A stretch of 63,661 bases of DNA from Sulfurimonadaceae bacterium. GTDB taxonomy: Bacteria > Campylobacterota > Campylobacteria > Campylobacterales > Sulfurimonadaceae. The position numbers were made by a program, and so were the translations under genes. The notes under the pieces are model-generated. The model ran no database searches. It had not been told where the DNA came from and saw only the letters and a program-made list of their open reading frames with translations. The stretch's first letter is position 1; the number at the start of each line of letters is the position of its first letter. The stretch is from NCBI GenBank assembly GCA_028683835.1, contig JAQUHB010000015.1, positions 1-63,661 of the forward strand, written 5' to 3'. Below are positions 1 to 63,661 of this stretch, in pieces.

Positions 1-194
1 ACAGTTTGAATTTTTTCCGCTTCATCATCAGGGATTTCAATATCAAATTTCTCTTCAAGAGCCATAACTAATTCAACAACATCTAGGCTATCTGCCCCTA
101 AATCTTCAACGAATTTTGAATCCTCTTTTACTTCATCTGGATTAACGCTTAGTTGTTCTACAACAACCTCTTTAATATCATCGATTAGTGCCAT
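1..194 (-). CDS. acpP: Acyl carrier protein, 3' end outside window
   Basis: Carries the growing acyl chain on a 4'-phosphopantetheine arm during fatty acid synthesis in the cytosol. The reading frame begins [10 protein letters not shown] and contains the DSL attachment motif ([10 protein letters not shown]), whose serine receives the prosthetic group. The acidic helix after it ([10 protein letters not shown]) is typical. About 64 of the usual 77 or so residues are inside the window, and the C-terminus is cut off. Two ATG codons lie in tandem; the second, at 194, is chosen because AGGAG sits 5 nt upstream, whereas it would be too close to the first. In many Campylobacterota acpP follows fabG; here fabG lies about 3 kb upstream, separated by other genes. 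Confidence 0.97.
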
Positions 195-282
195 CATAGC
201 TCCTATTTTTAAGTATAAAATCTTGGAATTGTAACACACATAACTTAAAAAACTAACTATTTGAGCAATTTACGTAAATTTT

Positions 283-2208
283 CTAGGCTTTTACAACTCT
301 ATTTCGACCAAGTCTTTTTGCTTCGTACAGGGCATCATCGACCCGTCGTATTAGCTCCATTTCATCCTCACTATTGTGTACAGTTCCTACTCCAAAACTA
401 GCTGTTTTTTTGCCCACTGTATTAAAGGTATATGATTCTATAAGAACGCGTAGTTTTTCTGCTAATTCAGCTACCTGATTCAGAGTATTTGATGGACAAA
501 TGATTACAAATTCTTCACCTCCCCATCTGCCGACAATATCTGTTAAACGAACATTCGCTCTAAGTATTTCTGCAAATTCAACAAGAACGGTGTCTCCGAC
601 AAGATGTCCATACGAATCATTCACATCTTTAAAATAATCAATATCAATCATGATAAGACTCATCGGCGTGTTATAGCGCTGAAAAAGATTTATCTCTGCA
701 TGAAGCCTTGTATTGAGATAGCTTCGATTATATAATTCGGTTAAAGTATCTGTTATAGACAGTTTTTGTGCAAATTTTTTATCAGTTATATTTTGCTGAA
801 TTGCACGATATCCTTTAACCATCCCAAGCTCATCAAATATAGCTTCAATATTTGCAAATAACCAATAAACATTTTTCTGCTTATCTTTATTTTTAAGCTC
901 ACCTGACCATTTTTTATGTTTCTCTAACTGATACATAATCTCTTGATAAAATGATGATGAAGTATCTAAATTATATATAGCTTCAATTTTTTTTCCCATG
1001 AGCTCTGATTTTGTATATCCAAAAAGATTACAAAAAGCCGTGCTAGCATCAGTAACATTATTTTTCAAGTCTACTGAAATTATAATGACATACTTATCTG
1101 TCATATTTTGTTGCTCAGCAAGAGCTTTTGTTTTTCTAGCAACCATTGATTGTAGCTTATATTTAGTGATAGAAAGCAAAAGCGTAAACGTGATGATAAG
1201 TAATAACAAAGCAAGAGCTACGTACAGATATCGTACATCAACTTTTTGTTTTTCATTTGGATTCCATATAAAATCTTGAAGCGCTCTATCCATATCAGAC
1301 TGATTTACTTTATCTAAAGTACGATAGATTTCAGCAATACGATAGAAACGTTCCTTGTTTGTATAGCCAATATCAACTAATGTCGGCACCATCATATTAC
1401 GTGTGACTTTAGCTTCATGTTTTAAATGATCAACTGAGCTTTTTGCACCATATTTACTGCGTAAAACTGCGATTGTTTCATCTTCATGTTCTAGTGCATA
1501 ATGCCATCCGCGGATTGAAGCCTGCAAAAATTTCTTTGCACGTTCTGGATTTGATGCAAGTTCTTTATCTGTTGCAAAAAGATTATCTCCATAAAAATCT
1601 ATACCGTAGTTTAAAGGATTAATAATCGTAATTGGAATATGTTTTTCTTGCATCAAAAAAGGCTGATCACTCAGATATCCGCTTATAACATCTACTTTTT
1701 TATCGATAAATGCCTGTGAACTAAAATCAAGCGAAACATATGTATAATCAGACTCTTTAATACCCACTTCGTTCATCATAGCAAGTAATGGTGCGTCATC
1801 TATACCCTGCTGATATGAAACTCTTTTCCCTTTAAGTTCATATGGACTAAAAACATTAGATTCTTTATGAGCGATAAAGATAAGAGGACTATGTTGAAAA
1901 ATAGATGCCATAACCTTCACAGGTTTTCCATCTGCTCTGTAAAGCAAAAGAGCTGAATCAGCCACTCCATAAGTAGCTTCTCCATTCACAACCTGCATAA
2001 TATTATTTTTTTGGGCATTACGCTCTAATATAGTCACATCTAGCCCAGCTTCTTTATAAAAACCTTTATCAAGTGCCATATAATAGCCAGCAAACTGAAA
2101 AGAGCTGAACCATTTCAGTTGTAAAGTAACCTTACTCGTGGGCTCATTTGCAAAGACACTCACGAAGACGACACAAGAAAATAAAAAAAGACGAAAAAAG
2201 AGATTCAT
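283..2208 (-). CDS. NMT1/THI5-like periplasmic sensor fused to PAS-GGDEF diguanylate cyclase
   Basis: Predicted membrane receptor that makes c-di-GMP in response to a periplasmic ligand. Order of parts: signal peptide (about 1-20); NMT1/THI5-type substrate-binding domain (about 25-310) with the family signature LKWFSSFQFAGYYMALDKG; one membrane helix (about 328-350); PAS domain (about 370-480); C-terminal GGDEF domain. The active-site motif is GGEEF, which is compatible with activity, and RLTD five residues upstream matches the product-inhibition I-site. NMT1 domains bind small molecules such as pyrimidine precursors or other organic compounds, but the ligand cannot be read from sequence. It stands alone between acpP and a divergent small gene. 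A split version of the same design is at 48883-52232. Confidence 0.93.
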   Translation of the reverse strand: MNLFFRLFLFSCVVFVSVFANEPTSKVTLQLKWFSSFQFAGYYMALDKGFYKEAGLDVTILERNAQKNNIMQVVNGEATYGVADSALLLYRADGKPVKVMASIFQHSPLIFIAHKESNVFSPYELKGKRVSYQQGIDDAPLLAMMNEVGIKESDYTYVSLDFSSQAFIDKKVDVISGYLSDQPFLMQEKHIPITIINPLNYGIDFYGDNLFATDKELASNPERAKKFLQASIRGWHYALEHEDETIAVLRSKYGAKSSVDHLKHEAKVTRNMMVPTLVDIGYTNKERFYRIAEIYRTLDKVNQSDMDRALQDFIWNPNEKQKVDVRYLYVALALLLLIITFTLLLSITKYKLQSMVARKTKALAEQQNMTDKYVIIISVDLKNNVTDASTAFCNLFGYTKSELMGKKIEAIYNLDTSSSFYQEIMYQLEKHKKWSGELKNKDKQKNVYWLFANIEAIFDELGMVKGYRAIQQNITDKKFAQKLSITDTLTELYNRSYLNTRLHAEINLFQRYNTPMSLIMIDIDYFKDVNDSYGHLVGDTVLVEFAEILRANVRLTDIVGRWGGEEFVIICPSNTLNQVAELAEKLRVLIESYTFNTVGKKTASFGVGTVHNSEDEMELIRRVDDALYEAKRLGRNRVVKA

Positions 2209-2239
2209 AACGAGATCGTACCTAAATAATATATTTTAA

Positions 2240-2278
2240 CTAAAGAGTATACATAAATACTCCTTAGTTATTTTTTTT
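2240..2278 (+). terminator. Terminator-like hairpin with T-run, no upstream gene on this strand
   Basis: Arms 2240-2250 and 2257-2267 (CTAAAGAGTAT / ATACTCCTTAG) pair over 11 positions with one A-C mismatch and a 6-nt loop. They are followed by TTA and a run of eight T (2271-2278). On the plus strand this looks like an intrinsic terminator, but the only gene to its left on that strand would be an antisense transcript. In minus-strand RNA the mismatch becomes a G-U pair and the hairpin would lie in the leader of the cyclase gene. Function unresolved. Confidence 0.4.
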
Positions 2279-2347
2279 AAGGATATCATTTAGGAGAATA
2301 TTAATAATTTTTCATAATAATGTGTTTGGTATATTTAAGGAGCAGTC

Positions 2348-2530
2348 ATGAAAAAAACAGTCAAGAAACTTATGAATGTTTATGTCATAATCGCGCTTAT
2401 TGGGTTTTTCTCATTTTTATATATACTCTCATTTGCAGTTATCAACAGCAATATATCAAAAGGCTCGAGCGTAGAGATCAAAAGAGCCATTCTGGAAAAA
2501 CAAAAGATGGAAAAAATGCGAGAGAGATAA
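2348..2530 (+). CDS. Small single-pass membrane protein, 60 aa, unknown function
   Basis: Not recognised. The start ATG has a clear AAGGAG 5 nt upstream. The product is basic at the N-terminus (MKKTVKKLMN), has one hydrophobic segment (about residues 11-33) and ends in a charged, probably helical tail (KQKMEKMRER). An overlapping reading frame from 2320 has no ribosome-binding site and is considered a shadow. The gene is convergent with the conserved hypothetical gene that ends at 2536, only 5 bp away. Confidence 0.6.
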   Translation: MKKTVKKLMNVYVIIALIGFFSFLYILSFAVINSNISKGSSVEIKRAILEKQKMEKMRER

Positions 2531-2535
2531 CTTTA

Positions 2536-3138
2536 CTATTGCACTAAATTTACAACTTTTAAAGTCACATAGAGTTTTTTATCTTTTTCAGCTATAGACA
2601 TATCAGTGTCTATTGGCTTTTTTTCTTTGATTAAGGTACCCTGTAAAGAGTGAAGAACATGAATGTAGTTTTGCTGCATCGGAAGAGTTATTTTATTGAT
2701 ATGATCTTTAGCTGCCATATCAGCGAGAAGTCCTACAACACAATAATACATACTTTTATTTATGGAACGTTGCACCATATAATCATGCATAATAGAGATA
2801 TTTTTTTCTAATACTTCCTTTTCCTCATCATTGAGAAGTCTGTTGGTATGTGCTCTTTGCAAATCTTCATCAAGGAGATCCTCAACTTCATGATCTGTCA
2901 CGTTAATGAGCTTATCAAAATCTGGACATCTTCTTTGTAAGATGGTCATAATTTCATCATTACTTAGATGTTTTTCCAAAGTATGCGTATAAGTTTTATC
3001 TTCTATATAGTCATGATCCAATGCTTCTAAAAGCTGTACGGCGATATCAAGATAAACATATTTATCTTCTTTATTTGTATCAAAACAAATTCCTGTATGT
3101 GAAATAATAGCCTTTGGACCTGCATATTTAATCGTCAT
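2536..3138 (-). CDS. Conserved hypothetical protein downstream of fabG, 200 aa
   Basis: I do not recognise a named family. The protein is soluble, acidic and mostly helical, with no signal peptide or membrane segment; it begins MTIKYAGPKAIISHTG and ends in a beta-like stretch (KKLYVTLKVVNLV). The ATG at 3138 is preferred over a longer TTG start at 3162 because GAGGA lies 5 nt before it. It is 47 nt downstream of fabG and is probably the last gene of the gpmI-fabG transcript. That position hints at a housekeeping role, but nothing in the sequence shows one. Confidence 0.75.
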   Translation of the reverse strand: MTIKYAGPKAIISHTGICFDTNKEDKYVYLDIAVQLLEALDHDYIEDKTYTHTLEKHLSNDEIMTILQRRCPDFDKLINVTDHEVEDLLDEDLQRAHTNRLLNDEEKEVLEKNISIMHDYMVQRSINKSMYYCVVGLLADMAAKDHINKITLPMQQNYIHVLHSLQGTLIKEKKPIDTDMSIAEKDKKLYVTLKVVNLVQ

Positions 3139-3185
3139 AAAATCCTCTTTTAAGTTCTTCAATCATTGTAGAGAGCAGATGCTCT

Positions 3186-3935
3186 TTACGCCATATTCAT
3201 CCCACCGTTTACTTTTAGTGTTTCACCCGTGATATAGCTTGAGTGATCTGAAAGTAAAAATGCCGTTGCTTCAGCTACCTCTTTCGCATGTCCAAAACGT
3301 CCCATCGGGATTTTCGAAGTGAATGAGCTTTTTACTTCTTCACTCAGAACATCTGTCATTTCAGTTGCAATGAAACCCGGAGTGATAGAGTTATAACGGA
3401 TACCGCTTGACGCTGATTCTATTGCAAAACTTTTTGTCATCGCTATTACGCCACCTTTGCTTGCCGCATAATTTGTCTGTCCACCGTTTCCTGTTTCACC
3501 TACGATGGAAGAGATATTGACGATTGAACCAAATTTTTTCTTTCTCATCACTTTCATCGCTTCACGACATCCGATAAATGCAGATGTAAGATTCGCATTG
3601 ATAACGCTCATAAAATCTTCCACTTTCATACGAAGAGCCAATTTGTCATTCGTGATTCCTGCATTGTTTACAAGGTAAGCAAGTTCTCCATCAGCATCTA
3701 CGATAGTCTTTATAGCATCCACAAATGCTTCTTCATCACTTACATCAAAACCGATCACAGCAGCAACTCCGCCAGCCTCTTCTATCTGTATTTTTATGGC
3801 GTCCGCTTCTGCGGCTCCACTTCTATAATTGATCCAAACTTTTAAGCCATATGTTGCCAAAACTTTTGCTATCTCCGCACCGATTCCACGACTTGCACCT
3901 GTAACTAAAACATTTTTTCCGCTAAATTTCATCAT
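3186..3935 (-). CDS. fabG: 3-oxoacyl-[acyl-carrier-protein] reductase
   Basis: Short-chain dehydrogenase that reduces 3-oxoacyl-ACP with NADPH in each round of fatty acid elongation. The nucleotide-binding motif TGASRGIG is at about residues 12-19, NNAG at 90-93, and the catalytic Ser143, Tyr156 and Lys160 lie in SSIVGETGNGGQTNYAASK. The C-terminal SSYITGETLKVNGGM is typical of FabG. Length 249 aa is normal. AAGGA stands 5 nt before the ATG at 3935; a second ATG follows directly. It lies 20 nt after gpmI in the same direction, so the two are probably cotranscribed. Confidence 0.97.
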   Translation of the reverse strand: MMKFSGKNVLVTGASRGIGAEIAKVLATYGLKVWINYRSGAAEADAIKIQIEEAGGVAAVIGFDVSDEEAFVDAIKTIVDADGELAYLVNNAGITNDKLALRMKVEDFMSVINANLTSAFIGCREAMKVMRKKKFGSIVNISSIVGETGNGGQTNYAASKGGVIAMTKSFAIESASSGIRYNSITPGFIATEMTDVLSEEVKSSFTSKIPMGRFGHAKEVAEATAFLLSDHSSYITGETLKVNGGMNMA

Positions 3936-3955
3936 AATTTTCCTTAATTTTATTT

Positions 3956-5431
3956 TTATATCAGTCCGTGATCCATCTCTGTTGGTGCTTCTAATTCCAT
4001 CAGTTTTAAAATTGTCGGTGCGATATTATTGAGTCCGCCTGGATCAACTTTTGCAACACCCTCAGCCATTACAAAACACCAAACTTTTCCAACCGTATGA
4101 TTTGTAAGCACATTACCTCTACTATCCTTCATCTCTTCGCAATTTCCATGATCAGAAGTGATCACTAAAGCATAATCTTTCTCTTTAGCTTGAGCCACAA
4201 TGCGTCCAAGCTGCTCATCCACTGTTTCCACAGCTTTTATTGCCGCTTCAAAATCACCAGTGTGTCCAACCATGTCACCGTTTGCAAAGTTTACAACAAC
4301 AAAATCATAATCATCTTCCATCGCTTGAATAACCGCGTTTCCAACAGCAGGAGCACTCATCTGCGGCTGCATATCATATGTTCTTACATTTGGACTTGGA
4401 ATCAAAACACGTGTTTCATTCAAACAAGGTTCATCTATTCCACCGTTAAAGAAAAAAGTCACATGCGCATATTTTTCTGTTTCAGCAGTGTGTAGTTGAC
4501 GAAGCCCATTTGCCGATATCACTTCAGCGAGAGTGTTTTTTGGAGAGTCTTTTTTAAAAAGAACAGGATAGACAAAACTTTTATCATACTCGGTAATCGT
4601 TGCCAAATTCACGGGAATATGTTTTGTTTCAAATCCTTCAAAATCTTTATCACCAATTGCCGTTGCAAGTTCACGCATCCTGTCACTTCTAAAGTTGATA
4701 GTCAAAACACTGTCACCCTCTATAAAGCCATCGTAGCCCTCAAACGCCGTAGGCTCAATAAACTCATCCGTAATGTTATTTGCATACGAGTTTTCAATAT
4801 AATCCTCAACGCTATAATCACTTTTTGGTATCGCATTTACTATCGCGTCATAGCCGGCTTTTACTCTTTCCCAACGGTTGTCTCTATCCATCGAATAGAA
4901 GCGTCCGCCGATTGTCGCTACTTTCACATTATTACCAATATGCGCTTGAACTTGGTGTAAGTAAAGTGTCGCTGATGTTGGAGAAACATCACGTCCATCG
5001 GTGATAAGATGTAAAAACACCTCTTTCCCCTCAGATGAAGCAAGATCTGCTATTCCCATAAAATGATCAATATGCGAGTGCACACCGCCATCACTCATGA
5101 GACCGATTAGGTGGATTCGCTTTGATTTTTTGAGTAGATTTTTAAACTCTACATTATCCCTAAAAGTATGCTCATCGAGAGCCAAAGAGATCTTTACAAG
5201 ATCTTGGTACAATACCCGTCCGCTTCCTATAGTCATATGCCCGACTTCAGAATTTCCCATCTGTCCATGGGGAAGTCCGACACTTAAACCAAAAGTATCT
5301 ATTAGAGAATGGGGAACATTTTTAAAGAGTGCATCGTAAGTCGGTTTTTTAGCATTATAAAATGCGTTGTACTCTGTTTTATCTGAATACCCTATACCAT
5401 CAGTGATAACTAAAACTGCTTTTTTAGACAA
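3956..5431 (-). CDS. gpmI: 2,3-bisphosphoglycerate-independent phosphoglycerate mutase
   Basis: Interconverts 3- and 2-phosphoglycerate in glycolysis/gluconeogenesis using two manganese ions, without a bisphosphoglycerate cofactor. The phosphoserine nucleophile is Ser61 in MGNSEVGHMTIGSGR. Metal ligands are visible in VITDGIGYSD near the N-terminus, and in ANGDMVGHTG and TSDHGNCEEM near the C-terminus. At 491 aa it is the usual iPGM size. It is the first gene of the minus-strand operon gpmI-fabG-hypothetical and is transcribed away from mraY. Confidence 0.97.
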   Translation of the reverse strand: MSKKAVLVITDGIGYSDKTEYNAFYNAKKPTYDALFKNVPHSLIDTFGLSVGLPHGQMGNSEVGHMTIGSGRVLYQDLVKISLALDEHTFRDNVEFKNLLKKSKRIHLIGLMSDGGVHSHIDHFMGIADLASSEGKEVFLHLITDGRDVSPTSATLYLHQVQAHIGNNVKVATIGGRFYSMDRDNRWERVKAGYDAIVNAIPKSDYSVEDYIENSYANNITDEFIEPTAFEGYDGFIEGDSVLTINFRSDRMRELATAIGDKDFEGFETKHIPVNLATITEYDKSFVYPVLFKKDSPKNTLAEVISANGLRQLHTAETEKYAHVTFFFNGGIDEPCLNETRVLIPSPNVRTYDMQPQMSAPAVGNAVIQAMEDDYDFVVVNFANGDMVGHTGDFEAAIKAVETVDEQLGRIVAQAKEKDYALVITSDHGNCEEMKDSRGNVLTNHTVGKVWCFVMAEGVAKVDPGGLNNIAPTILKLMELEAPTEMDHGLI

Positions 5432-5490
5432 TCTCTCTCCTTTTCGATAGAGTTAAAAAATATTTTAATAAAAGATTGAGACGATTATAC

Positions 5491-5496
5491 TATAAT
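5491..5496 (+). promoter_or_regulatory. -10 box for mraY-murD
   Basis: A perfect TATAAT lies 30 bp before the mraY start codon in the AT-rich divergent gap with gpmI. No good -35 match is visible, which is common for Campylobacterota sigma-70 promoters. Confidence 0.5.
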
Positions 5497-5526
5497 CTCA
5501 TTTTAAAATTTATTTAGGATTTGGCC

Positions 5527-6588
5527 TTGCTTTATTGGATACACCTTCATTTTAATCTTAACATTTTGGGATATATCACTATTCGTGCGGGTATTGCTTT
5601 TGTTTTAGCTCTTGCCCTTACACTTTTTTTAATGCCTCGTTTTATCAAATGGGCAAAAGGCTCTTCAAGTGTGCAGCCTATCAATGAATGGGCACCTGAA
5701 GCACATCAACAAAAAGGCAAAACTCCAACGATGGGAGGAATGGTTTTTATCTCTGCCACTCTTATCGCTTCACTTTTAACAGTCAATTTAACAAATATCT
5801 ATGTCATCGGTGCACTCGCGACAATTTTAACCTTTGCACTTATCGGCTTTCAAGATGATATGGCAAAGATCAGAAGCAAAGTCAATACGGCAGGTCTCTC
5901 TCCAAGAGCTAAACTTTTCGCCCAGATTTTAAGTGCTGGGGGAATTGCAACATTTTTATATATCTTTGTAGAGTTTGATACTGATCTTTATGTTCCGTTT
6001 ATGAAAGCGCCAATCGTCGATATGGGTATCTTTTCCATTCTTTTTTGGATTGTTGTCATTGTGGCAACGTCCAATGCAGTCAACCTGACAGACGGACTTG
6101 ATGGTCTTGCAACAGTCCCTTCCATCGCAGCACTTTCATCCCTTAGTTTCATTGTTTACGCTACAGGTAACGTTATCTTTACAGACTATCTTTTAATCCC
6201 TCACTTTAATGTCGGTGAAGTCGTTATCATCTCCGCTGCCCTTATCGGCTCACTGGCGGGATTTTTATGGTTTAACTGTCATCCTGCGGAAGTATTTATG
6301 GGAGATAGCGGTTCCTTGACGCTTGGCGCATTTATCGCTTATATGGCTATCATCTCAAAAGTAGAGATCCTTCTTTTACTTATCGGGCTTATCTTTGTTA
6401 TCGAAACTCTTTCGGTTATATTACAAGTTGGAAGTTATAAACTCAGAAAGAAACGTGTTTTTCTTATGGCACCTATCCATCATCATTTTGAGATGAAAAA
6501 CTGGGCTGAAAACAAGATCATCGTAAGATTTTGGCTGATAGCAATCATCTCCAATCTTATCGCTATCATTACGTTAAAGATTCGTTAA
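5527..6588 (+). CDS. mraY: Phospho-N-acetylmuramoyl-pentapeptide transferase
   Basis: Integral membrane enzyme that moves phospho-MurNAc-pentapeptide from UDP to undecaprenyl phosphate, giving lipid I. Family motifs are present: GFQDDMAK with the paired aspartates, [13 protein letters not shown], and the HHHFEMKNW loop near the C-terminus. About ten hydrophobic helices are visible. The TTG at 5527 is chosen over the TTG at 5521 because AGGA at 5516-5519 is 7 nt upstream of the former but abuts the latter; the resulting N-terminus ([10 protein letters not shown]) resembles other Campylobacterota MraY proteins. It overlaps murD by one base (TAATG). Confidence 0.95.
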
Positions 6589-7790
6589 TGGGTGCTGTTT
6601 CTCTTTTTGGTTACGGCGGTACTACCAAAGCACTTGCCCAACAGATAAAAAATGTTGTCTTTTATGATGACAAAGTTATCAAACCTTTTACAGATGAAAA
6701 TGGTTTTAAAGTCAAACCTTCGAGTGATTTTGATCCGAGATATTCTGCTTTAGAGATCACTTCTCCGGGAATTCCTCCTTCTCATCCGCTAATTCAAAAA
6801 GCACAACATCTTATCAGTGAGTATGATTATTTTGCAGATGTAATGCCTTTCTCTATTTGGATAAGCGGAACAAACGGTAAGACAACAACAACGCAGATGA
6901 TGCAACATCTCTTACATGAGTATGGAAGTGTTGAGGGCGGGAACATCGGTGTACCGTTGGCCAAACTCGATCAAAAAGCATCTATTTGGGTTTTAGAGAC
7001 TAGCAGTTTTACCCTTCACTATACCAACAAAGCAAAACCGAATTTGTATGTCTTACTGCCTCTCTCACCTGATCACCTATCATGGCATGGAGATATGCAA
7101 GGGTACATTGATGATAAGCTCAAACCTGTCAAAATGATGAAAGACGGTGAGATCGCAATCGTACCAAAAGCTTATCAAAACTTTCTTAGTTGTAATGCAG
7201 ATATCATCTTTTACGAAGATGAAAACGACCTTGCAAAAACTTTTGATATCGATCTTGAAAAGATCAAATTTAAGGGTGTGTTTTTGCTCGATGCACTCTT
7301 AGCCGTCTGTGTCAAAAAAATCCTTTTCAATAAAACAGATTATGAAGGGATCAACGCTTTTACTATCGATCCACATCGTCAAGAAGAGCTATATGATGCA
7401 AAAGGTAGACTCTGGGTAAACGACACGAAAGCGACCAATCTGGATGCAACCATTGGCGCACTTAAACGTTATAAAGATAAACATATCCATCTCATTCTCG
7501 GCGGAGACGATAAAGGTGTTGATCTTACTCAGCTTTTTGAATTTATGCAACCCTTGCAAATAAGCATCTATGCCATAGGTTCAAACCAGCAAAAACTTCT
7601 CAAGCTTTCTGCTGACTTTAACCTACCATGTAAAGCTTGTGAAATCCTTTCCAATGCTGTTAGTGAAATAGCTAAATTACTCACAGATGATGAAGTCGTT
7701 CTCCTCTCTCCAGCAGCAGCAAGTCTGGATCAATTCACCTCTTACGCACAGCGTGGAGACATATTTAAACAGCTTGTAAGAACTCTATAA
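6588..7790 (+). CDS. murD: UDP-N-acetylmuramoyl-L-alanine--D-glutamate ligase
   Basis: Cytosolic ATP-dependent ligase that adds D-glutamate to UDP-MurNAc-L-Ala in peptidoglycan precursor synthesis. It has the Mur ligase P-loop GTNGKTTT, the following ETSSFTL motif, and DPHRQEE with NDTKATN in the C-terminal half. The start is taken as the ATG that overlaps the mraY stop (TAATG), giving [10 protein letters not shown]; a longer frame would run 57 bp into mraY. At 400 aa it is shorter than E. coli MurD (438 aa) but similar to the short form of this phylum. Confidence 0.94.
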   Translation: MGAVSLFGYGGTTKALAQQIKNVVFYDDKVIKPFTDENGFKVKPSSDFDPRYSALEITSPGIPPSHPLIQKAQHLISEYDYFADVMPFSIWISGTNGKTTTTQMMQHLLHEYGSVEGGNIGVPLAKLDQKASIWVLETSSFTLHYTNKAKPNLYVLLPLSPDHLSWHGDMQGYIDDKLKPVKMMKDGEIAIVPKAYQNFLSCNADIIFYEDENDLAKTFDIDLEKIKFKGVFLLDALLAVCVKKILFNKTDYEGINAFTIDPHRQEELYDAKGRLWVNDTKATNLDATIGALKRYKDKHIHLILGGDDKGVDLTQLFEFMQPLQISIYAIGSNQQKLLKLSADFNLPCKACEILSNAVSEIAKLLTDDEVVLLSPAAASLDQFTSYAQRGDIFKQLVRTL

Positions 7791-7849
7791 TATTTTAAGG
7801 GTGATTAATAATTAAACAAGATTAGTTTCTATACAATGAGTCCAAGTAG

Positions 7850-7855
7850 TATAAT
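7850..7855 (+). promoter_or_regulatory. -10 box for the ATP-grasp/alpha-E operon
   Basis: TATAAT lies 45 bp before the GTG start of the ATP-grasp gene, in the 104-bp gap after murD. The -35 region is not obvious. Confidence 0.45.
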
Positions 7856-7894
7856 ATCTTAGCAGATTAAACGCTATATTTACGGAGGTGTCAT

Positions 7895-9259
7895 GTGTTA
7901 GAAAAGGAAACTGAGCTTCATAAGAAATTTTGGGAAATTTACTCCAAGCAAGATATTAAGAAAATCAAAGAATTCCAAACCTATATGGATAAGTTCGCCG
8001 TTAACTTCAATCTTTACAAAGATGGAAATTTCATAGAAAGATCTCTCCCTTTTGATGTTATTCCTCGTATCATCTCAAAACAAGAGTTTAATAAAATAGA
8101 AAAAGGACTTCAACAAAGGGTCCACGCACTTAACCTCTTTTTAGAAGATCTCTATACTGATGCCAAAATTGTTAAAGAGGGGATCGTTCCTCAAGAGTTT
8201 GTCGAACAGGCTTCGGGATATCTTAAAGAGTTCAAAGGCTTTTCTCCCTCTAAAAAAATACGAACACATATCAATGGAATCGACCTCGTAAAAGATACAG
8301 TCAATGATGAATGGGTCATCTTAGAAGACAATCTTAGGGTTCCAAGTGGTGCGAGTTATCCACTCTCAATTAGAGACACTTATAGAAAAATCTATCCCGA
8401 TTTTTTTGAGCAACTCAAAATCGAACCTATTAAAGAGTACCCAAGCTTTATTGCAAATGCTATGGATTATGTCAACTGTGGCGGTATCAACGTCGTTTTA
8501 ACTCCTGGACGTTTTAATTCCGCTTATTATGAACACAGCTACCTTGCAGAAAAAATGAATGCGCAACTTGTCCGCGCTCATGAGCTTGTCGTCAAAGAGA
8601 AAAAACTTTACTTCAAAAATTACAATGGAAAACTTATCCGGGTAGGTTCGGTCTATAGAAGACTTGATGACGATTTTATTGATCCGACATTTTTCAATCC
8701 TGAAAGTCTCATAGGTGTTCCAGGAATCGTCGAAGCATATCTTGCGGGCAATGTAGCACTCATGAACGCTATTGGAAACGGTGTCGCAGATGATAAAGGG
8801 ATCTATTATTTCGTTCCAAAAATGATCCAGTACTATCTCGGTGAAGAACCGATACTTAAAAATGCTCCGACATACTTGCCATATTTTGCTAAAGATAAAG
8901 AATACATCTTTAACAATATAGAAAAACTTGTAATCAAAGATGTTGCAGAAGCTGGCGGATATGGTGTGCTTTTTGGTCATACGATGACAAAAATTCAACT
9001 CGATGATCTCAAAAAAATCATAGAAGCTGAACCTAGAAGATTTATAGCTCAAGAGCTTATAGAATTTTATGACGAACAGTGCTATTTAAATCAAGAACTA
9101 GTTGCTAGAAAGGCAGATTTTAGAGCTTACGTGGTTATGGGTGAGGATATTAAAGTGTGGCAGTGTGGCCTTACAAGATATGCACTTGAAGAAGGAAACT
9201 ATCTTGTCAACTCATCACAAGGTGGCGGTTTTAAAGATACTTGGGTAATGGAGCTATAA
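7895..9259 (+). CDS. Circularly permuted ATP-grasp protein, stand-alone form
   Basis: Predicted ATP-dependent amide-bond-forming enzyme (circularly permuted ATP-grasp type 2, the former DUF404/DUF407 group). The family is known from comparative genomics to travel with alpha-E and transglutaminase-like proteins; its substrate is unknown. Visible conserved stretches include WVILEDNLRVPSGASY, NVVLTPGRFNSAYYEHSYLA, YRRLDDDFIDP, AGGYGVLFG and SQGGGFKDTWV at the C-terminus. The start is GTG with GGAGG 6 nt upstream; the ATG two bases earlier runs into a stop at once. It is followed after 1 nt by the alpha-E gene, and a fused homologue lies at 12772-15267. The biochemical role is inference. Confidence 0.9.
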   Translation: MLEKETELHKKFWEIYSKQDIKKIKEFQTYMDKFAVNFNLYKDGNFIERSLPFDVIPRIISKQEFNKIEKGLQQRVHALNLFLEDLYTDAKIVKEGIVPQEFVEQASGYLKEFKGFSPSKKIRTHINGIDLVKDTVNDEWVILEDNLRVPSGASYPLSIRDTYRKIYPDFFEQLKIEPIKEYPSFIANAMDYVNCGGINVVLTPGRFNSAYYEHSYLAEKMNAQLVRAHELVVKEKKLYFKNYNGKLIRVGSVYRRLDDDFIDPTFFNPESLIGVPGIVEAYLAGNVALMNAIGNGVADDKGIYYFVPKMIQYYLGEEPILKNAPTYLPYFAKDKEYIFNNIEKLVIKDVAEAGGYGVLFGHTMTKIQLDDLKKIIEAEPRRFIAQELIEFYDEQCYLNQELVARKADFRAYVVMGEDIKVWQCGLTRYALEEGNYLVNSSQGGGFKDTWVMEL

Positions 9260-9260
9260 C

Positions 9261-9932
9261 ATGGGACAAATAATAACAGCAAATGTAGCAACAAGCCTTT
9301 ATTGGCTGGGAAGATATATAGAACGTATAGAAAAGACACTCTATCAAGTGATTAAAGCATATGATAAGGTTGTTGATGTCGACAAGAGTGCAGGAGTAAA
9401 ACTTTATGATAATTTTGGCATAGATTTAAAATATGACAATGCTCTGGAGTTTTTGGATGTAGCTCTTATGGGTGAACATTCTTCAAATATGCTGACACTT
9501 TCCGGTTTTGCAAGAGAAAATGCGATTATCAGCCGTAACCATCTCAATAATGCCTCTTTTGGAGAGATCATCGCCTTACATGCTCTTTTTCAAAATACTA
9601 CAAAAGCACATGTAATTATTGACTATAAAATTATAGACGATGCTCAATCACTCATCAGTGAAATTTGGGGAGAGTTTGCAAAACGTGAACATAAGCAAAA
9701 TAATGATTATTTTATAAAACTTGGTAAACTTGTTGAAGAGGTTGATTTTTATTTCCGATTTCATGCAGAGGATGCATACTCTGAAATCATCGTAGCGGAG
9801 ATCCATACTATCTTAGATATTTTATCTGGAGAGGCTACGTCCATTACAAGTCAATCACAAAAACAGAGTGGTACTTCTTCAGATACTATGAGTGCAATAT
9901 ACAAAAAAATAGACACTATAATAATCGAGTAA
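9261..9932 (+). CDS. Alpha-E domain protein (DUF403), stand-alone form
   Basis: All-helical partner of the permuted ATP-grasp protein; its biochemical role is not established. The N-terminal signature ATSLYWLGRYIERIEKT is characteristic, and the same motif (AENLFWLGRYLARA) opens the second half of the fused protein encoded at 12772-15267. At 223 aa it is shorter than typical alpha-E proteins (about 310 aa), so the C-terminal part may be reduced. Spacing to the ATP-grasp gene is 1 nt and to the next gene 1 nt, so these are clearly one operon. Confidence 0.88.
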   Translation: MGQIITANVATSLYWLGRYIERIEKTLYQVIKAYDKVVDVDKSAGVKLYDNFGIDLKYDNALEFLDVALMGEHSSNMLTLSGFARENAIISRNHLNNASFGEIIALHALFQNTTKAHVIIDYKIIDDAQSLISEIWGEFAKREHKQNNDYFIKLGKLVEEVDFYFRFHAEDAYSEIIVAEIHTILDILSGEATSITSQSQKQSGTSSDTMSAIYKKIDTIIIE

Positions 9933-9933
9933 C

Positions 9934-10884
9934 ATGCAAATAACAGAAATTTTTTCTTCACAACTTCCAGTCGGCGAAAAACTGACCATCAAAAAAGGCA
10001 GGTTTGAGCCAAAAGAAAAAAAGCCAGACACAAAACGTATCAGTATAGTAAGTGGAACTCACGGTGATGAACTTGAAGGTCAGTATGTCATCTATCTGCT
10101 TTCTTCATGGCTAAATGAAAATCCGGATGCCATCAATGGTATAGTCGATCTTTATCCTGCGGTGAATTCTTTAGGGATCGATACAATTACGAGAGGATTT
10201 CCTATCTATGAAGTCGATCTCAATCGTACTTTTCCCGGCGCTAAACATGACTATCTTCCTGGGCAACTAGTCCATGCTTTAGCAGAAGATGTAAAAGGGA
10301 GTGACATTGCTATCGATATTCACTCATCAAATATTTTTTTAAAAGAGATCCCTCAGATCAGAATCAATAAAGAGTTTTCCCCTTCCACTCTTCCTCTAGC
10401 GAAAAAACTCAATTGTGACTTTATCTGGATTCATGACGCCGTCACTGTTTTAGAAGCTACTTTTTCTCATACTATGAATGAGATGGGAACAAAAACTTTA
10501 GTTGTGGAGATGGGAGTCGGGATGACTCTCACACAAGCTTATGGTAGACAACTTTTAAGCGGTATTTTAAATCTCTTGAAATCTGAGGGGATCATCACAA
10601 CAGATGAAGAGTTTGAACAAAGAGAACCGTTCTCCTCAGAAGTGGGAGATGTTTTTTATATCAATTCTCCATCAGCTGGTCTTTTTGTGCAATCAATTAC
10701 CCATTGTGCGATTATCAAAAAAGGTGATGTTATCGGAACAATCGTAGATCCACTAAGCGGAAAGATACACCATACCATTTATGCTCCAAGTGGAGGTATT
10801 TTATTTACACTCAGAGAGTTTCCTGTTGTATATGAAGGTTCTCTTATAGCTAGAATTTTTGGAGAGAGTCATGAAAACAATTGA
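9934..10884 (+). CDS. Succinylglutamate desuccinylase/aspartoacylase-type zinc enzyme
   Basis: Zinc-dependent amidohydrolase or carboxypeptidase-like protein of the AstE/AspA family. The metal site is intact: His43 and Glu46 in SGTHGDELEG and His130 in DIHSS. The substrate-binding VDLNRTFPG (Asn97, Arg98) and a candidate catalytic Glu192 in VVEMG are also present. The C-terminal 90 residues form a barrel-sandwich/lipoyl-like beta domain (SAGLF, GDVIGTI, APSGGIL). Its place inside an ATP-grasp/alpha-E operon suggests it trims or deacylates the product of the ligase; that is inference. The following gene is a degenerate paralogue. Confidence 0.88.
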   Translation: MQITEIFSSQLPVGEKLTIKKGRFEPKEKKPDTKRISIVSGTHGDELEGQYVIYLLSSWLNENPDAINGIVDLYPAVNSLGIDTITRGFPIYEVDLNRTFPGAKHDYLPGQLVHALAEDVKGSDIAIDIHSSNIFLKEIPQIRINKEFSPSTLPLAKKLNCDFIWIHDAVTVLEATFSHTMNEMGTKTLVVEMGVGMTLTQAYGRQLLSGILNLLKSEGIITTDEEFEQREPFSSEVGDVFYINSPSAGLFVQSITHCAIIKKGDVIGTIVDPLSGKIHHTIYAPSGGILFTLREFPVVYEGSLIARIFGESHENN

Positions 10885-11806
10885 AATACTTCGTATAGAC
10901 TCACTCAATCGCTCGCCGCTTATCGTAGAAGGATATCTTTTTGAAGGATCAGAACCAACAGCGCCGAGTGTTGCCATCGTAGGAGCTATGGAAGGAGAAA
11001 CTATTTTACCTCTTTATACGGCTTCAAAACTTGTAGATTTTTTAAGACATAGTTTAGATGATGAAAGTAAAATAGTAGGAAATATTTTAGTGATTCCATC
11101 TGTAAATCATTATGCTCTAAATATAAATCAACGTTTTTGGCCTCTTGATAAAACAGATATTAACACAATGTTTCCAGGTTACGGCGAGGGAGAAACAACA
11201 CAGAGAATCGCTAAAAAACTCTTTGATGCACTTCAAGGTTATACCCACGGAATCATCTTAGAAACAAGAGAAGGGATCTCCACTTGTATACCTTATATCA
11301 AACTTTTCGAGTCAGGCTATGAGGACCTCAAATCTGCTAAAAAGTTTGGATACAGACTCATCCACCATAAAAGTCTCAAACCTACGGATACAGTATCTCT
11401 ACAATATAACTGGCAACTTTGGGGTACAAAGGCCTACTCTATCATTTGTCCGAGTGATACAAATATTGACCTCAATACATCTAATGAAGTTTTTGATGGA
11501 ATTGTAAACTTCCTTAGCAAAAATAAGATTATTCGATATAAAGTTCTCTCGGGCTATCAATCAACTATTGTAAAAAATAGGGATATTGAGATCATAAAAA
11601 CTTCCAAAAGTGGAATTTTCATCCCCACGAAAAAGATAGGTACTACTATCAAAAAAGATGAGATGATAGGTAAAGTGATCCACTCTCTTGAGGGCAAAGT
11701 CACCCACAGAATCTTTTCTCCATGTGATGGACTTATTGCTTGCATATATAAAAATGGGCTCATTTTTGAAAATGCAGTTGCATTTCGTGTTATTAAAAGC
11801 GGTTAA
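10871..11806 (+). CDS. Degenerate aspartoacylase-family paralogue, predicted inactive
   Basis: Clearly the same fold as the preceding gene product, including the C-terminal beta domain (KSGIFIP, KDEMIGKVI, SPCDGLIA), but the metal site is gone. His43 of the partner aligns with Met40 (GAMEGE), DIHSS aligns with LETRE so the second histidine is lost, and NRTFPG becomes NTMFPG so the substrate arginine is lost. One acidic position (Glu43) remains. It starts at the ATG at 10871 with GGAGAG upstream and overlaps the active gene by 14 bp, which suggests strict co-expression. A regulatory or substrate-binding subunit forming a heteromer with the active enzyme is the simplest idea; no function is demonstrated. 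Confidence 0.8.
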   Translation: MKTIEILRIDSLNRSPLIVEGYLFEGSEPTAPSVAIVGAMEGETILPLYTASKLVDFLRHSLDDESKIVGNILVIPSVNHYALNINQRFWPLDKTDINTMFPGYGEGETTQRIAKKLFDALQGYTHGIILETREGISTCIPYIKLFESGYEDLKSAKKFGYRLIHHKSLKPTDTVSLQYNWQLWGTKAYSIICPSDTNIDLNTSNEVFDGIVNFLSKNKIIRYKVLSGYQSTIVKNRDIEIIKTSKSGIFIPTKKIGTTIKKDEMIGKVIHSLEGKVTHRIFSPCDGLIACIYKNGLIFENAVAFRVIKSG

Positions 11807-11818
11807 ATTTGCTTTTTA
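11795..11818. terminator. Weak hairpin between convergent operons
   Basis: AAAAGC (11795-11800) pairs with GCTTTT (11811-11816), followed by more T on the plus strand. The stem is short and overlaps the stop codon of the preceding gene, so this is only a possible terminator. Confidence 0.3.
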
Positions 11819-11827
11819 TCACTCATA

Positions 11828-12769
11828 CTAATATTGATTTTGACTCTGACTTTGTGTTTGAGCCTGCATTTGTACTTTTTCCTCTTCTCGTCTCACATCT
11901 ACCATCACTGAGAGATGACTGCTTCCACTGCTCATGACTACGCCTTTAAGCGGAGAGATATCATGATAATCACGTCCAGAACCTAAAAGAATATGCTGTT
12001 CCTTAGGAATAATATTATTCGTAGGATCAAACTCTGCCCAACCCGCATTTGGAATATACACACTAAACCATGCATGCGAAGCATCTGCTCCGAAAAGTTT
12101 CTCTTGTCCCTCTGGAGGCAATGTTTCTATATATCCACTCATATATTTTGCTGGTAAACCAATACTTCGAAGAGCTGATATCCCAAACTGTGCAAAATCT
12201 TGACAAACACCCTTCTTTGATTCAAAAGTTTTTTCCACTGGTGTTGTGATATCACTAAAGCCTGAAACAAATTCAAAATCTCTGTAGATACGCTCCATCA
12301 GTTCATTGGCAGATTCAAAAACATCTCTCTCTTTAGCAAATGACTCCAAGGCATAATCTCTAATGAGTTTGGATTTTCTCGTAATAAGTTTGGATTCATA
12401 CAAAAACTGTTTCGCCTCCAAGTCATCTGCATGAAATTTTGACAAACGCTCTAATGCATCGCCAAAAGAGATACTTTTTCTCCTTAAATTATCAACTTGC
12501 TCTTTGATAATCTCTGGAAAAATTTCTACTTTTGATTTTCCAATTACAGAAAGGGAGTGATGCGGTTCTCGCAATAAAAGATGCATATTTTCATTTCCAA
12601 AACTATCTATAAATTCATGAGATTCATACTCTTTTGGCGTAAACTCCATCGAAAATTCCAGGAGCTTTTGAGACAAAGACTCCTTTGGTTTCAACCTCGC
12701 AATATTATGACTAAAACTTACCATACTTTGATAATTAAAAACTGTTTTATGAAAAATATTATAAATCAT
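11828..12769 (-). CDS. Transglutaminase-like cysteine protease-fold protein
   Basis: Transglutaminase-superfamily protein with the usual N-terminal beta domain (FNYQSMVSFSHNIARLKP) and a complete Cys-His-Asp triad: Cys in KKGVCQDFAQ, His in DASHAWFSVYIP and Asp in AEFDPTNN. The C-terminus is a low-complexity Gln/Ser tail (QAQTQSQSQNQ). This COG1305-type family regularly accompanies permuted ATP-grasp and alpha-E proteins, where it is presumed to cleave or exchange peptide amide bonds. It is the last gene of a minus-strand operon, 2 nt after the fused ATP-grasp/alpha-E gene, and is convergent with the deacylase pair. Confidence 0.9.
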   Translation of the reverse strand: MIYNIFHKTVFNYQSMVSFSHNIARLKPKESLSQKLLEFSMEFTPKEYESHEFIDSFGNENMHLLLREPHHSLSVIGKSKVEIFPEIIKEQVDNLRRKSISFGDALERLSKFHADDLEAKQFLYESKLITRKSKLIRDYALESFAKERDVFESANELMERIYRDFEFVSGFSDITTPVEKTFESKKGVCQDFAQFGISALRSIGLPAKYMSGYIETLPPEGQEKLFGADASHAWFSVYIPNAGWAEFDPTNNIIPKEQHILLGSGRDYHDISPLKGVVMSSGSSHLSVMVDVRREEEKVQMQAQTQSQSQNQY

Positions 12770-12771
12770 AT

Positions 12772-15267
12772 TTACTCATCATAATGTGAAAAGTAGGTAT
12801 TTGAAAATTCACTTGAACACTCCAGATATAAATCTGAAAGCTTAAGCAACATGGCGTCAAGTTTGACATATATCCCCTCATCTTTTTCTATTTCCAATAG
12901 ATTTACAAGCTGTATCGACTCAAGAAGTTTTTGAGCCTGTGCTATTGGTTTTTCATATGAAGTAAGTTCCACTTTTGCCTTTGGCAAAAGCTTAAACTCT
13001 TTGAGCAACTCTCCTGTCATATACGCCAATGATTTTGGAAACTGTGAATTTAAAATCAAAAAATCTACAACATTTTCCAAATTTACTGAACTTCTATAAA
13101 AAGCTCTATAAGCATTAAAACTTTCTTGTGAATTCAACATCCCCTCAAGTACATCATGTCCTATAAATCGATCAAGTTTTAGACAAAGCATCGATCTAGA
13201 TTTAGAGATCAAAAGCAGCGCTGATTCAATCTTATAACCAACATCATAGATAATAAGGCCCTGTTCTTTAAAAACACTCTCTTTCACAAGTTCTTTATAC
13301 GCCATAAGATAGATAAGAAAATTATCTAGCTCACTTGCGACAATCAATGTGGAATCGTTCGTTCTATTAATAAATTCATTCCACTCTTTTTGCATCTTAT
13401 CAAAAAGTTTCGAGGACTCAAAGGCCAAAATATCTTTTAGGTTGATATTTGTATTAGACAGCATCATAACAGTAAAGGCAAGAGAGCCACTTCTTGAAGT
13501 ATCTTTAATAACAGAGGTTATCTCTCGCATTGGGAAGATCTCAAGACTCTCATCATTGCTAACATCTAAAAATCCAGGATAAGTCATCGTCATATGTGTA
13601 AGGGCATTTTGCAAGATTACCTGAGATTCTTTCGAAGTACCGACCTCATACCTATAAAAGTTAGTGATCTTTTTAACCACATGCATAATAAGACGTGTTG
13701 TTGTAATTGCGCGCGCAAGGTATCTTCCAAGCCAAAAAAGATTTTCTGCTTTTGGTGTTGAGATTTTATCAATAGAGGTTTCGACATATTGGGCATATTT
13801 AAAAGAATACGCCATGGAAATATCATCCTCTTTCCCACCCAATATCCAAAGATCCTTACTTGTACCACCTCTTTGCGAAGAAACAATCAGTGAATCTTTT
13901 TCTGTAGCTACTCGTACGAGACCACCATTCATCACACTGTAATCTTCCCCTTTTTTTAGACAAAATGTTCTTACTACAGCATTTCTAGGCTCAATAGTTC
14001 CATTTTCATAATAGGGAATCGTTGAAAAAACAACCTCTTGTTGAGCGACATATTGGTGTGGGCTTTGTAAGAGAAGAAGTGTTAAAGCTTCACGTTCAAG
14101 AAGTGACATTTTCTTGCCAAAATATACTTGAATACTTTCTGTTCTATCTATTTTTTTAATAATCAGCTTTTCAAGATTTTCTATTACAAAATCCAACTCT
14201 TTTTTCTGACCACACCACCATGTAGCAATCTGCGGAAGAATAAGTTTTTCTTGTAAAAAATATTCGCTTATCTTTTCCATAAATGGATTGAGTCCTGCAT
14301 TTTCTAAAACAGCACTACCGATTGGATTGATGATACTGAGATTGTTTTGTCGCATCGATTCTACAAGTCCGGCAACTCCGAGTCTTGATTCATCGTTGAG
14401 TTCAAGTGGATCGCAGTATCTATCATCGACTCTTCTTAAAAGAGTATTTATCTCTTTAAGCCCGCTTAAGCTTTTCAGCCAAAGAGAGCCGTTCTTACTG
14501 AGCAGATCATCCCCTTGAACAAGACTTATCTCTAAAAAGGAGCTTAGATATGCGTGCTCAAAATATGTCTCATTATGAGGCCCAGGTGTTAAAATAGCGG
14601 CTTTGGAAAGATCACCTCCAGTGAGATCAAGAAGTAATTTTTTATAATCTTCAATAAAAGTATAAAGCTTCTTTGTTGCAATATTTGGATACAAATCTTT
14701 TGCAATCGAGTTCATAGTAAGACGGTTTTCTATTGAGTATCCAAGACCTGAAGGTGCTTGAGTTCTGTCATTGATAATCCACATCTTTCCATCAGGACCT
14801 CGAGCCATATCTGTCGCGTAAAAATAGAGGTTGAAGTTTTCTTTAAAGCCAAAGTCGAACACTTCAGGCGCGTAACCTTTATGCCCATAAACAACTTCTG
14901 CCGGAATGATATTTTCTTTAATAAGCTTTTGTTCACTGTATAAATCTTTTAAAATAAGATTTAAAAGTTTCGCTCTTTGCTTTAAACCTTTTCTTATCTC
15001 GCTCCACTCATCTTCACAAATAACAAACGGGATAGGATCCATACTCCAAGAGCGCTGAGCACTCTTTTCATGAGTATCATAAATATTAAATGTAACTCCA
15101 TTATCTTCCAGGTGCCAGTCGATATCGCTTTGTTTCTCTTTTAAAAGATCCCAACCCGCTTTTTCAATATCCTCGACAATATTATTCCAATATTGCCTAA
15201 CATTTTTTTTCTCATCAAATACCTCATCTATTGAGGATTCAACAACATAACTCTCAAAAATTGACAT
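12772..15267 (-). CDS. Fused circularly permuted ATP-grasp and alpha-E protein
   Basis: Two-domain 831-aa protein. Residues about 1-490 are a permuted ATP-grasp domain (TQAPSGLGYSIENRL, ILTPGPHNETYFEHAYLS, LLRRVDDRYCDP, SQRGGTSKDLWIL). Residues about 500-831 are an alpha-E domain starting AENLFWLGRYLARA. It is therefore a fused equivalent of the separate genes at 7895 and 9261, and is probably specialised, because sequence identity by eye is modest. The reaction is predicted to be ATP-dependent amide formation; the substrate is unknown. It begins one base after the stop of the large transglutaminase gene, so expression is likely coupled. Confidence 0.92.
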   Translation of the reverse strand: MSIFESYVVESSIDEVFDEKKNVRQYWNNIVEDIEKAGWDLLKEKQSDIDWHLEDNGVTFNIYDTHEKSAQRSWSMDPIPFVICEDEWSEIRKGLKQRAKLLNLILKDLYSEQKLIKENIIPAEVVYGHKGYAPEVFDFGFKENFNLYFYATDMARGPDGKMWIINDRTQAPSGLGYSIENRLTMNSIAKDLYPNIATKKLYTFIEDYKKLLLDLTGGDLSKAAILTPGPHNETYFEHAYLSSFLEISLVQGDDLLSKNGSLWLKSLSGLKEINTLLRRVDDRYCDPLELNDESRLGVAGLVESMRQNNLSIINPIGSAVLENAGLNPFMEKISEYFLQEKLILPQIATWWCGQKKELDFVIENLEKLIIKKIDRTESIQVYFGKKMSLLEREALTLLLLQSPHQYVAQQEVVFSTIPYYENGTIEPRNAVVRTFCLKKGEDYSVMNGGLVRVATEKDSLIVSSQRGGTSKDLWILGGKEDDISMAYSFKYAQYVETSIDKISTPKAENLFWLGRYLARAITTTRLIMHVVKKITNFYRYEVGTSKESQVILQNALTHMTMTYPGFLDVSNDESLEIFPMREITSVIKDTSRSGSLAFTVMMLSNTNINLKDILAFESSKLFDKMQKEWNEFINRTNDSTLIVASELDNFLIYLMAYKELVKESVFKEQGLIIYDVGYKIESALLLISKSRSMLCLKLDRFIGHDVLEGMLNSQESFNAYRAFYRSSVNLENVVDFLILNSQFPKSLAYMTGELLKEFKLLPKAKVELTSYEKPIAQAQKLLESIQLVNLLEIEKDEGIYVKLDAMLLKLSDLYLECSSEFSNTYFSHYDE

Positions 15268-18200
15268 CTACTGTTTGGCCCACTTTCTTCTCAAATCTAA
15301 AGTATTTGGATATTCCAAACTTTGTGCAACTTCTTGGAAATAGAAACGTTTTGTTTCTTTATTTGTTGCTTTTGTAACAACCGCGCGTTTTGCACCGTTG
15401 ACTTCAACAAGACTTTGTTGTACCACTGCTGAAGATATATATTCGATCTCACCTTGAGAGTGATTGAAATCCCAAAAACGGCTGATACGTCTTGATTCTG
15501 CTTCGTAGCTATTAACCGGAAAACTGTCATATGTACGTCCACCAGGATGTGAGACATGGTATGTCATCCCACCGATTGAGCGTTGGTTCCAAGTATCGAC
15601 CACATCAAAAGTAAGCGGTGTGTCTACACCGATAGTCGGATGCAACGCTGACCATGGTTGCCATGCTTTGTACTTGATTCCAGCGACAAACTCGCCCTCC
15701 ACTCCCGTAAAGCTAAGAGGAATTTTGACACCGTTACATGTAAGTACATATCGCTCCGGCACAAAGTGGTTTACTTTGACCTGCACACGCTCTAGCGATG
15801 AATCCACATAACGCGCTGTCCCCTGCGAAGAGCTCTCTTCACCAAGTACATGCCAAGGCTCGATCGCCGCACGAAGTTCAAGATGGAAGTTTTCAACCGT
15901 TGCCATACCATAAAGAGGAAATCTAAACTCGAAAAACGGGTCAAACCAGTCAAGCTGAAATGGATAGCCTTCATTATTTAAAAACTCAACAATATCTCTG
16001 ATATCCTCTTTGACATAATGTTCTAGCAAAAACTTATCATGCAATTGCGTTCCCCAACGAACAAGTTTATGTTTGTATGGTTTTTTCCAAAAAAGCGATA
16101 CTAAAGTACGCACTAAAAGCATCTGTAAGAGTGCCATATGTTGGTGAGGCGGCATATCAAAAGCACGAAGCTCGAGTATGCCAAGACGTCCAGTGCTAGA
16201 ATCTGGTGAATAGAGTTTATCTATACAAAACTCGCTTCTATGCGTATTTCCTGTGATATCTGTAAGCATATGACGGAACAGTCTGTCTGTCAGCCAAAAA
16301 GGCACTTCGCCATCCAGAGGAATCTGAGAAAACGCTATCTCTAATTCATACAAGTTTTCAAGTCGCCCCTCATCGACGCGCGGTGCTTGTGAAGTTGGCC
16401 CTATGAATGCACCGGAGAAAAGATAAGAGAGTCCCGGATGGTGCTGCCAAAATGTGAGTAAACTACGAAGTACTTCAGGACGGCGAAGAAGTGGACTGTC
16501 CTCAGGCTTGAGTGCACCTATGGTGACGTGATTTCCACCGCCTGTTCCCGTATGCTTGCCATCGAGCATAAATTTCTCTGTTCCTAGACGTGACTCTCTT
16601 GCATCTGCATACAATTGGAAAAGATTCTCTGTCAAATCTTTCCAAGAAGTCGCAGGCTGAATATTTACTTCAATAACTCCCGGATCTGGCGTAACTTTGA
16701 TACGGTCTATTCGTAAATCGTGAGCTGGTTCGTACCCTTCCAAAACCACTTTGATATCAAGCTTTTTAGCAACCTCTTCGATAGAGACCATCAGATCTAA
16801 AAATGCTTGAGTATGGTTAAGCGGCGGCAAAAAGATATAAAGTTTTCCATCACGAATTTCTATATTTAAAGCTGTTCTCACAAAGATATTATCTTGTACA
16901 TCTTTTGTTTTTACCATTTTCTCATATCGTGCACGCGCATCTTTTCTCAGTTTGTCAAACCCTGGAACATCGGCAAAAAGGTCAGGTTCAAAATGTAGAG
17001 GCAACTCCTCTTTTGGTTTTTGCTCTAGTGAATCCATCGGAAGTCTTAGTCCCAAAGGTGAGTTTCCCGAAATCAAGAAGAGTTCTCCACGTCTAAATTT
17101 CCATCCCGAACTGAGCCATTTTGTTTCGCCGAAATTGAGTGGAAGCACATAGCCTATCTCGCTGTTGAGCCCTTGAGAAAGCACTCTTGCGATGTTCTGA
17201 CGCTCTAAAGAATCTTTCAAATCTACCTTCGTAGCATCCACATCTATAGGAAGCTGTGCCTCTTTCATGATGTAATAATATGGATCTTCATACGCTTTTA
17301 TAACATTTTTAGGACTGATTCCAAGCATCAAAGCGAGAGTGTCTATAAACTTAATCGCATCTTTATTCGTGTAACTGTAAGTCTCATTTATATCTGCAAA
17401 AAGTGATGGGTCTTTCCAGATCTTTTTACCATCTTTTCGCCAAATGACAGAGGTCTGCCACCTTGGAATCGGTTCGCCCGGATACCATTTACCTTGCGCG
17501 TAATGAAGAAGTCCACCTTTTGTAAATGAGCCTAAAAGTTTTCGAGAGAGTTTATCTGCGAGCTCTCTTTTGTGTTCTCCATCCGCATCGGTATTCCACT
17601 GTGGAGATTCCATATCATCAATAGAAACGAAAGTTGGCTCGCCACCCATAGAGAGACGGACATCATTCATTTCTAGCTCTTTGTCTACTTCAAAACCTAA
17701 GTTATAAATCGCTTCCCATTGATCTTCGCGATAAGGTTTTGTGACACGAGGAGATTCGAAAATTCTTGTAACTGTATTGGAATATTCAAACTCCACTTCT
17801 GCTTTATCTCCAAGTCCTTCAATCGCATGAGCGCTCTCAAATGATGGCGTACACGCAAGAGGAATATGTCCCTCACCTGCGAAAAGCCCACTTGTAGCAT
17901 CTAGCCCTATCCAACCTGCACCTGGAATATAAACCTCTGTCCATGCATGAAGGTCTGTAAAATCCTCCTCAGGACCGCTTGCACCATCAAGTGACTTAAC
18001 GTCAGCCTTAAGCTGAACAAGGTAACCCGATACAAAGCGTGCCGCAAGCCCAAGATGACGTAACACTTGAACAAAAAGCCAGGCATAATCACGACAACTT
18101 CCGAGTTTATTGCCAAGTGTGATTTCACAAGTCTGCACTCCTGGTTCCATGCGTATAGTGTAATTCAAATATTTATAAATTTCTGTATTTAAATAGACCA

Positions 18201-18633
18201 AAAAATCATTGATCGGACGCTCTTTTGTATCAAGCGTTTTTAGAAATTCTTTTAATTTTTTGCCTTTGTCTGTGATTTCAAGGTAAGGACTCAGCTCTTT
18301 TTTTAACTCATCTTTATACTCAAACGGATAATTTGTTGCATATTCATCCACAAAAAAATCAAAAGGATTGATAGTGATCAAATCTGCGATGATTTCAACA
18401 TCAATCCCAAACTCTTTTACTTTTTCAGGAAAGACTATGCGTGCAAGGTAATTACCAAAAGGATCTTGTTGCCAATTTAGAAAGTGTTCTTTTGGGGTAA
18501 TATTTAATGAATAACTCTCAATAGGGGTTCTACTATGAGGCGCTGGACGAAGTCTTATGATATGTGGAGACAAAGAAATATATTTATCATATTTGTAGTG
18601 AGTCTTGTGCGAAATAACAACTTTCAGTGCCAT
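15268..18633 (-). CDS. Large transglutaminase-like protein with DUF2126 domain
   Basis: 1121-aa two-part protein. The N-terminal third (about 1-290) is a transglutaminase-like domain with a complete triad: Cys in NKLGSCRDYAW, His in TDLHAWTEVYIPG and Asp in IGLDATSG. The remaining 800 residues match the DUF2126 type, with MGGEPTFVSIDD, GTGGGNHVTIG, LSYLFSGAFIGPTSQAPR and YDSFPVNSYEAESRR. DUF2126 is a glutamine-synthetase-like region suspected of amidoligase chemistry in published comparative work. It is the first gene of the minus-strand operon that continues with the fused ATP-grasp/alpha-E gene and the smaller transglutaminase gene, and is divergent from the MKCGA peptide gene across 156 bp. 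Confidence 0.92.
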   Translation of the reverse strand: MALKVVISHKTHYKYDKYISLSPHIIRLRPAPHSRTPIESYSLNITPKEHFLNWQQDPFGNYLARIVFPEKVKEFGIDVEIIADLITINPFDFFVDEYATNYPFEYKDELKKELSPYLEITDKGKKLKEFLKTLDTKERPINDFLVYLNTEIYKYLNYTIRMEPGVQTCEITLGNKLGSCRDYAWLFVQVLRHLGLAARFVSGYLVQLKADVKSLDGASGPEEDFTDLHAWTEVYIPGAGWIGLDATSGLFAGEGHIPLACTPSFESAHAIEGLGDKAEVEFEYSNTVTRIFESPRVTKPYREDQWEAIYNLGFEVDKELEMNDVRLSMGGEPTFVSIDDMESPQWNTDADGEHKRELADKLSRKLLGSFTKGGLLHYAQGKWYPGEPIPRWQTSVIWRKDGKKIWKDPSLFADINETYSYTNKDAIKFIDTLALMLGISPKNVIKAYEDPYYYIMKEAQLPIDVDATKVDLKDSLERQNIARVLSQGLNSEIGYVLPLNFGETKWLSSGWKFRRGELFLISGNSPLGLRLPMDSLEQKPKEELPLHFEPDLFADVPGFDKLRKDARARYEKMVKTKDVQDNIFVRTALNIEIRDGKLYIFLPPLNHTQAFLDLMVSIEEVAKKLDIKVVLEGYEPAHDLRIDRIKVTPDPGVIEVNIQPATSWKDLTENLFQLYADARESRLGTEKFMLDGKHTGTGGGNHVTIGALKPEDSPLLRRPEVLRSLLTFWQHHPGLSYLFSGAFIGPTSQAPRVDEGRLENLYELEIAFSQIPLDGEVPFWLTDRLFRHMLTDITGNTHRSEFCIDKLYSPDSSTGRLGILELRAFDMPPHQHMALLQMLLVRTLVSLFWKKPYKHKLVRWGTQLHDKFLLEHYVKEDIRDIVEFLNNEGYPFQLDWFDPFFEFRFPLYGMATVENFHLELRAAIEPWHVLGEESSSQGTARYVDSSLERVQVKVNHFVPERYVLTCNGVKIPLSFTGVEGEFVAGIKYKAWQPWSALHPTIGVDTPLTFDVVDTWNQRSIGGMTYHVSHPGGRTYDSFPVNSYEAESRRISRFWDFNHSQGEIEYISSAVVQQSLVEVNGAKRAVVTKATNKETKRFYFQEVAQSLEYPNTLDLRRKWAKQ

Positions 18634-18752
18634 GGAGTCTCCTAATATATTGTAATTTAATGGACGATTATAACATTAAAGACTGAATTTTAAATCTCTC
18701 TAAAAGAAAAGATTTGTTTCATTTTTATACAATTTTATTCAAAAAATTTATA

Positions 18753-18758
18753 TATAAT
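18753..18758 (+). promoter_or_regulatory. -10 box for the MKCGA-repeat peptide gene
   Basis: TATAAT lies 31 bp before the start codon, in a strongly AT-rich stretch with phased T-runs that is typical of Campylobacterota promoters. The gap also has to hold the promoter of the divergent transglutaminase/DUF2126 operon. Confidence 0.5.
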
Positions 18759-18789
18759 ACTTTCATCTTTAAAATCCCAAAGGACGAAT

Positions 18790-19089
18790 ATGAAAAAATT
18801 TACACTCTCTGCTTTATTATTAATGGCTATGATGTTTTTTGGAGCATCATCGGTAAGTGCAGCTGAAATGAAATGCGGTGCCTCTATGAAATGTGGTATG
18901 GCTATGAAAAAAGGATGTGACACCAAGGCTTGTCCAAATCTAAACTGTGCAACGAAAAAAGATCCAAAAGCAAAATGTGATTGTAATGCTACTGTGAAAA
19001 TGAAATGTGGTGCTAAGATGAAAGCTAACATGAAATGTGGAGCGAATATGCAAGATATGCCTACAAAAAAATGTGGCGCAACTAAATAG
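18790..19089 (+). CDS. Secreted Cys/Met/Lys-rich peptide with MKCGA repeats
   Basis: A 99-aa protein with a signal peptide (MKKFTLSALLLMAMMFFG, predicted cleavage near VSA-AEM) and a mature part of about 73 residues holding ten cysteines. The unit MKCGA or a close variant recurs (MKCGAS, MKCGM, MKCGAK, MKCGAN, KKCGAT), with GC, AC, NC and CDC between. AAGGA precedes the ATG. The repeat style resembles the KCG-repeat peptides of HvfA/BufA-type copper-binding, ribosomally made and modified peptides, but no DUF692-type enzyme lies nearby. Periplasmic metal binding is likely. A link to the divergent ligase/transglutaminase operon is conceivable but unproven. Confidence 0.8.
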   Translation: MKKFTLSALLLMAMMFFGASSVSAAEMKCGASMKCGMAMKKGCDTKACPNLNCATKKDPKAKCDCNATVKMKCGAKMKANMKCGANMQDMPTKKCGATK

Positions 19090-19253
19090 TTAAACACTTA
19101 CATGTAGCTGACAAATTTTTTTGCTGCATGTAGATTCTCTTTCGTGGTAGACGTTTGTAGTCCTTTACTAGCCCACCATATTACTACTTTGACTCTAAAA
19201 TTTCATTTAACACTTCGTCCGTTTTTGCATTTAAAATAAAACTTTTTTCATAT

Positions 19254-19814
19254 CTACACCGCTACATTAAGACCGTTTGCACTTGATTGTGATTGACTTA
19301 CACCGTATGCTGAGAGTATATTTTTCATCAATATTGATTGAAGATTATTTACATTCGATGCAGATGATTGTGCCGTGATACTGCTCGTTGCTGATGCAGC
19401 TGGATCTTGTGTTGCCGCACTACTTGCTCCACTTTGGCTATGTGCATGATGATGGTGGTGATGGACACTGCCACTTTGAGATGATTGTTGTGTACTGTTT
19501 TCTAAAGCACTCATCAATTCACTGCTTGAGATACTTCCATCGCCGTTTGCGTCGATAGAACTAAAAACCTTATCAAGATTTGCAGCACTGGTATCCGTAT
19601 TTGCCGTTGCAGGATTCTGGGCTAACTGTTGCGCAGCTGTGCTAAACTCAGTTTTATCGATCGAACCGTCTTTGCTCGTATCTACAGATGTCATAAGCTG
19701 ATCAGCGAGCTGTTGCATCATAGCCGTAAAACTACTTGAACTACTAACGGCACTTTGACTTTGTGCATTTATAGTAGAATAGTTAGTTTGATTTGTTATA
19801 CTATTAACTGACAT
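19254..19814 (-). CDS. EF-hand protein with His-rich tract, Ser/Gln-rich
   Basis: 186-aa protein with two EF-hand loops (DTSKDGSIDKTE and DANGDGSISSSE), each with the Asp/Asn/Gly pattern of calcium binding. Between them and the C-terminus lies a histidine run (HHHHHHAHS). The rest is Ser/Gln/Ala-rich low complexity. There is no classical signal peptide; the N-terminus (MSVNSITNQTNYST) looks like an exported flagellar-type or unfolded secretion signal, but that is a guess. It is monocistronic, convergent with the MKCGA peptide gene. It probably binds calcium, and the His run may bind other metals. Confidence 0.8.
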   Translation of the reverse strand: MSVNSITNQTNYSTINAQSQSAVSSSSSFTAMMQQLADQLMTSVDTSKDGSIDKTEFSTAAQQLAQNPATANTDTSAANLDKVFSSIDANGDGSISSSELMSALENSTQQSSQSGSVHHHHHHAHSQSGASSAATQDPAASATSSITAQSSASNVNNLQSILMKNILSAYGVSQSQSSANGLNVAV

Positions 19815-20161
19815 GGATCTCTCCTTATATAAATCATCTATCCTTTATTGAAATAGACAAATTCTACAAGCAATAATAGTGCCATCAATTTTTTATTTTA
19901 GCATTTGGCATAATGAAAAAATAAGCAATTCTATATAGAGTCTTCTTTAAAGTTCACAAAGAAAAATGAGTTTAAAAAGTATAAAAGCTTTTTAAATTAC
20001 TTACACTTGCTCATCTTCAAGTCAGTATACGCATCTACTAAATGTTTCTTGTAAATATAAATTCATATATCTCTTTTGATTAGCCTACCAGAACTACACA
20101 TATTCTTTACAAATTTAAGTTACTTTTATTATAATTATCTTTACTATCAAAAGGATGCTGT
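19815..20161. other. 347-bp intergenic region upstream of rsmG
   Basis: No gene is supported here. It holds the leader of the EF-hand gene at the left, a hairpin-forming palindrome at 19971-19996 (TTTAAAAAG, 8-nt spacer, CTTTTTAAA) and the rsmG promoter at the right (TTTACA at 20106-20111 and TATAAT at 20130-20135, 18-bp spacer). The rest is AT-rich with no coding signal. Confidence 0.6.
20106..20135 (+). promoter_or_regulatory. Promoter of the rsmG operon
   Basis: -35 TTTACA and -10 TATAAT separated by 18 bp, ending 26 bp before the TTG start of rsmG. This is one of the best sigma-70 matches in the window. Confidence 0.6.
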
Positions 20162-20743
20162 TTGAATCTTAAAACTCGGCTAGAAAACGACGCTATTAAT
20201 CTTCCTGAAAATTTTTTTCACCTTGTACAGAAATATAAGGAGCATCTCTTTAAATGGAATAAAATTCATAATCTTACCGGCGCAAAAGATGAAAAGACTT
20301 TGGATGAGTTTATCTATGATGCTATTTTACCTGTAAATTTTTTGCCACATGTGAAAACGCTTATGGATATCGGAACAGGTGCTGGTTTTCCCGGTATGAT
20401 CTTAGCTTTTGCTCTGCCAAATACGAAAGTCACTCTTGTAGAACCTTTAGCTAAGAGAGCGAGTTTTTTGCAATTTATCAAGGCTGATCTTGGGCTTGAT
20501 AATGTTGAAGTGAAGATGTGTCGCGTTGAAGAACTCCAAGAAAGAACATTTGATATTATCACTTCTCGCGCGGTTACGGAAACAAAAATGCTGTTACAAT
20601 TAAGTAAACCTTTTCGCCACGAGAAAACGATGCTTCTCTTTTACAAGGGCGAAAAAGTTTATGATGAAGTGGATGAAGGTTATGAACATGAGGTTATCAA
20701 GGCCTATAATCGTCACTATCTTCTTATAAAAAATATAGATTAG
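20162..20743 (+). CDS. rsmG: 16S rRNA (guanine-527-N7) methyltransferase
   Basis: Methylates N7 of G527 in 16S rRNA using S-adenosylmethionine. The family signature [12 protein letters not shown] lies near residue 35 and the SAM-binding loop [10 protein letters not shown] near residue 67. [11 protein letters not shown] and ITSRAVTE follow as expected. 193 aa is the usual length. The start is TTG with AAGGA about 7 nt upstream; the ATG in another frame just before it is closed after five codons. It heads an operon of four genes (rsmG, PP0621-like, hypothetical, NlpC lipoprotein) with 9-nt or overlapping junctions. Confidence 0.95.
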
Positions 20744-20752
20744 GAATATATA

Positions 20753-20971
20753 ATGTTAAAACTTCTTCTCGTCATCGCAGTTGTATGGGGTGTTTACCAC
20801 TACTTTATCAAGAAAAAACCACTTTCTTCTTCGCGTAGAGATTCGCAAGCTCTTGAAGATAATGATATGATTCAGTGCTCTACATGTAAGATCTATGTAG
20901 AAGTTAACGAAGCAATCCTTTCAAATGGAAAGTATTACTGCTCAAAAGAGTGTTTAAGGAATGCCCAATGA
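20753..20971 (+). CDS. PP0621-family small membrane-anchored zinc-ribbon-like protein
   Basis: 72 aa: an N-terminal hydrophobic helix (LKLLLVIAVVWGVYHYF), a short polar linker, then a four-cysteine motif (CSTCKIYVEVNEA ... YYCSKECLRNAQ) that should bind one zinc ion. This matches the PP0621 family of unknown function. The small size, membrane anchor and cysteine pairs are clear; a role cannot be read from the sequence. It overlaps the next gene by 4 bp (ATGA). Confidence 0.82.
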   Translation: MLKLLLVIAVVWGVYHYFIKKKPLSSSRRDSQALEDNDMIQCSTCKIYVEVNEAILSNGKYYCSKECLRNAQ

Positions 20972-21360
20972 TATTCTTTGGACATAGATTTTTAGCAAGC
21001 GAACATTTTTATCATATAGAAAGTATCTATTGTATTTCAAAAACTCCCTCAAATTCCACTATTTATTTAACTTTTGACGAAAATAATCTTGATATCATTG
21101 ACCATCTGTTTACCCATAATATAAAATTTGCTCTACATGTAAAGAATATAAAAGAGCTTGTTTATGCCCATGCACTCGGCGCCTTATACATAACTGTAGA
21201 AAAAGAATTAGCAAAAAATGCTCAACGTGTTGCAAACGATTATCTTTTTGATGCTAAAATTTTGGCACACGCTGATGATGAAGATGAGATCGAAGAACTC
21301 GCTCTTATTGGAGTAGATGGTGTTATATTTGCAAAGGGAATAATAAAAATAAGCACATGA
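20968..21360 (+). CDS. Conserved hypothetical protein, 130 aa
   Basis: Not recognised by name. Begins MIFFGHRFLASEHFYHIESI and alternates predicted strands and helices (TIYLTFDENN, IKFALHVKNIKELVYAHALG, GVDGVIFAKGI), which suggests a small alpha/beta fold reminiscent of part of a TIM barrel. No signal peptide. The ATG at 20968, overlapping the upstream stop, is preferred to a GTG at 20950 because AAGGA stands 7 nt before it. It overlaps the following lipoprotein gene by 4 bp, so it is translationally coupled on both sides. Confidence 0.8.
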   Translation: MIFFGHRFLASEHFYHIESIYCISKTPSNSTIYLTFDENNLDIIDHLFTHNIKFALHVKNIKELVYAHALGALYITVEKELAKNAQRVANDYLFDAKILAHADDEDEIEELALIGVDGVIFAKGIIKIST

Positions 21361-21917
21361 TGAAATTACTTACACTCTTAACATTTTTACTTCTATTTAG
21401 CGGTTGTTCGAAGCAGGTATTATACCCCGCCTATTATCCCGGCGTAACCCCTCAAGATACAATCCAAACTTCTCAAACAACTTCAAACTCACAAAACCAA
21501 CTCGCCCAAGATGATCAGAAACCTTCACTTTTAGACAAACTCCACGCAGAATATAAAAAATGGCAAGACACTCCTTACAAATATGGTAGTACAGGACAAA
21601 ATGGCACTGACTGTTCAGGCTTTGTACAAGCAATCTATAAAGAAGCTTTTGAAATGGATATCCCTAGAGACAGTAGCAATCAAGTCCTAAAAGGTATTGA
21701 AGTCTCAAGCTCTGAACTCCAACCGGGAGACTTAGTGTTTTTCAAAATAAATGCCCACCTAAGACATGTGGGAATCTATGTTGGAAACAACAGTTTTATG
21801 CATTCTGCTACAAAAGGCGGTGTTATGATCTCAAGTATGGATATGGGCTACTGGAAGAAAAGATACTGGACTAGCAGAAGAATGTTGACAGAGAGGACAT
21901 ATACCGCTCAAAACTAA
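21357..21917 (+). CDS. NlpC/P60-family lipoprotein, peptidoglycan endopeptidase
   Basis: Lipoprotein with signal peptide and lipobox LFSGC (Cys17). The catalytic domain (about 60-180) has Cys86 in GTDCSGFVQAIY, His137 in LRHVGIYVG and a third polar residue at His149 in FMHS. NlpC/P60 enzymes cut D-Glu-diaminopimelate bonds in murein stems, so it probably acts at the outer or inner membrane face in the periplasm. The last 87 bp are shared, in antisense, with the 3' end of the Fur-family gene. Confidence 0.92.
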   Translation: MMKLLTLLTFLLLFSGCSKQVLYPAYYPGVTPQDTIQTSQTTSNSQNQLAQDDQKPSLLDKLHAEYKKWQDTPYKYGSTGQNGTDCSGFVQAIYKEAFEMDIPRDSSNQVLKGIEVSSSELQPGDLVFFKINAHLRHVGIYVGNNSFMHSATKGGVMISSMDMGYWKKRYWTSRRMLTERTYTAQN

Positions 21918-22280
21918 ACTTGCTTCAAAGAGTTGATAACTACTCTTTGCGCTCACATCATCCACCATCTTCGCTATGTCAAGTTCAATATCCATAAATT
22001 CCCCACATTCTTGACACAATAAATGCCCATGTGACTCTTTTACAATCTCAAATCTTGACTTTTGCTTTGGAATCTTTATCTCTGTTATTATTGAAGCGCT
22101 CATCATAGCATTGATGTTTTTATACATCGTGGCAAGGGAAATAGATGCAAATTTTTCTTTGATTTGCAGATAAAGATCATCTACATTCATATGCCCTTGT
22201 TGGTCCATAAGTGACAATATACCCAATCTTTGCGGTGTAACTTTAAGTCCATGCCCACGTAATAAGTTTTCGTAATTCAT
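21831..22280 (-). CDS. Fur-family transcriptional regulator (PerR/Fur-like)
   Basis: Metal-dependent repressor: N-terminal winged helix (GLKVTPQRLGILSLM, ATMYKNINAM) and dimerisation domain with HGHLLCQECG and a second zinc-type pair GICPLCQ. Both CxxC motifs needed for the structural zinc are present. Fur and PerR are hard to separate by eye; the neighbours (a di-haem cytochrome c peroxidase nearby) favour a peroxide-linked PerR-type role, which is inference. The last 20 or so residues lie inside the convergent lipoprotein gene. An AT-rich near-palindrome (AATATT-TG-AATATT) upstream could be an autoregulatory site. Confidence 0.88.
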   Translation of the reverse strand: MNYENLLRGHGLKVTPQRLGILSLMDQQGHMNVDDLYLQIKEKFASISLATMYKNINAMMSASIITEIKIPKQKSRFEIVKESHGHLLCQECGEFMDIELDIAKMVDDVSAKSSYQLFEASLVLSGICPLCQHSSASPVSFLPVAHIHT

Positions 22281-22412
22281 ATGGTAATTATAACTTTTAA
22301 TATTTGAATATTTTGTAAATAAAGAATAATACTTTTATTTATATATAAAAACATCTAATTTATATTAAGTAATGATAAACTAACATTAATGTTTAGATAA
22401 CATAAAATTCGC

Positions 22413-22418
22413 TAGAAT
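22413..22418 (+). promoter_or_regulatory. -10 box for the EF-hand gene at 22444
   Basis: TAGAAT lies 25 bp before the start codon, with AAGGAG between the two. No clear -35 element. Confidence 0.4.
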
Positions 22419-22443
22419 TTACAAAACACACAAGGAGTTTCAG

Positions 22444-22776
22444 ATGAAACGTTTAACAATCGCAAGTTTATTAATCAGTAGTTCACTTATGGCCGCGATG
22501 GGTTTTAATATGCCTTCGTTTAATGATTTTGATACAAACAAAGATGGGAAAATCACTCAACAAGAGTTTGAATCTACTCAACAAGCAAGAATGCAACAAA
22601 AAGCAGAATCGGGTAAGATGATGAGAAATGCCGCAAATGCTCCTGTTTTCTCAGATATTGACACAAATGGTGATGGTGTGATCAGCAAAGATGAATTTGC
22701 AAATCATCAAAAAAATAAAATGATGAATAAAAGAAGTCAAATGGGACAAGGGATGAGACAAGGCCAAAATAATTAA
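22444..22776 (+). CDS. Periplasmic EF-hand protein, 110 aa
   Basis: Signal peptide (MKRLTIASLLISSSLMAAM) followed by two EF-hand loops: DTNKDGKITQQE and DTNGDGVISKDE, both complete for calcium ligands. The remainder is Gln/Met/Lys-rich (QQARMQQKAESGKMM, MGQGMRQGQNN). Probably a small secreted or periplasmic calcium-binding protein. AAGGAG stands 6 nt before the ATG. It lies between the Fur-family gene and the cytochrome c peroxidase gene, but tandem promoters between it and the latter argue for separate control. Confidence 0.85.
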   Translation: MKRLTIASLLISSSLMAAMGFNMPSFNDFDTNKDGKITQQEFESTQQARMQQKAESGKMMRNAANAPVFSDIDTNGDGVISKDEFANHQKNKMMNKRSQMGQGMRQGQNN

Positions 22777-22785
22777 CTATATCAA

Positions 22786-22861
22786 AAAATCTCTATAATA
22801 GAAAAATCATTATTTAAGTGATTTTATATTAAAATCTCTACAATGGATAAAGATTATCCAT
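22786..22861 (+). promoter_or_regulatory. Tandem repeat promoters and palindromic operator before the peroxidase gene
   Basis: Two near-identical 17-mers, AAAATCTCTATAATAGA (22786-22802) and AAAATCTCTACAATGGA (22831-22847), carry -10-like hexamers at 22794-22799 and 22839-22844. A hairpin (AAAATCA / TGATTTT, 22803-22825) lies between them. The second -10 runs into a perfect palindrome, ATGGATAA-AGA-TTATCCAT (22843-22861), just before the ribosome-binding site. The layout fits a repressed or switched promoter; the regulator is unknown. Confidence 0.5.
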
Positions 22862-22878
22862 AACAACAAGGAGAAAAG

Positions 22879-23892
22879 ATGAAAATAGCAATAATCAGTG
22901 CAATCGTTGCATCAGCGCTTATGGCAACAACACCACTTATGAAGGATGCAAAAAATGCAGGTTTACTTCCGATTCCAGCAAAACTTCAAGAGTTAAATAA
23001 ACTTATAGATAATCCTAAAAATCCTATCACTTACGCAAAAGTTGAACTTGGAAAAAAACTTTTCTTCGATACAAGACTTTCAAAAAGCGGACTTATCAGC
23101 TGTAATACTTGTCATAACCTCGCAACTGGTGGAGTAGATGGACTCCAAGCTGCTGTTGGACATAAATGGTCTCAAAATCCTCACCATTTAAATTCACCGA
23201 CTGTCTATAATGCAGTATTTTTCAGTTCACAATTTTGGGATGGACGCTCACCTAATGTAGAAAACCAAGCACAAGGACCGATACAAGCAGCACCAGAGAT
23301 GGCAGCAACTCCCGAGCATATCGTCTCAGTTGTAACTTCTATGCCAGCTTATGTAGCAGAGTTTAAAAAAGCGTATGGTGACAAACCGATCACTTTTGAA
23401 CTCGTAGCTGATACTATCGCAACTTTTGAGCGTACTCTTGTAACGCCAGCACCTTACGACAAGTTCTTGGCTGGAAATGACAAAGCATTAACTCCCGTTC
23501 AGAAAAAAGGATTAAAAACTTTCATTGATCTTGGATGTACTTCATGTCATACGGGTATCGCTTTAGGTGGAGAGATGCAGCCTTTTGGTGTAGTTGCTCC
23601 ATATAAATATGCTCATATTGGAGATTTTGCGGGTAATAAAGATAAAATGGTAAAAGTTCCAACACTTAGAAATATCACAGAAACTGCTCCATATTTTCAT
23701 AATGGTGCTGTTGCAACTTTAAAAGAAGCGATCCAAGAGATGGGGCGTATTCAACTTGGTGCGACAGTAACAGATGAGCAAGCATCTGATATTCAAGAGT
23801 TTTTCAAATCACTTGAGGGTAAAAAACCGACTGTCGTTTATCCACAACTTCCGGCATGCAGTGCAACTACTCCTAAGCCAGATATCAACTAG
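22879..23892 (+). CDS. Di-haem cytochrome c peroxidase
   Basis: Periplasmic enzyme that reduces hydrogen peroxide with electrons from cytochrome c. Signal peptide about 1-16. Two CxxCH haem sites: Cys75-Cys78-His79 (SCNTCHN) in the N-terminal low-potential domain and Cys220-Cys223-His224 (CTSCHTG) in the C-terminal domain. LFFDTRLS, FWDGRSPNVENQAQGPI and TLRNITETAPYFHNG are typical of bacterial CCP. 337 aa is normal. It is followed by an intrinsic terminator, so it ends its transcript. Confidence 0.95.
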   Translation: MKIAIISAIVASALMATTPLMKDAKNAGLLPIPAKLQELNKLIDNPKNPITYAKVELGKKLFFDTRLSKSGLISCNTCHNLATGGVDGLQAAVGHKWSQNPHHLNSPTVYNAVFFSSQFWDGRSPNVENQAQGPIQAAPEMAATPEHIVSVVTSMPAYVAEFKKAYGDKPITFELVADTIATFERTLVTPAPYDKFLAGNDKALTPVQKKGLKTFIDLGCTSCHTGIALGGEMQPFGVVAPYKYAHIGDFAGNKDKMVKVPTLRNITETAPYFHNGAVATLKEAIQEMGRIQLGATVTDEQASDIQEFFKSLEGKKPTVVYPQLPACSATTPKPDIN

Positions 23893-23912
23893 AGAGCTCT
23901 TCTCTAGTTTTT
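23888..23912 (+). terminator. Intrinsic terminator after the peroxidase gene
   Basis: Perfect 8-bp stem (ACTAGAGA / TCTCTAGT) with a 5-nt loop GCTCT, ending in five T on the plus strand. It overlaps the stop codons of both convergent genes. Confidence 0.75.
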
Positions 23913-24482
23913 ACCACCGTTAATCATATCGGAAGTTATCCCTTTTTGGTCTCCCATATCAGCGGCAATAACGCCGATAATGTGTAACGGTACAAAATAT
24001 AAGACTACTTGATAAATATCTTCATGAAGGTCTTTTATACTCTCTGCAGTATCTTTTAGCAAACCTAGATCTTGATAGAAATGAATAACTAATCCGCTTA
24101 GAGCCATAAAGAAAAGTGTTGCATAAATAACTACGTATCCCCCACTTACAAGCTTATGATGAAGATCCAACTCTTTAAACTGAAAACTTTTCCTGCCACT
24201 TTGTGTAAAAAACAGGACTATGCGATAAACCACTAAAAACGCAAGCGCATAACCCAAAAGAATATGCCATTCCCACATAGGTGCACGGATAGCCCTTGCT
24301 ATATCTTTAGCCTGATCGAGTGTGATGGTAACATTCATCGCTGAAAGTTTATCTAGTATGATCTGAGCATTTTCCTTATAGCTAAGAAACCCTTTTCGGA
24401 GTAAAACTGTACCTATAAGTCCCATAACGACGATCGCGTTTGCCCAGTGCCAGATTCTAAAACTTCCACTCCATTTTTTCAT
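23904..24482 (-). CDS. Cytochrome b561-domain membrane protein
   Basis: 192-aa four-helix membrane protein of the di-haem b-type group, similar to the membrane subunit of Ni/Fe hydrogenases and cytochrome b561. Likely haem-ligand histidines are in RIWHWANA, EWHILLGYAL, VIHFYQ and VPLHIIGVIAAD. It would pass electrons between quinone and a periplasmic partner. The gene overlaps the end of alr by 4 bp (ATGA) and runs convergent with the peroxidase gene. A functional link with the peroxidase is possible but not shown. Confidence 0.85.
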   Translation of the reverse strand: MKKWSGSFRIWHWANAIVVMGLIGTVLLRKGFLSYKENAQIILDKLSAMNVTITLDQAKDIARAIRAPMWEWHILLGYALAFLVVYRIVLFFTQSGRKSFQFKELDLHHKLVSGGYVVIYATLFFMALSGLVIHFYQDLGLLKDTAESIKDLHEDIYQVVLYFVPLHIIGVIAADMGDQKGITSDMINGGKN

Positions 24483-25507
24483 ACAATACTCCTTTTGATA
24501 TATTCTCGCATCGAAGTCAGAACCTCATAGCCGATAGTTCCACAACTTGCTGCATATTTATTTGCATCATCGAAAATACAAACCTCTTCTTCGGCACTAT
24601 CAAGATTGACATTATCCATCGAAATACGACCAAGAATTTTATAACCTTGAGGTGAAGTAAAATTATTTGAGCCGCTTCGAAGCAGTCCATCGGCATAGCC
24701 GACATCATAATTACCCACTTGCATATCTTCTGTCGCGGTATAGATTCCGCCATAGCCGATGCGCTCTCCAGCTTTTAAAATGCGTGATGAAATTTTGGAT
24801 GCGTATAGCGAGAGAACTGGTTGTAAAGAGCTTACATGCACACCTTTATAGATAACTTCATCTGGATTCAAACAACCGTAAATGGCAATTCCCACTCTTG
24901 TCATATCATGCAAACACTCACCTGCGCGAAAAAGTGCGGCAGAGTTTTGAGAGTGAAAACGTAGAGTTGGCATCCCCTCTTGTTTAGCAATCTCTTGAGC
25001 TTTTTCTTTGATCTTCTGAAAGTTCTGCTCTTGCACAAACCATTCACTTGAAAGTTCATCCGCACTTCTGTGATGAGTAAAAACACCTTCTACATGTAAG
25101 TCTCTCTCTTTACAAAGCGCAAAAGTTTTTTCGAGTTCATCGAGGCTCACGCCGTTTCTATGCATTCCGCTGTCTGTTTTGATCTCCACTCTTGTATTTT
25201 TAGGAAACAGTTTTATTGCGTTGATGTCATTAAGTGTATAAACAACGTTAGAAATTGGAGTATCAGGAATCTCTGCAAGAACTAAGATAGTCTCAAAAAA
25301 CTCGCTTACACAATAAGCTTCTTTTTGGTTTCTTACAACTGCTTTCTTGATCCCATACTCTTGACAAAGAGAAGCCATTTGGACAAGTCCGTGGCCGTAG
25401 GCATTATCTTTTAAGACCACAGCTATTTTATCTTTAGCTGATGTTACTTGTGCGATAATGTCGAGGTTATGAAAAAATGATTTTTTATTGAGGTTAATAT
25501 GAGCCAT
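24479..25507 (-). CDS. alr: Alanine racemase
   Basis: PLP-dependent enzyme making D-alanine for peptidoglycan. The PLP lysine is Lys33 in VLKDNAYGHG; MHRNGVS, HSQNSAALFR, RVGIAIYGC and GYADGLLR follow, and the C-terminal barrel has GRISMDNVNLD. The start is set at the ATG at 25507 (MAHINLNKKSFFHNL); a frame 29 codons longer has no support. At 342 aa it is similar to Campylobacter Alr. Its start codon overlaps that of the divergent agmatine deiminase gene: the two ATGs lie within nine bases. Confidence 0.93.
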   Translation of the reverse strand: MAHINLNKKSFFHNLDIIAQVTSAKDKIAVVLKDNAYGHGLVQMASLCQEYGIKKAVVRNQKEAYCVSEFFETILVLAEIPDTPISNVVYTLNDINAIKLFPKNTRVEIKTDSGMHRNGVSLDELEKTFALCKERDLHVEGVFTHHRSADELSSEWFVQEQNFQKIKEKAQEIAKQEGMPTLRFHSQNSAALFRAGECLHDMTRVGIAIYGCLNPDEVIYKGVHVSSLQPVLSLYASKISSRILKAGERIGYGGIYTATEDMQVGNYDVGYADGLLRSGSNNFTSPQGYKILGRISMDNVNLDSAEEEVCIFDDANKYAASCGTIGYEVLTSMREYIKRSIV

Positions 25508-26512
25508 AGCGAAATTATATCCCAAGCAAAGCAAATAAAATGCTTTCCGGCAGAGTTTGAGAAGCAAAGTTTTGTACAAATAATCTTCCCTCACAAACAG
25601 AGCGACTGGATAGATTATTTGGAAGAAGCGAGAGAAAACTTCGTCAATATCGCAAACGCGATTGCAAAATATGAAAAGTGTCTTGTCGTGTGTGATGATG
25701 TTGCTTTAGTCAAAAGCTATTTTCAAAGTTTTGAGAACTTAGAATTCGTAGAGTTTAAAACAAACGACACTTGGGCAAGAGACTGCAGTGCCATCTCTAT
25801 TTTAGAAAACGGCGCGAAAAAACTGCTTGATTTTACTTTTACGGGCTGGGGCTCAAAGTTTGACGCTCACTTAGACAACGAGATGAGTCGCGCTTTAGCA
25901 GAGCACTATAAAACGCCGATGAAGACTATCGACTTTATTTTAGAGGGCGGTGCGATTGAGAGCAATAACAAAGGGCTTTTACTCACCACTTCAGAGTGTA
26001 TGCTCAATCCAAACCGCAACAAAACTTACACAAAAGAGGAGACGACCCAACTTTTAAAAGATGAGTTGGGTGTGAATGAAGTGTTGTATCTGGATTACGG
26101 CTATTTAGCAGGTGATGATACCGATTCACATATCGACACTCTTGCGCGTTTTGTAGATGAACGAACCATAATGTACCTTACATGTAAGGATGAAAATGAT
26201 GAGCATTATGAACAGATCTCTAAAATGGAAGCGCAGTTAAAAGAGTTTGCCGTACAATATGACTTAGACCTCATCGCCCTTCCGTTTACCGATGCCGTCT
26301 ATTACGATGATGAGCGTATTCCCGCGACCTATGCAAACTTTCTCATCATCAACGGTGCAGTCATCGTACCGACGTACAACGTTCCACAAGATGAAGAGGC
26401 ATTAGAAATTTTTAGAGATTTTTTCAAAGACAGAGATGTCGTAGCAGTTGACTGTTCTGTTTTAATCCGTCAACACGGTTCACTTCACTGCGTGACGATG
26501 CAGTTTATATGA
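25499..26512 (+). CDS. aguA: Agmatine deiminase
   Basis: Hydrolyses agmatine to N-carbamoylputrescine and ammonia, a step in putrescine synthesis. Peptidylarginine-deiminase-type fold with NDTWARDCSAIS, DFILEGGAIESN, TDSHIDTLARF and the catalytic cysteine in GSLHCVTMQF near the C-terminus. 337 aa is slightly short for the family. The ATG at 25499 has GAGG about 5 nt upstream, which lies inside the coding region of the divergent alr gene, so its promoter must also lie there. Confidence 0.93.
   Translation: MSHSEIISQAKQIKCFPAEFEKQSFVQIIFPHKQSDWIDYLEEARENFVNIANAIAKYEKCLVVCDDVALVKSYFQSFENLEFVEFKTNDTWARDCSAISILENGAKKLLDFTFTGWGSKFDAHLDNEMSRALAEHYKTPMKTIDFILEGGAIESNNKGLLLTTSECMLNPNRNKTYTKEETTQLLKDELGVNEVLYLDYGYLAGDDTDSHIDTLARFVDERTIMYLTCKDENDEHYEQISKMEAQLKEFAVQYDLDLIALPFTDAVYYDDERIPATYANFLIINGAVIVPTYNVPQDEEALEIFRDFFKDRDVVAVDCSVLIRQHGSLHCVTMQFI
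26176..26189. repeat. Perfect 14-bp palindrome, best copy of the TTACATGTAA motif
   Basis: CCTTACATGTAAGG inside aguA. The central decamer TTACATGTAA occurs exactly at 15734, 26178, 28779, 33354, 37997, 38939, 39463, 42361 and 54647 (start positions). Near copies with one change are at 19098, 20880, 21133, 25090, 28766, 31523, 37021, 62150 and 63112. Copies lie in several genes in two reading phases and between genes. See findings. Confidence 0.75.
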
Positions 26513-26531
26513 CACATCCGAAGATGTGTCA
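26510..26531. terminator. Bidirectional terminator between aguA and the TonB receptor
   Basis: Perfect 9-bp stem TGACACATC / GATGTGTCA with CGAA tetraloop, starting at the aguA stop codon. Short T-rich sequence follows on the plus strand. The convergent receptor gene ends 13 bp beyond. Confidence 0.7.
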
Positions 26532-26544
26532 CTTTTAAGAGATT

Positions 26545-28680
26545 TTAAAATTTCACATTCACAGCCATATCGACTGATCTTCCCATTCCTTGGATCGGTG
26601 TAAGACTTGTTTTAGTGTAATTGACAACATCAACTCCACCTAAAGGCATAGCATATGCGAGGTTAAAGAGGTTCATCACAGCCAAATCAAAACGGATACT
26701 TTTGTTTATTTGGTATCCGGCACGTAGATCTACTAAAGTATAAGCAGGAGTTTGCGGTTCTTTACGTAATGAATCTACGGAATCTTTCGATGCAACAACT
26801 TGCATATCTAGCCCTATATTTGCCGCACCTTTGACCTCATCTAAACTTACTTTTGCATGAAAGGGCATCACATGATAAAGTGATCCGCCATCCTTACGCA
26901 TTCCACGAGTGTATCCCATCACTGTTTTTACAGTACCTTTACCATATTGCGCGGTGTCCCATGTCACTGCGTCGCCTGAAAGATCTGCTCCATACATGAG
27001 TGCGTCATTGTTTACAAACCTTAAAAGTTGAATACCTGTATACCCGCCTGCTGTTGCTGTACCAAGAGTTTCAATATCTATATAATTCTGAATCATTGTA
27101 TAGTAAGGTGTCAACTTTACATGCCATGATTGATCTGCTATGTCATGAAGTGACCAAGTCACACTAAATGTGTTTGCAACTTCAGGTTTAAGAGCAAGAT
27201 TTCCTACATAACCCGCACCATCACCAAATGTATTGATCATCGCCATATCCATTGCTATTGGACCATTGATCGTTGCTCCATATCCGCCTGCCCAAGTATA
27301 AAGTTCATAAAGATCTGGGGAGCGTGTTTTTCTAGCGAATCCTGCTTCGATCTCACCTATATCACTATACTCATATTTACCCATCAAAGTAAGATCATAA
27401 TTTTTAAAGTTTTTCTTGTGATCTAAAGCATTGAAATTATTTGCATCTGTAATATCATTATTTTTTGCAGCTATAGGATTATCTGATGAGACGTTGTATC
27501 CACGGACATCTCCTGTATTCATATTGACAATATCAGTTCTTATACCAATATTTGTCGAAAATCTTTTGGTCCACTGTGCATCATCTTCAAGATAAAAACC
27601 AATTCTATCTCTATGACCATCATTTATGTTAATAAAAGTTCCAGGTCCCATACCTCCTACTGAAGTAGAAGCGGCAGGCCACCAATCATCAAGAGTGAAG
27701 AAATCACCATCACTTCCAAATTTCAGCGTATGCACATCACTCACAGGAAGAGTCATTCGAAGATTATACCCTGTCTCTTTAGACTCAGTGTTCATCGGCA
27801 TATTACCTGTTCTTTCTGTCAAGATTTTATTCATATAATGCGCCGTATCTTGATTATAAAGATCTGCATCAATTGAAAGCGCTCCGATGCGTCCTTTATA
27901 ACTCACTTCTCTATTTGTAGCGCCATTTGCCAACATGTCCATATATTGATTAGCAAAGCCCTCATAAAAAACATCTGCTTTTGATATCTTTGCTGAGATC
28001 ACATTCTCAGAATCTATCTTGTATGCTAAAGAGAGAGATTGTTTTTGTTGATTAAACAGAGTGTCTTTGACAATATTGCCATGTCCATCTCTATAATCCC
28101 CAGATTTTTCTGCAAAACCGGAATAACCGATGTTAATCTTGTCAGTTGCTGCATTTGCATTGAGACCAAATCCGGTTGCTGAACCGTTACTATGCTCAAA
28201 ACCTGTCATATCTCCATAAAAAATATAGCTCTCACCATTTGTAGCAAATTTAGGATCTTTTGATTTGACCACTATCGTCCCAGCGATGCTGTCTCCGCCT
28301 TGACTTACAGGTGTCAACCCTGCGATCACTTCCATTGTTGCTAACTCTGAACTATCTACATAAGACAAAGCAGGATTCATGTGATTTGGACAAGCTGAAG
28401 TGATAGTCATCCCATCTACTTCCGTTTTAACTCTTGTATCCGCCAATCCATGAATTGAAGGAAGTGTTGCAATCCCTCCATTATAGTTTGTACTAACACC
28501 CGGAAGATCTTTAAGTAAAGATGCTGAGTCCCCTGTTACATTAGTTGCATTGGGTAAAGTTACTATATCTGAAGATGCTGTGCTTAAACTTGATGCATCA
28601 ACGCTTACAGCTGGTATCATAACAACGTCTGAAGCAAGCACGGAGATCGTTGCTAAAGATAAAAAAACAATCTTGTTCAT
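26545..28680 (-). CDS. TonB-dependent copper receptor, OprC/NosA-like
   Basis: 711-aa outer-membrane receptor: signal peptide (about 1-16), plug domain with LKDLPGVSTNYNGG and GLADTRVKTEVDGM, and a 22-stranded barrel ending in VNVKF. The plug contains SACPNHMNPA (Cys97, Met101) and the barrel contains HYM (His281, Met283). Together they match the CxxxM-HxM copper site described for Pseudomonas OprC. NosA, a close relative, is needed for nitrous oxide reductase copper supply in some denitrifiers. Copper uptake is therefore a good prediction. It is monocistronic, with a direct repeat upstream of its -10 box (28720-28736). Confidence 0.88.
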   Translation of the reverse strand: MNKIVFLSLATISVLASDVVMIPAVSVDASSLSTASSDIVTLPNATNVTGDSASLLKDLPGVSTNYNGGIATLPSIHGLADTRVKTEVDGMTITSACPNHMNPALSYVDSSELATMEVIAGLTPVSQGGDSIAGTIVVKSKDPKFATNGESYIFYGDMTGFEHSNGSATGFGLNANAATDKINIGYSGFAEKSGDYRDGHGNIVKDTLFNQQKQSLSLAYKIDSENVISAKISKADVFYEGFANQYMDMLANGATNREVSYKGRIGALSIDADLYNQDTAHYMNKILTERTGNMPMNTESKETGYNLRMTLPVSDVHTLKFGSDGDFFTLDDWWPAASTSVGGMGPGTFININDGHRDRIGFYLEDDAQWTKRFSTNIGIRTDIVNMNTGDVRGYNVSSDNPIAAKNNDITDANNFNALDHKKNFKNYDLTLMGKYEYSDIGEIEAGFARKTRSPDLYELYTWAGGYGATINGPIAMDMAMINTFGDGAGYVGNLALKPEVANTFSVTWSLHDIADQSWHVKLTPYYTMIQNYIDIETLGTATAGGYTGIQLLRFVNNDALMYGADLSGDAVTWDTAQYGKGTVKTVMGYTRGMRKDGGSLYHVMPFHAKVSLDEVKGAANIGLDMQVVASKDSVDSLRKEPQTPAYTLVDLRAGYQINKSIRFDLAVMNLFNLAYAMPLGGVDVVNYTKTSLTPIQGMGRSVDMAVNVKF

Positions 28681-28705
28681 TTTATTCCCTTAAAAAATAT
28701 TGTGT

Positions 28706-28736
28706 ATTGTAGAAAAGGAGTGTTACAAAAGTGTTA
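28706..28736 (-). promoter_or_regulatory. Promoter of the copper receptor with TAACAC direct repeat
   Basis: On the minus strand TAACAC-N5-TAACAC (28736-28720, 11-bp period) begins 25 bp upstream of a -10 box TACAAT (28711-28706). An 11-bp period and this distance are typical of an OmpR-family activator covering the -35 region. Compare the CTCAC repeats at 35419 and 37797. Confidence 0.45.
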
Positions 28737-28765
28737 AATAGATAAAAAAATATACAACGAATCAC

Positions 28766-28788
28766 TTGCATGTAAACTTTACATGTAA
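28766..28788. repeat. Tandem pair of TTRCATGTAA palindromes between divergent genes
   Basis: TTGCATGTAA (28766-28775) and TTACATGTAA (28779-28788), 13 bp start to start, in the gap between the receptor gene and the HlyD-family gene. This is the only intergenic exact copy of the motif and the only doublet in the window. Confidence 0.6.
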
Positions 28789-28850
28789 GCGATATTTATC
28801 TCTCTGTGATAAACTTCCTTAACTTATTTACAACATAAAAAGGCGAAATT

Positions 28851-30005
28851 TTGTCAGAAACTCCAGAATTACTTAACAATCAAAAAAAACGAAACAATAT
28901 CCTTTTACTTTTAGCCCTCTTCTTCCTCATTTGCGGCGGGGGATATGCCTATTATTATTACACTTATGGGCAGTTTTATGAATCCACCGATAATGCTTAC
29001 GTGGGACAAAATATCGTTTATGTCACACCGCAGACCACGGGCAACGTCGATGCCATCTATGTGAGTGAGATGCAAAACGTCAAAGCGGGAGATAAACTCG
29101 CACAGCTTGATTCCAGAGATGCCGAGCTTGCATTTTCAAGTGCAAAAATGGCTCTTGCACAAAGTGTACGACAGATCAAACAGACACAAATGCTCAAAGA
29201 TGAAGCAAAAAATGCAATATCTGTAGCTCAAGTCAATCTCGATAAGACAAAAGCCGACTTGGAGCGAAATAAATTTTTACTCTCAAAAGGTGCAATCACA
29301 GGAGAAAGGTTTCAAAATCTAGAATTTGCCAAAGACTCGGCTGATGCAAACCTTCAAATGGCAAATAAAAAACTGCTCTCTTTAGATGCCCTACTTAAAG
29401 ACAAAGATATCTCTAAAAATCCTGAAGTACAAAATGCGATCCTTCGTGTACAAAAAACCTATCTTGATCTCAAACGATGTGATATTGTGGCACCTGTAAG
29501 CGGAATGATCGCGAAGAAAAATATCAGTCTAGGTGAAAGTGTCACACCAAATGCAACGATCTTCTCAATTGTTCCACAACAAGATTTTTGGGTCGATGCC
29601 AACTTTAAAGAAACACAGTTGCAACACATTCGAATCGATCAAAATGTAGAACTTGTATCTGATTTATACGGTAGTGATATGATTTTTCACGGAAAAATCG
29701 AAGGAATTTCAGCTGGAACAGGAGCGGTATTTTCTCTTTTACCTGCGCAAAATGCAAGTGGAAACTGGATCAAAATAGTCCAGCGTGTCCCTGTAAGAAT
29801 TACGCTTGATCCAAAAGAGGTAAAAAGCCATCCTCTTCAAGTCGGAAACTCTATGAGTGTAACAGTCAATCTTCATAAACAAAATGGAGGATTTTTAAAG
29901 CGTGTTGCTTCAAAAGATGAAAATAACTTGAACTATAAACTTTACGACAACTCAGACAACGAAGCAAAAGCGCTTGTCAAAGAGATCATTGAGCAAAATT
30001 TGTGA
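28851..30005 (+). CDS. HlyD/EmrA-family membrane fusion protein
   Basis: Periplasmic adaptor of a drug-efflux system. One N-terminal membrane anchor (about 17-37), a biotinyl-lipoyl half motif (TGNVDAIYVSEMQNVKAGDKLAQLD), a long coiled-coil hairpin (about 90-200), and a second half motif (IVAPVSGMIAKKNISLGESV). It starts with TTG and AAAGG upstream. Its last 4 bp overlap the GTG start of the pump gene, the usual EmrA-EmrB arrangement. Substrates are unknown; the outer-membrane partner is not adjacent. Confidence 0.9.
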   Translation: MSETPELLNNQKKRNNILLLLALFFLICGGGYAYYYYTYGQFYESTDNAYVGQNIVYVTPQTTGNVDAIYVSEMQNVKAGDKLAQLDSRDAELAFSSAKMALAQSVRQIKQTQMLKDEAKNAISVAQVNLDKTKADLERNKFLLSKGAITGERFQNLEFAKDSADANLQMANKKLLSLDALLKDKDISKNPEVQNAILRVQKTYLDLKRCDIVAPVSGMIAKKNISLGESVTPNATIFSIVPQQDFWVDANFKETQLQHIRIDQNVELVSDLYGSDMIFHGKIEGISAGTGAVFSLLPAQNASGNWIKIVQRVPVRITLDPKEVKSHPLQVGNSMSVTVNLHKQNGGFLKRVASKDENNLNYKLYDNSDNEAKALVKEIIEQNL

Positions 30006-31519
30006 ATGTTTACGAGCCACTTCGCACACCACAGTTAGTTATCATCACTATCTTTCTTGCACTCGCCACGTTTATGCAGGTGCTTGACACGACGATCGCT
30101 AACGTCTCCATTCCTGCAATTGCCGGAGAACTTGGTGTAACTTCCACACAAGGAACATGGATCATCACTGCTTTTACCGCGTCCAACGCCATCGCAATGC
30201 CACTCACCGGCTGGCTTGCCAAGCGCTTTGGTGAAGTGAAGCTTTTTGCTCTCTCTACGCTTCTTTTTGCCATCACTTCCATGCTTTGCGGTTTTGCTCC
30301 AAGCTATCCTTTGCTTATAGCCGCGCGTGTCCTCCAAGGCGCCGTTGCCGCACCTATGATGCCTCTTTCTCAAAGTCTTCTGCTTGCAAATTATCCCGTG
30401 CATAAAAAAGGACTTGCTCTTGCTTTTTGGGCGATGACGGCGACCATTGGTCCAATCACGGGTCCACTTCTTGGGGGCTACATCACAGACAACTTTTCGT
30501 GGTCTTGGATCTTTTATATCAATGTGCCTATTGGGATTTTAAGCTCATTTATCGTTTGGCAAATGCTAAAAGATCGTGAAACAAAAACGTTTAATTTTCC
30601 TATCGATTATATAGGTTTACTCCTTTTAATCATCGGCGTTGGTTCGCTTCAAATTATGCTTGACAAAGGCAATGAGCTAGACTGGTTCGCTTCACCTGAG
30701 ATCATTATTCTAACTCTTATTACTATTGTGTGTGTTGCATTTTTTATCGTCTGGGAGCTTTTTGATAAAAATCCCGTTATCGATCTTAGCCTCTTTAAAA
30801 ATCGCAACTTTACTATCGGAACTATCACTTTAAGCATCGGATACACTATCTTTTTGGGCGGAGGCGTCGTGTTTCCATTATGGCTGCAGACACAGCTTGG
30901 ATACACCGCTTTTTGGGCAGGTTTTGCTTCTGCGTCTGTGGGGATCTTTGCATTTTTACTCTCTCCTATTGTGGGTAACAATCTCCACCGCCTCAATCTT
31001 CGAGTCTTAGTGAGCATCAGTTTTATACTCTTTGCGACCAGCTACTTTTGGATGGCAAATTTTACAACCGATATCGACATCATCCATGCTTCACTGCCTA
31101 GACTTATCATGGGTGTGGGAATGGCGATGTTCTTTGTACCCCTTACAAGTATCATCATCTCACAGATCGAACCTTTTAAGATCGCCTCAGCGATGGGGGT
31201 CGTAAACTTTTTAAGAATCCTCGGTGGCGGGCTTGGAACTTCCATCGCCGTCTCTATGTGGAGCACTCGTGGAGATTACTATCATGCTATCTATAGTGAG
31301 CAGATCACAAAATTTTCTCATGTTAGCGAGCAGTTTACAACCGCGATTTCCAATGCTTCACTCTCCCCATTACTCATTATAAACAATATTATCGATCAAC
31401 AGGCCTCAACTCGGGCAAATGATGACATCCTGCTCCTCTCTGGAGTTATATTTTTAGCTCTTATCGTACTGATATGGTTTGCAAAACCTCCTTTTATGAC
31501 AACAAGAGCAAAGAAATAA
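30002..31519 (+). CDS. EmrB/QacA-type (DHA2) MFS multidrug transporter
   Basis: 505-aa inner-membrane proton-driven exporter with 14 predicted helices. DHA2 motifs are clear: LDTTIANVSIPAI in helix 1, GWLAKRFGEVK in the first loop, RVLQGAVAAPMMP and the motif-C region GPITGPLLGGYI. Pairs with the upstream HlyD/EmrA-type protein. It begins with GTG overlapping the previous stop (GTGA). Predicted to expel hydrophobic compounds. Confidence 0.93.
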   Translation: MNVYEPLRTPQLVIITIFLALATFMQVLDTTIANVSIPAIAGELGVTSTQGTWIITAFTASNAIAMPLTGWLAKRFGEVKLFALSTLLFAITSMLCGFAPSYPLLIAARVLQGAVAAPMMPLSQSLLLANYPVHKKGLALAFWAMTATIGPITGPLLGGYITDNFSWSWIFYINVPIGILSSFIVWQMLKDRETKTFNFPIDYIGLLLLIIGVGSLQIMLDKGNELDWFASPEIIILTLITIVCVAFFIVWELFDKNPVIDLSLFKNRNFTIGTITLSIGYTIFLGGGVVFPLWLQTQLGYTAFWAGFASASVGIFAFLLSPIVGNNLHRLNLRVLVSISFILFATSYFWMANFTTDIDIIHASLPRLIMGVGMAMFFVPLTSIIISQIEPFKIASAMGVVNFLRILGGGLGTSIAVSMWSTRGDYYHAIYSEQITKFSHVSEQFTTAISNASLSPLLIINNIIDQQASTRANDDILLLSGVIFLALIVLIWFAKPPFMTTRAKK

Positions 31520-31586
31520 GTTTTACATGCAAGGTTCTTTAAGCCGCTCTCTTGTAAAATTAACTACCCTAGATAAAGGATCTATT

Positions 31587-31796
31587 ATGAACGCATTACT
31601 AAAAGAGTTTGAAAGTAGAAAAAGCGAAATAGAAAAAGAGTTGGAGCTTTTATTTAAAGCCAATATGAAGATCACGGACTGGGATATTCCAGAAGCTGAT
31701 GATGAGCAGGCAGCTACGATTTTACTAGCAATACTGGAAAAAAAACTTGATGCAATCCGTGAAGATATAAAATCCGGAAATTATAAAAACTACTAA
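31587..31796 (+). CDS. Small acidic helical protein, 69 aa, unknown
   Basis: Begins MNALLKEFESRKSEIEKELE and is predicted to be almost entirely helical, with a conserved-looking centre (ITDWDIPEADDEQAATILL). AAAGGA stands 6 nt before this ATG; the open frame extends 20 codons upstream but without a ribosome-binding site. No signal peptide or motif. Next to another small helical gene, 10 bp on. Confidence 0.65.
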   Translation: MNALLKEFESRKSEIEKELELLFKANMKITDWDIPEADDEQAATILLAILEKKLDAIREDIKSGNYKNY

Positions 31797-31806
31797 AGGA
31801 AATACA

Positions 31807-32016
31807 ATGAGTTCACACAAACACCACGAACATATACAAAGAATCAAGAGCGAAGTAGAGAAAGCTTCACAACTAAGTGAAATAGAAAAATCTGAGACGA
31901 TCAAACGTCTTGAAGAGTGGGTAACGGAAGATAAAGCTGAGGGAATTCTTTACGAAGAGCTTCTAGAGATAACACAAGGGATCAAACCTATTCTTGCAGA
32001 ACTGGGTCTTATCTAA
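31807..32016 (+). CDS. Small His-rich N-terminus helical protein, 69 aa, unknown
   Basis: Starts MSSHKHHEHIQRIKSEVEKA and continues as charged amphipathic helix. AAAGGA lies 6 nt upstream of the ATG. The His-rich start and location beside metal-handling genes are suggestive, but no family is recognised. The gene ends 6 bp from the convergent sensor kinase. Confidence 0.65.
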   Translation: MSSHKHHEHIQRIKSEVEKASQLSEIEKSETIKRLEEWVTEDKAEGILYEELLEITQGIKPILAELGLI

Positions 32017-32022
32017 AACTTT

Positions 32023-33138
32023 TTACCAACTAAGCCTAAAGGCAGTGCCTTGGTTTAGTTTGGAATCCACCTCAATTTTTATTCCCGCTTCATCACATAT
32101 TTGTTTGACGATACTGAGTCCCACACCAAAACCACCCGCCTGATTAGAAGCTCTCTCATAAAGATCAAATATCTTCGTCATTTTTTCTTTTGCAATCCCA
32201 ATACCCTCGTCTTGTATGATGAAACTCTCTTTCATCAATGTCAGTTTTATACTCTTATTTGGCATAGAATATTTTATAGCATTAGACAAAAGATTTGAGA
32301 AAAGCAGTTTCGCTCTCTCTTGATCGAGTCTCATAAAAGTATTTTCCAAGCTGGAGATGATTGCTATATTTTTCGCCAAACAGAGCTCGGAGTAAAACTC
32401 TATCACCTCTTTTACTATCTCTTTGAGATTTATCTCCTGCACCTCTTTTGGCTTTGTGGAGAAACTCAGATAGATAAGCGACTGATAGATAGAGTAAAGC
32501 TGTTTAGTGCTGATGGAGATATTTTTGAGTATCTTCTCATCATAGACACCCTTTTGCGTCGCTCTTTTTGCACTCATCTGTAGTGCGGTAATGGGCGTGT
32601 TGAGCTCATGAGAGATATCTTGAATGAAACTCTCTATCTGTACCACTTTTTGATGGATAGGACGCATAAAGAGTTTTGAAAGAAGCAAAGATATCAACAC
32701 GATCACAAAAAAAGCTACCAATCCCACCATGAAAACACTCTTTTGCAAGGCCTCCAGCTTTTTATGATATTCATCTGTTTTTACGACCACATACTCGATA
32801 TTTAAGTGCTCCTGCGCAGAGGAGGAAATTAAAATAGATTTGCCCTTTTCCTTGTAATAACCCTCTTTAAAGTTTTGCTTTTCTCCACTTTTTACCAAAA
32901 AATATTCATATCCCTCTTCAATTTTTGGAAGTTTTAAAACTGTTCCATGCATCTGAGCATTGATAATAAGTCCGCCGATAGTGTCGCTGTAGTGCTGGAG
33001 TTTATAGTAAGTTGTATTTTCCAAACCATTTTTTTGAGCAGTGTAATACCAAAAACTAGAGAGTACCAAAAATAAAAATGAGGAACCGACATAAAGCACC
33101 AAAAAGGAGTAAAAAGATCTTTTTTCCAGACTATTCAA
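32023..33138 (-). CDS. Sensor histidine kinase of the two-component pair
   Basis: Membrane kinase: helix 1 (about 11-31), a periplasmic sensor loop of about 100 residues, helix 2 (about 134-155), a HisKA domain with the phospho-accepting His177 in DISHELNTP, and an HATPase domain with NAIKYS, DEGIGIA and GFGVGLSIVKQI. The TTG start at 33138 overlaps the response regulator's end by 8 bp and has GAGGG upstream; a longer frame is not needed. Neighbouring copper genes and shared promoter repeats suggest a CusS-like role, which is inference. Confidence 0.85.
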   Translation of the reverse strand: MNSLEKRSFYSFLVLYVGSSFLFLVLSSFWYYTAQKNGLENTTYYKLQHYSDTIGGLIINAQMHGTVLKLPKIEEGYEYFLVKSGEKQNFKEGYYKEKGKSILISSSAQEHLNIEYVVVKTDEYHKKLEALQKSVFMVGLVAFFVIVLISLLLSKLFMRPIHQKVVQIESFIQDISHELNTPITALQMSAKRATQKGVYDEKILKNISISTKQLYSIYQSLIYLSFSTKPKEVQEINLKEIVKEVIEFYSELCLAKNIAIISSLENTFMRLDQERAKLLFSNLLSNAIKYSMPNKSIKLTLMKESFIIQDEGIGIAKEKMTKIFDLYERASNQAGGFGVGLSIVKQICDEAGIKIEVDSKLNQGTAFRLSW

Positions 33139-33778
33139 ACTTATATCCCTCGCCTCGGATGTTGATGATATGCTCACGCCCCACATACTTTCTCAGCTCT
33201 TTTATCAATGTTCGTATCGCATCAGATGAAGGCAGTTCCTCATAGTTCCAAAGGTTTTGAAGCAGTTCATCTGTACTGATCACACGATTTTTATGCTTAT
33301 AAAGATAGAGCAGAAGTTCACTCTCTTTTTGGGTGAGATGCTCTGTTTTGTCTTTACATGTAAGCAGATGTGTTTGGGTGTTTAACTCCATTGCATCACC
33401 CAGTTTGACGATGTTAAAAAGTCCAAAATGTCTTTTGATATTTTCAATGCGCCCATACAGCTCTTCGAGGTCAAAAGGCTTGCGGATAAAGTCGTTTGCT
33501 CCGCTTTCAAACGCTTTTTTAAGATAGCTGATATCATGAAAAGCGGTTATAAAAATGGTCGGTGTCTCATCATGGAAACTACGAAGTTCACGCAAAAGAG
33601 TGATACCATCGCCATCAGGAACATTGATGTCGAAGATATAGAGATCGTAGGAGTTCTCTTCGCTCAGTGAGAGCGCCTCTTTCATACTGTATGTATGTGT
33701 CACGCTGTATGTCTCGCTTAAAAAATCTATCAATATACTCGATAAAACGGTGTCATCTTCAAGAAGTAAAATTTTCAT
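33131..33778 (-). CDS. OmpR-family response regulator
   Basis: 215 aa. The receiver domain has acidic residues Glu7, Asp8 and Asp9, the phospho-acceptor Asp50 (IFDINVPDGDG) and a KPFD lysine. The C-terminal winged helix (about 125-215) has LTQKESELLLYLYKHKNRVIS and DAIRTLIKELRKYVG. Paired with the kinase that overlaps its 3' end. It is the best candidate in the window for the factor binding CTCAC direct repeats before copA and the Cus operon. Its own promoter has TATAAT close upstream but no matching repeat that I could find. Confidence 0.9.
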   Translation of the reverse strand: MKILLLEDDTVLSSILIDFLSETYSVTHTYSMKEALSLSEENSYDLYIFDINVPDGDGITLLRELRSFHDETPTIFITAFHDISYLKKAFESGANDFIRKPFDLEELYGRIENIKRHFGLFNIVKLGDAMELNTQTHLLTCKDKTEHLTQKESELLLYLYKHKNRVISTDELLQNLWNYEELPSSDAIRTLIKELRKYVGREHIINIRGEGYKFE

Positions 33779-33955
33779 GAAAATATTATACCGACTCTCC
33801 GTGTAAATTAGGGGTTATCATAATGTTTACAAAGGAACAAAGACACTTACTCACAAAAAATTTTTGTCAAAAGTATTTTGACTTCAGCCTTGCACAATTT
33901 GATACTGCCATAAATAATTTTTTGTAAGAAATTTATAAAATTTCGATCTTTTTGC

Positions 33956-33985
33956 TATAATATCCTATCCCCCTCTATAGGATAT
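33956..33985 (+). promoter_or_regulatory. CsoR/RcnR-type operator overlapping -10 box and ribosome-binding site
   Basis: -10 box TATAAT at 33956-33961 runs into a perfect inverted repeat, ATATCCTAT (33960-33968) and ATAGGATAT (33977-33985), around a C-rich core CCCCCTCT. AT-rich arms around a G/C tract are the hallmark of operators bound by this repressor family. The right arm includes the AGGAT used as ribosome-binding site 6 nt before the regulator's ATG (33989). Strong candidate for autorepression. Confidence 0.75.
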
Positions 33986-33988
33986 AAA

Positions 33989-34258
33989 ATGTCAACACAT
34001 GAATCACATCCGGATATAGTTAAAAGACTAAAACGAGTAGAAGGTCATATAAAAAGTGTAATTAAAATGTTTGAAGAAGAAAAAGGTTGTTTGGATATAG
34101 CTCAACAGCTTCATGCTATTGAAAAAGCTATAAGCAGTGCAAAGAAAACGCTGGTTCATGACCACATCGATCACTGTTTAAATCATGCTATGAGTGATAA
34201 TAAGATTGATAGCAGTGCCGCACTCAAAGAGTTCAAAGATATCACAAAGTATTTGTAA
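33989..34258 (+). CDS. CsoR/RcnR/InrS-family metal-sensing repressor
   Basis: 89-aa all-helical DUF156 protein that releases DNA on binding a metal. Ligand pattern Cys34, His59, Cys63 has the spacing of CsoR (Cys36-His61-Cys65), a copper-sensor set also used by the nickel sensor InrS. Extra histidines occur at positions 4, 7, 57 and 62. RLKRVEGHIKSVIKM is the family's DNA-contact helix. It stands 15 bp before a NicO-family exporter and after a self-operator. Both copper and nickel are plausible; the neighbour favours nickel or cobalt, while the ligands alone would suggest copper. Confidence 0.9.
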   Translation: MSTHESHPDIVKRLKRVEGHIKSVIKMFEEEKGCLDIAQQLHAIEKAISSAKKTLVHDHIDHCLNHAMSDNKIDSSAALKEFKDITKYL

Positions 34259-34273
34259 AAAGGAAAATAAGAG

Positions 34274-35410
34274 ATGGATATTTCAACATTAATCACCAAT
34301 GGAGCCAGTCTTTGGTTACTTCTTCCCAGTGCAATCATTCTAGGTGCACTTCATGGATTAGAACCTGGGCACTCAAAAACTATGATGGCTTCATTTATCA
34401 TCGCTATCAAAGGGACAGTATGGCAAGCCATCATGCTAGGAGTTTCAGCTGCTCTTTCACACACGGCAATAGTCTGGATTATTGCTTTGGCTGGGCTATA
34501 TTTTGGGTCCAAATACAATAATGATGCGATTGAACCATATCTTCAAATCATTTCAGCAGTTATTGTCATAGGTATTGCAGTGTGGATGTTTTATCAAACA
34601 TATAGAAACCAACATGCTTGTTTTCATTCTCATTGTGACGATTCACATGATCATGCTCATCATGATGACCATGATCACCATGATGCAGAGTTTGAGATTA
34701 AAACAAATTATGGTCAATTAAATCTATCCATCTTTGAGCAAAATCAACCGCCAAAATTTAGAATAACTGGAGAAATACTTGGTACTGCAAACTCTGATAG
34801 CATAACTGTAATCACAGATAGAGCTGATGGTAAAACTCAAATCTTTGCATTTAAGACTCATAAAGATTTTTTAGAATCTATTGATGCTATACCTGAACCA
34901 CATGAGTTTGTTGCAAGAGTTCAAATTGTTACTCAAAATGAAAATATCGATACTTATGATATTGAGTTTTTAGAACACAACCACGAGCATGTGCATGAAG
35001 AACTACAAGGACTAGATATAACCTCTCCTGGCTATCAAGATGCCCATGAGCTAGCCCATGCTAATGACATCAGAAAAAGATTTGCCAATAAAGAAGTAAC
35101 AAATTCCCAAATCCTCTTGTTTGGTTTGACTGGTGGGCTTATACCTTGTCCTGCAACCATTACTGTTTTACTTTTATGTCTGCAACTCAAAAAAATAAGT
35201 CTTGGCGTTGCTTTGGTTCTTGGATTTAGTATCGGTTTAGCTTTAACATTGGTCTTAACAGGTGTGGTAGCTGCGTTAAGTGTACATTATATGTCAAAGA
35301 GATTCACAGGATTTGGTGACATAGTAAGAAAAGCACCATATTTTTCAAGTGTTTTAATATTTGGCATAGGCGCCTATCTTGGATATGAGGGATTAATGCA
35401 TTTGCAATAA
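34274..35410 (+). CDS. NicO/RcnA-family nickel-cobalt exporter with His-rich loop and inserted domain
   Basis: 378-aa inner-membrane protein. The first three helices include ALHGLEPGHSKTM, the metal-handling motif, and the C-terminal helices include GGLIPCPATITVLLLC. Between them is a loop beginning with a histidine/aspartate stretch (HSHCDDSHDHAHHDDHDHHD) followed by about 100 residues of beta-rich sequence and a second His cluster (EHNHEHVHEE). E. coli RcnA has a His-rich loop but not such a large extra region. Probably exports nickel or cobalt under control of the repressor just upstream. Confidence 0.88.
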   Translation: MDISTLITNGASLWLLLPSAIILGALHGLEPGHSKTMMASFIIAIKGTVWQAIMLGVSAALSHTAIVWIIALAGLYFGSKYNNDAIEPYLQIISAVIVIGIAVWMFYQTYRNQHACFHSHCDDSHDHAHHDDHDHHDAEFEIKTNYGQLNLSIFEQNQPPKFRITGEILGTANSDSITVITDRADGKTQIFAFKTHKDFLESIDAIPEPHEFVARVQIVTQNENIDTYDIEFLEHNHEHVHEELQGLDITSPGYQDAHELAHANDIRKRFANKEVTNSQILLFGLTGGLIPCPATITVLLLCLQLKKISLGVALVLGFSIGLALTLVLTGVVAALSVHYMSKRFTGFGDIVRKAPYFSSVLIFGIGAYLGYEGLMHLQ

Positions 35411-35418
35411 AATTACTC

Positions 35419-35450
35419 CTCACAAACTTCTCACGAAAGATCAGTATATT
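35419..35450 (+). promoter_or_regulatory. CTCAC direct-repeat promoter before the copA transcript
   Basis: CTCAC at 35419-35423 and 35430-35434 (11-bp period) stand 26 bp before a -10 box TATATT (35445-35450), covering the -35 region. The same arrangement with the same 26-bp distance occurs at 37797, so a shared activator is likely, most simply the OmpR-family regulator at 33131-33778. Confidence 0.65.
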
Positions 35451-35498
35451 TTTACATAAGTAAAAAATCGATGTTCAAATATTTTAAGGGGGTTTGTT

Positions 35499-35624
35499 AT
35501 GCACGAATTTGGCAACTGGGAATTTGGCTGGATTGTTCCCGTACTTTTTATCTTTGCAATTTTTTATTTTATTAATAACAATAGTAATAAAAATGCACCA
35601 CTGGAGGTGTATTGTGAGTCATGA
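35499..35624 (+). CDS. Small membrane protein encoded before copA, 41 aa
   Basis: Begins MHEFGNWEFGWIVPVLFIFA and has one membrane helix (about 10-25), then a short Asn-rich tail (NNNSNKNAPLEVYCES). AAGGGGG lies 6 nt before the ATG. It ends 11 bp inside the copper ATPase gene, so it is translationally coupled to it. Too short for routine gene finders. A regulatory or assembly subunit for the ATPase is possible; no family is recognised. Confidence 0.65.
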   Translation: MHEFGNWEFGWIVPVLFIFAIFYFINNNSNKNAPLEVYCES

Positions 35625-37788
35625 AGAAGAAAATGACAAAAATATTAACTGCATAGATGATTCCTGTAAGTTAGGCAACACTTTTTACACTTGTCCTATG
35701 CATCCTGAAATTATTCGTGATCATCCCGGAAGCTGCCCAATCTGCGGTATGGCACTCGAACCCATGACAGTTCAGGCTGATGAAAACAGTGATGAACAAA
35801 GAGATATGAGCAGAAGATTTTGGATCGCTGTTGCCTTCTCTTTTCCTCTTTTTCTCATAGCGATGCTAAGTGACTTGACTCCTGGGTATTTACCAAGTGC
35901 TATCAATATGAAAGATGTTCAGTGGTTTGAATTCTTGCTCGCCACTCCCGTGGTACTCTGGGGAGGATGGCCTTTTTACGTAAAGGGTTACAACTCGGTA
36001 AAAACATGGAACCTCAATATGTTCACACTGATATCCATGGGCGTGGGCACTGCATATCTTTATAGCTTGATAGCACTTTTTTTTCCTGAGATCTTTCCTC
36101 CAATGATGCAGACAAAAGAGGGTTTGGTACATGTTTATTTTGAAGCGGCTTCTGTCATTACCGCTTTGGTGCTTTTAGGCCAAGTCCTTGAACTCGGAGC
36201 ACGCGGTAAAACAAACAGCGCTATAAAAAATCTGCTCAATCTTGCACCCAAACAAGCTCACCGTATAGAAGACGGCGATGAAAAAGATGTAGACCTTGGA
36301 CTCATCCATGTAGGTGACAAGCTCAGGATTAAACCCGGAGAAAAGATCCCAGTCGATGGGATCGTAATCGAGGGACAAAGCAATCTTGATGAGTCCATGA
36401 TAACAGGAGAACCCATACTGATGAGCAAAAGCAAAGGCGATGCCGTTATAGGAGCGACTATCAACAAAAACGGGACTTTGATCATGGAGGCTCAAAAAGT
36501 CGGCCGAGATACGATGCTCTCTCAAATCGTTGAGATGGTTTCACATGCTCAGCGCTCCCGTGTGCCCATACAACAACTCGCAGACAAAGTCTCCTCTTAC
36601 TTTGTTCCCGCTGTCGTCGTCTCTGCTGTTTTGGCATTCATACTCTGGTGGATTGTTGGACCGCAGCCTCGTTTGGCTTACGCCGTTGTAGCGGCTGTCT
36701 CTGTTTTGATTATCGCCTGTCCATGCGCACTTGGACTTGCGACTCCCATCTCCATTATGGTGGGAACGGGACGCGGGGCACTTATGGGGATACTCATAAA
36801 AGATGCCAAAACTTTAGAGCGTATGGAAAAGGTCAATACTTTAGTCGTCGATAAAACGGGAACGCTCACCGAGGGCAAACCTAAAGTCACTAGTCTCATA
36901 ATCGCAGAGAATTTTGACAAACAAGATATCTTACAACTCGCGGCAAGTTTAGAGCGAGCAAGCGAACATCCGCTTGCAGAAGCAGTCATAAATTATGCAA
37001 AAGAGCATAATACGGCTCTTTTACATGTAGAAAATTTTGAAGCCGTCTTGGGCAAAGGGATAGTTGGTAAGATCGATAGAAAACAGGTGATAATGGGAAG
37101 TCGGGCATTTTTAGAGGATTTTGATATCTTTGTGAAGAATGAAAAAGATAAAGCCGATGCATTCGCAAGTGAGGGAAAAGGGGTTATTTTTATGGCGGTA
37201 GATTCTAAGTTTTGTGCGCTGATCGCTATTGAAGATCCTATCAAACCCACATCTCTCTCTGCACTCAAAACCCTCAAAGAGGATGGAATCAGACTCATTA
37301 TGCTCAGCGGAGACAATGAGACTACCGCAAATGCAGTAGCCAAACATCTCTTTATCGATAAAGTTTATGCAAATGTGATGCCCAATCAAAAAGCCGATAT
37401 CATCAAAAGGCTTCAAAAAGAAGGCGCAATCATAGCGATGGCAGGCGATGGCATAAATGACGCCCCAGCTCTAGCACAAGCAGATGTGGGGATTGCCATG
37501 GGAACGGGCACGGATGTCGCGATCGAGAGTGCCGGGATCACTCTCATCAAAGGCGATCTGCTTGGCATCGTCAAGGTCTTAAAACTCAGCCGTGCCACTA
37601 TGAAAAACATCAGACAAAACCTCTTCTTTGCCTTTGCTTATAATACTTTGGGGATACCATTGGCAGCGGGCGTCCTTTATCCTTTTTTTGGCATCCTGCT
37701 CTCACCCGTGATAGCTGCGGCGGCGATGAGTTTTAGCTCTGTATCTGTGATAACGAACGCTCTTCGCTTAAAAAATTTAAAGATTTAA
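35614..37788 (+). CDS. copA: Copper-exporting P1B-type ATPase
   Basis: 724-aa Cu(I) pump. The N-terminus has a heavy-metal-binding segment with CPMH (27-30) and CPIC (41-44) instead of a classical HMA ferredoxin-like domain. Then come eight helices with the metal site ACPCALGLATP, phosphorylation motif DKTGTLTEG, the SEHPLAEA histidine and GDGINDAPAL. The last helices carry AYNTLGIP and MSFSSVSV, which mark Cu(I) specificity. The GTG start at 35614 has GGAGG 6 nt upstream; the longer frame from 35494 is rejected because it lies in the small upstream gene. Confidence 0.95.
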   Translation: MSHEEENDKNINCIDDSCKLGNTFYTCPMHPEIIRDHPGSCPICGMALEPMTVQADENSDEQRDMSRRFWIAVAFSFPLFLIAMLSDLTPGYLPSAINMKDVQWFEFLLATPVVLWGGWPFYVKGYNSVKTWNLNMFTLISMGVGTAYLYSLIALFFPEIFPPMMQTKEGLVHVYFEAASVITALVLLGQVLELGARGKTNSAIKNLLNLAPKQAHRIEDGDEKDVDLGLIHVGDKLRIKPGEKIPVDGIVIEGQSNLDESMITGEPILMSKSKGDAVIGATINKNGTLIMEAQKVGRDTMLSQIVEMVSHAQRSRVPIQQLADKVSSYFVPAVVVSAVLAFILWWIVGPQPRLAYAVVAAVSVLIIACPCALGLATPISIMVGTGRGALMGILIKDAKTLERMEKVNTLVVDKTGTLTEGKPKVTSLIIAENFDKQDILQLAASLERASEHPLAEAVINYAKEHNTALLHVENFEAVLGKGIVGKIDRKQVIMGSRAFLEDFDIFVKNEKDKADAFASEGKGVIFMAVDSKFCALIAIEDPIKPTSLSALKTLKEDGIRLIMLSGDNETTANAVAKHLFIDKVYANVMPNQKADIIKRLQKEGAIIAMAGDGINDAPALAQADVGIAMGTGTDVAIESAGITLIKGDLLGIVKVLKLSRATMKNIRQNLFFAFAYNTLGIPLAAGVLYPFFGILLSPVIAAAAMSFSSVSVITNALRLKNLKI

Positions 37789-37796
37789 ACGGAGTT

Positions 37797-37828
37797 CTCA
37801 CAAACTCCTCACACTGCCAGACTATAAT
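37797..37828 (+). promoter_or_regulatory. CTCAC direct-repeat promoter before the Cus-type operon
   Basis: CTCAC at 37797-37801 and 37808-37812 (11-bp period) lie 26 bp before a perfect TATAAT (37823-37828). Eleven of the twelve bases TCTCACAAACTC match the copA promoter copy. Probable activator site. Confidence 0.68.
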
Positions 37829-37852
37829 GATAAAAAATAAAAGGATGACAAA

Positions 37853-38233
37853 ATGAAAAAGCTTCTAAAAATATTGACTCTCTTGGTTTTAAGCGTCTCT
37901 CTGCTTCAAGCTGCGGCGTTTGAAAAAACAGCAAACGGCGGCGGTGTCACAGCTGTTATCAGTTCGGACAAACCACTCACTACGGGAAACAATACCTTAC
38001 ATGTAAGCATCAAAGACCCTCAGTATAAAGATGCCGCGGTAGCTCTGAAAGTATTTATGCCTGAGATGCCGGGAATGCCTCCTATGGAGATGCAGAGCAA
38101 TGCAAAAGCTATGGGCAACGGCATCTATAAAACAGATATCAACTTTTCTATGAGCGGGACGTGGCAGGTTTGGATCTTCATAACTCCAAAAAGCGGACAA
38201 AAAGTGCGTATAAAAACCTCTTTGAATATCTAA
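37853..38233 (+). CDS. YtkA/FixH-like periplasmic protein with Met-rich loop
   Basis: 126 aa with a signal peptide (MKKLLKILTLLVLSVSLLQA) and an immunoglobulin-like beta fold (TGNNTLHVSIKDP, GIYKTDINFSMSGTWQVWIFI). A methionine-rich loop, MPEMPGMPPMEM, is a likely Cu(I) binding site. First gene of the operon that continues with TolC-, CusB- and CusA-like genes, 9 bp before the next start. Proposed periplasmic copper-handling protein, perhaps replacing CusF; inferred. Confidence 0.8.
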   Translation: MKKLLKILTLLVLSVSLLQAAAFEKTANGGGVTAVISSDKPLTTGNNTLHVSIKDPQYKDAAVALKVFMPEMPGMPPMEMQSNAKAMGNGIYKTDINFSMSGTWQVWIFITPKSGQKVRIKTSLNI

Positions 38234-38242
38234 AGAGGTCTC

Positions 38243-39436
38243 ATGAAAACTCTTCTATTATGGCTTGGAGTCGCGACTTTTTTACAGGCGCAGACTCTTG
38301 ACGCGCTTATCACTCGCTCATTACAAAATCATGGTTCACTCAAGAGTATAGAGCAGCGTCTTGAAGCACTGGAGAATGAAAAAGAGATCTCAAGGAACTT
38401 CTCAGATCCGGAGGTCTCCCTCACTATCAACGATATCCAGTTTAAAAACCCTACAGACCGTACACTCGAGCCGATGCAGTTTAGTTCTCTCAACATCAAA
38501 CAAAAGATCCCCTATTTTGGAAAACGCGACGCGCAGACACAGATGGTCGAGTCACAAAAAAAGTTGCTAAACATGGGGCTTGGAGCTTTAAAAACTGAAC
38601 TTGCAAAAGAGATGAGAATAACCGCATATTCTATCTGGCAAAACGAACAGGAACTTCATATCATCGATAGCAGTATCGATATCATCAAACAGACTATCTC
38701 CCTTAATGAAGCTTACTACATCACCTCAGGCAATACCCAAGAGGTTTTGATGAATGCAGAGCTTTCCCTCAGTGAACAGAAGATAAAAAGAAACTCTCTT
38801 CTAAGCGAGCAAAACGCTCTGTATGAAAAGCTCTCCTATCTTGCAGGTGAAAAGATAGAAAATCTTGAACTCTCTCTAAGCGTCCAAGAGCCAAAAACTC
38901 TTTCGTTTTACCAAGAGAAAGTAGGAGATTCAAGTGCCTTACATGTAAAGGATGCAGAACTAGGTATTGCGAAGTCAGACCTTCACATCAAAGAGCTCTC
39001 ACAAAAAATCGACCCTTTCATCCAAGCGGGATACTATTACAGAGAGAACCATCCCGACTATGCAGCCATAACCGTAGGCGCTTCTTTACCGCTTTATGGA
39101 ACACAAAAGGCAAGCGAAGAGGAAGCGAAAAAACTGCTTCTTGCCAAAGGTTTTGAAGAGAGCGATTTAAAAGAAAAGCTCAACTCAGAGATAGCACAGC
39201 TCTATGAAAAGATGCGAAATGACTACTTAAGCTACAAAATCCTCAGCGATGAATCGATGCCGAAAGTGGAACATCTTTTTGAGTTGGCTCAAAGTTCGGC
39301 AAAGAGTAAAGACTCATTTTTAGAGTATCTAGGAATGCTGAGTAAAAAACTTAAACTTCAAGAGGAGCTTATCAAAGTGACAGCCGATTTCAACAAAACT
39401 CACGCATCCCTTCTTGCGCTCACAGGAGACAAATAA
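38243..39436 (+). CDS. TolC/CusC-family outer membrane efflux protein
   Basis: 397 aa with signal peptide (MKTLLLWLGVATFLQA) and long helical hairpins of the outer membrane efflux family (SLQNHGSLKSIEQRLEALENE, AIYSIWQNEQELHII-like stretches). It forms the outer duct for the adaptor and pump encoded next. The stop codon overlaps the following ATG by one base (TAATG). There is an exact TTACATGTAA in its coding region. Confidence 0.88.
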   Translation: MKTLLLWLGVATFLQAQTLDALITRSLQNHGSLKSIEQRLEALENEKEISRNFSDPEVSLTINDIQFKNPTDRTLEPMQFSSLNIKQKIPYFGKRDAQTQMVESQKKLLNMGLGALKTELAKEMRITAYSIWQNEQELHIIDSSIDIIKQTISLNEAYYITSGNTQEVLMNAELSLSEQKIKRNSLLSEQNALYEKLSYLAGEKIENLELSLSVQEPKTLSFYQEKVGDSSALHVKDAELGIAKSDLHIKELSQKIDPFIQAGYYYRENHPDYAAITVGASLPLYGTQKASEEEAKKLLLAKGFEESDLKEKLNSEIAQLYEKMRNDYLSYKILSDESMPKVEHLFELAQSSAKSKDSFLEYLGMLSKKLKLQEELIKVTADFNKTHASLLALTGDK

Positions 39437-40422
39437 TGAAATATCTCACACTTTTACTGCTCTTACATGTAAGCATATTTGCAAAAGATGCGACCGTAAA
39501 ACAGCTCTTTAACGTGCAGACCGTCAAAGTCAAAACAACAAATGCATCTATGAGCCAAAAATATTACGGTTATGTTAAAGAGGATGACTCAAAAGTCTAT
39601 GATGTGAGTCCGAGATTTGATGGCTATATCGAAGAGCTCAAAGCGAATAAAACTTATATGTACGTTCAAAAAGGCACACTCTTAGCAACGGTTTACTCAC
39701 CTGAAGTGCTGCGTGCAAAAGAGGAGTATCTCAGCATCTACAGTTTTACCAAAAAATTTCCAAACAAGGCGATGGTAGAGAGTGCAAAAGAGAGGCTCAC
39801 ACTCTTAGGCGTAAATCCTAAAGAGATAGAGATGATAGAAAAAGAGGGCAAGACCTCACGCACGACAAATATTTACGCACCAGAGAGCGGATATATCTTT
39901 GAAAAAAGCGTTACAAGCGGTTCGGCGTTTTCTATAAGACAAAACCTCTTTAAGATAGTCAATCTCTCAAATGTCTGGGTCGAAGTCGCCATCTATCCTC
40001 AAGATTATGAGCTCATCTCCAAACTAAACGATTTTCTCATCAGCTCTCCCGCTGGAAATTTTAAAGCGAAAAAAGAGATGCTCTATCCAAGAGTCAGTGC
40101 AAAAGATGCGCCTTTTACACTTCGAGTCAGTGTACAAAATCCAAAAGGAAAACTCATAGGCGGAATGTATGTGAGCGTGAGTGCAGATACGAAAAAAGAG
40201 AGCACGCTCACTTTGCCATCCTCTGCGGTTATCTTTAAAAACGGCAAATATTATGTGTTTATAAAAGGGGAATACCAAGGGGAATATGAACCTCGCGTCA
40301 TCGAAGCAAAAGAGCTAGATGCCAACACTTACAGTGTCAAAGGTCTTCAAAACGGCGACGAAGTGGTCAATAACGCGCTCTTTATGATGGACAGCGACGC
40401 TCAGATAAACGGTCTGTATTAG
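39436..40422 (+). CDS. CusB-like RND periplasmic adaptor
   Basis: 328 aa with signal peptide (MKYLTLLLLLHVSIFA). The lipoyl-like motifs (SPRFDGYIEELKAN, IYAPESGYIFEKSVTSGSAF), the helical hairpin (AKEEYLSIYSF) and beta-barrel (LRVSVQNPKGKLIGGMYVSV) are in the usual order. It joins the CusA-like pump to the outer-membrane channel. Shorter than E. coli CusB (407 aa), lacking the N-terminal Met-rich extension. The signal peptide itself includes the LHVS codon phase of the TTACATGTAA motif. Confidence 0.88.
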   Translation: MKYLTLLLLLHVSIFAKDATVKQLFNVQTVKVKTTNASMSQKYYGYVKEDDSKVYDVSPRFDGYIEELKANKTYMYVQKGTLLATVYSPEVLRAKEEYLSIYSFTKKFPNKAMVESAKERLTLLGVNPKEIEMIEKEGKTSRTTNIYAPESGYIFEKSVTSGSAFSIRQNLFKIVNLSNVWVEVAIYPQDYELISKLNDFLISSPAGNFKAKKEMLYPRVSAKDAPFTLRVSVQNPKGKLIGGMYVSVSADTKKESTLTLPSSAVIFKNGKYYVFIKGEYQGEYEPRVIEAKELDANTYSVKGLQNGDEVVNNALFMMDSDAQINGLY

Positions 40423-40428
40423 GAACTG

Positions 40429-43400
40429 ATGATGATAGAAAAACTCATAGCCCTCAGTGTAAAAAACAGATTTTTACTCCTGATCTTCACACTCTTTATC
40501 ATCGGGGCTTCTGTGTGGTCTATCAAAAATACCGCGCTTGACGCACTGCCGGACATCTCCCCTCCGCAAGTAATTTTGCAGATAAAATGGGCAGGACAAT
40601 CGCCCCAGATCATCGAAAAACAGGGGACGTATCCGCTTGTCACCGCTCTTCTTTCGACTCCAAACGTCAAGACGGTACGAGGCTTTTCAAGCTATGAAAA
40701 TGGACTTATCTATATCATCTTCAAAGAGGGAACCGATATCTATAAAGCCCGAAGCAGAGTCCTAGAACAGCTCTCTTCCATCGGCTCGAGCCTTCCTGCA
40801 AATATGCAGGTCTCACTTGGACCTGATGCAAGCGGTGTGGGCTGGGTATATGAGTATGCTCTCACATCAAAAACTAAAAATCTCGCAGAGCTTCGAACTC
40901 TACAGGACTACTACTATAAAAACGCGCTTCTTGGCGTAGACGGTGTAAGTGAAGTGGCATCCATCGGCGGATTTGTCCCCTCATATCAAGTCACGGTCAA
41001 AAATGAGATGCTTGTGCATTACAATCTTGGGATCGAAGATATCGTCCAGACGCTCAAACAAAACAACAATGACACGGGCGGAAGAGTCATCAACAAAAAC
41101 GGCTATGAATGGATGGTTCAGGCAAAAGGGTACGTTAATGACCTCAGTGACATCCGAAATCTAAGCATCACGACCAAAAACGGTATCCCTCTGACTATCG
41201 GCGATATCGCAAGAGTGGAAGTGGTTCCCGCTTCAAGACGAGGGATGGCCGACCTTAACGGTGAGGGCGAAGTCGTAGGCGGAATCGTGATAGTGCGATA
41301 CGGCGCGGATGTCTACAAAACGATTCAAAATGTAAAGAAAAAACTCTCGCAGCTTAAATCCGGCGACGTCAAGATCACGACCACCTATGACAGATCGAGT
41401 CTTATAGATAAAGCGGTCGATACGCTCAAACATACACTTTATGAAGAGTCGATCATCGTTATCATCGTCATCGCTCTGTTTTTGATGCATCTGCGAAGTT
41501 CTCTTATCCTTTTGATCGTCTTGCCGATTACGGTGGGCGTGACCTTTTTACTGATGAAACTCTTTGGTATCGGCTCAAATATCATGAGTCTTGGCGGTAT
41601 CGCCATTGCCATCGGTGCGATGGTCGATGCTTCCATCATCATGATAGAAAACGCTCATCAGACACTTCATAAACTTCAAGAAAAGGGAGCGGTCACTAAA
41701 AAAGAGCGCATCGATGCCATCATCGAGTCATCCCAGCTTGTGGGACGTCCTATCTTCTTTGCACTTATTCTCGTCGTTGTCTCGTTTTTACCGATATTTT
41801 CCCTAAGCGGACAAGAGGGGATGCTTTTCTCGCCCCTAGCATTTACCAAGACCTTTGCCATGAGTGCGGGAGCAATTCTCTCAATCACACTTGTGCCTGT
41901 ACTGATGATCTATTTTCTAGGAGGTAAGATCCCCTCAGAAGAGAAAAACTTTTTAAACAGATTTTTCACCTTTGCCTACCATCCATTTTTAATATATGGA
42001 TTGAAACTCAAATATGGCGTTTTACTTTTGCTTATCCTTTCTTTGGCATCAATATATCCGCTTTACAACGCGCTTAAATGGGAGTTTATGCCAACATTAA
42101 ATGAAGAGACCTTTATGTATATGCCCGTTACACCCTATGGCACAAGTATCGATATGAGTAAAGAGCTCGCGCAAAGAACGGATGCCATTATCAAAAGCTT
42201 TCCGGAAGTCCAGAGCGTTTTTGGCAAAGGGGGACGCGCCGATAGTGCGACTGATCCTGCACCTCTTGGGATGCTTGAAACCATCATCACTCTCAAACCG
42301 CAAAGCGAGTGGCCAAAAGGGATGAGCTATAAAAAGCTTCAAGACGAGATGGAAAATGCCTTACATGTAAGCGGTCTTGTAAACTCTTGGACCTATCCTA
42401 TCAAAGGGCGCATCGATATGCTTCTTAGCGGAATCCGCACGCCTATTGGGATAAAACTCTACGGCGACGATGCCAAAAAACTGCAGTTTTATGCAACTCA
42501 GATAGAGCAGACACTAAGGGCTGAAGATATGACAATGTCTGTTTTTGCCGATAAAGCCACGGCTGGATATTACCTCAACATCGAGATTAACGAAGAGGCG
42601 CTCAAACGTTATGGCATCTCAAAAGAGACTCTGCTCTCCTATACCTCATTTGCCATCGGCGGAGCAAAAGTCTCGACGATGTATAACGGCTTAGAGCGCT
42701 ATGCAATCACCATGAGGCTCTCTGATGATGAACGCAATTCACTATCCTCGATTCAAAACATCATGATAAAAACACCGCTTGGATTTATGCCGTTTCGTAC
42801 CTTTGCGACACTTTCTTATAAAGAGAGTCCATCTATCATCAAAAGCGAGATGGCTCTTCCTGTGACCTACATCTATATCACTCCAAAAGAGGGTGTCAGT
42901 TCGACGCAGTACAAAGAAAGAGCAAAAGAGCTCTTAAAAAATATCAAACTCCCAGATGGATACTATATGCAGTTTGCAGGAGAGAGTGAGTACCTTGAAT
43001 CAGCACTTGCTAAGATGGTGTGGATTATTCCTGCTGTCATACTTATCGTGCTTGTGCTTATCTATTTCGCACTTAGAGATGTTACCGCGTCTTTGATAGT
43101 GTTTTTCACTCTTCCGTTTGCTCTTTTGGGCGGACTGATTTATATGCAGATGTTGCATTTTAGTATGAGCATCGCCGTGATTGTCGGATTTTTGGCACTT
43201 CTGGGTATTGCCTCGGAATCTGCCATCGTGATGATCGTGTATCTGCAGGAGAGTGTCAAAAACTCGTTAGAAAAATATGGGGAGGACTTTGATGCACAAA
43301 ATCTCAAAGATGCTATCTATGATGGAGCCATTAGAAGACTCCGCCCCAAACTCATGACAGTATTTGCCATCATTGCAGGGCTCTTGCCGATCATGTATTC

Positions 43401-43539
43401 GGATGGTGTGGGAAGCGAGATCATGCAGCGCATCGCAGCGCCGATGATAGGTGGGATCGTGAGTTCATCGGTGCTGAGTCTGCTGATAATCCCCATACTC
43501 TATGAGATCTATATCAAACGAAAAAACTTGAGAAAATAG
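40429..43539 (+). CDS. cusA: CusA-type heavy-metal RND transporter
   Basis: 1036-aa inner-membrane proton-driven pump of the HME-RND class. Twelve helices, with charged residues in the central helix region (GGIAIAIGAMVDASIIMIENAH) and FSLSGQEGMLFSPLAFTKTFAM, both diagnostic of the heavy-metal subgroup. RIDMLLSGIRTPIGIKLYG carries a periplasmic methionine in the position used for Cu(I)/Ag(I) by CusA. Two adjacent ATGs; AGGA stands 4 nt before the first and 7 nt before the second. Final gene of the ytkA-like/tolC/cusB/cusA operon; copper or silver efflux is the likely role. Confidence 0.93.
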   Translation: MMIEKLIALSVKNRFLLLIFTLFIIGASVWSIKNTALDALPDISPPQVILQIKWAGQSPQIIEKQGTYPLVTALLSTPNVKTVRGFSSYENGLIYIIFKEGTDIYKARSRVLEQLSSIGSSLPANMQVSLGPDASGVGWVYEYALTSKTKNLAELRTLQDYYYKNALLGVDGVSEVASIGGFVPSYQVTVKNEMLVHYNLGIEDIVQTLKQNNNDTGGRVINKNGYEWMVQAKGYVNDLSDIRNLSITTKNGIPLTIGDIARVEVVPASRRGMADLNGEGEVVGGIVIVRYGADVYKTIQNVKKKLSQLKSGDVKITTTYDRSSLIDKAVDTLKHTLYEESIIVIIVIALFLMHLRSSLILLIVLPITVGVTFLLMKLFGIGSNIMSLGGIAIAIGAMVDASIIMIENAHQTLHKLQEKGAVTKKERIDAIIESSQLVGRPIFFALILVVVSFLPIFSLSGQEGMLFSPLAFTKTFAMSAGAILSITLVPVLMIYFLGGKIPSEEKNFLNRFFTFAYHPFLIYGLKLKYGVLLLLILSLASIYPLYNALKWEFMPTLNEETFMYMPVTPYGTSIDMSKELAQRTDAIIKSFPEVQSVFGKGGRADSATDPAPLGMLETIITLKPQSEWPKGMSYKKLQDEMENALHVSGLVNSWTYPIKGRIDMLLSGIRTPIGIKLYGDDAKKLQFYATQIEQTLRAEDMTMSVFADKATAGYYLNIEINEEALKRYGISKETLLSYTSFAIGGAKVSTMYNGLERYAITMRLSDDERNSLSSIQNIMIKTPLGFMPFRTFATLSYKESPSIIKSEMALPVTYIYITPKEGVSSTQYKERAKELLKNIKLPDGYYMQFAGESEYLESALAKMVWIIPAVILIVLVLIYFALRDVTASLIVFFTLPFALLGGLIYMQMLHFSMSIAVIVGFLALLGIASESAIVMIVYLQESVKNSLEKYGEDFDAQNLKDAIYDGAIRRLRPKLMTVFAIIAGLLPIMYSDGVGSEIMQRIAAPMIGGIVSSSVLSLLIIPILYEIYIKRKNLRK

Positions 43540-43574
43540 CCTTACATACGAAGCGTTCTCGTAAGGCACGCTTC
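43539..43574. terminator. Two mutually exclusive hairpins after cusA
   Basis: GCCTTAC (43539-43545) pairs with GTAAGGC (43561-43567), and GAAGCGT (43550-43556) pairs with ACGCTTC (43568-43574). Both 7-bp stems are perfect but cannot form together. They fill the gap between convergent cusA and a diguanylate cyclase gene. No T-run; termination or mRNA 3'-end stabilisation is the simplest role. Confidence 0.45.
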
Positions 43575-44393
43575 TCAGCCTATAATGAGCCTGTGTTTAA
43601 ACTCCTCTTTATCCTCATACATCGATGTATCAGCGACAGATAGAACATCCTGAAAATTATCATTCACATCAAAGGGAGCAATTCCATAAGAGTAGCTTGT
43701 ATGAAAGCTGTTCTCTTTGAATTTCAGCTCTTTACGTGTGATCAATGCTCTGTTATTTGAGATTAAACTTTTTATCTGATCCACTGAAAACTGATTACCA
43801 AAAAGAAGTAAAAACTCATCACCGCCATATCTGACAAGTTCCCCTTTCGTTTTTTTTAGATGCATCGCTGTAAATTCTAAAACTTTATCGCCGGCAATAT
43901 GCCCATAATTATCATTAATATCTTTAAAATAATTCATATCGATAAAGACCAAGATACCTTTGCTTGTAAAGACCTCAGCTCCATCCATGTAATTGGAATA
44001 AAGCCATTGTCTGTTGTAAGCTTTCGTCAATGTATCCGTGAAAATAGAAGCTTTCAGCTTTTCAATCTCTATACGAAGATTTGCTGTCTCTTCAAGTACT
44101 CTTTCCAGTTTAACACCATCTCCTTTTTTGATCGCATCCATAGCATCTTTGGTAGTATTATCCAGCTTAACAACATTTTTAGAAGTATTATCACTCAGTG
44201 TTTTTAACTTTGAAAGTTTTTCATCAAAAATCTGATCTACTATGAGCTCTTCATTTTCACAAGCAATATCATGCGCAGCTAAAAGATTATAAAAAAGTTT
44301 TTTATATAAAAGGGGCGGAGCAACGTCAACATCCGCTATTTGAGCTTTTACTTGATCTGTAATAGTAATAAGCTCCCTTTTATTCTTCATCAT
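43575..44393 (-). CDS. Soluble diguanylate cyclase (GGDEF)
   Basis: 272 aa. N-terminal helical region (about 1-115) of unknown sensory role, then a GGDEF domain with IDMNYFKDINDNYGH and an intact RYGGDEF. The usual upstream RxxD inhibition site is replaced by TKGE, so product inhibition is probably absent. No membrane segment or signal peptide. GAGG 7 nt before the first of two ATGs. It lies 11 bp after glcD on the same strand, so possibly cotranscribed with that gene and the plasminogen-binding-protein homologue. Confidence 0.9.
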   Translation of the reverse strand: MMKNKRELITITDQVKAQIADVDVAPPLLYKKLFYNLLAAHDIACENEELIVDQIFDEKLSKLKTLSDNTSKNVVKLDNTTKDAMDAIKKGDGVKLERVLEETANLRIEIEKLKASIFTDTLTKAYNRQWLYSNYMDGAEVFTSKGILVFIDMNYFKDINDNYGHIAGDKVLEFTAMHLKKTKGELVRYGGDEFLLLFGNQFSVDQIKSLISNNRALITRKELKFKENSFHTSYSYGIAPFDVNDNFQDVLSVADTSMYEDKEEFKHRLIIG

Positions 44394-44404
44394 CTCTGCA
44401 CCTC

Positions 44405-45790
44405 TTAATCAAGTCCCATTTTTGCAGGATTGAGAATGTTGTTTGGATCAAACGCTTTTTTGATTGATTTGAAAAGGTTCATCTCTTCATCTGTAAATGC
44501 CATATGCATGTAAGGCGCTTTTGCAAGACCTATACCGTGTTCACCGCTCAATGTTCCACCTAAGTCGATAGTCGCTTGAAAAACTTCTTCTATGGCTTGA
44601 TAAGCGATTTTTACTTGTTCTGGATCTTTACCATCAACCATAACATTTGTATGGACATTGCCATCGCCTGTATGCCCAAAACATGGGATTTTAACATTAT
44701 ATTTTTCAGCGATTGCAGCGAATCTCTCTAATAATTCTGGAAGCGCAGAACGAGGCACTGTGACATCTTCATTGAGTTTTTTACTTCCATACACACTCAA
44801 ACTCGGAGAAGCATTACGTCTTGCAAACCAAAGATCTGCCGCTTCAGTTTTTGTCTGCGCAATTTTAAAATCGCTACAGCCATTCTCTTTAAATACTTTT
44901 TCTATAGTTTCAAGTTGAAAATCAAGATCATCTTCCATATTTCCATCTACATCCGTTACAAGGATCGCACCCGCATCAACTGGAAGTCCTTTATGAAAAG
45001 TCTGCTCAACAGCACGGATAGTCAAGTTATCTAAAAATTCCATCGCAACAGGTGTTACACCGCTTGCCATAGTCTTATAGACCGCTTCCATTGCTTGATG
45101 TACACTCTCAAATATTCCCATCGCTGTTTTTGTCAGCTTTGGTTTTGAGAGGAGTTTAAGTGTCACTTCGGTTGTAACTGCAAGCGTTCCCTCTGAGGCA
45201 ATAAGGATACCCGTGATGTTATATCCTGCGACATCTTTGATAGTACGTTTTCCCGCTTTTATAATATCACCGTTTGGAAGTACCGCACGCATCGCCATCA
45301 CGTAATCTTTTGTGATCCCATACTTTGCCGCACGCATTCCTCCGGCATTTTCACTCACATTGCCGCCTATAGATGAATACTCTTGGCTTGCCGGATCGGG
45401 CGGATAAAAAAGACCAACTGCTTCTACAGCGCGTTGAAGCTCCATGTTAATCACACCCGGCTGAACGATCGCAACCATATTTTGCATATCAATCTCTAAA
45501 ATCTTATTCATATGTTTTTCAAAAGCGAGAACAATACCTCCGTTACTTGGAAGTGCTCCACCAGTAAATCCGCTGCCGGCTCCACGAGGGACTATAACAA
45601 TTTTGTTTTCGTTACAATATTTTAAAATCTCACTTACATCCTCTTCATGACGGGGGAAGAGAACTGCATCAGGCTCAAAATGTTCTCTAGTCGCATCATA
45701 AGAGTATGCTAAAAGATGCGCTTTATCACTGTAGATATTTTCATTCCCTACTATTTTTTCAAAGTTGTTTAAGTGTTTTTTATCTATCAC
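44405..45790 (-). CDS. glcD: FAD-linked oxidase, glycolate oxidase subunit GlcD-type
   Basis: 461-aa flavoprotein of the GlcD/D-lactate dehydrogenase family. FAD-binding PCMH domain with VPRGAGSGFTGGALP, SSIGGNVSENAGGMR and GRYGI-like TKDYVMAMRAVLP; C-terminal substrate domain with FGHTGDGNVHTN and SGEHGIGLAK. It would oxidise D-lactate or glycolate and pass electrons to the quinone pool. Starts with GTG overlapping the upstream gene by 4 bp (GTGA). The neighbourhood (glcD, plasminogen-binding homologue, M23 peptidase) is conserved in Campylobacter and Helicobacter. Confidence 0.92.
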   Translation of the reverse strand: MIDKKHLNNFEKIVGNENIYSDKAHLLAYSYDATREHFEPDAVLFPRHEEDVSEILKYCNENKIVIVPRGAGSGFTGGALPSNGGIVLAFEKHMNKILEIDMQNMVAIVQPGVINMELQRAVEAVGLFYPPDPASQEYSSIGGNVSENAGGMRAAKYGITKDYVMAMRAVLPNGDIIKAGKRTIKDVAGYNITGILIASEGTLAVTTEVTLKLLSKPKLTKTAMGIFESVHQAMEAVYKTMASGVTPVAMEFLDNLTIRAVEQTFHKGLPVDAGAILVTDVDGNMEDDLDFQLETIEKVFKENGCSDFKIAQTKTEAADLWFARRNASPSLSVYGSKKLNEDVTVPRSALPELLERFAAIAEKYNVKIPCFGHTGDGNVHTNVMVDGKDPEQVKIAYQAIEEVFQATIDLGGTLSGEHGIGLAKAPYMHMAFTDEEMNLFKSIKKAFDPNNILNPAKMGLD

Positions 45791-46590
45791 TTTTCATCCT
45801 TTAGTTCAAATTCATTTAAAAGTGAGCTTAAGTTTTGCTCTTTACTTTTGATAAGATTATATAATTCTTTATTTTTCAGATTGCTTTGAACCAAAAGTTC
45901 ATAATAATATGGGTCATAAACTTTAAGTTTATCACTTCCCTTACCAAACCAGTTTGCGTTGATATTACTCACTCTAGAGTAAAACGGAAGTTGTAAAGAC
46001 TCTTGTTTGATAGGAGCATTTGCAATATTGAGAACGCTCATACTTTTACAATCGATTGTAAAAAGATTTTCATGAATATACATGTACAAAAGTCCCACAG
46101 CAGAGATTTCACACATCTGCGTGAAATCTGTTTTCAAAGGAGTTGGATGCCCGTTGAGTGACAAAATAGAAGCAAAAAGATCCGGATGTACCCATTCCAA
46201 AGTTGGCAGCGCTTTAGTAACACGATGATAGATCTCTTCATTTGGCGCAATCAATAAAGCGCGTGAATAACCAAAAGCCAAAATAGCTTCATCTCCTACT
46301 TGCACATTCCACTTAGCAGTTGGTAAAGAATCTTGCTTGAGCTCATTAAAATCACTCAAAGCAAGTGTCGCGGTTTTAGTCTCTTTATCAAATTTAGTAA
46401 CAAGCGCATTTTTGACAATATAACTATGCTCACTATCAATATGCTTTACAATAAAACCACTTATCCCGACATCTACGTTATCAACAGTAATCGTTGCGCT
46501 GTCTTTATCAACACTTACAATACTCTTAGAGATTTCACCTGCGAAACTTGCAACATATATGGACAAAATCAATACAAAAATTCTTATCAT
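45787..46590 (-). CDS. Plasminogen-binding-protein N-terminal domain protein (HP0508/PgbA-like)
   Basis: About 267 aa with a signal peptide (ends near SFAGE) and the PgbA-type N-terminal domain (ATITVDNVDVGISGFIVKHI, ALSDFNELKQDSLPT, VGDEAILAFGYSRALLIAP). H. pylori PgbA has a Lys-rich C-terminal tail responsible for plasminogen binding; here the C-terminus is short, with a charged coiled stretch (NLKNKELYNLIKSKEQN), so plasminogen binding is not implied. The ATG at 46590 follows GAGAG; a GTG two codons earlier is less likely. Surface or periplasmic protein of unknown housekeeping role. Confidence 0.85.
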   Translation of the reverse strand: MIRIFVLILSIYVASFAGEISKSIVSVDKDSATITVDNVDVGISGFIVKHIDSEHSYIVKNALVTKFDKETKTATLALSDFNELKQDSLPTAKWNVQVGDEAILAFGYSRALLIAPNEEIYHRVTKALPTLEWVHPDLFASILSLNGHPTPLKTDFTQMCEISAVGLLYMYIHENLFTIDCKSMSVLNIANAPIKQESLQLPFYSRVSNINANWFGKGSDKLKVYDPYYYELLVQSNLKNKELYNLIKSKEQNLSSLLNEFELKDEK

Positions 46591-46705
46591 TAGCACTCTC
46601 TTTTTTTACTGAATTGTAGCAAACTAACCTTAGAATTTTTCCAAGAAGTCTTTTGTAAGTCTAGTTTTGATACTCTTACAAGACATTTTATTTTTAGGCT
46701 AGTCA

Positions 46706-47932
46706 ATGCTCCGTTTTTTACTCATATTTTTTATTCCTCTTACACTTTTTTCAGCCCAGGTCAAAAATTTTCGCTGGAGTGACGGCGACACTTATCTTAC
46801 CTTTTTAGAAAGACTCCACTTACCAACAAAACCTCTTTACTACAACCTCGATGCAGATGATCAAAAACTAACAGAAGAGATACGCGGTGGAGTCAACTAC
46901 CAAATACTTGAAGACCCAAAGAAACAGATTCAGCAGATACTCATCCCGGTCAATGATGAAATTCAGATTCATATCACTAAAAATAAAGGTGATGTTGCTT
47001 TTGAAGTGATCCCAATCATCAGCGAAACAAAAAGAGAATCTTTCACTTTAATCATCAACAGTTCCCCATACAATGACATCATCAAGGTTACAAAATCTAC
47101 AAAACTTGCAAAAATCTTTGTAGATGCCTTTAAAAATTCTCTCAATTTTAAAAATGTGCATAAAGGCGATAAACTCGTTATGGTTTATGATCGCATGTAT
47201 AGACTCGGACGACCATTTTCAATGCCTGAGTTAGATGTGTGTATGATGGAAATGGGTGGGAAGCAACACTATGTTTACCGCTTTAAAGATGATAGGTATT
47301 ATGATGAAACAGGCGCAGAACTTGAGGCTTTTTTACTCGCGTCTCCTATTAGAAATGGGCGTATCACGTCAGGCTTTACGCTAAAAAGATGGCATCCTAT
47401 CTTACATAAGTTTAGAGCTCACCTTGGAGTCGACTATGGAGCTCGTCCGGGAACTCCTATCTTGGCAGCTGGAAACGGAACTGTTGTGTTCTGCGGTGTT
47501 ACAAATGGCTATGGGAATATGACTAAAGTTGCACACAGCGGTGGCTATATCACTCTCTATGCTCACCAAAAAGCTTTTGGTCATGGTATACATAAAGGCT
47601 CGATTGTAAAACAAGGACAAGTTATAGGGTTTGTAGGAACAACAGGACTTTCAACTGGACCACACTTGCATTTTGGACTTTATAAAGATGAACGCGCGAT
47701 CAATCCTCAAAGCGTTGTGAGACTCGCAGCAAGCAGACTTAGCGGCAAAGATAAGAATGCTTTCGATAAAATGAAACGGGGCTTAAATACACTAGTCAAT
47801 CAGGAATTGAAACAAGGTACGATGCCAAATAGTTTCCTAAAACTTGAGCCTGTTTGTTACGCAGATGCAAACGGAAAACAAAAAACAAATGCAAAAGCAA
47901 TAAGCACATCTGATGATGATGCTGACAACTAA
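46706..47932 (+). CDS. M23-family peptidoglycan peptidase, Csd3/HdpA-like
   Basis: 408 aa with signal peptide (MLRFLLIFFIPLTLFSA), a regulatory/inhibitory N-terminal part (about 25-230) and a LytM domain with zinc ligands in HLGVDYG and HLHFG and the typical AAGNGTVVFCG and YITLYAHQ. Helicobacter Csd3 is a D,D-carboxypeptidase/endopeptidase shaping helical cells. Same neighbours (glcD and PgbA homologues, divergent) as in Helicobacter and Campylobacter. The C-terminal extension after the catalytic domain is polar. Confidence 0.9.
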   Translation: MLRFLLIFFIPLTLFSAQVKNFRWSDGDTYLTFLERLHLPTKPLYYNLDADDQKLTEEIRGGVNYQILEDPKKQIQQILIPVNDEIQIHITKNKGDVAFEVIPIISETKRESFTLIINSSPYNDIIKVTKSTKLAKIFVDAFKNSLNFKNVHKGDKLVMVYDRMYRLGRPFSMPELDVCMMEMGGKQHYVYRFKDDRYYDETGAELEAFLLASPIRNGRITSGFTLKRWHPILHKFRAHLGVDYGARPGTPILAAGNGTVVFCGVTNGYGNMTKVAHSGGYITLYAHQKAFGHGIHKGSIVKQGQVIGFVGTTGLSTGPHLHFGLYKDERAINPQSVVRLAASRLSGKDKNAFDKMKRGLNTLVNQELKQGTMPNSFLKLEPVCYADANGKQKTNAKAISTSDDDADN

Positions 47933-47949
47933 AATCAAAGGATATAAAA

Positions 47950-48846
47950 ATGACGATCTTTAAAAAAGAGATACCGGTTCAGGTTATTCGACTTTTCGTC
48001 GTAATTCTTGTTATTATTGCTCTTGTAGCATTTAAAATGATCAGTTCAAGTATGATCAAGGCTAAAATCGACAAGATGCTTGGCAATGCAAAAGCTTATG
48101 TTACTTATGGCAGTGCTTCTATGGATTTTTTTGGCTTTGATGTACATATCGACGATATCAGGATCATGGTTCCAAACGCAAAACCAATCATTATTGATGA
48201 GATGATCGTAAAATCTCTTGATACAGAGAATGCTGTTCCTCGTTATATGAATGTCAAATTTAAAGGGATTCAAACTGATCTTGCAATGCTAAGATCCAAT
48301 CCAGAAATGGCAGCTAAACTTGATGTGCTTAATCTAAAGGATGTCAACTCAAATATTACGATCAATTATACTTTTGAAAAAGATCAACAAATGATAGATC
48401 TCAAAGATCTTACTCTTAAGGTAGAAAAAGCAGGAACACTCACCTATAAAACAAAACTTTATAATATCGTGGCGATGGAATATTTCCCTATGCAGATCAA
48501 CCTTGCGCCTCAAACGATCAAATTTGGAGAGACTTCTTTACATTATGAAGATGATTCATTTATGGAGCGTTGGACGCAGCTCAAAGCACAAGATGCAAAC
48601 CAAAGTGTTGATGTATATAAACAGGAGCATTTGAAAACTATGCAAGCAGAACTAGATGCAGCCAAAGCAAACTCTCAAAGCTATGAAGCACTTATTGATG
48701 AAGCGATGATAACATTTATGAAAAACCCTAAAGTATTTGATTTTTCCATTGCACCAAAAGAACCTGTATCGCTTATGATGTTAGGCACTGTAAAATCTCG
48801 CGATGACGTGTTAAAAACACTCAATCCAAAAGTATCTGCAGAATAA
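47950..48846 (+). CDS. Membrane-anchored hypothetical protein, 298 aa
   Basis: Not recognised. One N-terminal membrane helix (about 13-33) and an extracytoplasmic part rich in beta strands (YVTYGSASMDFFGFDVHIDDI, NSNITINYTFEKDQ, TLTYKTKLYNI), followed by a charged helical segment (about 215-265). The style resembles DUF945- or AsmA-type periplasmic proteins, but no diagnostic motif is seen. Lies 17 bp after the M23 peptidase gene with AAAGGAT as ribosome-binding site, so it belongs to the same transcript, hinting at a cell-envelope role. Confidence 0.75.
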   Translation: MTIFKKEIPVQVIRLFVVILVIIALVAFKMISSSMIKAKIDKMLGNAKAYVTYGSASMDFFGFDVHIDDIRIMVPNAKPIIIDEMIVKSLDTENAVPRYMNVKFKGIQTDLAMLRSNPEMAAKLDVLNLKDVNSNITINYTFEKDQQMIDLKDLTLKVEKAGTLTYKTKLYNIVAMEYFPMQINLAPQTIKFGETSLHYEDDSFMERWTQLKAQDANQSVDVYKQEHLKTMQAELDAAKANSQSYEALIDEAMITFMKNPKVFDFSIAPKEPVSLMMLGTVKSRDDVLKTLNPKVSAE

Positions 48847-48852
48847 AACTAT

Positions 48853-48875
48853 GATTCTCCTTTCTAAGGAGAATC
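48853..48875. terminator. Bidirectional terminator hairpin
   Basis: Perfect 10-bp stem GATTCTCCTT / AAGGAGAATC with a TCT loop between two convergent genes. On the minus strand it is followed within 4 nt by a short T-run, so it likely serves both directions. Confidence 0.7.
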
Positions 48876-48882
48876 AACTCTC

Positions 48883-51339
48883 TTAACTGATCACTTCTTC
48901 AATCAAATCTGCAGAAGGTTCGTAAAAATAATATCCTTGCGAAGAATTAATTCCAATTTTCTTAACCTCTTCATAAATAGCTTCATCAGCAACAAACTCG
49001 GCAACGGTTTCTATTCCGATCTTTTGAGAAAAATCATTAATATGTTGGACAAATAATCGAGCATTTGCATCGCTTGAAAGATTTTTAATTAAACTGGCAT
49101 CTATTTTTAAAATATCAATATTTAACTTCAGTAAATGATCAAAATTGGAATATCCTGCACCAAAATCATCAATGGCAAAACGGCATCCTAAAGCCTTAAA
49201 CCGTTCAATAAACAAGTGTACCTCGGCATAATTATCAATCCCCTCAGTTTCTAAGATCTCAAAGATAACTTTTTTTCCTATCTGGTGTAACTCGATCGAT
49301 TTTTTCATATACTCTGCAAGATCTGTATTGAGTAAATCTTCTGTTGAAAGATTTATACTGATAGGCAGCGTGCTCTGTTTGAGTTTTTCAAATGTTTTAT
49401 CAACCATGATTCTCGTAAGTTGTCCATACAACCTTGTTTTTTTGGCAATATCTAAAAAGAGTATTGGACTCATTACACTGCCATCTTTCCTGATAATGCG
49501 GATAAGTGCTTCATACTTAATTATTTGACGACTTTTGTTATCAACTATAGGCTGAAAAAATGGTACTACTCGCGATTCTTCTATAGCTTCTTTTATCTTT
49601 TTGTACCTTGAAATATTATTTTCATGATCTGTTTTACTCAACGATTCTATATAAATATTAAGAGGTTTATGTCCCATCTTTGCACGCTTTAATGCAGCTG
49701 TTGCATGTTCTATAATGCGCTCTTTTCCAGAAGCAATACCTACTGTAATACTCAGTGTCATTTCAATGTTATTCACAATATGCACTTCATGTGCTGTCGC
49801 AAGAATCAGCTCATTGACGATGTTCTTACACTCCATCAACTCTATGGTATTATCAAACAAAACAGCAAACTCATCGCCACTCAGTTTGTATAAAGATATC
49901 AGTTTATTTGCTTTGATTTTTAAAGAGAGCCAATTTGCGTAAACACTCAAAACAGCATCTCCGATCATAACACCATAGACGTCATTGATATCGTTAAAAC
50001 GATCCAAATTGATGATGGAAAGGGTAGGATTATCCATCTCTAAAAGCTTATCTACTAAGAGAATTCGATTTGGAAGATTTGTAATGGCATCTGTTGTCAA
50101 ATGATGCTCAAGTTCTTGATTTTTTTGAAACGAACGCATAGCAAATCCGATATCTCCTGCTAATTCTTCAAGCATAGCTATCTCTTTAGGCTCAAATCCA
50201 TTCGAGTGCAGAGAGTACAATCCCAGTACACCAAAAGAGCTTTCATGAATACTTGCTCTCAGCGGTAGAGCGATAAAAGACCCAAAGCCATTTCTCTTAG
50301 CAATCTCTATCCAAGCATTGCTTGTTTTCAAAGTTTGTATATCTTCTATAATGTAATATTTTCCTAAAGAAAATACTTCAAAGATGGGATCAACCGTTTG
50401 ATTTGTCATATCAATATAAAATTCTTGCTCAGAAAAATCATTGCTTGACATAGTATGAACTTCAAGTATCCCTTTGTTTTCTGTTCCTATCCAGCAAAGT
50501 CCATATCCTTCATGCGCTGCCAAGAGATTTACACTCTTCATGATAAGTTCATCATTGTTTTTTACTGTAATTAGTAATCTATTGATATCAGCGACTGTAC
50601 GAAGGATCGCATCTAAATATCTTGTCTCTTCCAGAGCATTTTTCAATGATTCCTGTTTTTCTATCATCGTTTTAAAAGAGTTTGTAAGTGTCAAATCAAG
50701 CTCAGTAAGTTCATCAATAAAGTAAAAACTCTTTTCTTCTTTTTTGATGCGGGCATGACCGATAATTTTTTCTAATGGAATAACAAGAAATTTTTGTATC
50801 AATAAAAAGATAAAAATACTTATCAAAGAAAATAGAAGAAAAATACTTACACCATAAGAGATAGCAATCTTACTCAGTTCACCATAAACATACTCGTCAT
50901 CGATTTGGATCAATAATTCTACATCATGCTTTTTAGCGCCCTCAAAATAGTAAAAATCACTTTTGTATTGCAAAACATGATCTTTCATTAAGCCGTCTAA
51001 AATATTTCTGATAGGAGAATATTGATCCCCTATTTGCTTTCCTTGTTGGGATCGTGATGAAGAAAACTCAATAACTTTTTTATCACGTGAAATCGAGAGA
51101 ATTTTGATTGCATGATTGGTTGCAGAGGTTCGATCAAGTATACCTTGAACTCGCTCATTATTGCCCGCATCGAGTTCTTGTTTAATGTCACCTTCAAGGC
51201 GAAAGATATTTTGATGGATATTGTTAGAAACCGTACGTAGCTGTATCTCTCTTTGATAAGAGTAAATTTCTTTAGAAAATAAAGCGATCACAAGCCCATT
51301 TGCAGTGACTATGAGTAATGCAATTTTACTAAGTTTCAA
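48883..51339 (-). CDS. GAF-GGDEF-EAL c-di-GMP phosphodiesterase
   Basis: 818-aa membrane protein: helix near 5-25, extracytoplasmic loop, second helix (about 155-180), linker, GAF-like domain (about 240-400), GGDEF domain (about 410-565) and EAL domain (about 575-818). The cyclase motif is SGDEF, so the first glycine is lost and activity is uncertain. The EAL domain keeps YEALIRI, INLSTEDL, EILETEG, DDFGAGYSN, LKIDASL and ETVAEF, so hydrolysis of c-di-GMP is likely. It starts with TTG overlapping the stop of the upstream solute-binding gene by 4 bp, which suggests the two work together. Confidence 0.9.
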   Translation of the reverse strand: MKLSKIALLIVTANGLVIALFSKEIYSYQREIQLRTVSNNIHQNIFRLEGDIKQELDAGNNERVQGILDRTSATNHAIKILSISRDKKVIEFSSSRSQQGKQIGDQYSPIRNILDGLMKDHVLQYKSDFYYFEGAKKHDVELLIQIDDEYVYGELSKIAISYGVSIFLLFSLISIFIFLLIQKFLVIPLEKIIGHARIKKEEKSFYFIDELTELDLTLTNSFKTMIEKQESLKNALEETRYLDAILRTVADINRLLITVKNNDELIMKSVNLLAAHEGYGLCWIGTENKGILEVHTMSSNDFSEQEFYIDMTNQTVDPIFEVFSLGKYYIIEDIQTLKTSNAWIEIAKRNGFGSFIALPLRASIHESSFGVLGLYSLHSNGFEPKEIAMLEELAGDIGFAMRSFQKNQELEHHLTTDAITNLPNRILLVDKLLEMDNPTLSIINLDRFNDINDVYGVMIGDAVLSVYANWLSLKIKANKLISLYKLSGDEFAVLFDNTIELMECKNIVNELILATAHEVHIVNNIEMTLSITVGIASGKERIIEHATAALKRAKMGHKPLNIYIESLSKTDHENNISRYKKIKEAIEESRVVPFFQPIVDNKSRQIIKYEALIRIIRKDGSVMSPILFLDIAKKTRLYGQLTRIMVDKTFEKLKQSTLPISINLSTEDLLNTDLAEYMKKSIELHQIGKKVIFEILETEGIDNYAEVHLFIERFKALGCRFAIDDFGAGYSNFDHLLKLNIDILKIDASLIKNLSSDANARLFVQHINDFSQKIGIETVAEFVADEAIYEEVKKIGINSSQGYYFYEPSADLIEEVIS

Positions 51340-52232
51340 TGCAACAACCTGTTTGTTTCAATATGCTGTGTACGCAGTTGAGTCTCTATAATTGGGTGTA
51401 TTCCACTATTTAGCCATTGAATTTGTGTCGTTGAATCCATAAACTCTTGATAGCTTTGCCCTTCTAAATATCCATGTATTGTTTCATAATATTCATGCGG
51501 ATTCTTTTTCAATTGATCTAAAGCTCTATTGAAGATAGCGAGAAGCTCTTTGTAGTTATCTTCTCTTCCATTCACAAAACGCTCATCCATAAAAAGAGCA
51601 TCAATCACAGAAAAAGATTGCATACTGCGTGTTGAAGCGACTGAAATATATCCTTGTTTAAGAAACTCAGAAACATATGGATCATAAGAGATCATAATCG
51701 TTGGAAGACCTGATGGGCTAACGGTAGTCATCATCTTTTGGGAACTGTTTGTCAATACAAACTGTAACTTTTCTAAGCCATTTTCTCTAACAAATGCTTT
51801 AAAAAAGTCTTCATCCAAAGAACCTAATTCTAAATATACGGTAATCGGTTTATGTTCTGTTCGAAGTTCGTTTAAAGAACGATTTGCCAAAATGACATCT
51901 GCGCCATAAGAACGGTCAATTAAAAAAACGGGTTTCATATGGCTATGCTCTTTAAAGTGTAAAAGTTCATATTGCGTGGCTGTAAAACCTTGAGTGAACC
52001 CGCTGTCATAAAGATGACTATTTTCAGATAAATCTACAAGCCAGACAAATTTAAAAGGTGTTTTATCAAGCCACCCCTTTTCTTGGGCATAAATAAAAGG
52101 GGTAAATCCGACCCAAGGATTACTAGAAATTTCAATGGACTGTTTGACCAAACGATTTGAATAAAAGAATCCGATTAATACACCCAGCATAATAAAAAGA
52201 ACTAAAGATAAGATGGCATAACTTTTTTTCAT
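51336..52232 (-). CDS. NMT1/SsuA-type membrane-anchored solute-binding protein
   Basis: About 298 aa: an N-terminal membrane anchor or uncleaved signal (ILSLVLFIMLGVLIGFFY) and a periplasmic-binding fold (NPWVGFTPFIYAQEKGWLD, ANRSLNELR, VYLELGSLDEDFF). No ABC transporter genes are adjacent; instead the gene overlaps a c-di-GMP phosphodiesterase gene, so it is probably a sensor subunit that controls that enzyme. ATG 52232 follows AAGG by about 5 nt; a GTG 12 bp upstream is also open. The design mirrors the fused receptor at 283-2208. Confidence 0.82.
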   Translation of the reverse strand: MKKSYAILSLVLFIMLGVLIGFFYSNRLVKQSIEISSNPWVGFTPFIYAQEKGWLDKTPFKFVWLVDLSENSHLYDSGFTQGFTATQYELLHFKEHSHMKPVFLIDRSYGADVILANRSLNELRTEHKPITVYLELGSLDEDFFKAFVRENGLEKLQFVLTNSSQKMMTTVSPSGLPTIMISYDPYVSEFLKQGYISVASTRSMQSFSVIDALFMDERFVNGREDNYKELLAIFNRALDQLKKNPHEYYETIHGYLEGQSYQEFMDSTTQIQWLNSGIHPIIETQLRTQHIETNRLLH

Positions 52233-52284
52233 TTTTACCTTCACCTTTTACTTTCATAGAGTCGATAATTCTAACACACTTCTT

Positions 52285-53379
52285 TTAAGTTTTATCTTTT
52301 CTATTCTCACTTTTCATAAAATCCAGCAGCTCTTTTGCATCTCCTTCAAATAAACGAGGCAATTCACTTTTTTGAAGCTGATAATCATACATAGGATCAT
52401 AATATTCACGAAGTAAAATCTCTATCCATTCTCTATGTTCTTCATCATGTCCACTCTCAAAATGTTGTGCAAGTAAAGCTTTTATTTTAAGATAACGCTC
52501 ACTTCCCAAACGTTTTTGTATTCTGTCCAAGCCTGCACTCACATCCTCATACCACTGAACTCTTCCTCGTTCTTTAAAACTAAATGCATACTCTTTCAAG
52601 GCAGAAGATACATACTCTTCATATGTGATCTCAACACGTTCTTGCAAAGAAGTATGCAAGACAACAAGAGCTCCTTGATGAAAGTTATCAAAGATCGGTT
52701 TTGGAATATATAAACCTCCAATATTATGACTTTCATGTTCAATAACCAAGTGCCGATGCCCGCGCGCCTTGTGTTGTAAAATCTTGTAATACAAGGCATG
52801 TTCAAAATCGATTTGTGCGGGTTGAGAAGAGATCAATTTTCCAAAAGAGGAACCTCTATGCTTAGCAAGTCCCTCTAGATCAATCGCATTGTCAAGCTTA
52901 TGGAGTAAAAGGGTTTTTCCTGAGCCCGTTCTTCCACCGATTATTATTGTATTTGTTTGAGCGGTAATCTTTTCTGCTTGCTCTGTTAAAAAACGGCGAA
53001 AGGCTTTGTACCCACCTTTTAATCGTGGAATAGTGATGCCAGCTTCATGCAGCCAATTTTGTGTGATACCAGATCTTTGTCCTCCGCGGAAACAATAAAG
53101 ATAAGTATCAGGACTTTCTTCTATGTAAGCTTTCCACTCGGCAAGAAGTTTGGCTTGGACTTCTGCATTGACAAGTTTTTGCCCAAGTTTCATAGCGGCT
53201 TCGTTACCATTATTTTTATAGCAAATACCGATTTGTCGTCTTTGTTCATCATCTAAAATAGCTATATTTTTTGAATGTGGAAATGCGCCAAGTCCAAACT
53301 CGATAGGAGCACGGACATCTAGCAAAGGTCTGTTTTCTAAGACAATAGAAAGAAAATCATCTGTTAAAGGAAGATTCAT
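52285..53379 (-). CDS. mnmH: tRNA 2-selenouridine synthase
   Basis: 364-aa enzyme (also called SelU/YbbB) that replaces sulfur by selenium in the wobble 2-thiouridine of tRNAs for Lys, Glu and Gln. N-terminal rhodanese domain with Cys96 in [11 protein letters not shown], then a P-loop domain GGRTGSGKT and EHESHNIGG. Overlaps the end of selD by 4 bp, so the selenophosphate maker and user are encoded together. No SelA or SelB gene is seen in the window. Confidence 0.95.
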
Positions 53380-54410
53380 AAAACCTCTATTAAATACTTC
53401 GATGGTGCAATCGTCTCACCTATGGAGTTTAAGTCCAAACCGGCCTCCAAACATAAAGCAAGAAACTCTTTTACATTCTCTTTTTTAACAACACAAAGGA
53501 GTCCGCCTGAAGTCTGTGCATCACAAAGGATATCTTGCTGATCAGCACGCATGGGACTTAAGTGATGCCCGTAACTTTCAAAGTTCCTTTTTGTTCCTCC
53601 GGGAACACACCCCATCTGGAGATATTTCTTCACATTTGGTAAAACTGGCACATCATCAAAACGCACACGAGCCGAGATACAGCTGCTTTCACAAATCTCA
53701 CTTAAATGTCCTAAAAGCCCAAAACCTGTGACATCAGTAAGTGCTGTGACACCTTCAAGTTTGGCAATATCTGCGCCTATCTTATTTAAAGTACACATCG
53801 CTTCTATAGCAACATTAATCTCATCTTTAGCGATCTTATCTTGTTTTTGTGCCGTTGTTAAAATACCTATACCAAGTGGTTTTGTTAAAAAGAGCTCACA
53901 TCCCTCTACTGCTGTATTATTTTGCTTAAGATTTTTGTTTTCTACAAGACCGCTCACCGCAAGACCAAAGATTGGTTCAGGAGAGTCTATACTATGTCCA
54001 CCTGCAAGAGGAATGCCCGCTTCTTCACACACTGAGCGTCCGCCTTCTATAACTTTTTGAGCAATCTCTGCACTTAAAATATTGATAGGCCAGCCAAAGA
54101 TGGCGATCGCCATCAAAGGCTTTCCACCCATCGCATAAATATCGCTGATCGCATTTGTCGCAGCAATACGTCCAAAAGTAAAAGGATCATCTACAATAGG
54201 CATAAAAAAGTCTGTTGTACTTAAAAGTGAAGTTCCGTTGCCAAGATCGAAACAAGCCGCATCGTCCTTGCTTTCATTACCTACAAGAAGTTTTGGATAG
54301 TGAATTTTATCTCTTGAACTGTGAAGGATAGTATCTAAAAGTTTTGGGGAAATTTTGCATCCACATCCCGCACCATGACTGTATTGCGTTAATTTTACTT
54401 CTTCCATCAT
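53376..54410 (-). CDS. selD: Selenide, water dikinase (Cys form)
   Basis: Makes selenophosphate from selenide and ATP. 344 aa with the Gly-rich N-terminus [12 protein letters not shown], where the active-site residue is Cys16 rather than selenocysteine, followed by the metal/ATP residues DDAAC and [11 protein letters not shown] and [28 protein letters not shown] and AQTSGGLL. Followed by mnmH with a 4-bp overlap. Confidence 0.96.
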
Positions 54411-54499
54411 CTCTCTTTTCTCAAATGATAGCCAAAAGTGTAAAGTAATGTGATAAAAATGCTATGATTTGTAAAATTCAACCAAAGAAGAGTTCATCC

Positions 54500-54976
54500 A
54501 TGAAAAATCAAACCATTTCAATACCCTATTTTAGAGATCTTACACTCAAACATATTGTCTTAGACTATAATGGAACCATTGCCAAAGATGGGGTTCTTAA
54601 ACAGGAGGTCAAAGAGCGCCTTCCTCTTTTGACACAAAACTATCACTTACATGTAATCACCGCAGACACTTTTGGAAGCGTGAAAGAACAGCTCAAAGAT
54701 TTCGATGTTACCATAAAAGTGCTCAGCAGCGATGACCATACTCTTGAAAAAGCTGCTTATATTGAGTTACTTGGAGGTCTCTCATGTGCGGCGATAGGCA
54801 ATGGAAACAATGATGTGCAGATGCTCAACGACGCAACTCTCTCAATCGCCCTGTTAGGCGATGAGGGATGCAGCAGAAAAGCTTTGATGAATAGCGACAT
54901 TGTATGCACCGAGATAGCAGATGCCCTTGATCTACTTTTAAATGAAAAGCGATTGATCGCTACTCTAAGAAAGTAA
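54500..54976 (+). CDS. HAD-family protein, soluble P-type-ATPase-like (COG4087 type)
   Basis: 158-aa cytosolic HAD protein. LDYNGTIAKDG has the catalytic aspartate pair region, and GNGNNDVQMLNDA matches the last HAD motif. The layout resembles the phosphorylation domain of P-type ATPases without membrane helices. The substrate is unknown; a small phosphatase role is likely. The ATG at 54500 is preferred to an in-frame ATG at 54464. One exact TTACATGTAA copy (LHVI in frame) lies in the gene. The next gene starts 5 nt after the stop. Confidence 0.8.
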   Translation: MKNQTISIPYFRDLTLKHIVLDYNGTIAKDGVLKQEVKERLPLLTQNYHLHVITADTFGSVKEQLKDFDVTIKVLSSDDHTLEKAAYIELLGGLSCAAIGNGNNDVQMLNDATLSIALLGDEGCSRKALMNSDIVCTEIADALDLLLNEKRLIATLRK

Positions 54977-54981
54977 TTCTT

Positions 54982-55422
54982 ATGTTACTCACCGATCTTA
55001 TTGGTCCATTGCAGTTGTCTATAGGACCAGTTATTCTTATCTCTGGAGTCGGCTTGATAATACTTAGTCTCACAAATCGCTTGGGACGTATAGTCGATAG
55101 AACTCGCCAACTATCCATCGAATACCGTATATCTTCAGGCGAAGATCTTGAACGTATTTTTTCAGAACTCAAAATTCTTACAACCAGAGCAAAAGTGATC
55201 AGAGGAAGCAATATGCTTGCCGTTTTGAGTGTTTTATTTGTTTCTCTCATTATCATCAGTTTATTTGCTTCTGCACTCTACAATCTCGATACAAGTTATC
55301 TGCTGATAACACTCTTTACCTGTAGCATTATCAGTCTTATTGTGGCACTCGCACTCTTTATATATGATATAGAACTCTCTTTAGAAGCTCTTTGGATCGA
55401 GCTTCCACAAGAACTGCACTAG
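54982..55422 (+). CDS. DUF2721 membrane protein
   Basis: 146 aa with three predicted membrane helices (about 8-28, 75-97 and 105-128) and the family's arginine-rich turn LTNRLGRIVDRTRQL after the first helix. Function unknown. Only a weak ribosome-binding site, so translation may depend on the HAD gene just upstream. It abuts the convergent DUF4197 gene without a gap. Confidence 0.85.
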   Translation: MLLTDLIGPLQLSIGPVILISGVGLIILSLTNRLGRIVDRTRQLSIEYRISSGEDLERIFSELKILTTRAKVIRGSNMLAVLSVLFVSLIIISLFASALYNLDTSYLLITLFTCSIISLIVALALFIYDIELSLEALWIELPQELH

Positions 55423-56223
55423 TTAGTTGCCAAAAACTGTTTTAAGAAGAGAGCTTGTTTGCGCAACAGGGTCTTTTCTTATCTGCGCTTCTTTCGTTGC
55501 AATCATTTTAAAAAGTCCCTCAATCGTTTTGCTTGTTACATAATCATCTAGCTTTGTATCTTTTTCTGAAGGTAGATATTCATCCGCTCCAAAGCTTTTT
55601 GCCATGCTCATCATAGAGCTGTTTTCAGTCACACTTTTTACATTTGATGCATACAAGCCATTAAACTTATCATAGTATTTTGCTACACTGTTTTGTTGCA
55701 TACTTTTTTGCACTATGGGTTTGATCATCTCTTGTAAAGAAGTTGTCGTATTTTTTTGAAAATACTCTGTAGCTGCATGATCATCACCAGCTAAAATGGT
55801 TTTAGCATCTTGCACATTCATCTTTTCAATAGCTTTCATAAAAATAGAAGCTGTTTTAGGAGCTGCTTCTGTTGCGGCATCATTCATAGACTTGATAAGA
55901 TCATCAGCCACTTTATTGCCTCCGACTTTTCTTATCAAGCTCTCTGCGTTTGCAAGCTTCTCGGGCAAAGGAATCTTAACGTCTGTATTATTTAAGTAGC
56001 CGTCTTTTTTACTAAGCGTTTGAACACCAAAATTTACACCAACCTTGAGGGCTTCTTTTAGACCGCTTGATACAGTAGAATCACTGAGATTCGAGGTCGT
56101 TTTTGTAGATGAACTCGGTTGTGTAGCCGTTTTTAGGGCATCGCTTGCAAAACCTGAAATATCAAAACTAAAAGCAATACTTGATACTAATGTCAAAGAG
56201 GTAAAAACCGAAAATACTCTCAT
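55423..56223 (-). CDS. DUF4197 periplasmic protein
   Basis: 266 aa with signal peptide (about 1-19) and the DUF4197 body: SSGLKEALKVGVNFGVQTLS, NDAATEAAPKTASIF, ILAGDDHAATEYFQKNT, YVTSKTIEGLFKMIATKEAQIRKDP and SSLLKTVFG at the C-terminus. All-helical and of unknown function, widespread in Gram-negative bacteria. Monocistronic; the promoter lies in the 124-bp divergent gap before the phosphoethanolamine-transferase-like gene. Confidence 0.9.
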   Translation of the reverse strand: MRVFSVFTSLTLVSSIAFSFDISGFASDALKTATQPSSSTKTTSNLSDSTVSSGLKEALKVGVNFGVQTLSKKDGYLNNTDVKIPLPEKLANAESLIRKVGGNKVADDLIKSMNDAATEAAPKTASIFMKAIEKMNVQDAKTILAGDDHAATEYFQKNTTTSLQEMIKPIVQKSMQQNSVAKYYDKFNGLYASNVKSVTENSSMMSMAKSFGADEYLPSEKDTKLDDYVTSKTIEGLFKMIATKEAQIRKDPVAQTSSLLKTVFGN

Positions 56224-56303
56224 GTGAAGAATCCTTTTTTGTATATGTTAGCCAATTACGATAGAAATAGACTTTAAATTCGTTTTGTATTTAGGCAATC
56301 AGA

Positions 56304-56309
56304 TATAAT
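56304..56309 (+). promoter_or_regulatory. -10 box for the EptA-like gene
   Basis: TATAAT 38 bp before the TTG start, followed by AAGGG as ribosome-binding site. Confidence 0.4.
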
Positions 56310-56347
56310 TTCACCGATAAAACAATTCATACAGCAAGGGAAAATCA

Positions 56348-57910
56348 TTGAGGCATAAAATCAAAAAGGAGATAAAAGAAAATAAACAATACTTATATCT
56401 TAGTTATTTCATCAGTATTTTAACCATCATTCCCCAAGCAATAGCTTCTGAATCAAATGACTTCGAACACTTTATATTTTTACTCATTGTCTTGTTTGTC
56501 ATGATACTCGTTTCGAAATTTAACAAACTTTTATTTGCTTTATTTATTATCTATATGAATGTAACAAATATCATTATCTCACATATTTATATGCATTGGG
56601 GATATTGTGATGCGGATATTGGACCGAGGATCGAAGTCTCTGCCGCTTCTCCTCTTTATGAAACTTTAGAATATTTGAAAACTTACATCGATTACAGAGA
56701 TATTTTATTATTTGTTTATACATTCTTTGTGCTCTTTCTTCTTTATAAACTTTTAGTCCATTACAAACACTCTTTTAAGATCATAAGATTTTTAGGTTTT
56801 ATTCTCGGGGCAGCGGTTATAGCTGCGGTCTATTACTATTATGATCCATTCGAATATGAAGAACCTTTTAATATCCCAAATAAATGTATTACGGCGGAAG
56901 GACATAGTCAACTTTATAATGAAAGAACAAAATATCTCACTGGTTTAACACAAGAATATATACAAAACGATCATGCTATTTATGATAAAGTCGTAGTAAT
57001 TCAAGGTGAATCTGTCAATAAACATCACATGGCAATCTACAATTATGATGAAAACACGACTCCATTTTTATCTTCTTTAAAAGATCAAAATAAACTTTAT
57101 GTTTTTAATGCTATCGCACCAACAAATCAAACACGGTACTCTGTACCAATGTTGCATACAAAAGCAAATGTCCATAATTTTACGGAAGCATTTATTCATT
57201 CCAGATCGATTGTCGGTGATTTTAAACTACATAAATATAAAACATACTGGATCTCAAATCAGGGAGAAGCGGGAGAACATGATTCATCTATCGCTTCTAT
57301 GGCGCAAGAAGCAGATGTATATCATTTTGAAAATCTAGATTTTATGACTGCACAACCTGATGAAGTGCTGCTCTCTTATATCAACCATCTTCAAAACAGT
57401 TCCCAAAAAGAGATGTACCTCATCCATCTTATGGGTTCTCATGCGGATTATGAAAGAAGATATTCCTATAAACAGATTTTATTTAAAGAACCAAGCAATG
57501 TTGCAGAGGATTATGACAATACTATTTTTTACACAGACTATATTTTAAAAAATATTTTTGATTATTTTACAAAGAGCTTCCCAAATCAAAAGATACTTTT
57601 TGTCTATATTTCAGATCATGGCGAAGTTGTCAGTGAAAAAGAGCATGGACACGGTTATCTGCCACCATTTAGAGATGAGTATGATATACCTTTTATCATC
57701 TATAGCAATATTAAAAATAGCAGAATTGATGAACTTTATAAAAATAATAAAAAAGGGGTTTTCAATCTTGAGAATTTAAACTATATAATCGAATATATAA
57801 GCGGTTTAAGTTATGAAAAGAACATCTCGTACTCAAAAAGTGTGTTTGCCTTAGAGCCGAAAAATATTGTAGACTACAATAAGCTTCCATTTTACGATAA
57901 GCAACCTTAG
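56348..57910 (+). CDS. Phosphoethanolamine-transferase-like sulfatase-fold membrane enzyme
   Basis: 520 aa: about five N-terminal membrane helices (to about residue 165) and a periplasmic alkaline-phosphatase/sulfatase-type domain. Metal ligand Glu221 (IQGESVNKHHMAIYNYD), nucleophile Thr262 in NQTRYSVPM and SDHGE further on match EptA/CptA-type lipid A or core phosphoethanolamine transferases. The start is TTG with AAGGG 7 nt upstream. Specificity (lipid A, core sugar, flagellar protein) cannot be told. The gene is more AT-rich than its neighbours by eye, a hint of transfer only. Confidence 0.88.
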   Translation: MRHKIKKEIKENKQYLYLSYFISILTIIPQAIASESNDFEHFIFLLIVLFVMILVSKFNKLLFALFIIYMNVTNIIISHIYMHWGYCDADIGPRIEVSAASPLYETLEYLKTYIDYRDILLFVYTFFVLFLLYKLLVHYKHSFKIIRFLGFILGAAVIAAVYYYYDPFEYEEPFNIPNKCITAEGHSQLYNERTKYLTGLTQEYIQNDHAIYDKVVVIQGESVNKHHMAIYNYDENTTPFLSSLKDQNKLYVFNAIAPTNQTRYSVPMLHTKANVHNFTEAFIHSRSIVGDFKLHKYKTYWISNQGEAGEHDSSIASMAQEADVYHFENLDFMTAQPDEVLLSYINHLQNSSQKEMYLIHLMGSHADYERRYSYKQILFKEPSNVAEDYDNTIFYTDYILKNIFDYFTKSFPNQKILFVYISDHGEVVSEKEHGHGYLPPFRDEYDIPFIIYSNIKNSRIDELYKNNKKGVFNLENLNYIIEYISGLSYEKNISYSKSVFALEPKNIVDYNKLPFYDKQP

Positions 57911-57912
57911 TA

Positions 57913-59148
57913 CTATTCTTGAATGGCAAGAGTGATATCGGCTACTTTATTTCTGTAATCTGCATTATTGGGCTCAATTTTTAGTGCCATTTGATAATAT
58001 TTAGAAGCTTGTTGATACTCTTTTTTTACATTATAAACATTGCCAATATTTGAAAGATAATCTGCGTAATTTGGCATCAGCCCATCAGCTTTATTATAAT
58101 AGTTTAATGCCTCATCATAATTTTCTAAAGTAAAATATATATTTCCCACCGTATTATGATATCTTGCATTGTTTGGTACAAGCTCGATCGCTTTTTTATA
58201 GCAGATGAGTGCTTGGTCATACTCTTGCGTCTTGAGATACATATTTCCAATATTTGATTGATAATAAACATCATTTGGTTTGAGATGCAAAATCTTTTTA
58301 TAGTAACTAAATGCTTGATGAAAACCTTCTAGCTGATAATAGGCATTGCCTGCATTGAACTGATAGAGCACATTGCCTGGTTCTAGTTCTGCCGCTTTTT
58401 TAAAGTATAAAATAGCTTGCTGATAATCTTTAAGAGAAAAATATCTATTTCCAAGTTCAAACTGATGTTTTGCGTTGCTCAGTTCAAGCCCTGATGCGAT
58501 TTGATAATGTTTATCTGCTTCATAGTAGTTTTCAAGTTTTCTGTAAGTGTCACCCATACTAATTTGATTGTACCCGCTGTTTGGCTGTAATTCGACTGCT
58601 TTTTTGAACAATGCAAGAGCTTTTGTATATTCTTGAAGTTCATAGTGTATCCAGCCGAGATTATTGATATATACAGCATTTGATGGTTCAAGATCGGTGG
58701 CTTTGATATAGTATTCTAGTGCTTCAACATAATTTTTCAAAACACAATATGCATGACCGACATTAATATTGACAGCTGCATCGTCTGAATTAAATTTTAA
58801 AAAGCAGTATTTATCAAAAGAAAGTTCTTCTATGATAAAACTTTCTTCATACCTCAAAAGAGCATCTAAATGATATGTTCTTGAAACACGAATAAGTTCT
58901 TTCGCTTCTGCACTTTCTAGTTTGATACTAAAAGTGATCCCATCTACGGGCAGATTAAACTCTAAAGTTTTAATATCACCATGGAGCTTAGAGGTAAAAT
59001 AAAGGAGCTGCGTATTCTGTTCATACTGGGTGATCGTAATATCACCAATATTGACAGTACCTAAGTCCGACATCCTGTTTTTATATTTTTCTGCGCTCTC
59101 AAAAAAACCTTTTTTGATCAATTTATTTGTTAATTTAATCTTATCCAT
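57913..59148 (-). CDS. TPR-repeat protein
   Basis: About 411 aa. An N-terminal region of about 120 residues (ITITQYEQNTQLLYFTSKLHG) without repeats is followed by about eight tandem 34-residue tetratricopeptide repeats, each of the form xxNIGNxYxxxxxYxxAxxYYxKAxxLxPNNA. No signal peptide. Such solenoids bind peptides; the partner is unknown. The ATG at 59148 is chosen, though a GTG 12 bp upstream is open. Two base pairs separate it from the convergent EptA-like gene. Confidence 0.9.
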   Translation of the reverse strand: MDKIKLTNKLIKKGFFESAEKYKNRMSDLGTVNIGDITITQYEQNTQLLYFTSKLHGDIKTLEFNLPVDGITFSIKLESAEAKELIRVSRTYHLDALLRYEESFIIEELSFDKYCFLKFNSDDAAVNINVGHAYCVLKNYVEALEYYIKATDLEPSNAVYINNLGWIHYELQEYTKALALFKKAVELQPNSGYNQISMGDTYRKLENYYEADKHYQIASGLELSNAKHQFELGNRYFSLKDYQQAILYFKKAAELEPGNVLYQFNAGNAYYQLEGFHQAFSYYKKILHLKPNDVYYQSNIGNMYLKTQEYDQALICYKKAIELVPNNARYHNTVGNIYFTLENYDEALNYYNKADGLMPNYADYLSNIGNVYNVKKEYQQASKYYQMALKIEPNNADYRNKVADITLAIQE

Positions 59149-59451
59149 CTTGTTTCTCACTCAAATTTAGCAACAGTAATCCTTGGCATAAAATAAAACT
59201 ATAAGCCTCTTTTGGGCTCTACAGCATTTTTCATACCTATTTTAGCTGAAATCTTTGGTGATTTTGTATTACAGTAATTGCACTATAAATTTACAAATGA
59301 AGAATCAACAAGAATTGTCTTTTATCTTTTAGTACAGAACGACATCTTAGTTTTAAAACTATATGAAATCTCATTATATTCTTATAAGGTTACTTCTCTA
59401 TAATTTAAAAACGATAAGTCTAACTTAACGTTTTTAAATTAAGGATTTTAT
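59149..59451. other. 303-bp intergenic region before the YeeE/YedE pair
   Basis: No gene is supported. The right end holds the -10 box and a long palindrome (59399-59441), described separately. The rest is AT-rich with the leader of the TPR gene at the left edge. Confidence 0.55.
59399..59441 (+). promoter_or_regulatory. Long palindromic operator over the -10 box of the YeeE/YedE genes
   Basis: Perfect 13-bp arms TAATTTAAAAACG (59401-59413) and CGTTTTTAAATTA (59429-59441) with an inner 5-bp stem (TAAGT-CTA-ACTTA). The -10 TATAAT (59399-59404) overlaps the left arm, and the ribosome-binding AAGGA (59441-59445) abuts the right arm. Because transcription would start inside the palindrome, a DNA operator for a repressor is more likely than an RNA switch. 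BigR/SqrR-type sulfur-responsive repressors use AT-rich palindromes over -10 boxes of YeeE-containing operons; a link here is inference. Confidence 0.65.
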
Positions 59452-59964
59452 ATGCCAAAAAGTATACCTTGGTGGGTTGGTGGAATTGCTATGAGTTTGC
59501 TTTTTTACCTTTCGTTTTCAGTTTGGGGAGCAGATCGCCCCATAGGAGCATCTACAGGAATGAGCTATATAGCAAATATGCTTTTTGGACTCGAACCAGA
59601 AAACTACAAATATGCTGAAATAATAAAAGAGAGTGGCGCGTGGGAGGCTGTCATGCTTATAGGCGTCTTCTTTGGTGGACTTTTCATGTCTGTATTTGTA
59701 ACAAAAACATTTCATATAAGCTATATTCCTACACTTTGGAAAGAGCGAAAAAATAAGTCGGTCAAATCTCGTATGATTTGGAGTTTTATAGCAGGATTTT
59801 TACTTGTATTTGGTGCTCGTTTAGCCGGTGGGTGCAATTCCGGACATATCCTCTCAGGTGGCTCTCAAGTTGCTGTAAGCGGTATTATATTTGCCGTTGT
59901 TGCCTTAGGAACAGGAATAATAACAGGTAGATTTTTCTACAAAAAAAAAGGGTGTAAAGTATGA
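59452..59964 (+). CDS. YeeE/YedE-family sulfur transport protein, first half
   Basis: 170-aa membrane protein with about four helices and the family signature LAGGCNSGHILSGGSQ, whose cysteine is part of the thiosulfate-passing site in characterised YeeE. With the following gene it probably forms one split channel-like transporter. Import of thiosulfate or another sulfur species suits a sulfur-oxidising organism (inference). Overlaps the second gene by 4 bp. Confidence 0.9.
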   Translation: MPKSIPWWVGGIAMSLLFYLSFSVWGADRPIGASTGMSYIANMLFGLEPENYKYAEIIKESGAWEAVMLIGVFFGGLFMSVFVTKTFHISYIPTLWKERKNKSVKSRMIWSFIAGFLLVFGARLAGGCNSGHILSGGSQVAVSGIIFAVVALGTGIITGRFFYKKKGCKV

Positions 59965-60557
59965 TAGAAAGAATTTCAAATATGTTTGCTACTGTCACAG
60001 ATCAAGCGCATGGTTCAGTGTGGCTCGTACTGCTTATAGGATTTTGTTTTGGCGCTATCATTCTCTATTCTCGTCTTGATAAGTTTGAAAAAATGGCTGG
60101 ATTTATGATATTTGAAGATACTTTAGTACCTCGAATGGCGATGACTACAGTTGCCCTTTCAAGTCTAGGTTTTTACTTTTTAGTCGATGCAGGTTATGCT
60201 AGTTATACCATAAAACCGACTATTCTCGGTGGTCTTATCATCGGTGGCATACTTTTTGGTATTGGCTTAGTCATACTTGGAAAGTGTCCATCTGCATTTT
60301 TTGTCTCAGTATCAGAGGGACGTATCGATGCGTTTGTAGGTGTTCTTGGCGGTATGGTCGGTGGAGCTGTTTTTACTATAGCCTACCCGTGGATCGAGAA
60401 AATAATCGGACCTGACTTAGGAAAGATTAGACTTAGTGACTTCTTTGGCGGCTACGATCTCGCCATAGTTCTTACACTTAGTACCGTTTTGTTAGTCACT
60501 GCCTATCTTCTTCCAACTATAAACTATGTTGATCCTGCAGATGAAAAAAGTAAATAA
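59961..60557 (+). CDS. YeeE/YedE-family sulfur transport protein, second half
   Basis: 198 aa with five or so helices and the motif GLVILGKCPSAFFVSVSEG, the second conserved cysteine segment of the family. Starts at the ATG inside the previous gene's end (ATGA). The two halves correspond to the N- and C-terminal repeats of fused YeeE proteins. An AT-rich hairpin (60552-60579) follows. Confidence 0.9.
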   Translation: MIERISNMFATVTDQAHGSVWLVLLIGFCFGAIILYSRLDKFEKMAGFMIFEDTLVPRMAMTTVALSSLGFYFLVDAGYASYTIKPTILGGLIIGGILFGIGLVILGKCPSAFFVSVSEGRIDAFVGVLGGMVGGAVFTIAYPWIEKIIGPDLGKIRLSDFFGGYDLAIVLTLSTVLLVTAYLLPTINYVDPADEKSK

Positions 60558-60579
60558 GCACTCTTAAGACTGCTTATTT
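60552..60579 (+). terminator. AT-rich hairpin after the YeeE/YedE pair
   Basis: 9-bp stem AAATAAGCA / TGCTTATTT with a 10-nt loop that includes the stop codon in its left arm. Low GC; a possible terminator. Confidence 0.4.
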
Positions 60580-60646
60580 GACTCCTTCAACTGTTCTTTT
60601 CATAACAAACTAATCTATGCCACAAGACTATTCAATGGAAGAATAT

Positions 60647-60997
60647 TTATGATCTGATACCTAATTTTTCAAGAAGGAAGATGACACTGTAATAAGCAAA
60701 AATAGTCATCGAGATAGAAATGAACATACTTGGATAAAATCCGAAACCTCTTTTTATGAAGATTGGAAAAGCTATAAATAGTGTCATTGATGGGACAATG
60801 AGCCAAACAACACTGTTTGAAAACTCTACTGCCTTAACACTGCTATTCGTATCCACATACATCCATGTCATCGCCAATATCGAGACCAAAGGAATAGCCG
60901 CCAATATGGCACCTGCCAAACTGTTTCGCTTTGCTATTTCAGAGATCAATACAATTAAAAACGTTGTGATAAGCAACTTTGCAATATAGTAAATCAA
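60647..60997 (-). CDS. DUF3147 membrane protein
   Basis: 116 aa, four predicted helices (ITTFLIVLISEIAKR, ILAAIPLVSILAMTWMYVD, VVWLIVPSMTLFIAFPIFI, FISISMTIFAYYSVIFLL). Matches the DUF3147 family of unknown function. The TTG start at 60997 has only a poor ribosome-binding site, so the exact start is uncertain. Divergent from uvrB. Confidence 0.8.
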   Translation of the reverse strand: MIYYIAKLLITTFLIVLISEIAKRNSLAGAILAAIPLVSILAMTWMYVDTNSSVKAVEFSNSVVWLIVPSMTLFIAFPIFIKRGFGFYPSMFISISMTIFAYYSVIFLLEKLGIRS

Positions 60998-61104
60998 TCC
61001 TCATCCATTCTATTAAATTGACGTACTTTATCTTAGTACACTTAATAGATTATAAAAAAAAGAGAATAGTATAACCCTTATCCATCATTATTTCCCCATT
61101 TAGC

Positions 61105-61110
61105 TATAAT
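61105..61110 (+). promoter_or_regulatory. -10 box directly before uvrB
   Basis: TATAAT ends 7 bp before the uvrB ATG and there is no ribosome-binding site between, so the transcript would be leaderless or nearly so. Confidence 0.45.
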
Positions 61111-61117
61111 TTCGCCA

Positions 61118-63100
61118 ATGAAAAACAAAGCTAACTTTATAGTCTCATCACCATATCAACCAGCCGGAGATCAGCCTGAAGCTATTAAAGCACTGAGTGA
61201 AAGTATCCTCAAGGGCAATCGTTACCAAGCACTTGAAGGTGTCACTGGATCTGGTAAAACACACACTATGGCGCGTGTTATAGAGAATGTGAAGATGCCA
61301 ACTATCATCATGACTCATAACAAGACTTTAGCGGCTCAGCTTTATAGTGAGTTTCGTCAATTCTTTCCAAACAACCATGTTGAATATTTTGTATCCTATT
61401 ATGATTATTATCAGCCTGAAGCGTACATCCCCCGTCAAGACCTTTTCATAGAAAAAGACAGTGCAATCAATGATGAATTGGAACGTCTTCGTCTCTCATG
61501 TACGGCAAACCTGCTCAGTTACGACGATGTCATCGTCATCGCTTCGGTTTCTGCAAACTACGGTTTGGGCGATCCTGAGGAGTACCTCAAAATGGTGCAA
61601 GCCATTACCATCGGCGACTCGATAAGCCAGAAAAAACTGCTTCTTCGACTTGTAGAGATGGGCTATACGCGAAACGACAGCTACTTTGACAGCGGACATA
61701 TCCGTGTGAGCGGCGATGTTATGGATATCTATCCACCCTACTTTGAGGATGAAGCGATCCGCATCGAGTTCTTCGGCGATGAAGTCGAATCGATCTATAA
61801 AATCAGCGTGTTAGAAAATAAACGTTTAGAGGATTTTAAAAACGTCAACATCTATGCGACAAGCCAGTTTAGTGTAAGCCAAGAGCGAATGTCTGTTGCC
61901 ATTAAACGTATCGAAGATGAGCTTGGAGAAAGACTCGATTATTTTCTCAAAGAGGGAAAACTCGTTGAAGCACAACGTCTCAAACAGCGTGTGGAGTTCG
62001 ACTTAGAGATGCTTCAAACGACGGGAATGTGTAAGGGGATCGAAAACTATTCAAGACTTTTGACAGATAAAAAAGCGGGTGAAGCTCCTTTTACCCTTTT
62101 GGATTATTTTGAAGCAAGACACAAAGAGTACCTTGTCATCGTGGATGAGTCACATGTAAGTTTGCCGCAGTTTCGCGGGATGTACGCAGGAGATAGAGCC
62201 AGAAAAGAGGTACTTGTGGAGTATGGTTTCAGACTTCCGAGTGCTCTGGATAACCGTCCACTTAAGCTTGATGAGTATATCGTTAAATCACCCCACTATC
62301 TTTTTGTCTCAGCGACTCCCTCTGCGTATGAGCTAGAACTTTCCGCTGTTAAAGCTGAGCAGATCATCCGCCCAACAGGACTTTTAGACCCAATCATCGA
62401 CATCAAACCGCTTGATAACCAAGTCGAAGATATCCACGATGAGATCAAAAAGATTACGGCAAAAAATGAGCGTGTTCTCATAACCGTACTTACAAAAAAG
62501 ATGGCTGAAGCGCTCACAAAATACCTTGCCGACCTTGGTATCAAAATCCAATATATGCACTCTGAGATCGACACAATCGAGCGAAATCAGATCATCCGTT
62601 CTTTACGCGTCGGAGAGTTTGACGTGCTTGTGGGAATCAACCTTTTACGAGAAGGACTCGATTTACCGGAAGTAAGTTTAGTAGCAATTTTGGATGCGGA
62701 TAAAGAGGGATTTTTGCGTAGTGAGACAGCACTCATCCAGACCATCGGGAGAGCGGCTCGAAACTCAAACGGACGGGTTATTTTATATGCAAATAAAATG
62801 ACAGGCTCGATGACTCGCGCGATTGAGACCACAAAGAACAGGCGTGCGCACCAAGAGGAGTTTAACAGAGTTCATGGCATCACGCCGACCACGACTATAC
62901 GCAAGCTCGATGAAAATCTCAGACTCGAAGATCACGGAGCACTGTATGAAAAACAGAAAAAACTTGATAAGATTCCAGCCGCAGAGCGCAAAAAGATCAT
63001 TCAAGACCTCACTGAGAGAATGAAAAAAGCGGCACGAGAACTGGAGTTTGAAGAAGCTGCACGCCTGCGTGATGAGATAACAAAGATCAAAAAACTTTAG
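61118..63100 (+). CDS. uvrB: Excinuclease ABC subunit B
   Basis: DNA-damage recognition helicase of nucleotide excision repair. 660 aa: P-loop [11 protein letters not shown], beta-hairpin [21 protein letters not shown] (motif II), SATPSAYEL (motif III), [14 protein letters not shown] and QTIGRAARN (motifs V and VI), and a C-terminal UVR domain ([14 protein letters not shown]) that meets UvrC. Normal length. The ATG at 61118 directly follows a -10-like box. Confidence 0.97.
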
Positions 63101-63149
63101 GCGTATAAACCTTACATGCAAAGTGCCCTTTGGGCGTAAAGGAAAAATA

Positions 63150-63661
63150 ATGCAAGACATGTTGACAAATATAACAACATACGGATATATAGGACTCTTT
63201 TTATATTCTCTCGGCGGAGGGTTTGTCGCTTTGATGGCGGCTTCGGTATTATCATATATGGGAAAAATGGATCTGGCAACTTCAATGGCTATCGCATTTG
63301 TTGCCAATGTTTTAGGGGAAAATCTACTCTTTTACGTGGCAAGAAACCAAAAAGCGGAGATGCATGGATATCTCAAAAAACACCGTAGAAAGCTTGCCCT
63401 TGCACATATCATGATGAAAAAATATGGCTCTTGGATAATTCTCATCCAAAAGTTTATCTATGGAATCAAGACGCTTATTCCCATCGCGATCGCTCTTACA
63501 AAATATGATGTGAAGAAGTTTACGATTTTTAATATTTTATCTGCGATAGTTTGGACGTTTGTTGTAGGATTTGGAAGTTACTATTTCGGTCAAGCACTAG
63601 AAAATCTCTATAATCTTGTCGTTTCAAAACCATACATTGCCGTTATAATCATCGGCGGAAT
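63150..63661 (+). CDS. DedA-family membrane protein, 3' end outside window
   Basis: About 170 residues are visible, beginning MQDMLTNITTYGYIGLFLYS, with NVLGENLLFYVARNQ, YGSWIILIQKFIYGIKTLIPI and a GFGSYYFG helix. DedA proteins act in membrane homeostasis and undecaprenyl phosphate recycling. AAAGGA lies 6 nt before the ATG. A weak GC hairpin (GCCC-TTT-GGGC) and a TTACATGCAA copy sit in the 49-bp gap after uvrB. Confidence 0.88.
   Translation, partial: MQDMLTNITTYGYIGLFLYSLGGGFVALMAASVLSYMGKMDLATSMAIAFVANVLGENLLFYVARNQKAEMHGYLKKHRRKLALAHIMMKKYGSWIILIQKFIYGIKTLIPIAIALTKYDVKKFTIFNILSAIVWTFVVGFGSYYFGQALENLYNLVVSKPYIAVIIIGG

Follow-up and report, generated by a model that had tools for sequence, protein, structure and literature searches.

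In the 63,661 nucleotide stretch of Sulfurimonadaceae DNA analysed here (the window), the two copper promoters carry the same direct repeat, CTCAC-N6-CTCAC, at the same distance from the -10 hexamer. These repeats are very probably the sites of the OmpR/PhoB-type response regulator encoded at 33131-33778, which, with its partner kinase (32023-33186), is predicted to activate copA and the crdAB-cusBA operon on copper. The site, its spacing, its uniqueness in the genome, its conservation, the copper nature of the downstream genes and the genetic association with the regulator are all direct observations. The features concerned are the following.

32023-33186, minus strand: partner histidine kinase (coordinates of the frame, which overlaps the end of the regulator gene); profile match and periplasmic loop motifs
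33131-33778, minus strand: OmpR/PhoB-family response regulator, predicted binder of both sites; PF00072 and PF00486, comparison of orthologues, tree
35419-35434, plus strand: direct repeat CTCAC-N6-CTCAC, predicted activator site of the copA transcript; from the sequence, with an equivalent site before SHOCT-copA in the sister genome G002
35445-35450, plus strand: predicted -10 hexamer TATATT of the copA transcript; from the sequence, without a sigma-70 -35
35499-35624, plus strand: small membrane ORF of 41 amino acids, first gene of the copA transcript, without the SHOCT tail found in relatives
35614-37788 (start approximate), plus strand: copA, Cu(I) P1B-type ATPase with HMBD domain and CPC motif; TIGR01511 above cut-off
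37797-37812, plus strand: direct repeat CTCAC-N6-CTCAC, predicted activator site of the crdA operon; from the sequence, conserved before crdA orthologues
37823-37828, plus strand: predicted -10 hexamer TATAAT of the crdA operon; from the sequence, no same-strand -35 match
37853-38233, plus strand: crdA-like YtkA-family periplasmic protein with the Met motif FMPEMPGMPPMEM, as in H. pylori CrdA
38243-39436, plus strand: crdB, outer-membrane efflux protein (OEP); profile match
39436-40422, plus strand: cusB/czcB-like adaptor; profile matches
40429-43539, plus strand: cusA/czcA-like HME-RND pump; TIGR00914 above cut-off

The first repeat, CTCACAAACTTCTCAC, occupies 35419-35434 and is followed by TATATT at 35445-35450; the second, CTCACAAACTCCTCAC, lies at 37797-37812 in front of TATAAT at 37823-37828. 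The distance from start to start is 26 bp at both promoters, exactly the identical layout described in the first-pass annotation of this DNA. The two 16-mers share 15 of 16 bases, with a single difference. The 10 bp spacers 3' of them agree at about one base in ten (judged by eye), and this dissimilarity indicates that the second promoter is not simply a copy of the first. No sigma-70 -35 hexamer was detected on the plus strand of either promoter, unlike the csoR promoter, which has a good one. PhoB-type class II activators have this arrangement, a direct repeat of one-turn spacing whose end lies 10 bp from the -10.

The same annotation had placed the first site before the copA transcript, which holds with the correction that the 41-codon ORF (35499-35624) comes first and copA, starting at about 35614, follows. 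The SHOCT tail of the corresponding genes in relatives is missing from this ORF, and about 100 bp appear to have been lost from the window at this point. The second site precedes a four-gene operon for a YtkA/CrdA protein, an outer-membrane factor, a CusB-like adaptor and a CusA/CzcA pump; the FMPEMPGMPPMEM sequence of the CrdA-like protein closely resembles the methionine motif known from H. pylori CrdA (PMC9182242).

The pattern was counted in the host genome (2.51 Mb) with the reversed pattern as control. Exact CTCAC-N6-CTCAC occurs three times, the third copy lying within a coding frame. With the -10 included (YTCAC-N6-YTCAC-N10-TANNNT), two sites were found in the 2.51 Mb, the copA and the crdA promoter, and none with the control; the repeat might have been equally frequent at random sites, a possibility raised in the first-pass annotation, but the full layout proved unique to the two copper promoters genome-wide. 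When one mismatch was allowed in the full layout, 11 sites were obtained against 21 in the control, which is background, so that the signal resides in the exact matches. Within the window the two 16-mers are the only matches with at most one mismatch; since the bare 16-mer is thereby at chance level (2 found, 2.2 expected), the significance of the repeat comes from its exactness together with the spacing.

Sixty relatives were searched with CrdA, and the DNA upstream of crdA was read. In members of the genus and of the family crdA is preceded by this repeat, with an unchanged distance to the -10. The pattern CAC-N8-CAC-N9..11-TANNNT was present before 29 of 34 Campylobacterota crdA genes (non-identical upstream regions; mean of the shuffled sequences 0.08). 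The opposite strand of these 34 regions gave 3 matches, and among the other ORFs of the crdA loci 23 of 507 upstream regions matched. An alignment of 16 promoters showed the half-sites TCACA and TCAC to be invariant and the -10 nearly so. Within the GTDB family that contains a Helicobacter record, a set that presumably includes H. pylori itself, 29 of 30 crdA promoters had CAC-N8-CAC-N10-TANNNT, as TCCACAATTTTTACACA or close variants with equal spacing, and several of the CrdA proteins carry the H. pylori MMxEMPGM motif.

A pattern scan of the 60 relatives, made independently of gene content, yielded 46 sites (control 11) in the 20 family genomes with an orthologue of the regulator and 15 (control 8) in the 17 family genomes without one, the window's own genome being included in these family counts. 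About half of the 46 sites, counted by hand from the neighbourhoods, stand directly before copper genes, and the remainder surely contains some chance sites or sites of other regulators. The copper genes behind the sites are crdA/crdB, copA, SHOCT-copA, DUF302 genes of the same operons and multicopper oxidases, the sites of the last (G005, G014) being on contigs separate from the crd cluster. On one contig (G013:C94; L101, L253) eight strict sites within about 19 kb precede copA, crdA, DUF302, a membrane protein, a lipoprotein and an outer-membrane-like protein. The strict YTCAC pair was not found in the regulator-bearing genomes G008, G016, G028 and G030, and divergent half-sites also occur. 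Four CTCACTAnTnACTCACTT sites with a -10 in G003 (C17, C28, C49) are clearly the box of another regulator, and the TTCAC-N6-TTCAC sites with -10 boxes on several contigs of G042 (six) and G059 (three) are possibly DccR-type regulons.

The protein encoded at 33131-33778 has a receiver domain (PF00072) and a winged-helix Trans_reg_C domain (PF00486), both above cut-off, and residues D8, D9, D50 and K100 (phospho-acceptor aspartate, acidic pocket) are invariant across 19 orthologues. It scored 92.9 bits with the CusR/CopR/SilR profile TIGR01387, below the cut-off of 279.2, and 87.6 bits with NCBIfam CreB, one of its weak profile matches, far below the cut-off of 273; its best structural relatives in the PDB include BasR/PmrA. 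In the periplasmic loop of the kinase A-x-M and EHL motifs are conserved within its clade, and are not evident in two DccS-like kinases of the same alignment; our guess is that these motifs bind copper. Regulator and kinase had been put 2 kb upstream in the earlier annotation. They do form an adjoining pair, but 1.64 kb separate the first site from the start codon of the regulator (33778, minus strand). A minus-strand TATAAT at 33785-33790 is kept in relatives in which the copper site abuts it and, as it lies only 6 bp before this start codon, suggests a regulator mRNA with a very short leader.

Linkage, divergent promoters, joint presence and absence and covariation of the half-sites point to the neighbouring regulator as the binder. 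In four relatives (G003, G004, G007, G018) crdA and the regulator orthologue diverge, about 67-87 bp apart, and the repeat lies in between, its second half-site being degenerate (CTCACAAACACCACAC) in G018. Within the family, regulator (at least 50% identity) and crdA occurred together in 18 genomes, crdA alone in 2, the regulator alone in 1 and neither in 15 (Fisher p 3.6e-7, shared ancestry ignored). In G009 and G023, which have crdA and no regulator, crdA is also without the site; G032, the assembly of which is 83% complete, has the copA site and no clear orthologue of the regulator. The first half-site is YTCAC in 10 of 12 crdA promoters belonging to the regulator's clade and in 0 of 10 outside it (Fisher p 1e-4, shared ancestry ignored), where TGCAC, TCCAC or TACAC was found, and this change accompanies a change in the recognition helix (R-T-x-x-K versus R-S-H-I-R and others). 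In the sister genome G002 a third site stands ahead of a gene group ending in regulator and kinase, which suggests that the regulator is autoregulated there. This third copper site lies in the gap between csoR and the regulator (L091:2031-2940), and behind it come the genes for a Met/Cys/His-rich secreted peptide and for a DUF302 protein; positions 33779-33988 of the window miss about 700 bp of this stretch, and both flanks align. The copper regulon and binding site predicted in the first-pass annotation were upheld in every comparative test that was run. That annotation mentions neither the correspondence of crdA-cusBA to the operon under CrdRS control in H. pylori nor the nearby operator of a CsoR-type repressor.

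Alternatively, the sites could be those of another OmpR-type regulator with its gene elsewhere in the genome, such as a DccR-like protein reading TTCAC-N6-TTCAC. The genome does encode two further OmpR-type regulators (34-39% identity), and another kind of TTCAC-N6-TTCAC site exists in relatives and in C. jejuni. However, the linkage and the divergent shared promoter favour the neighbouring regulator, site and regulator were lost together, the half-sites covary with the clade of the linked regulator, and the C. jejuni-type regulators form a separate clade. We therefore consider a distant regulator improbable.

Upstream of the first site the plus strand encodes a CsoR-family repressor (33989-34258) followed by a NicO transporter (34274-35410), so that copA might be mainly under control of this repressor next door, with the repeat before copA being incidental; read-through from csoR-nicO into copA is possible, as the end of nicO is 8 bp from the site. 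A CsoR-type operator, ATATCCTAT-N8-ATAGGATAT, was found at 33960-33985, where it overlaps the csoR-nicO -10. A Cys-His-Cys fingerprint is present in the repressor, yet the neighbouring gene encodes a Ni/Co-type transporter. Nothing similar to this inverted repeat was found at copA or crdA, and with the repeat confined to the csoR-nicO promoter CsoR was rejected as the common regulator of the two. The copA-type site, moreover, recurs in relatives, and control of copA mainly by CsoR is very improbable. Chance similarity or a recently duplicated promoter is hardly credible at all, for although within the window the bare 16-mer, one mismatch being allowed, is not uncommon, the layout with its spacing is unique in the genome (2 versus 0 in the control), is conserved across the order (29/34 and 29/30) and has dissimilar 10 bp spacers.

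Under the preferred reading, activation by the neighbouring regulator, we infer binding, phosphorylation, copper as the signal and activation as follows. Periplasmic copper would activate the kinase (32023-33186), and the phosphorylated regulator would dimerise and sit head-to-tail on the two 5 bp half-sites, one helical turn (11 bp) apart. The bound dimer would stand in for the absent -35 element, contact the sigma factor and switch on copA, for export of cytoplasmic Cu(I), and crdAB-cusBA, for periplasmic efflux.

More generally, a single copper box, consisting of two CAC-centred half-sites 11 bp apart and placed 10 bp ahead of the -10, is likely to be conserved in most of the sampled Campylobacterota. 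Its outer letters would have co-evolved with the regulator, and in the Sulfurimonadaceae one two-component regulon would comprise copA, crdAB-cusBA, multicopper oxidases and the DUF302 and SHOCT proteins. The literature searched, mostly papers available without subscription, yielded no published binding consensus for a regulator of this type from Sulfurimonadaceae. The analysis offers a position-specific prediction of the site of a copper regulator for a whole bacterial group, including relatives of H. pylori, in which CrdRS is important for colonisation. Uncharacterised genes (DUF302, SHOCT proteins, the Met/Cys/His-rich secreted peptide) become predicted members of the copper regulon, and the natural series of half-sites, matched to clades of the regulator, could help to decode the DNA choice of OmpR-type proteins.

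Among known systems CrdRS of H. pylori resembles the present one, as judged from sequence, in both operon and promoter architecture. The operon order is the same (crdAB-czcBA, encoding CrdA with an M-x-EMPGM-xx-M motif, CrdB, CzcB and CzcA), as is the combination of an OmpR-type regulator and a kinase, and the crdA promoters of the Helicobacter family have TCCACA-N5-TACACA-type repeats with the 11 bp period and the -10 distance seen in the window. Waidner et al. in 2005 reportedly found that a 21 bp sequence near the crdA promoter is needed for CrdR binding. The half-sites differ (CCACA/ACACA in Helicobacter, CTCAC in the window), and the regulator, linked to crdA in the window, is encoded at a distance from it by H. 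pylori (hp1365 versus hp1326). The tree places the Helicobacter candidates in a sister group of the window's clade, together with DccR and with further regulators linked to crdA. Copper induction of H. pylori crdAB-czcBA through CrdRS has been demonstrated experimentally (PMC12319023); H. pylori copA has been assigned to CopP (PMC4557348), whereas in the window copA falls within the predicted regulon.

TTCAC sites with a -10 were found in a C. jejuni genome. A regulator encoded there is 43% identical to that of the window, and we take its locus to be DccR from a second regulator about 3 kb away. C. jejuni DccRS has a TTCAC-N6-TTCAC direct repeat before its targets. It is unlinked to copper genes, however, and the window's regulator belongs to a separate, supported clade; DccRS has been reviewed as controlling a growth-phase regulon (PMC9449129). 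The cre/blr-tag TTCAC-N6-TTCAC of E. coli CreBC and Aeromonas BlrAB has the half-site length and 11 bp period of the window's repeat (PMC3660660). The half-site itself, the targets and the regulator are different. PhoB/PmrA-type activators use tandem direct repeats that are spaced by one turn and take the place of the -35, about 10 bp ahead of the -10; they differ from the window's system in half-sites and signals. The system is thus of a known kind, similar to CrdRS in operon and promoter architecture, and has a wider predicted regulon here.
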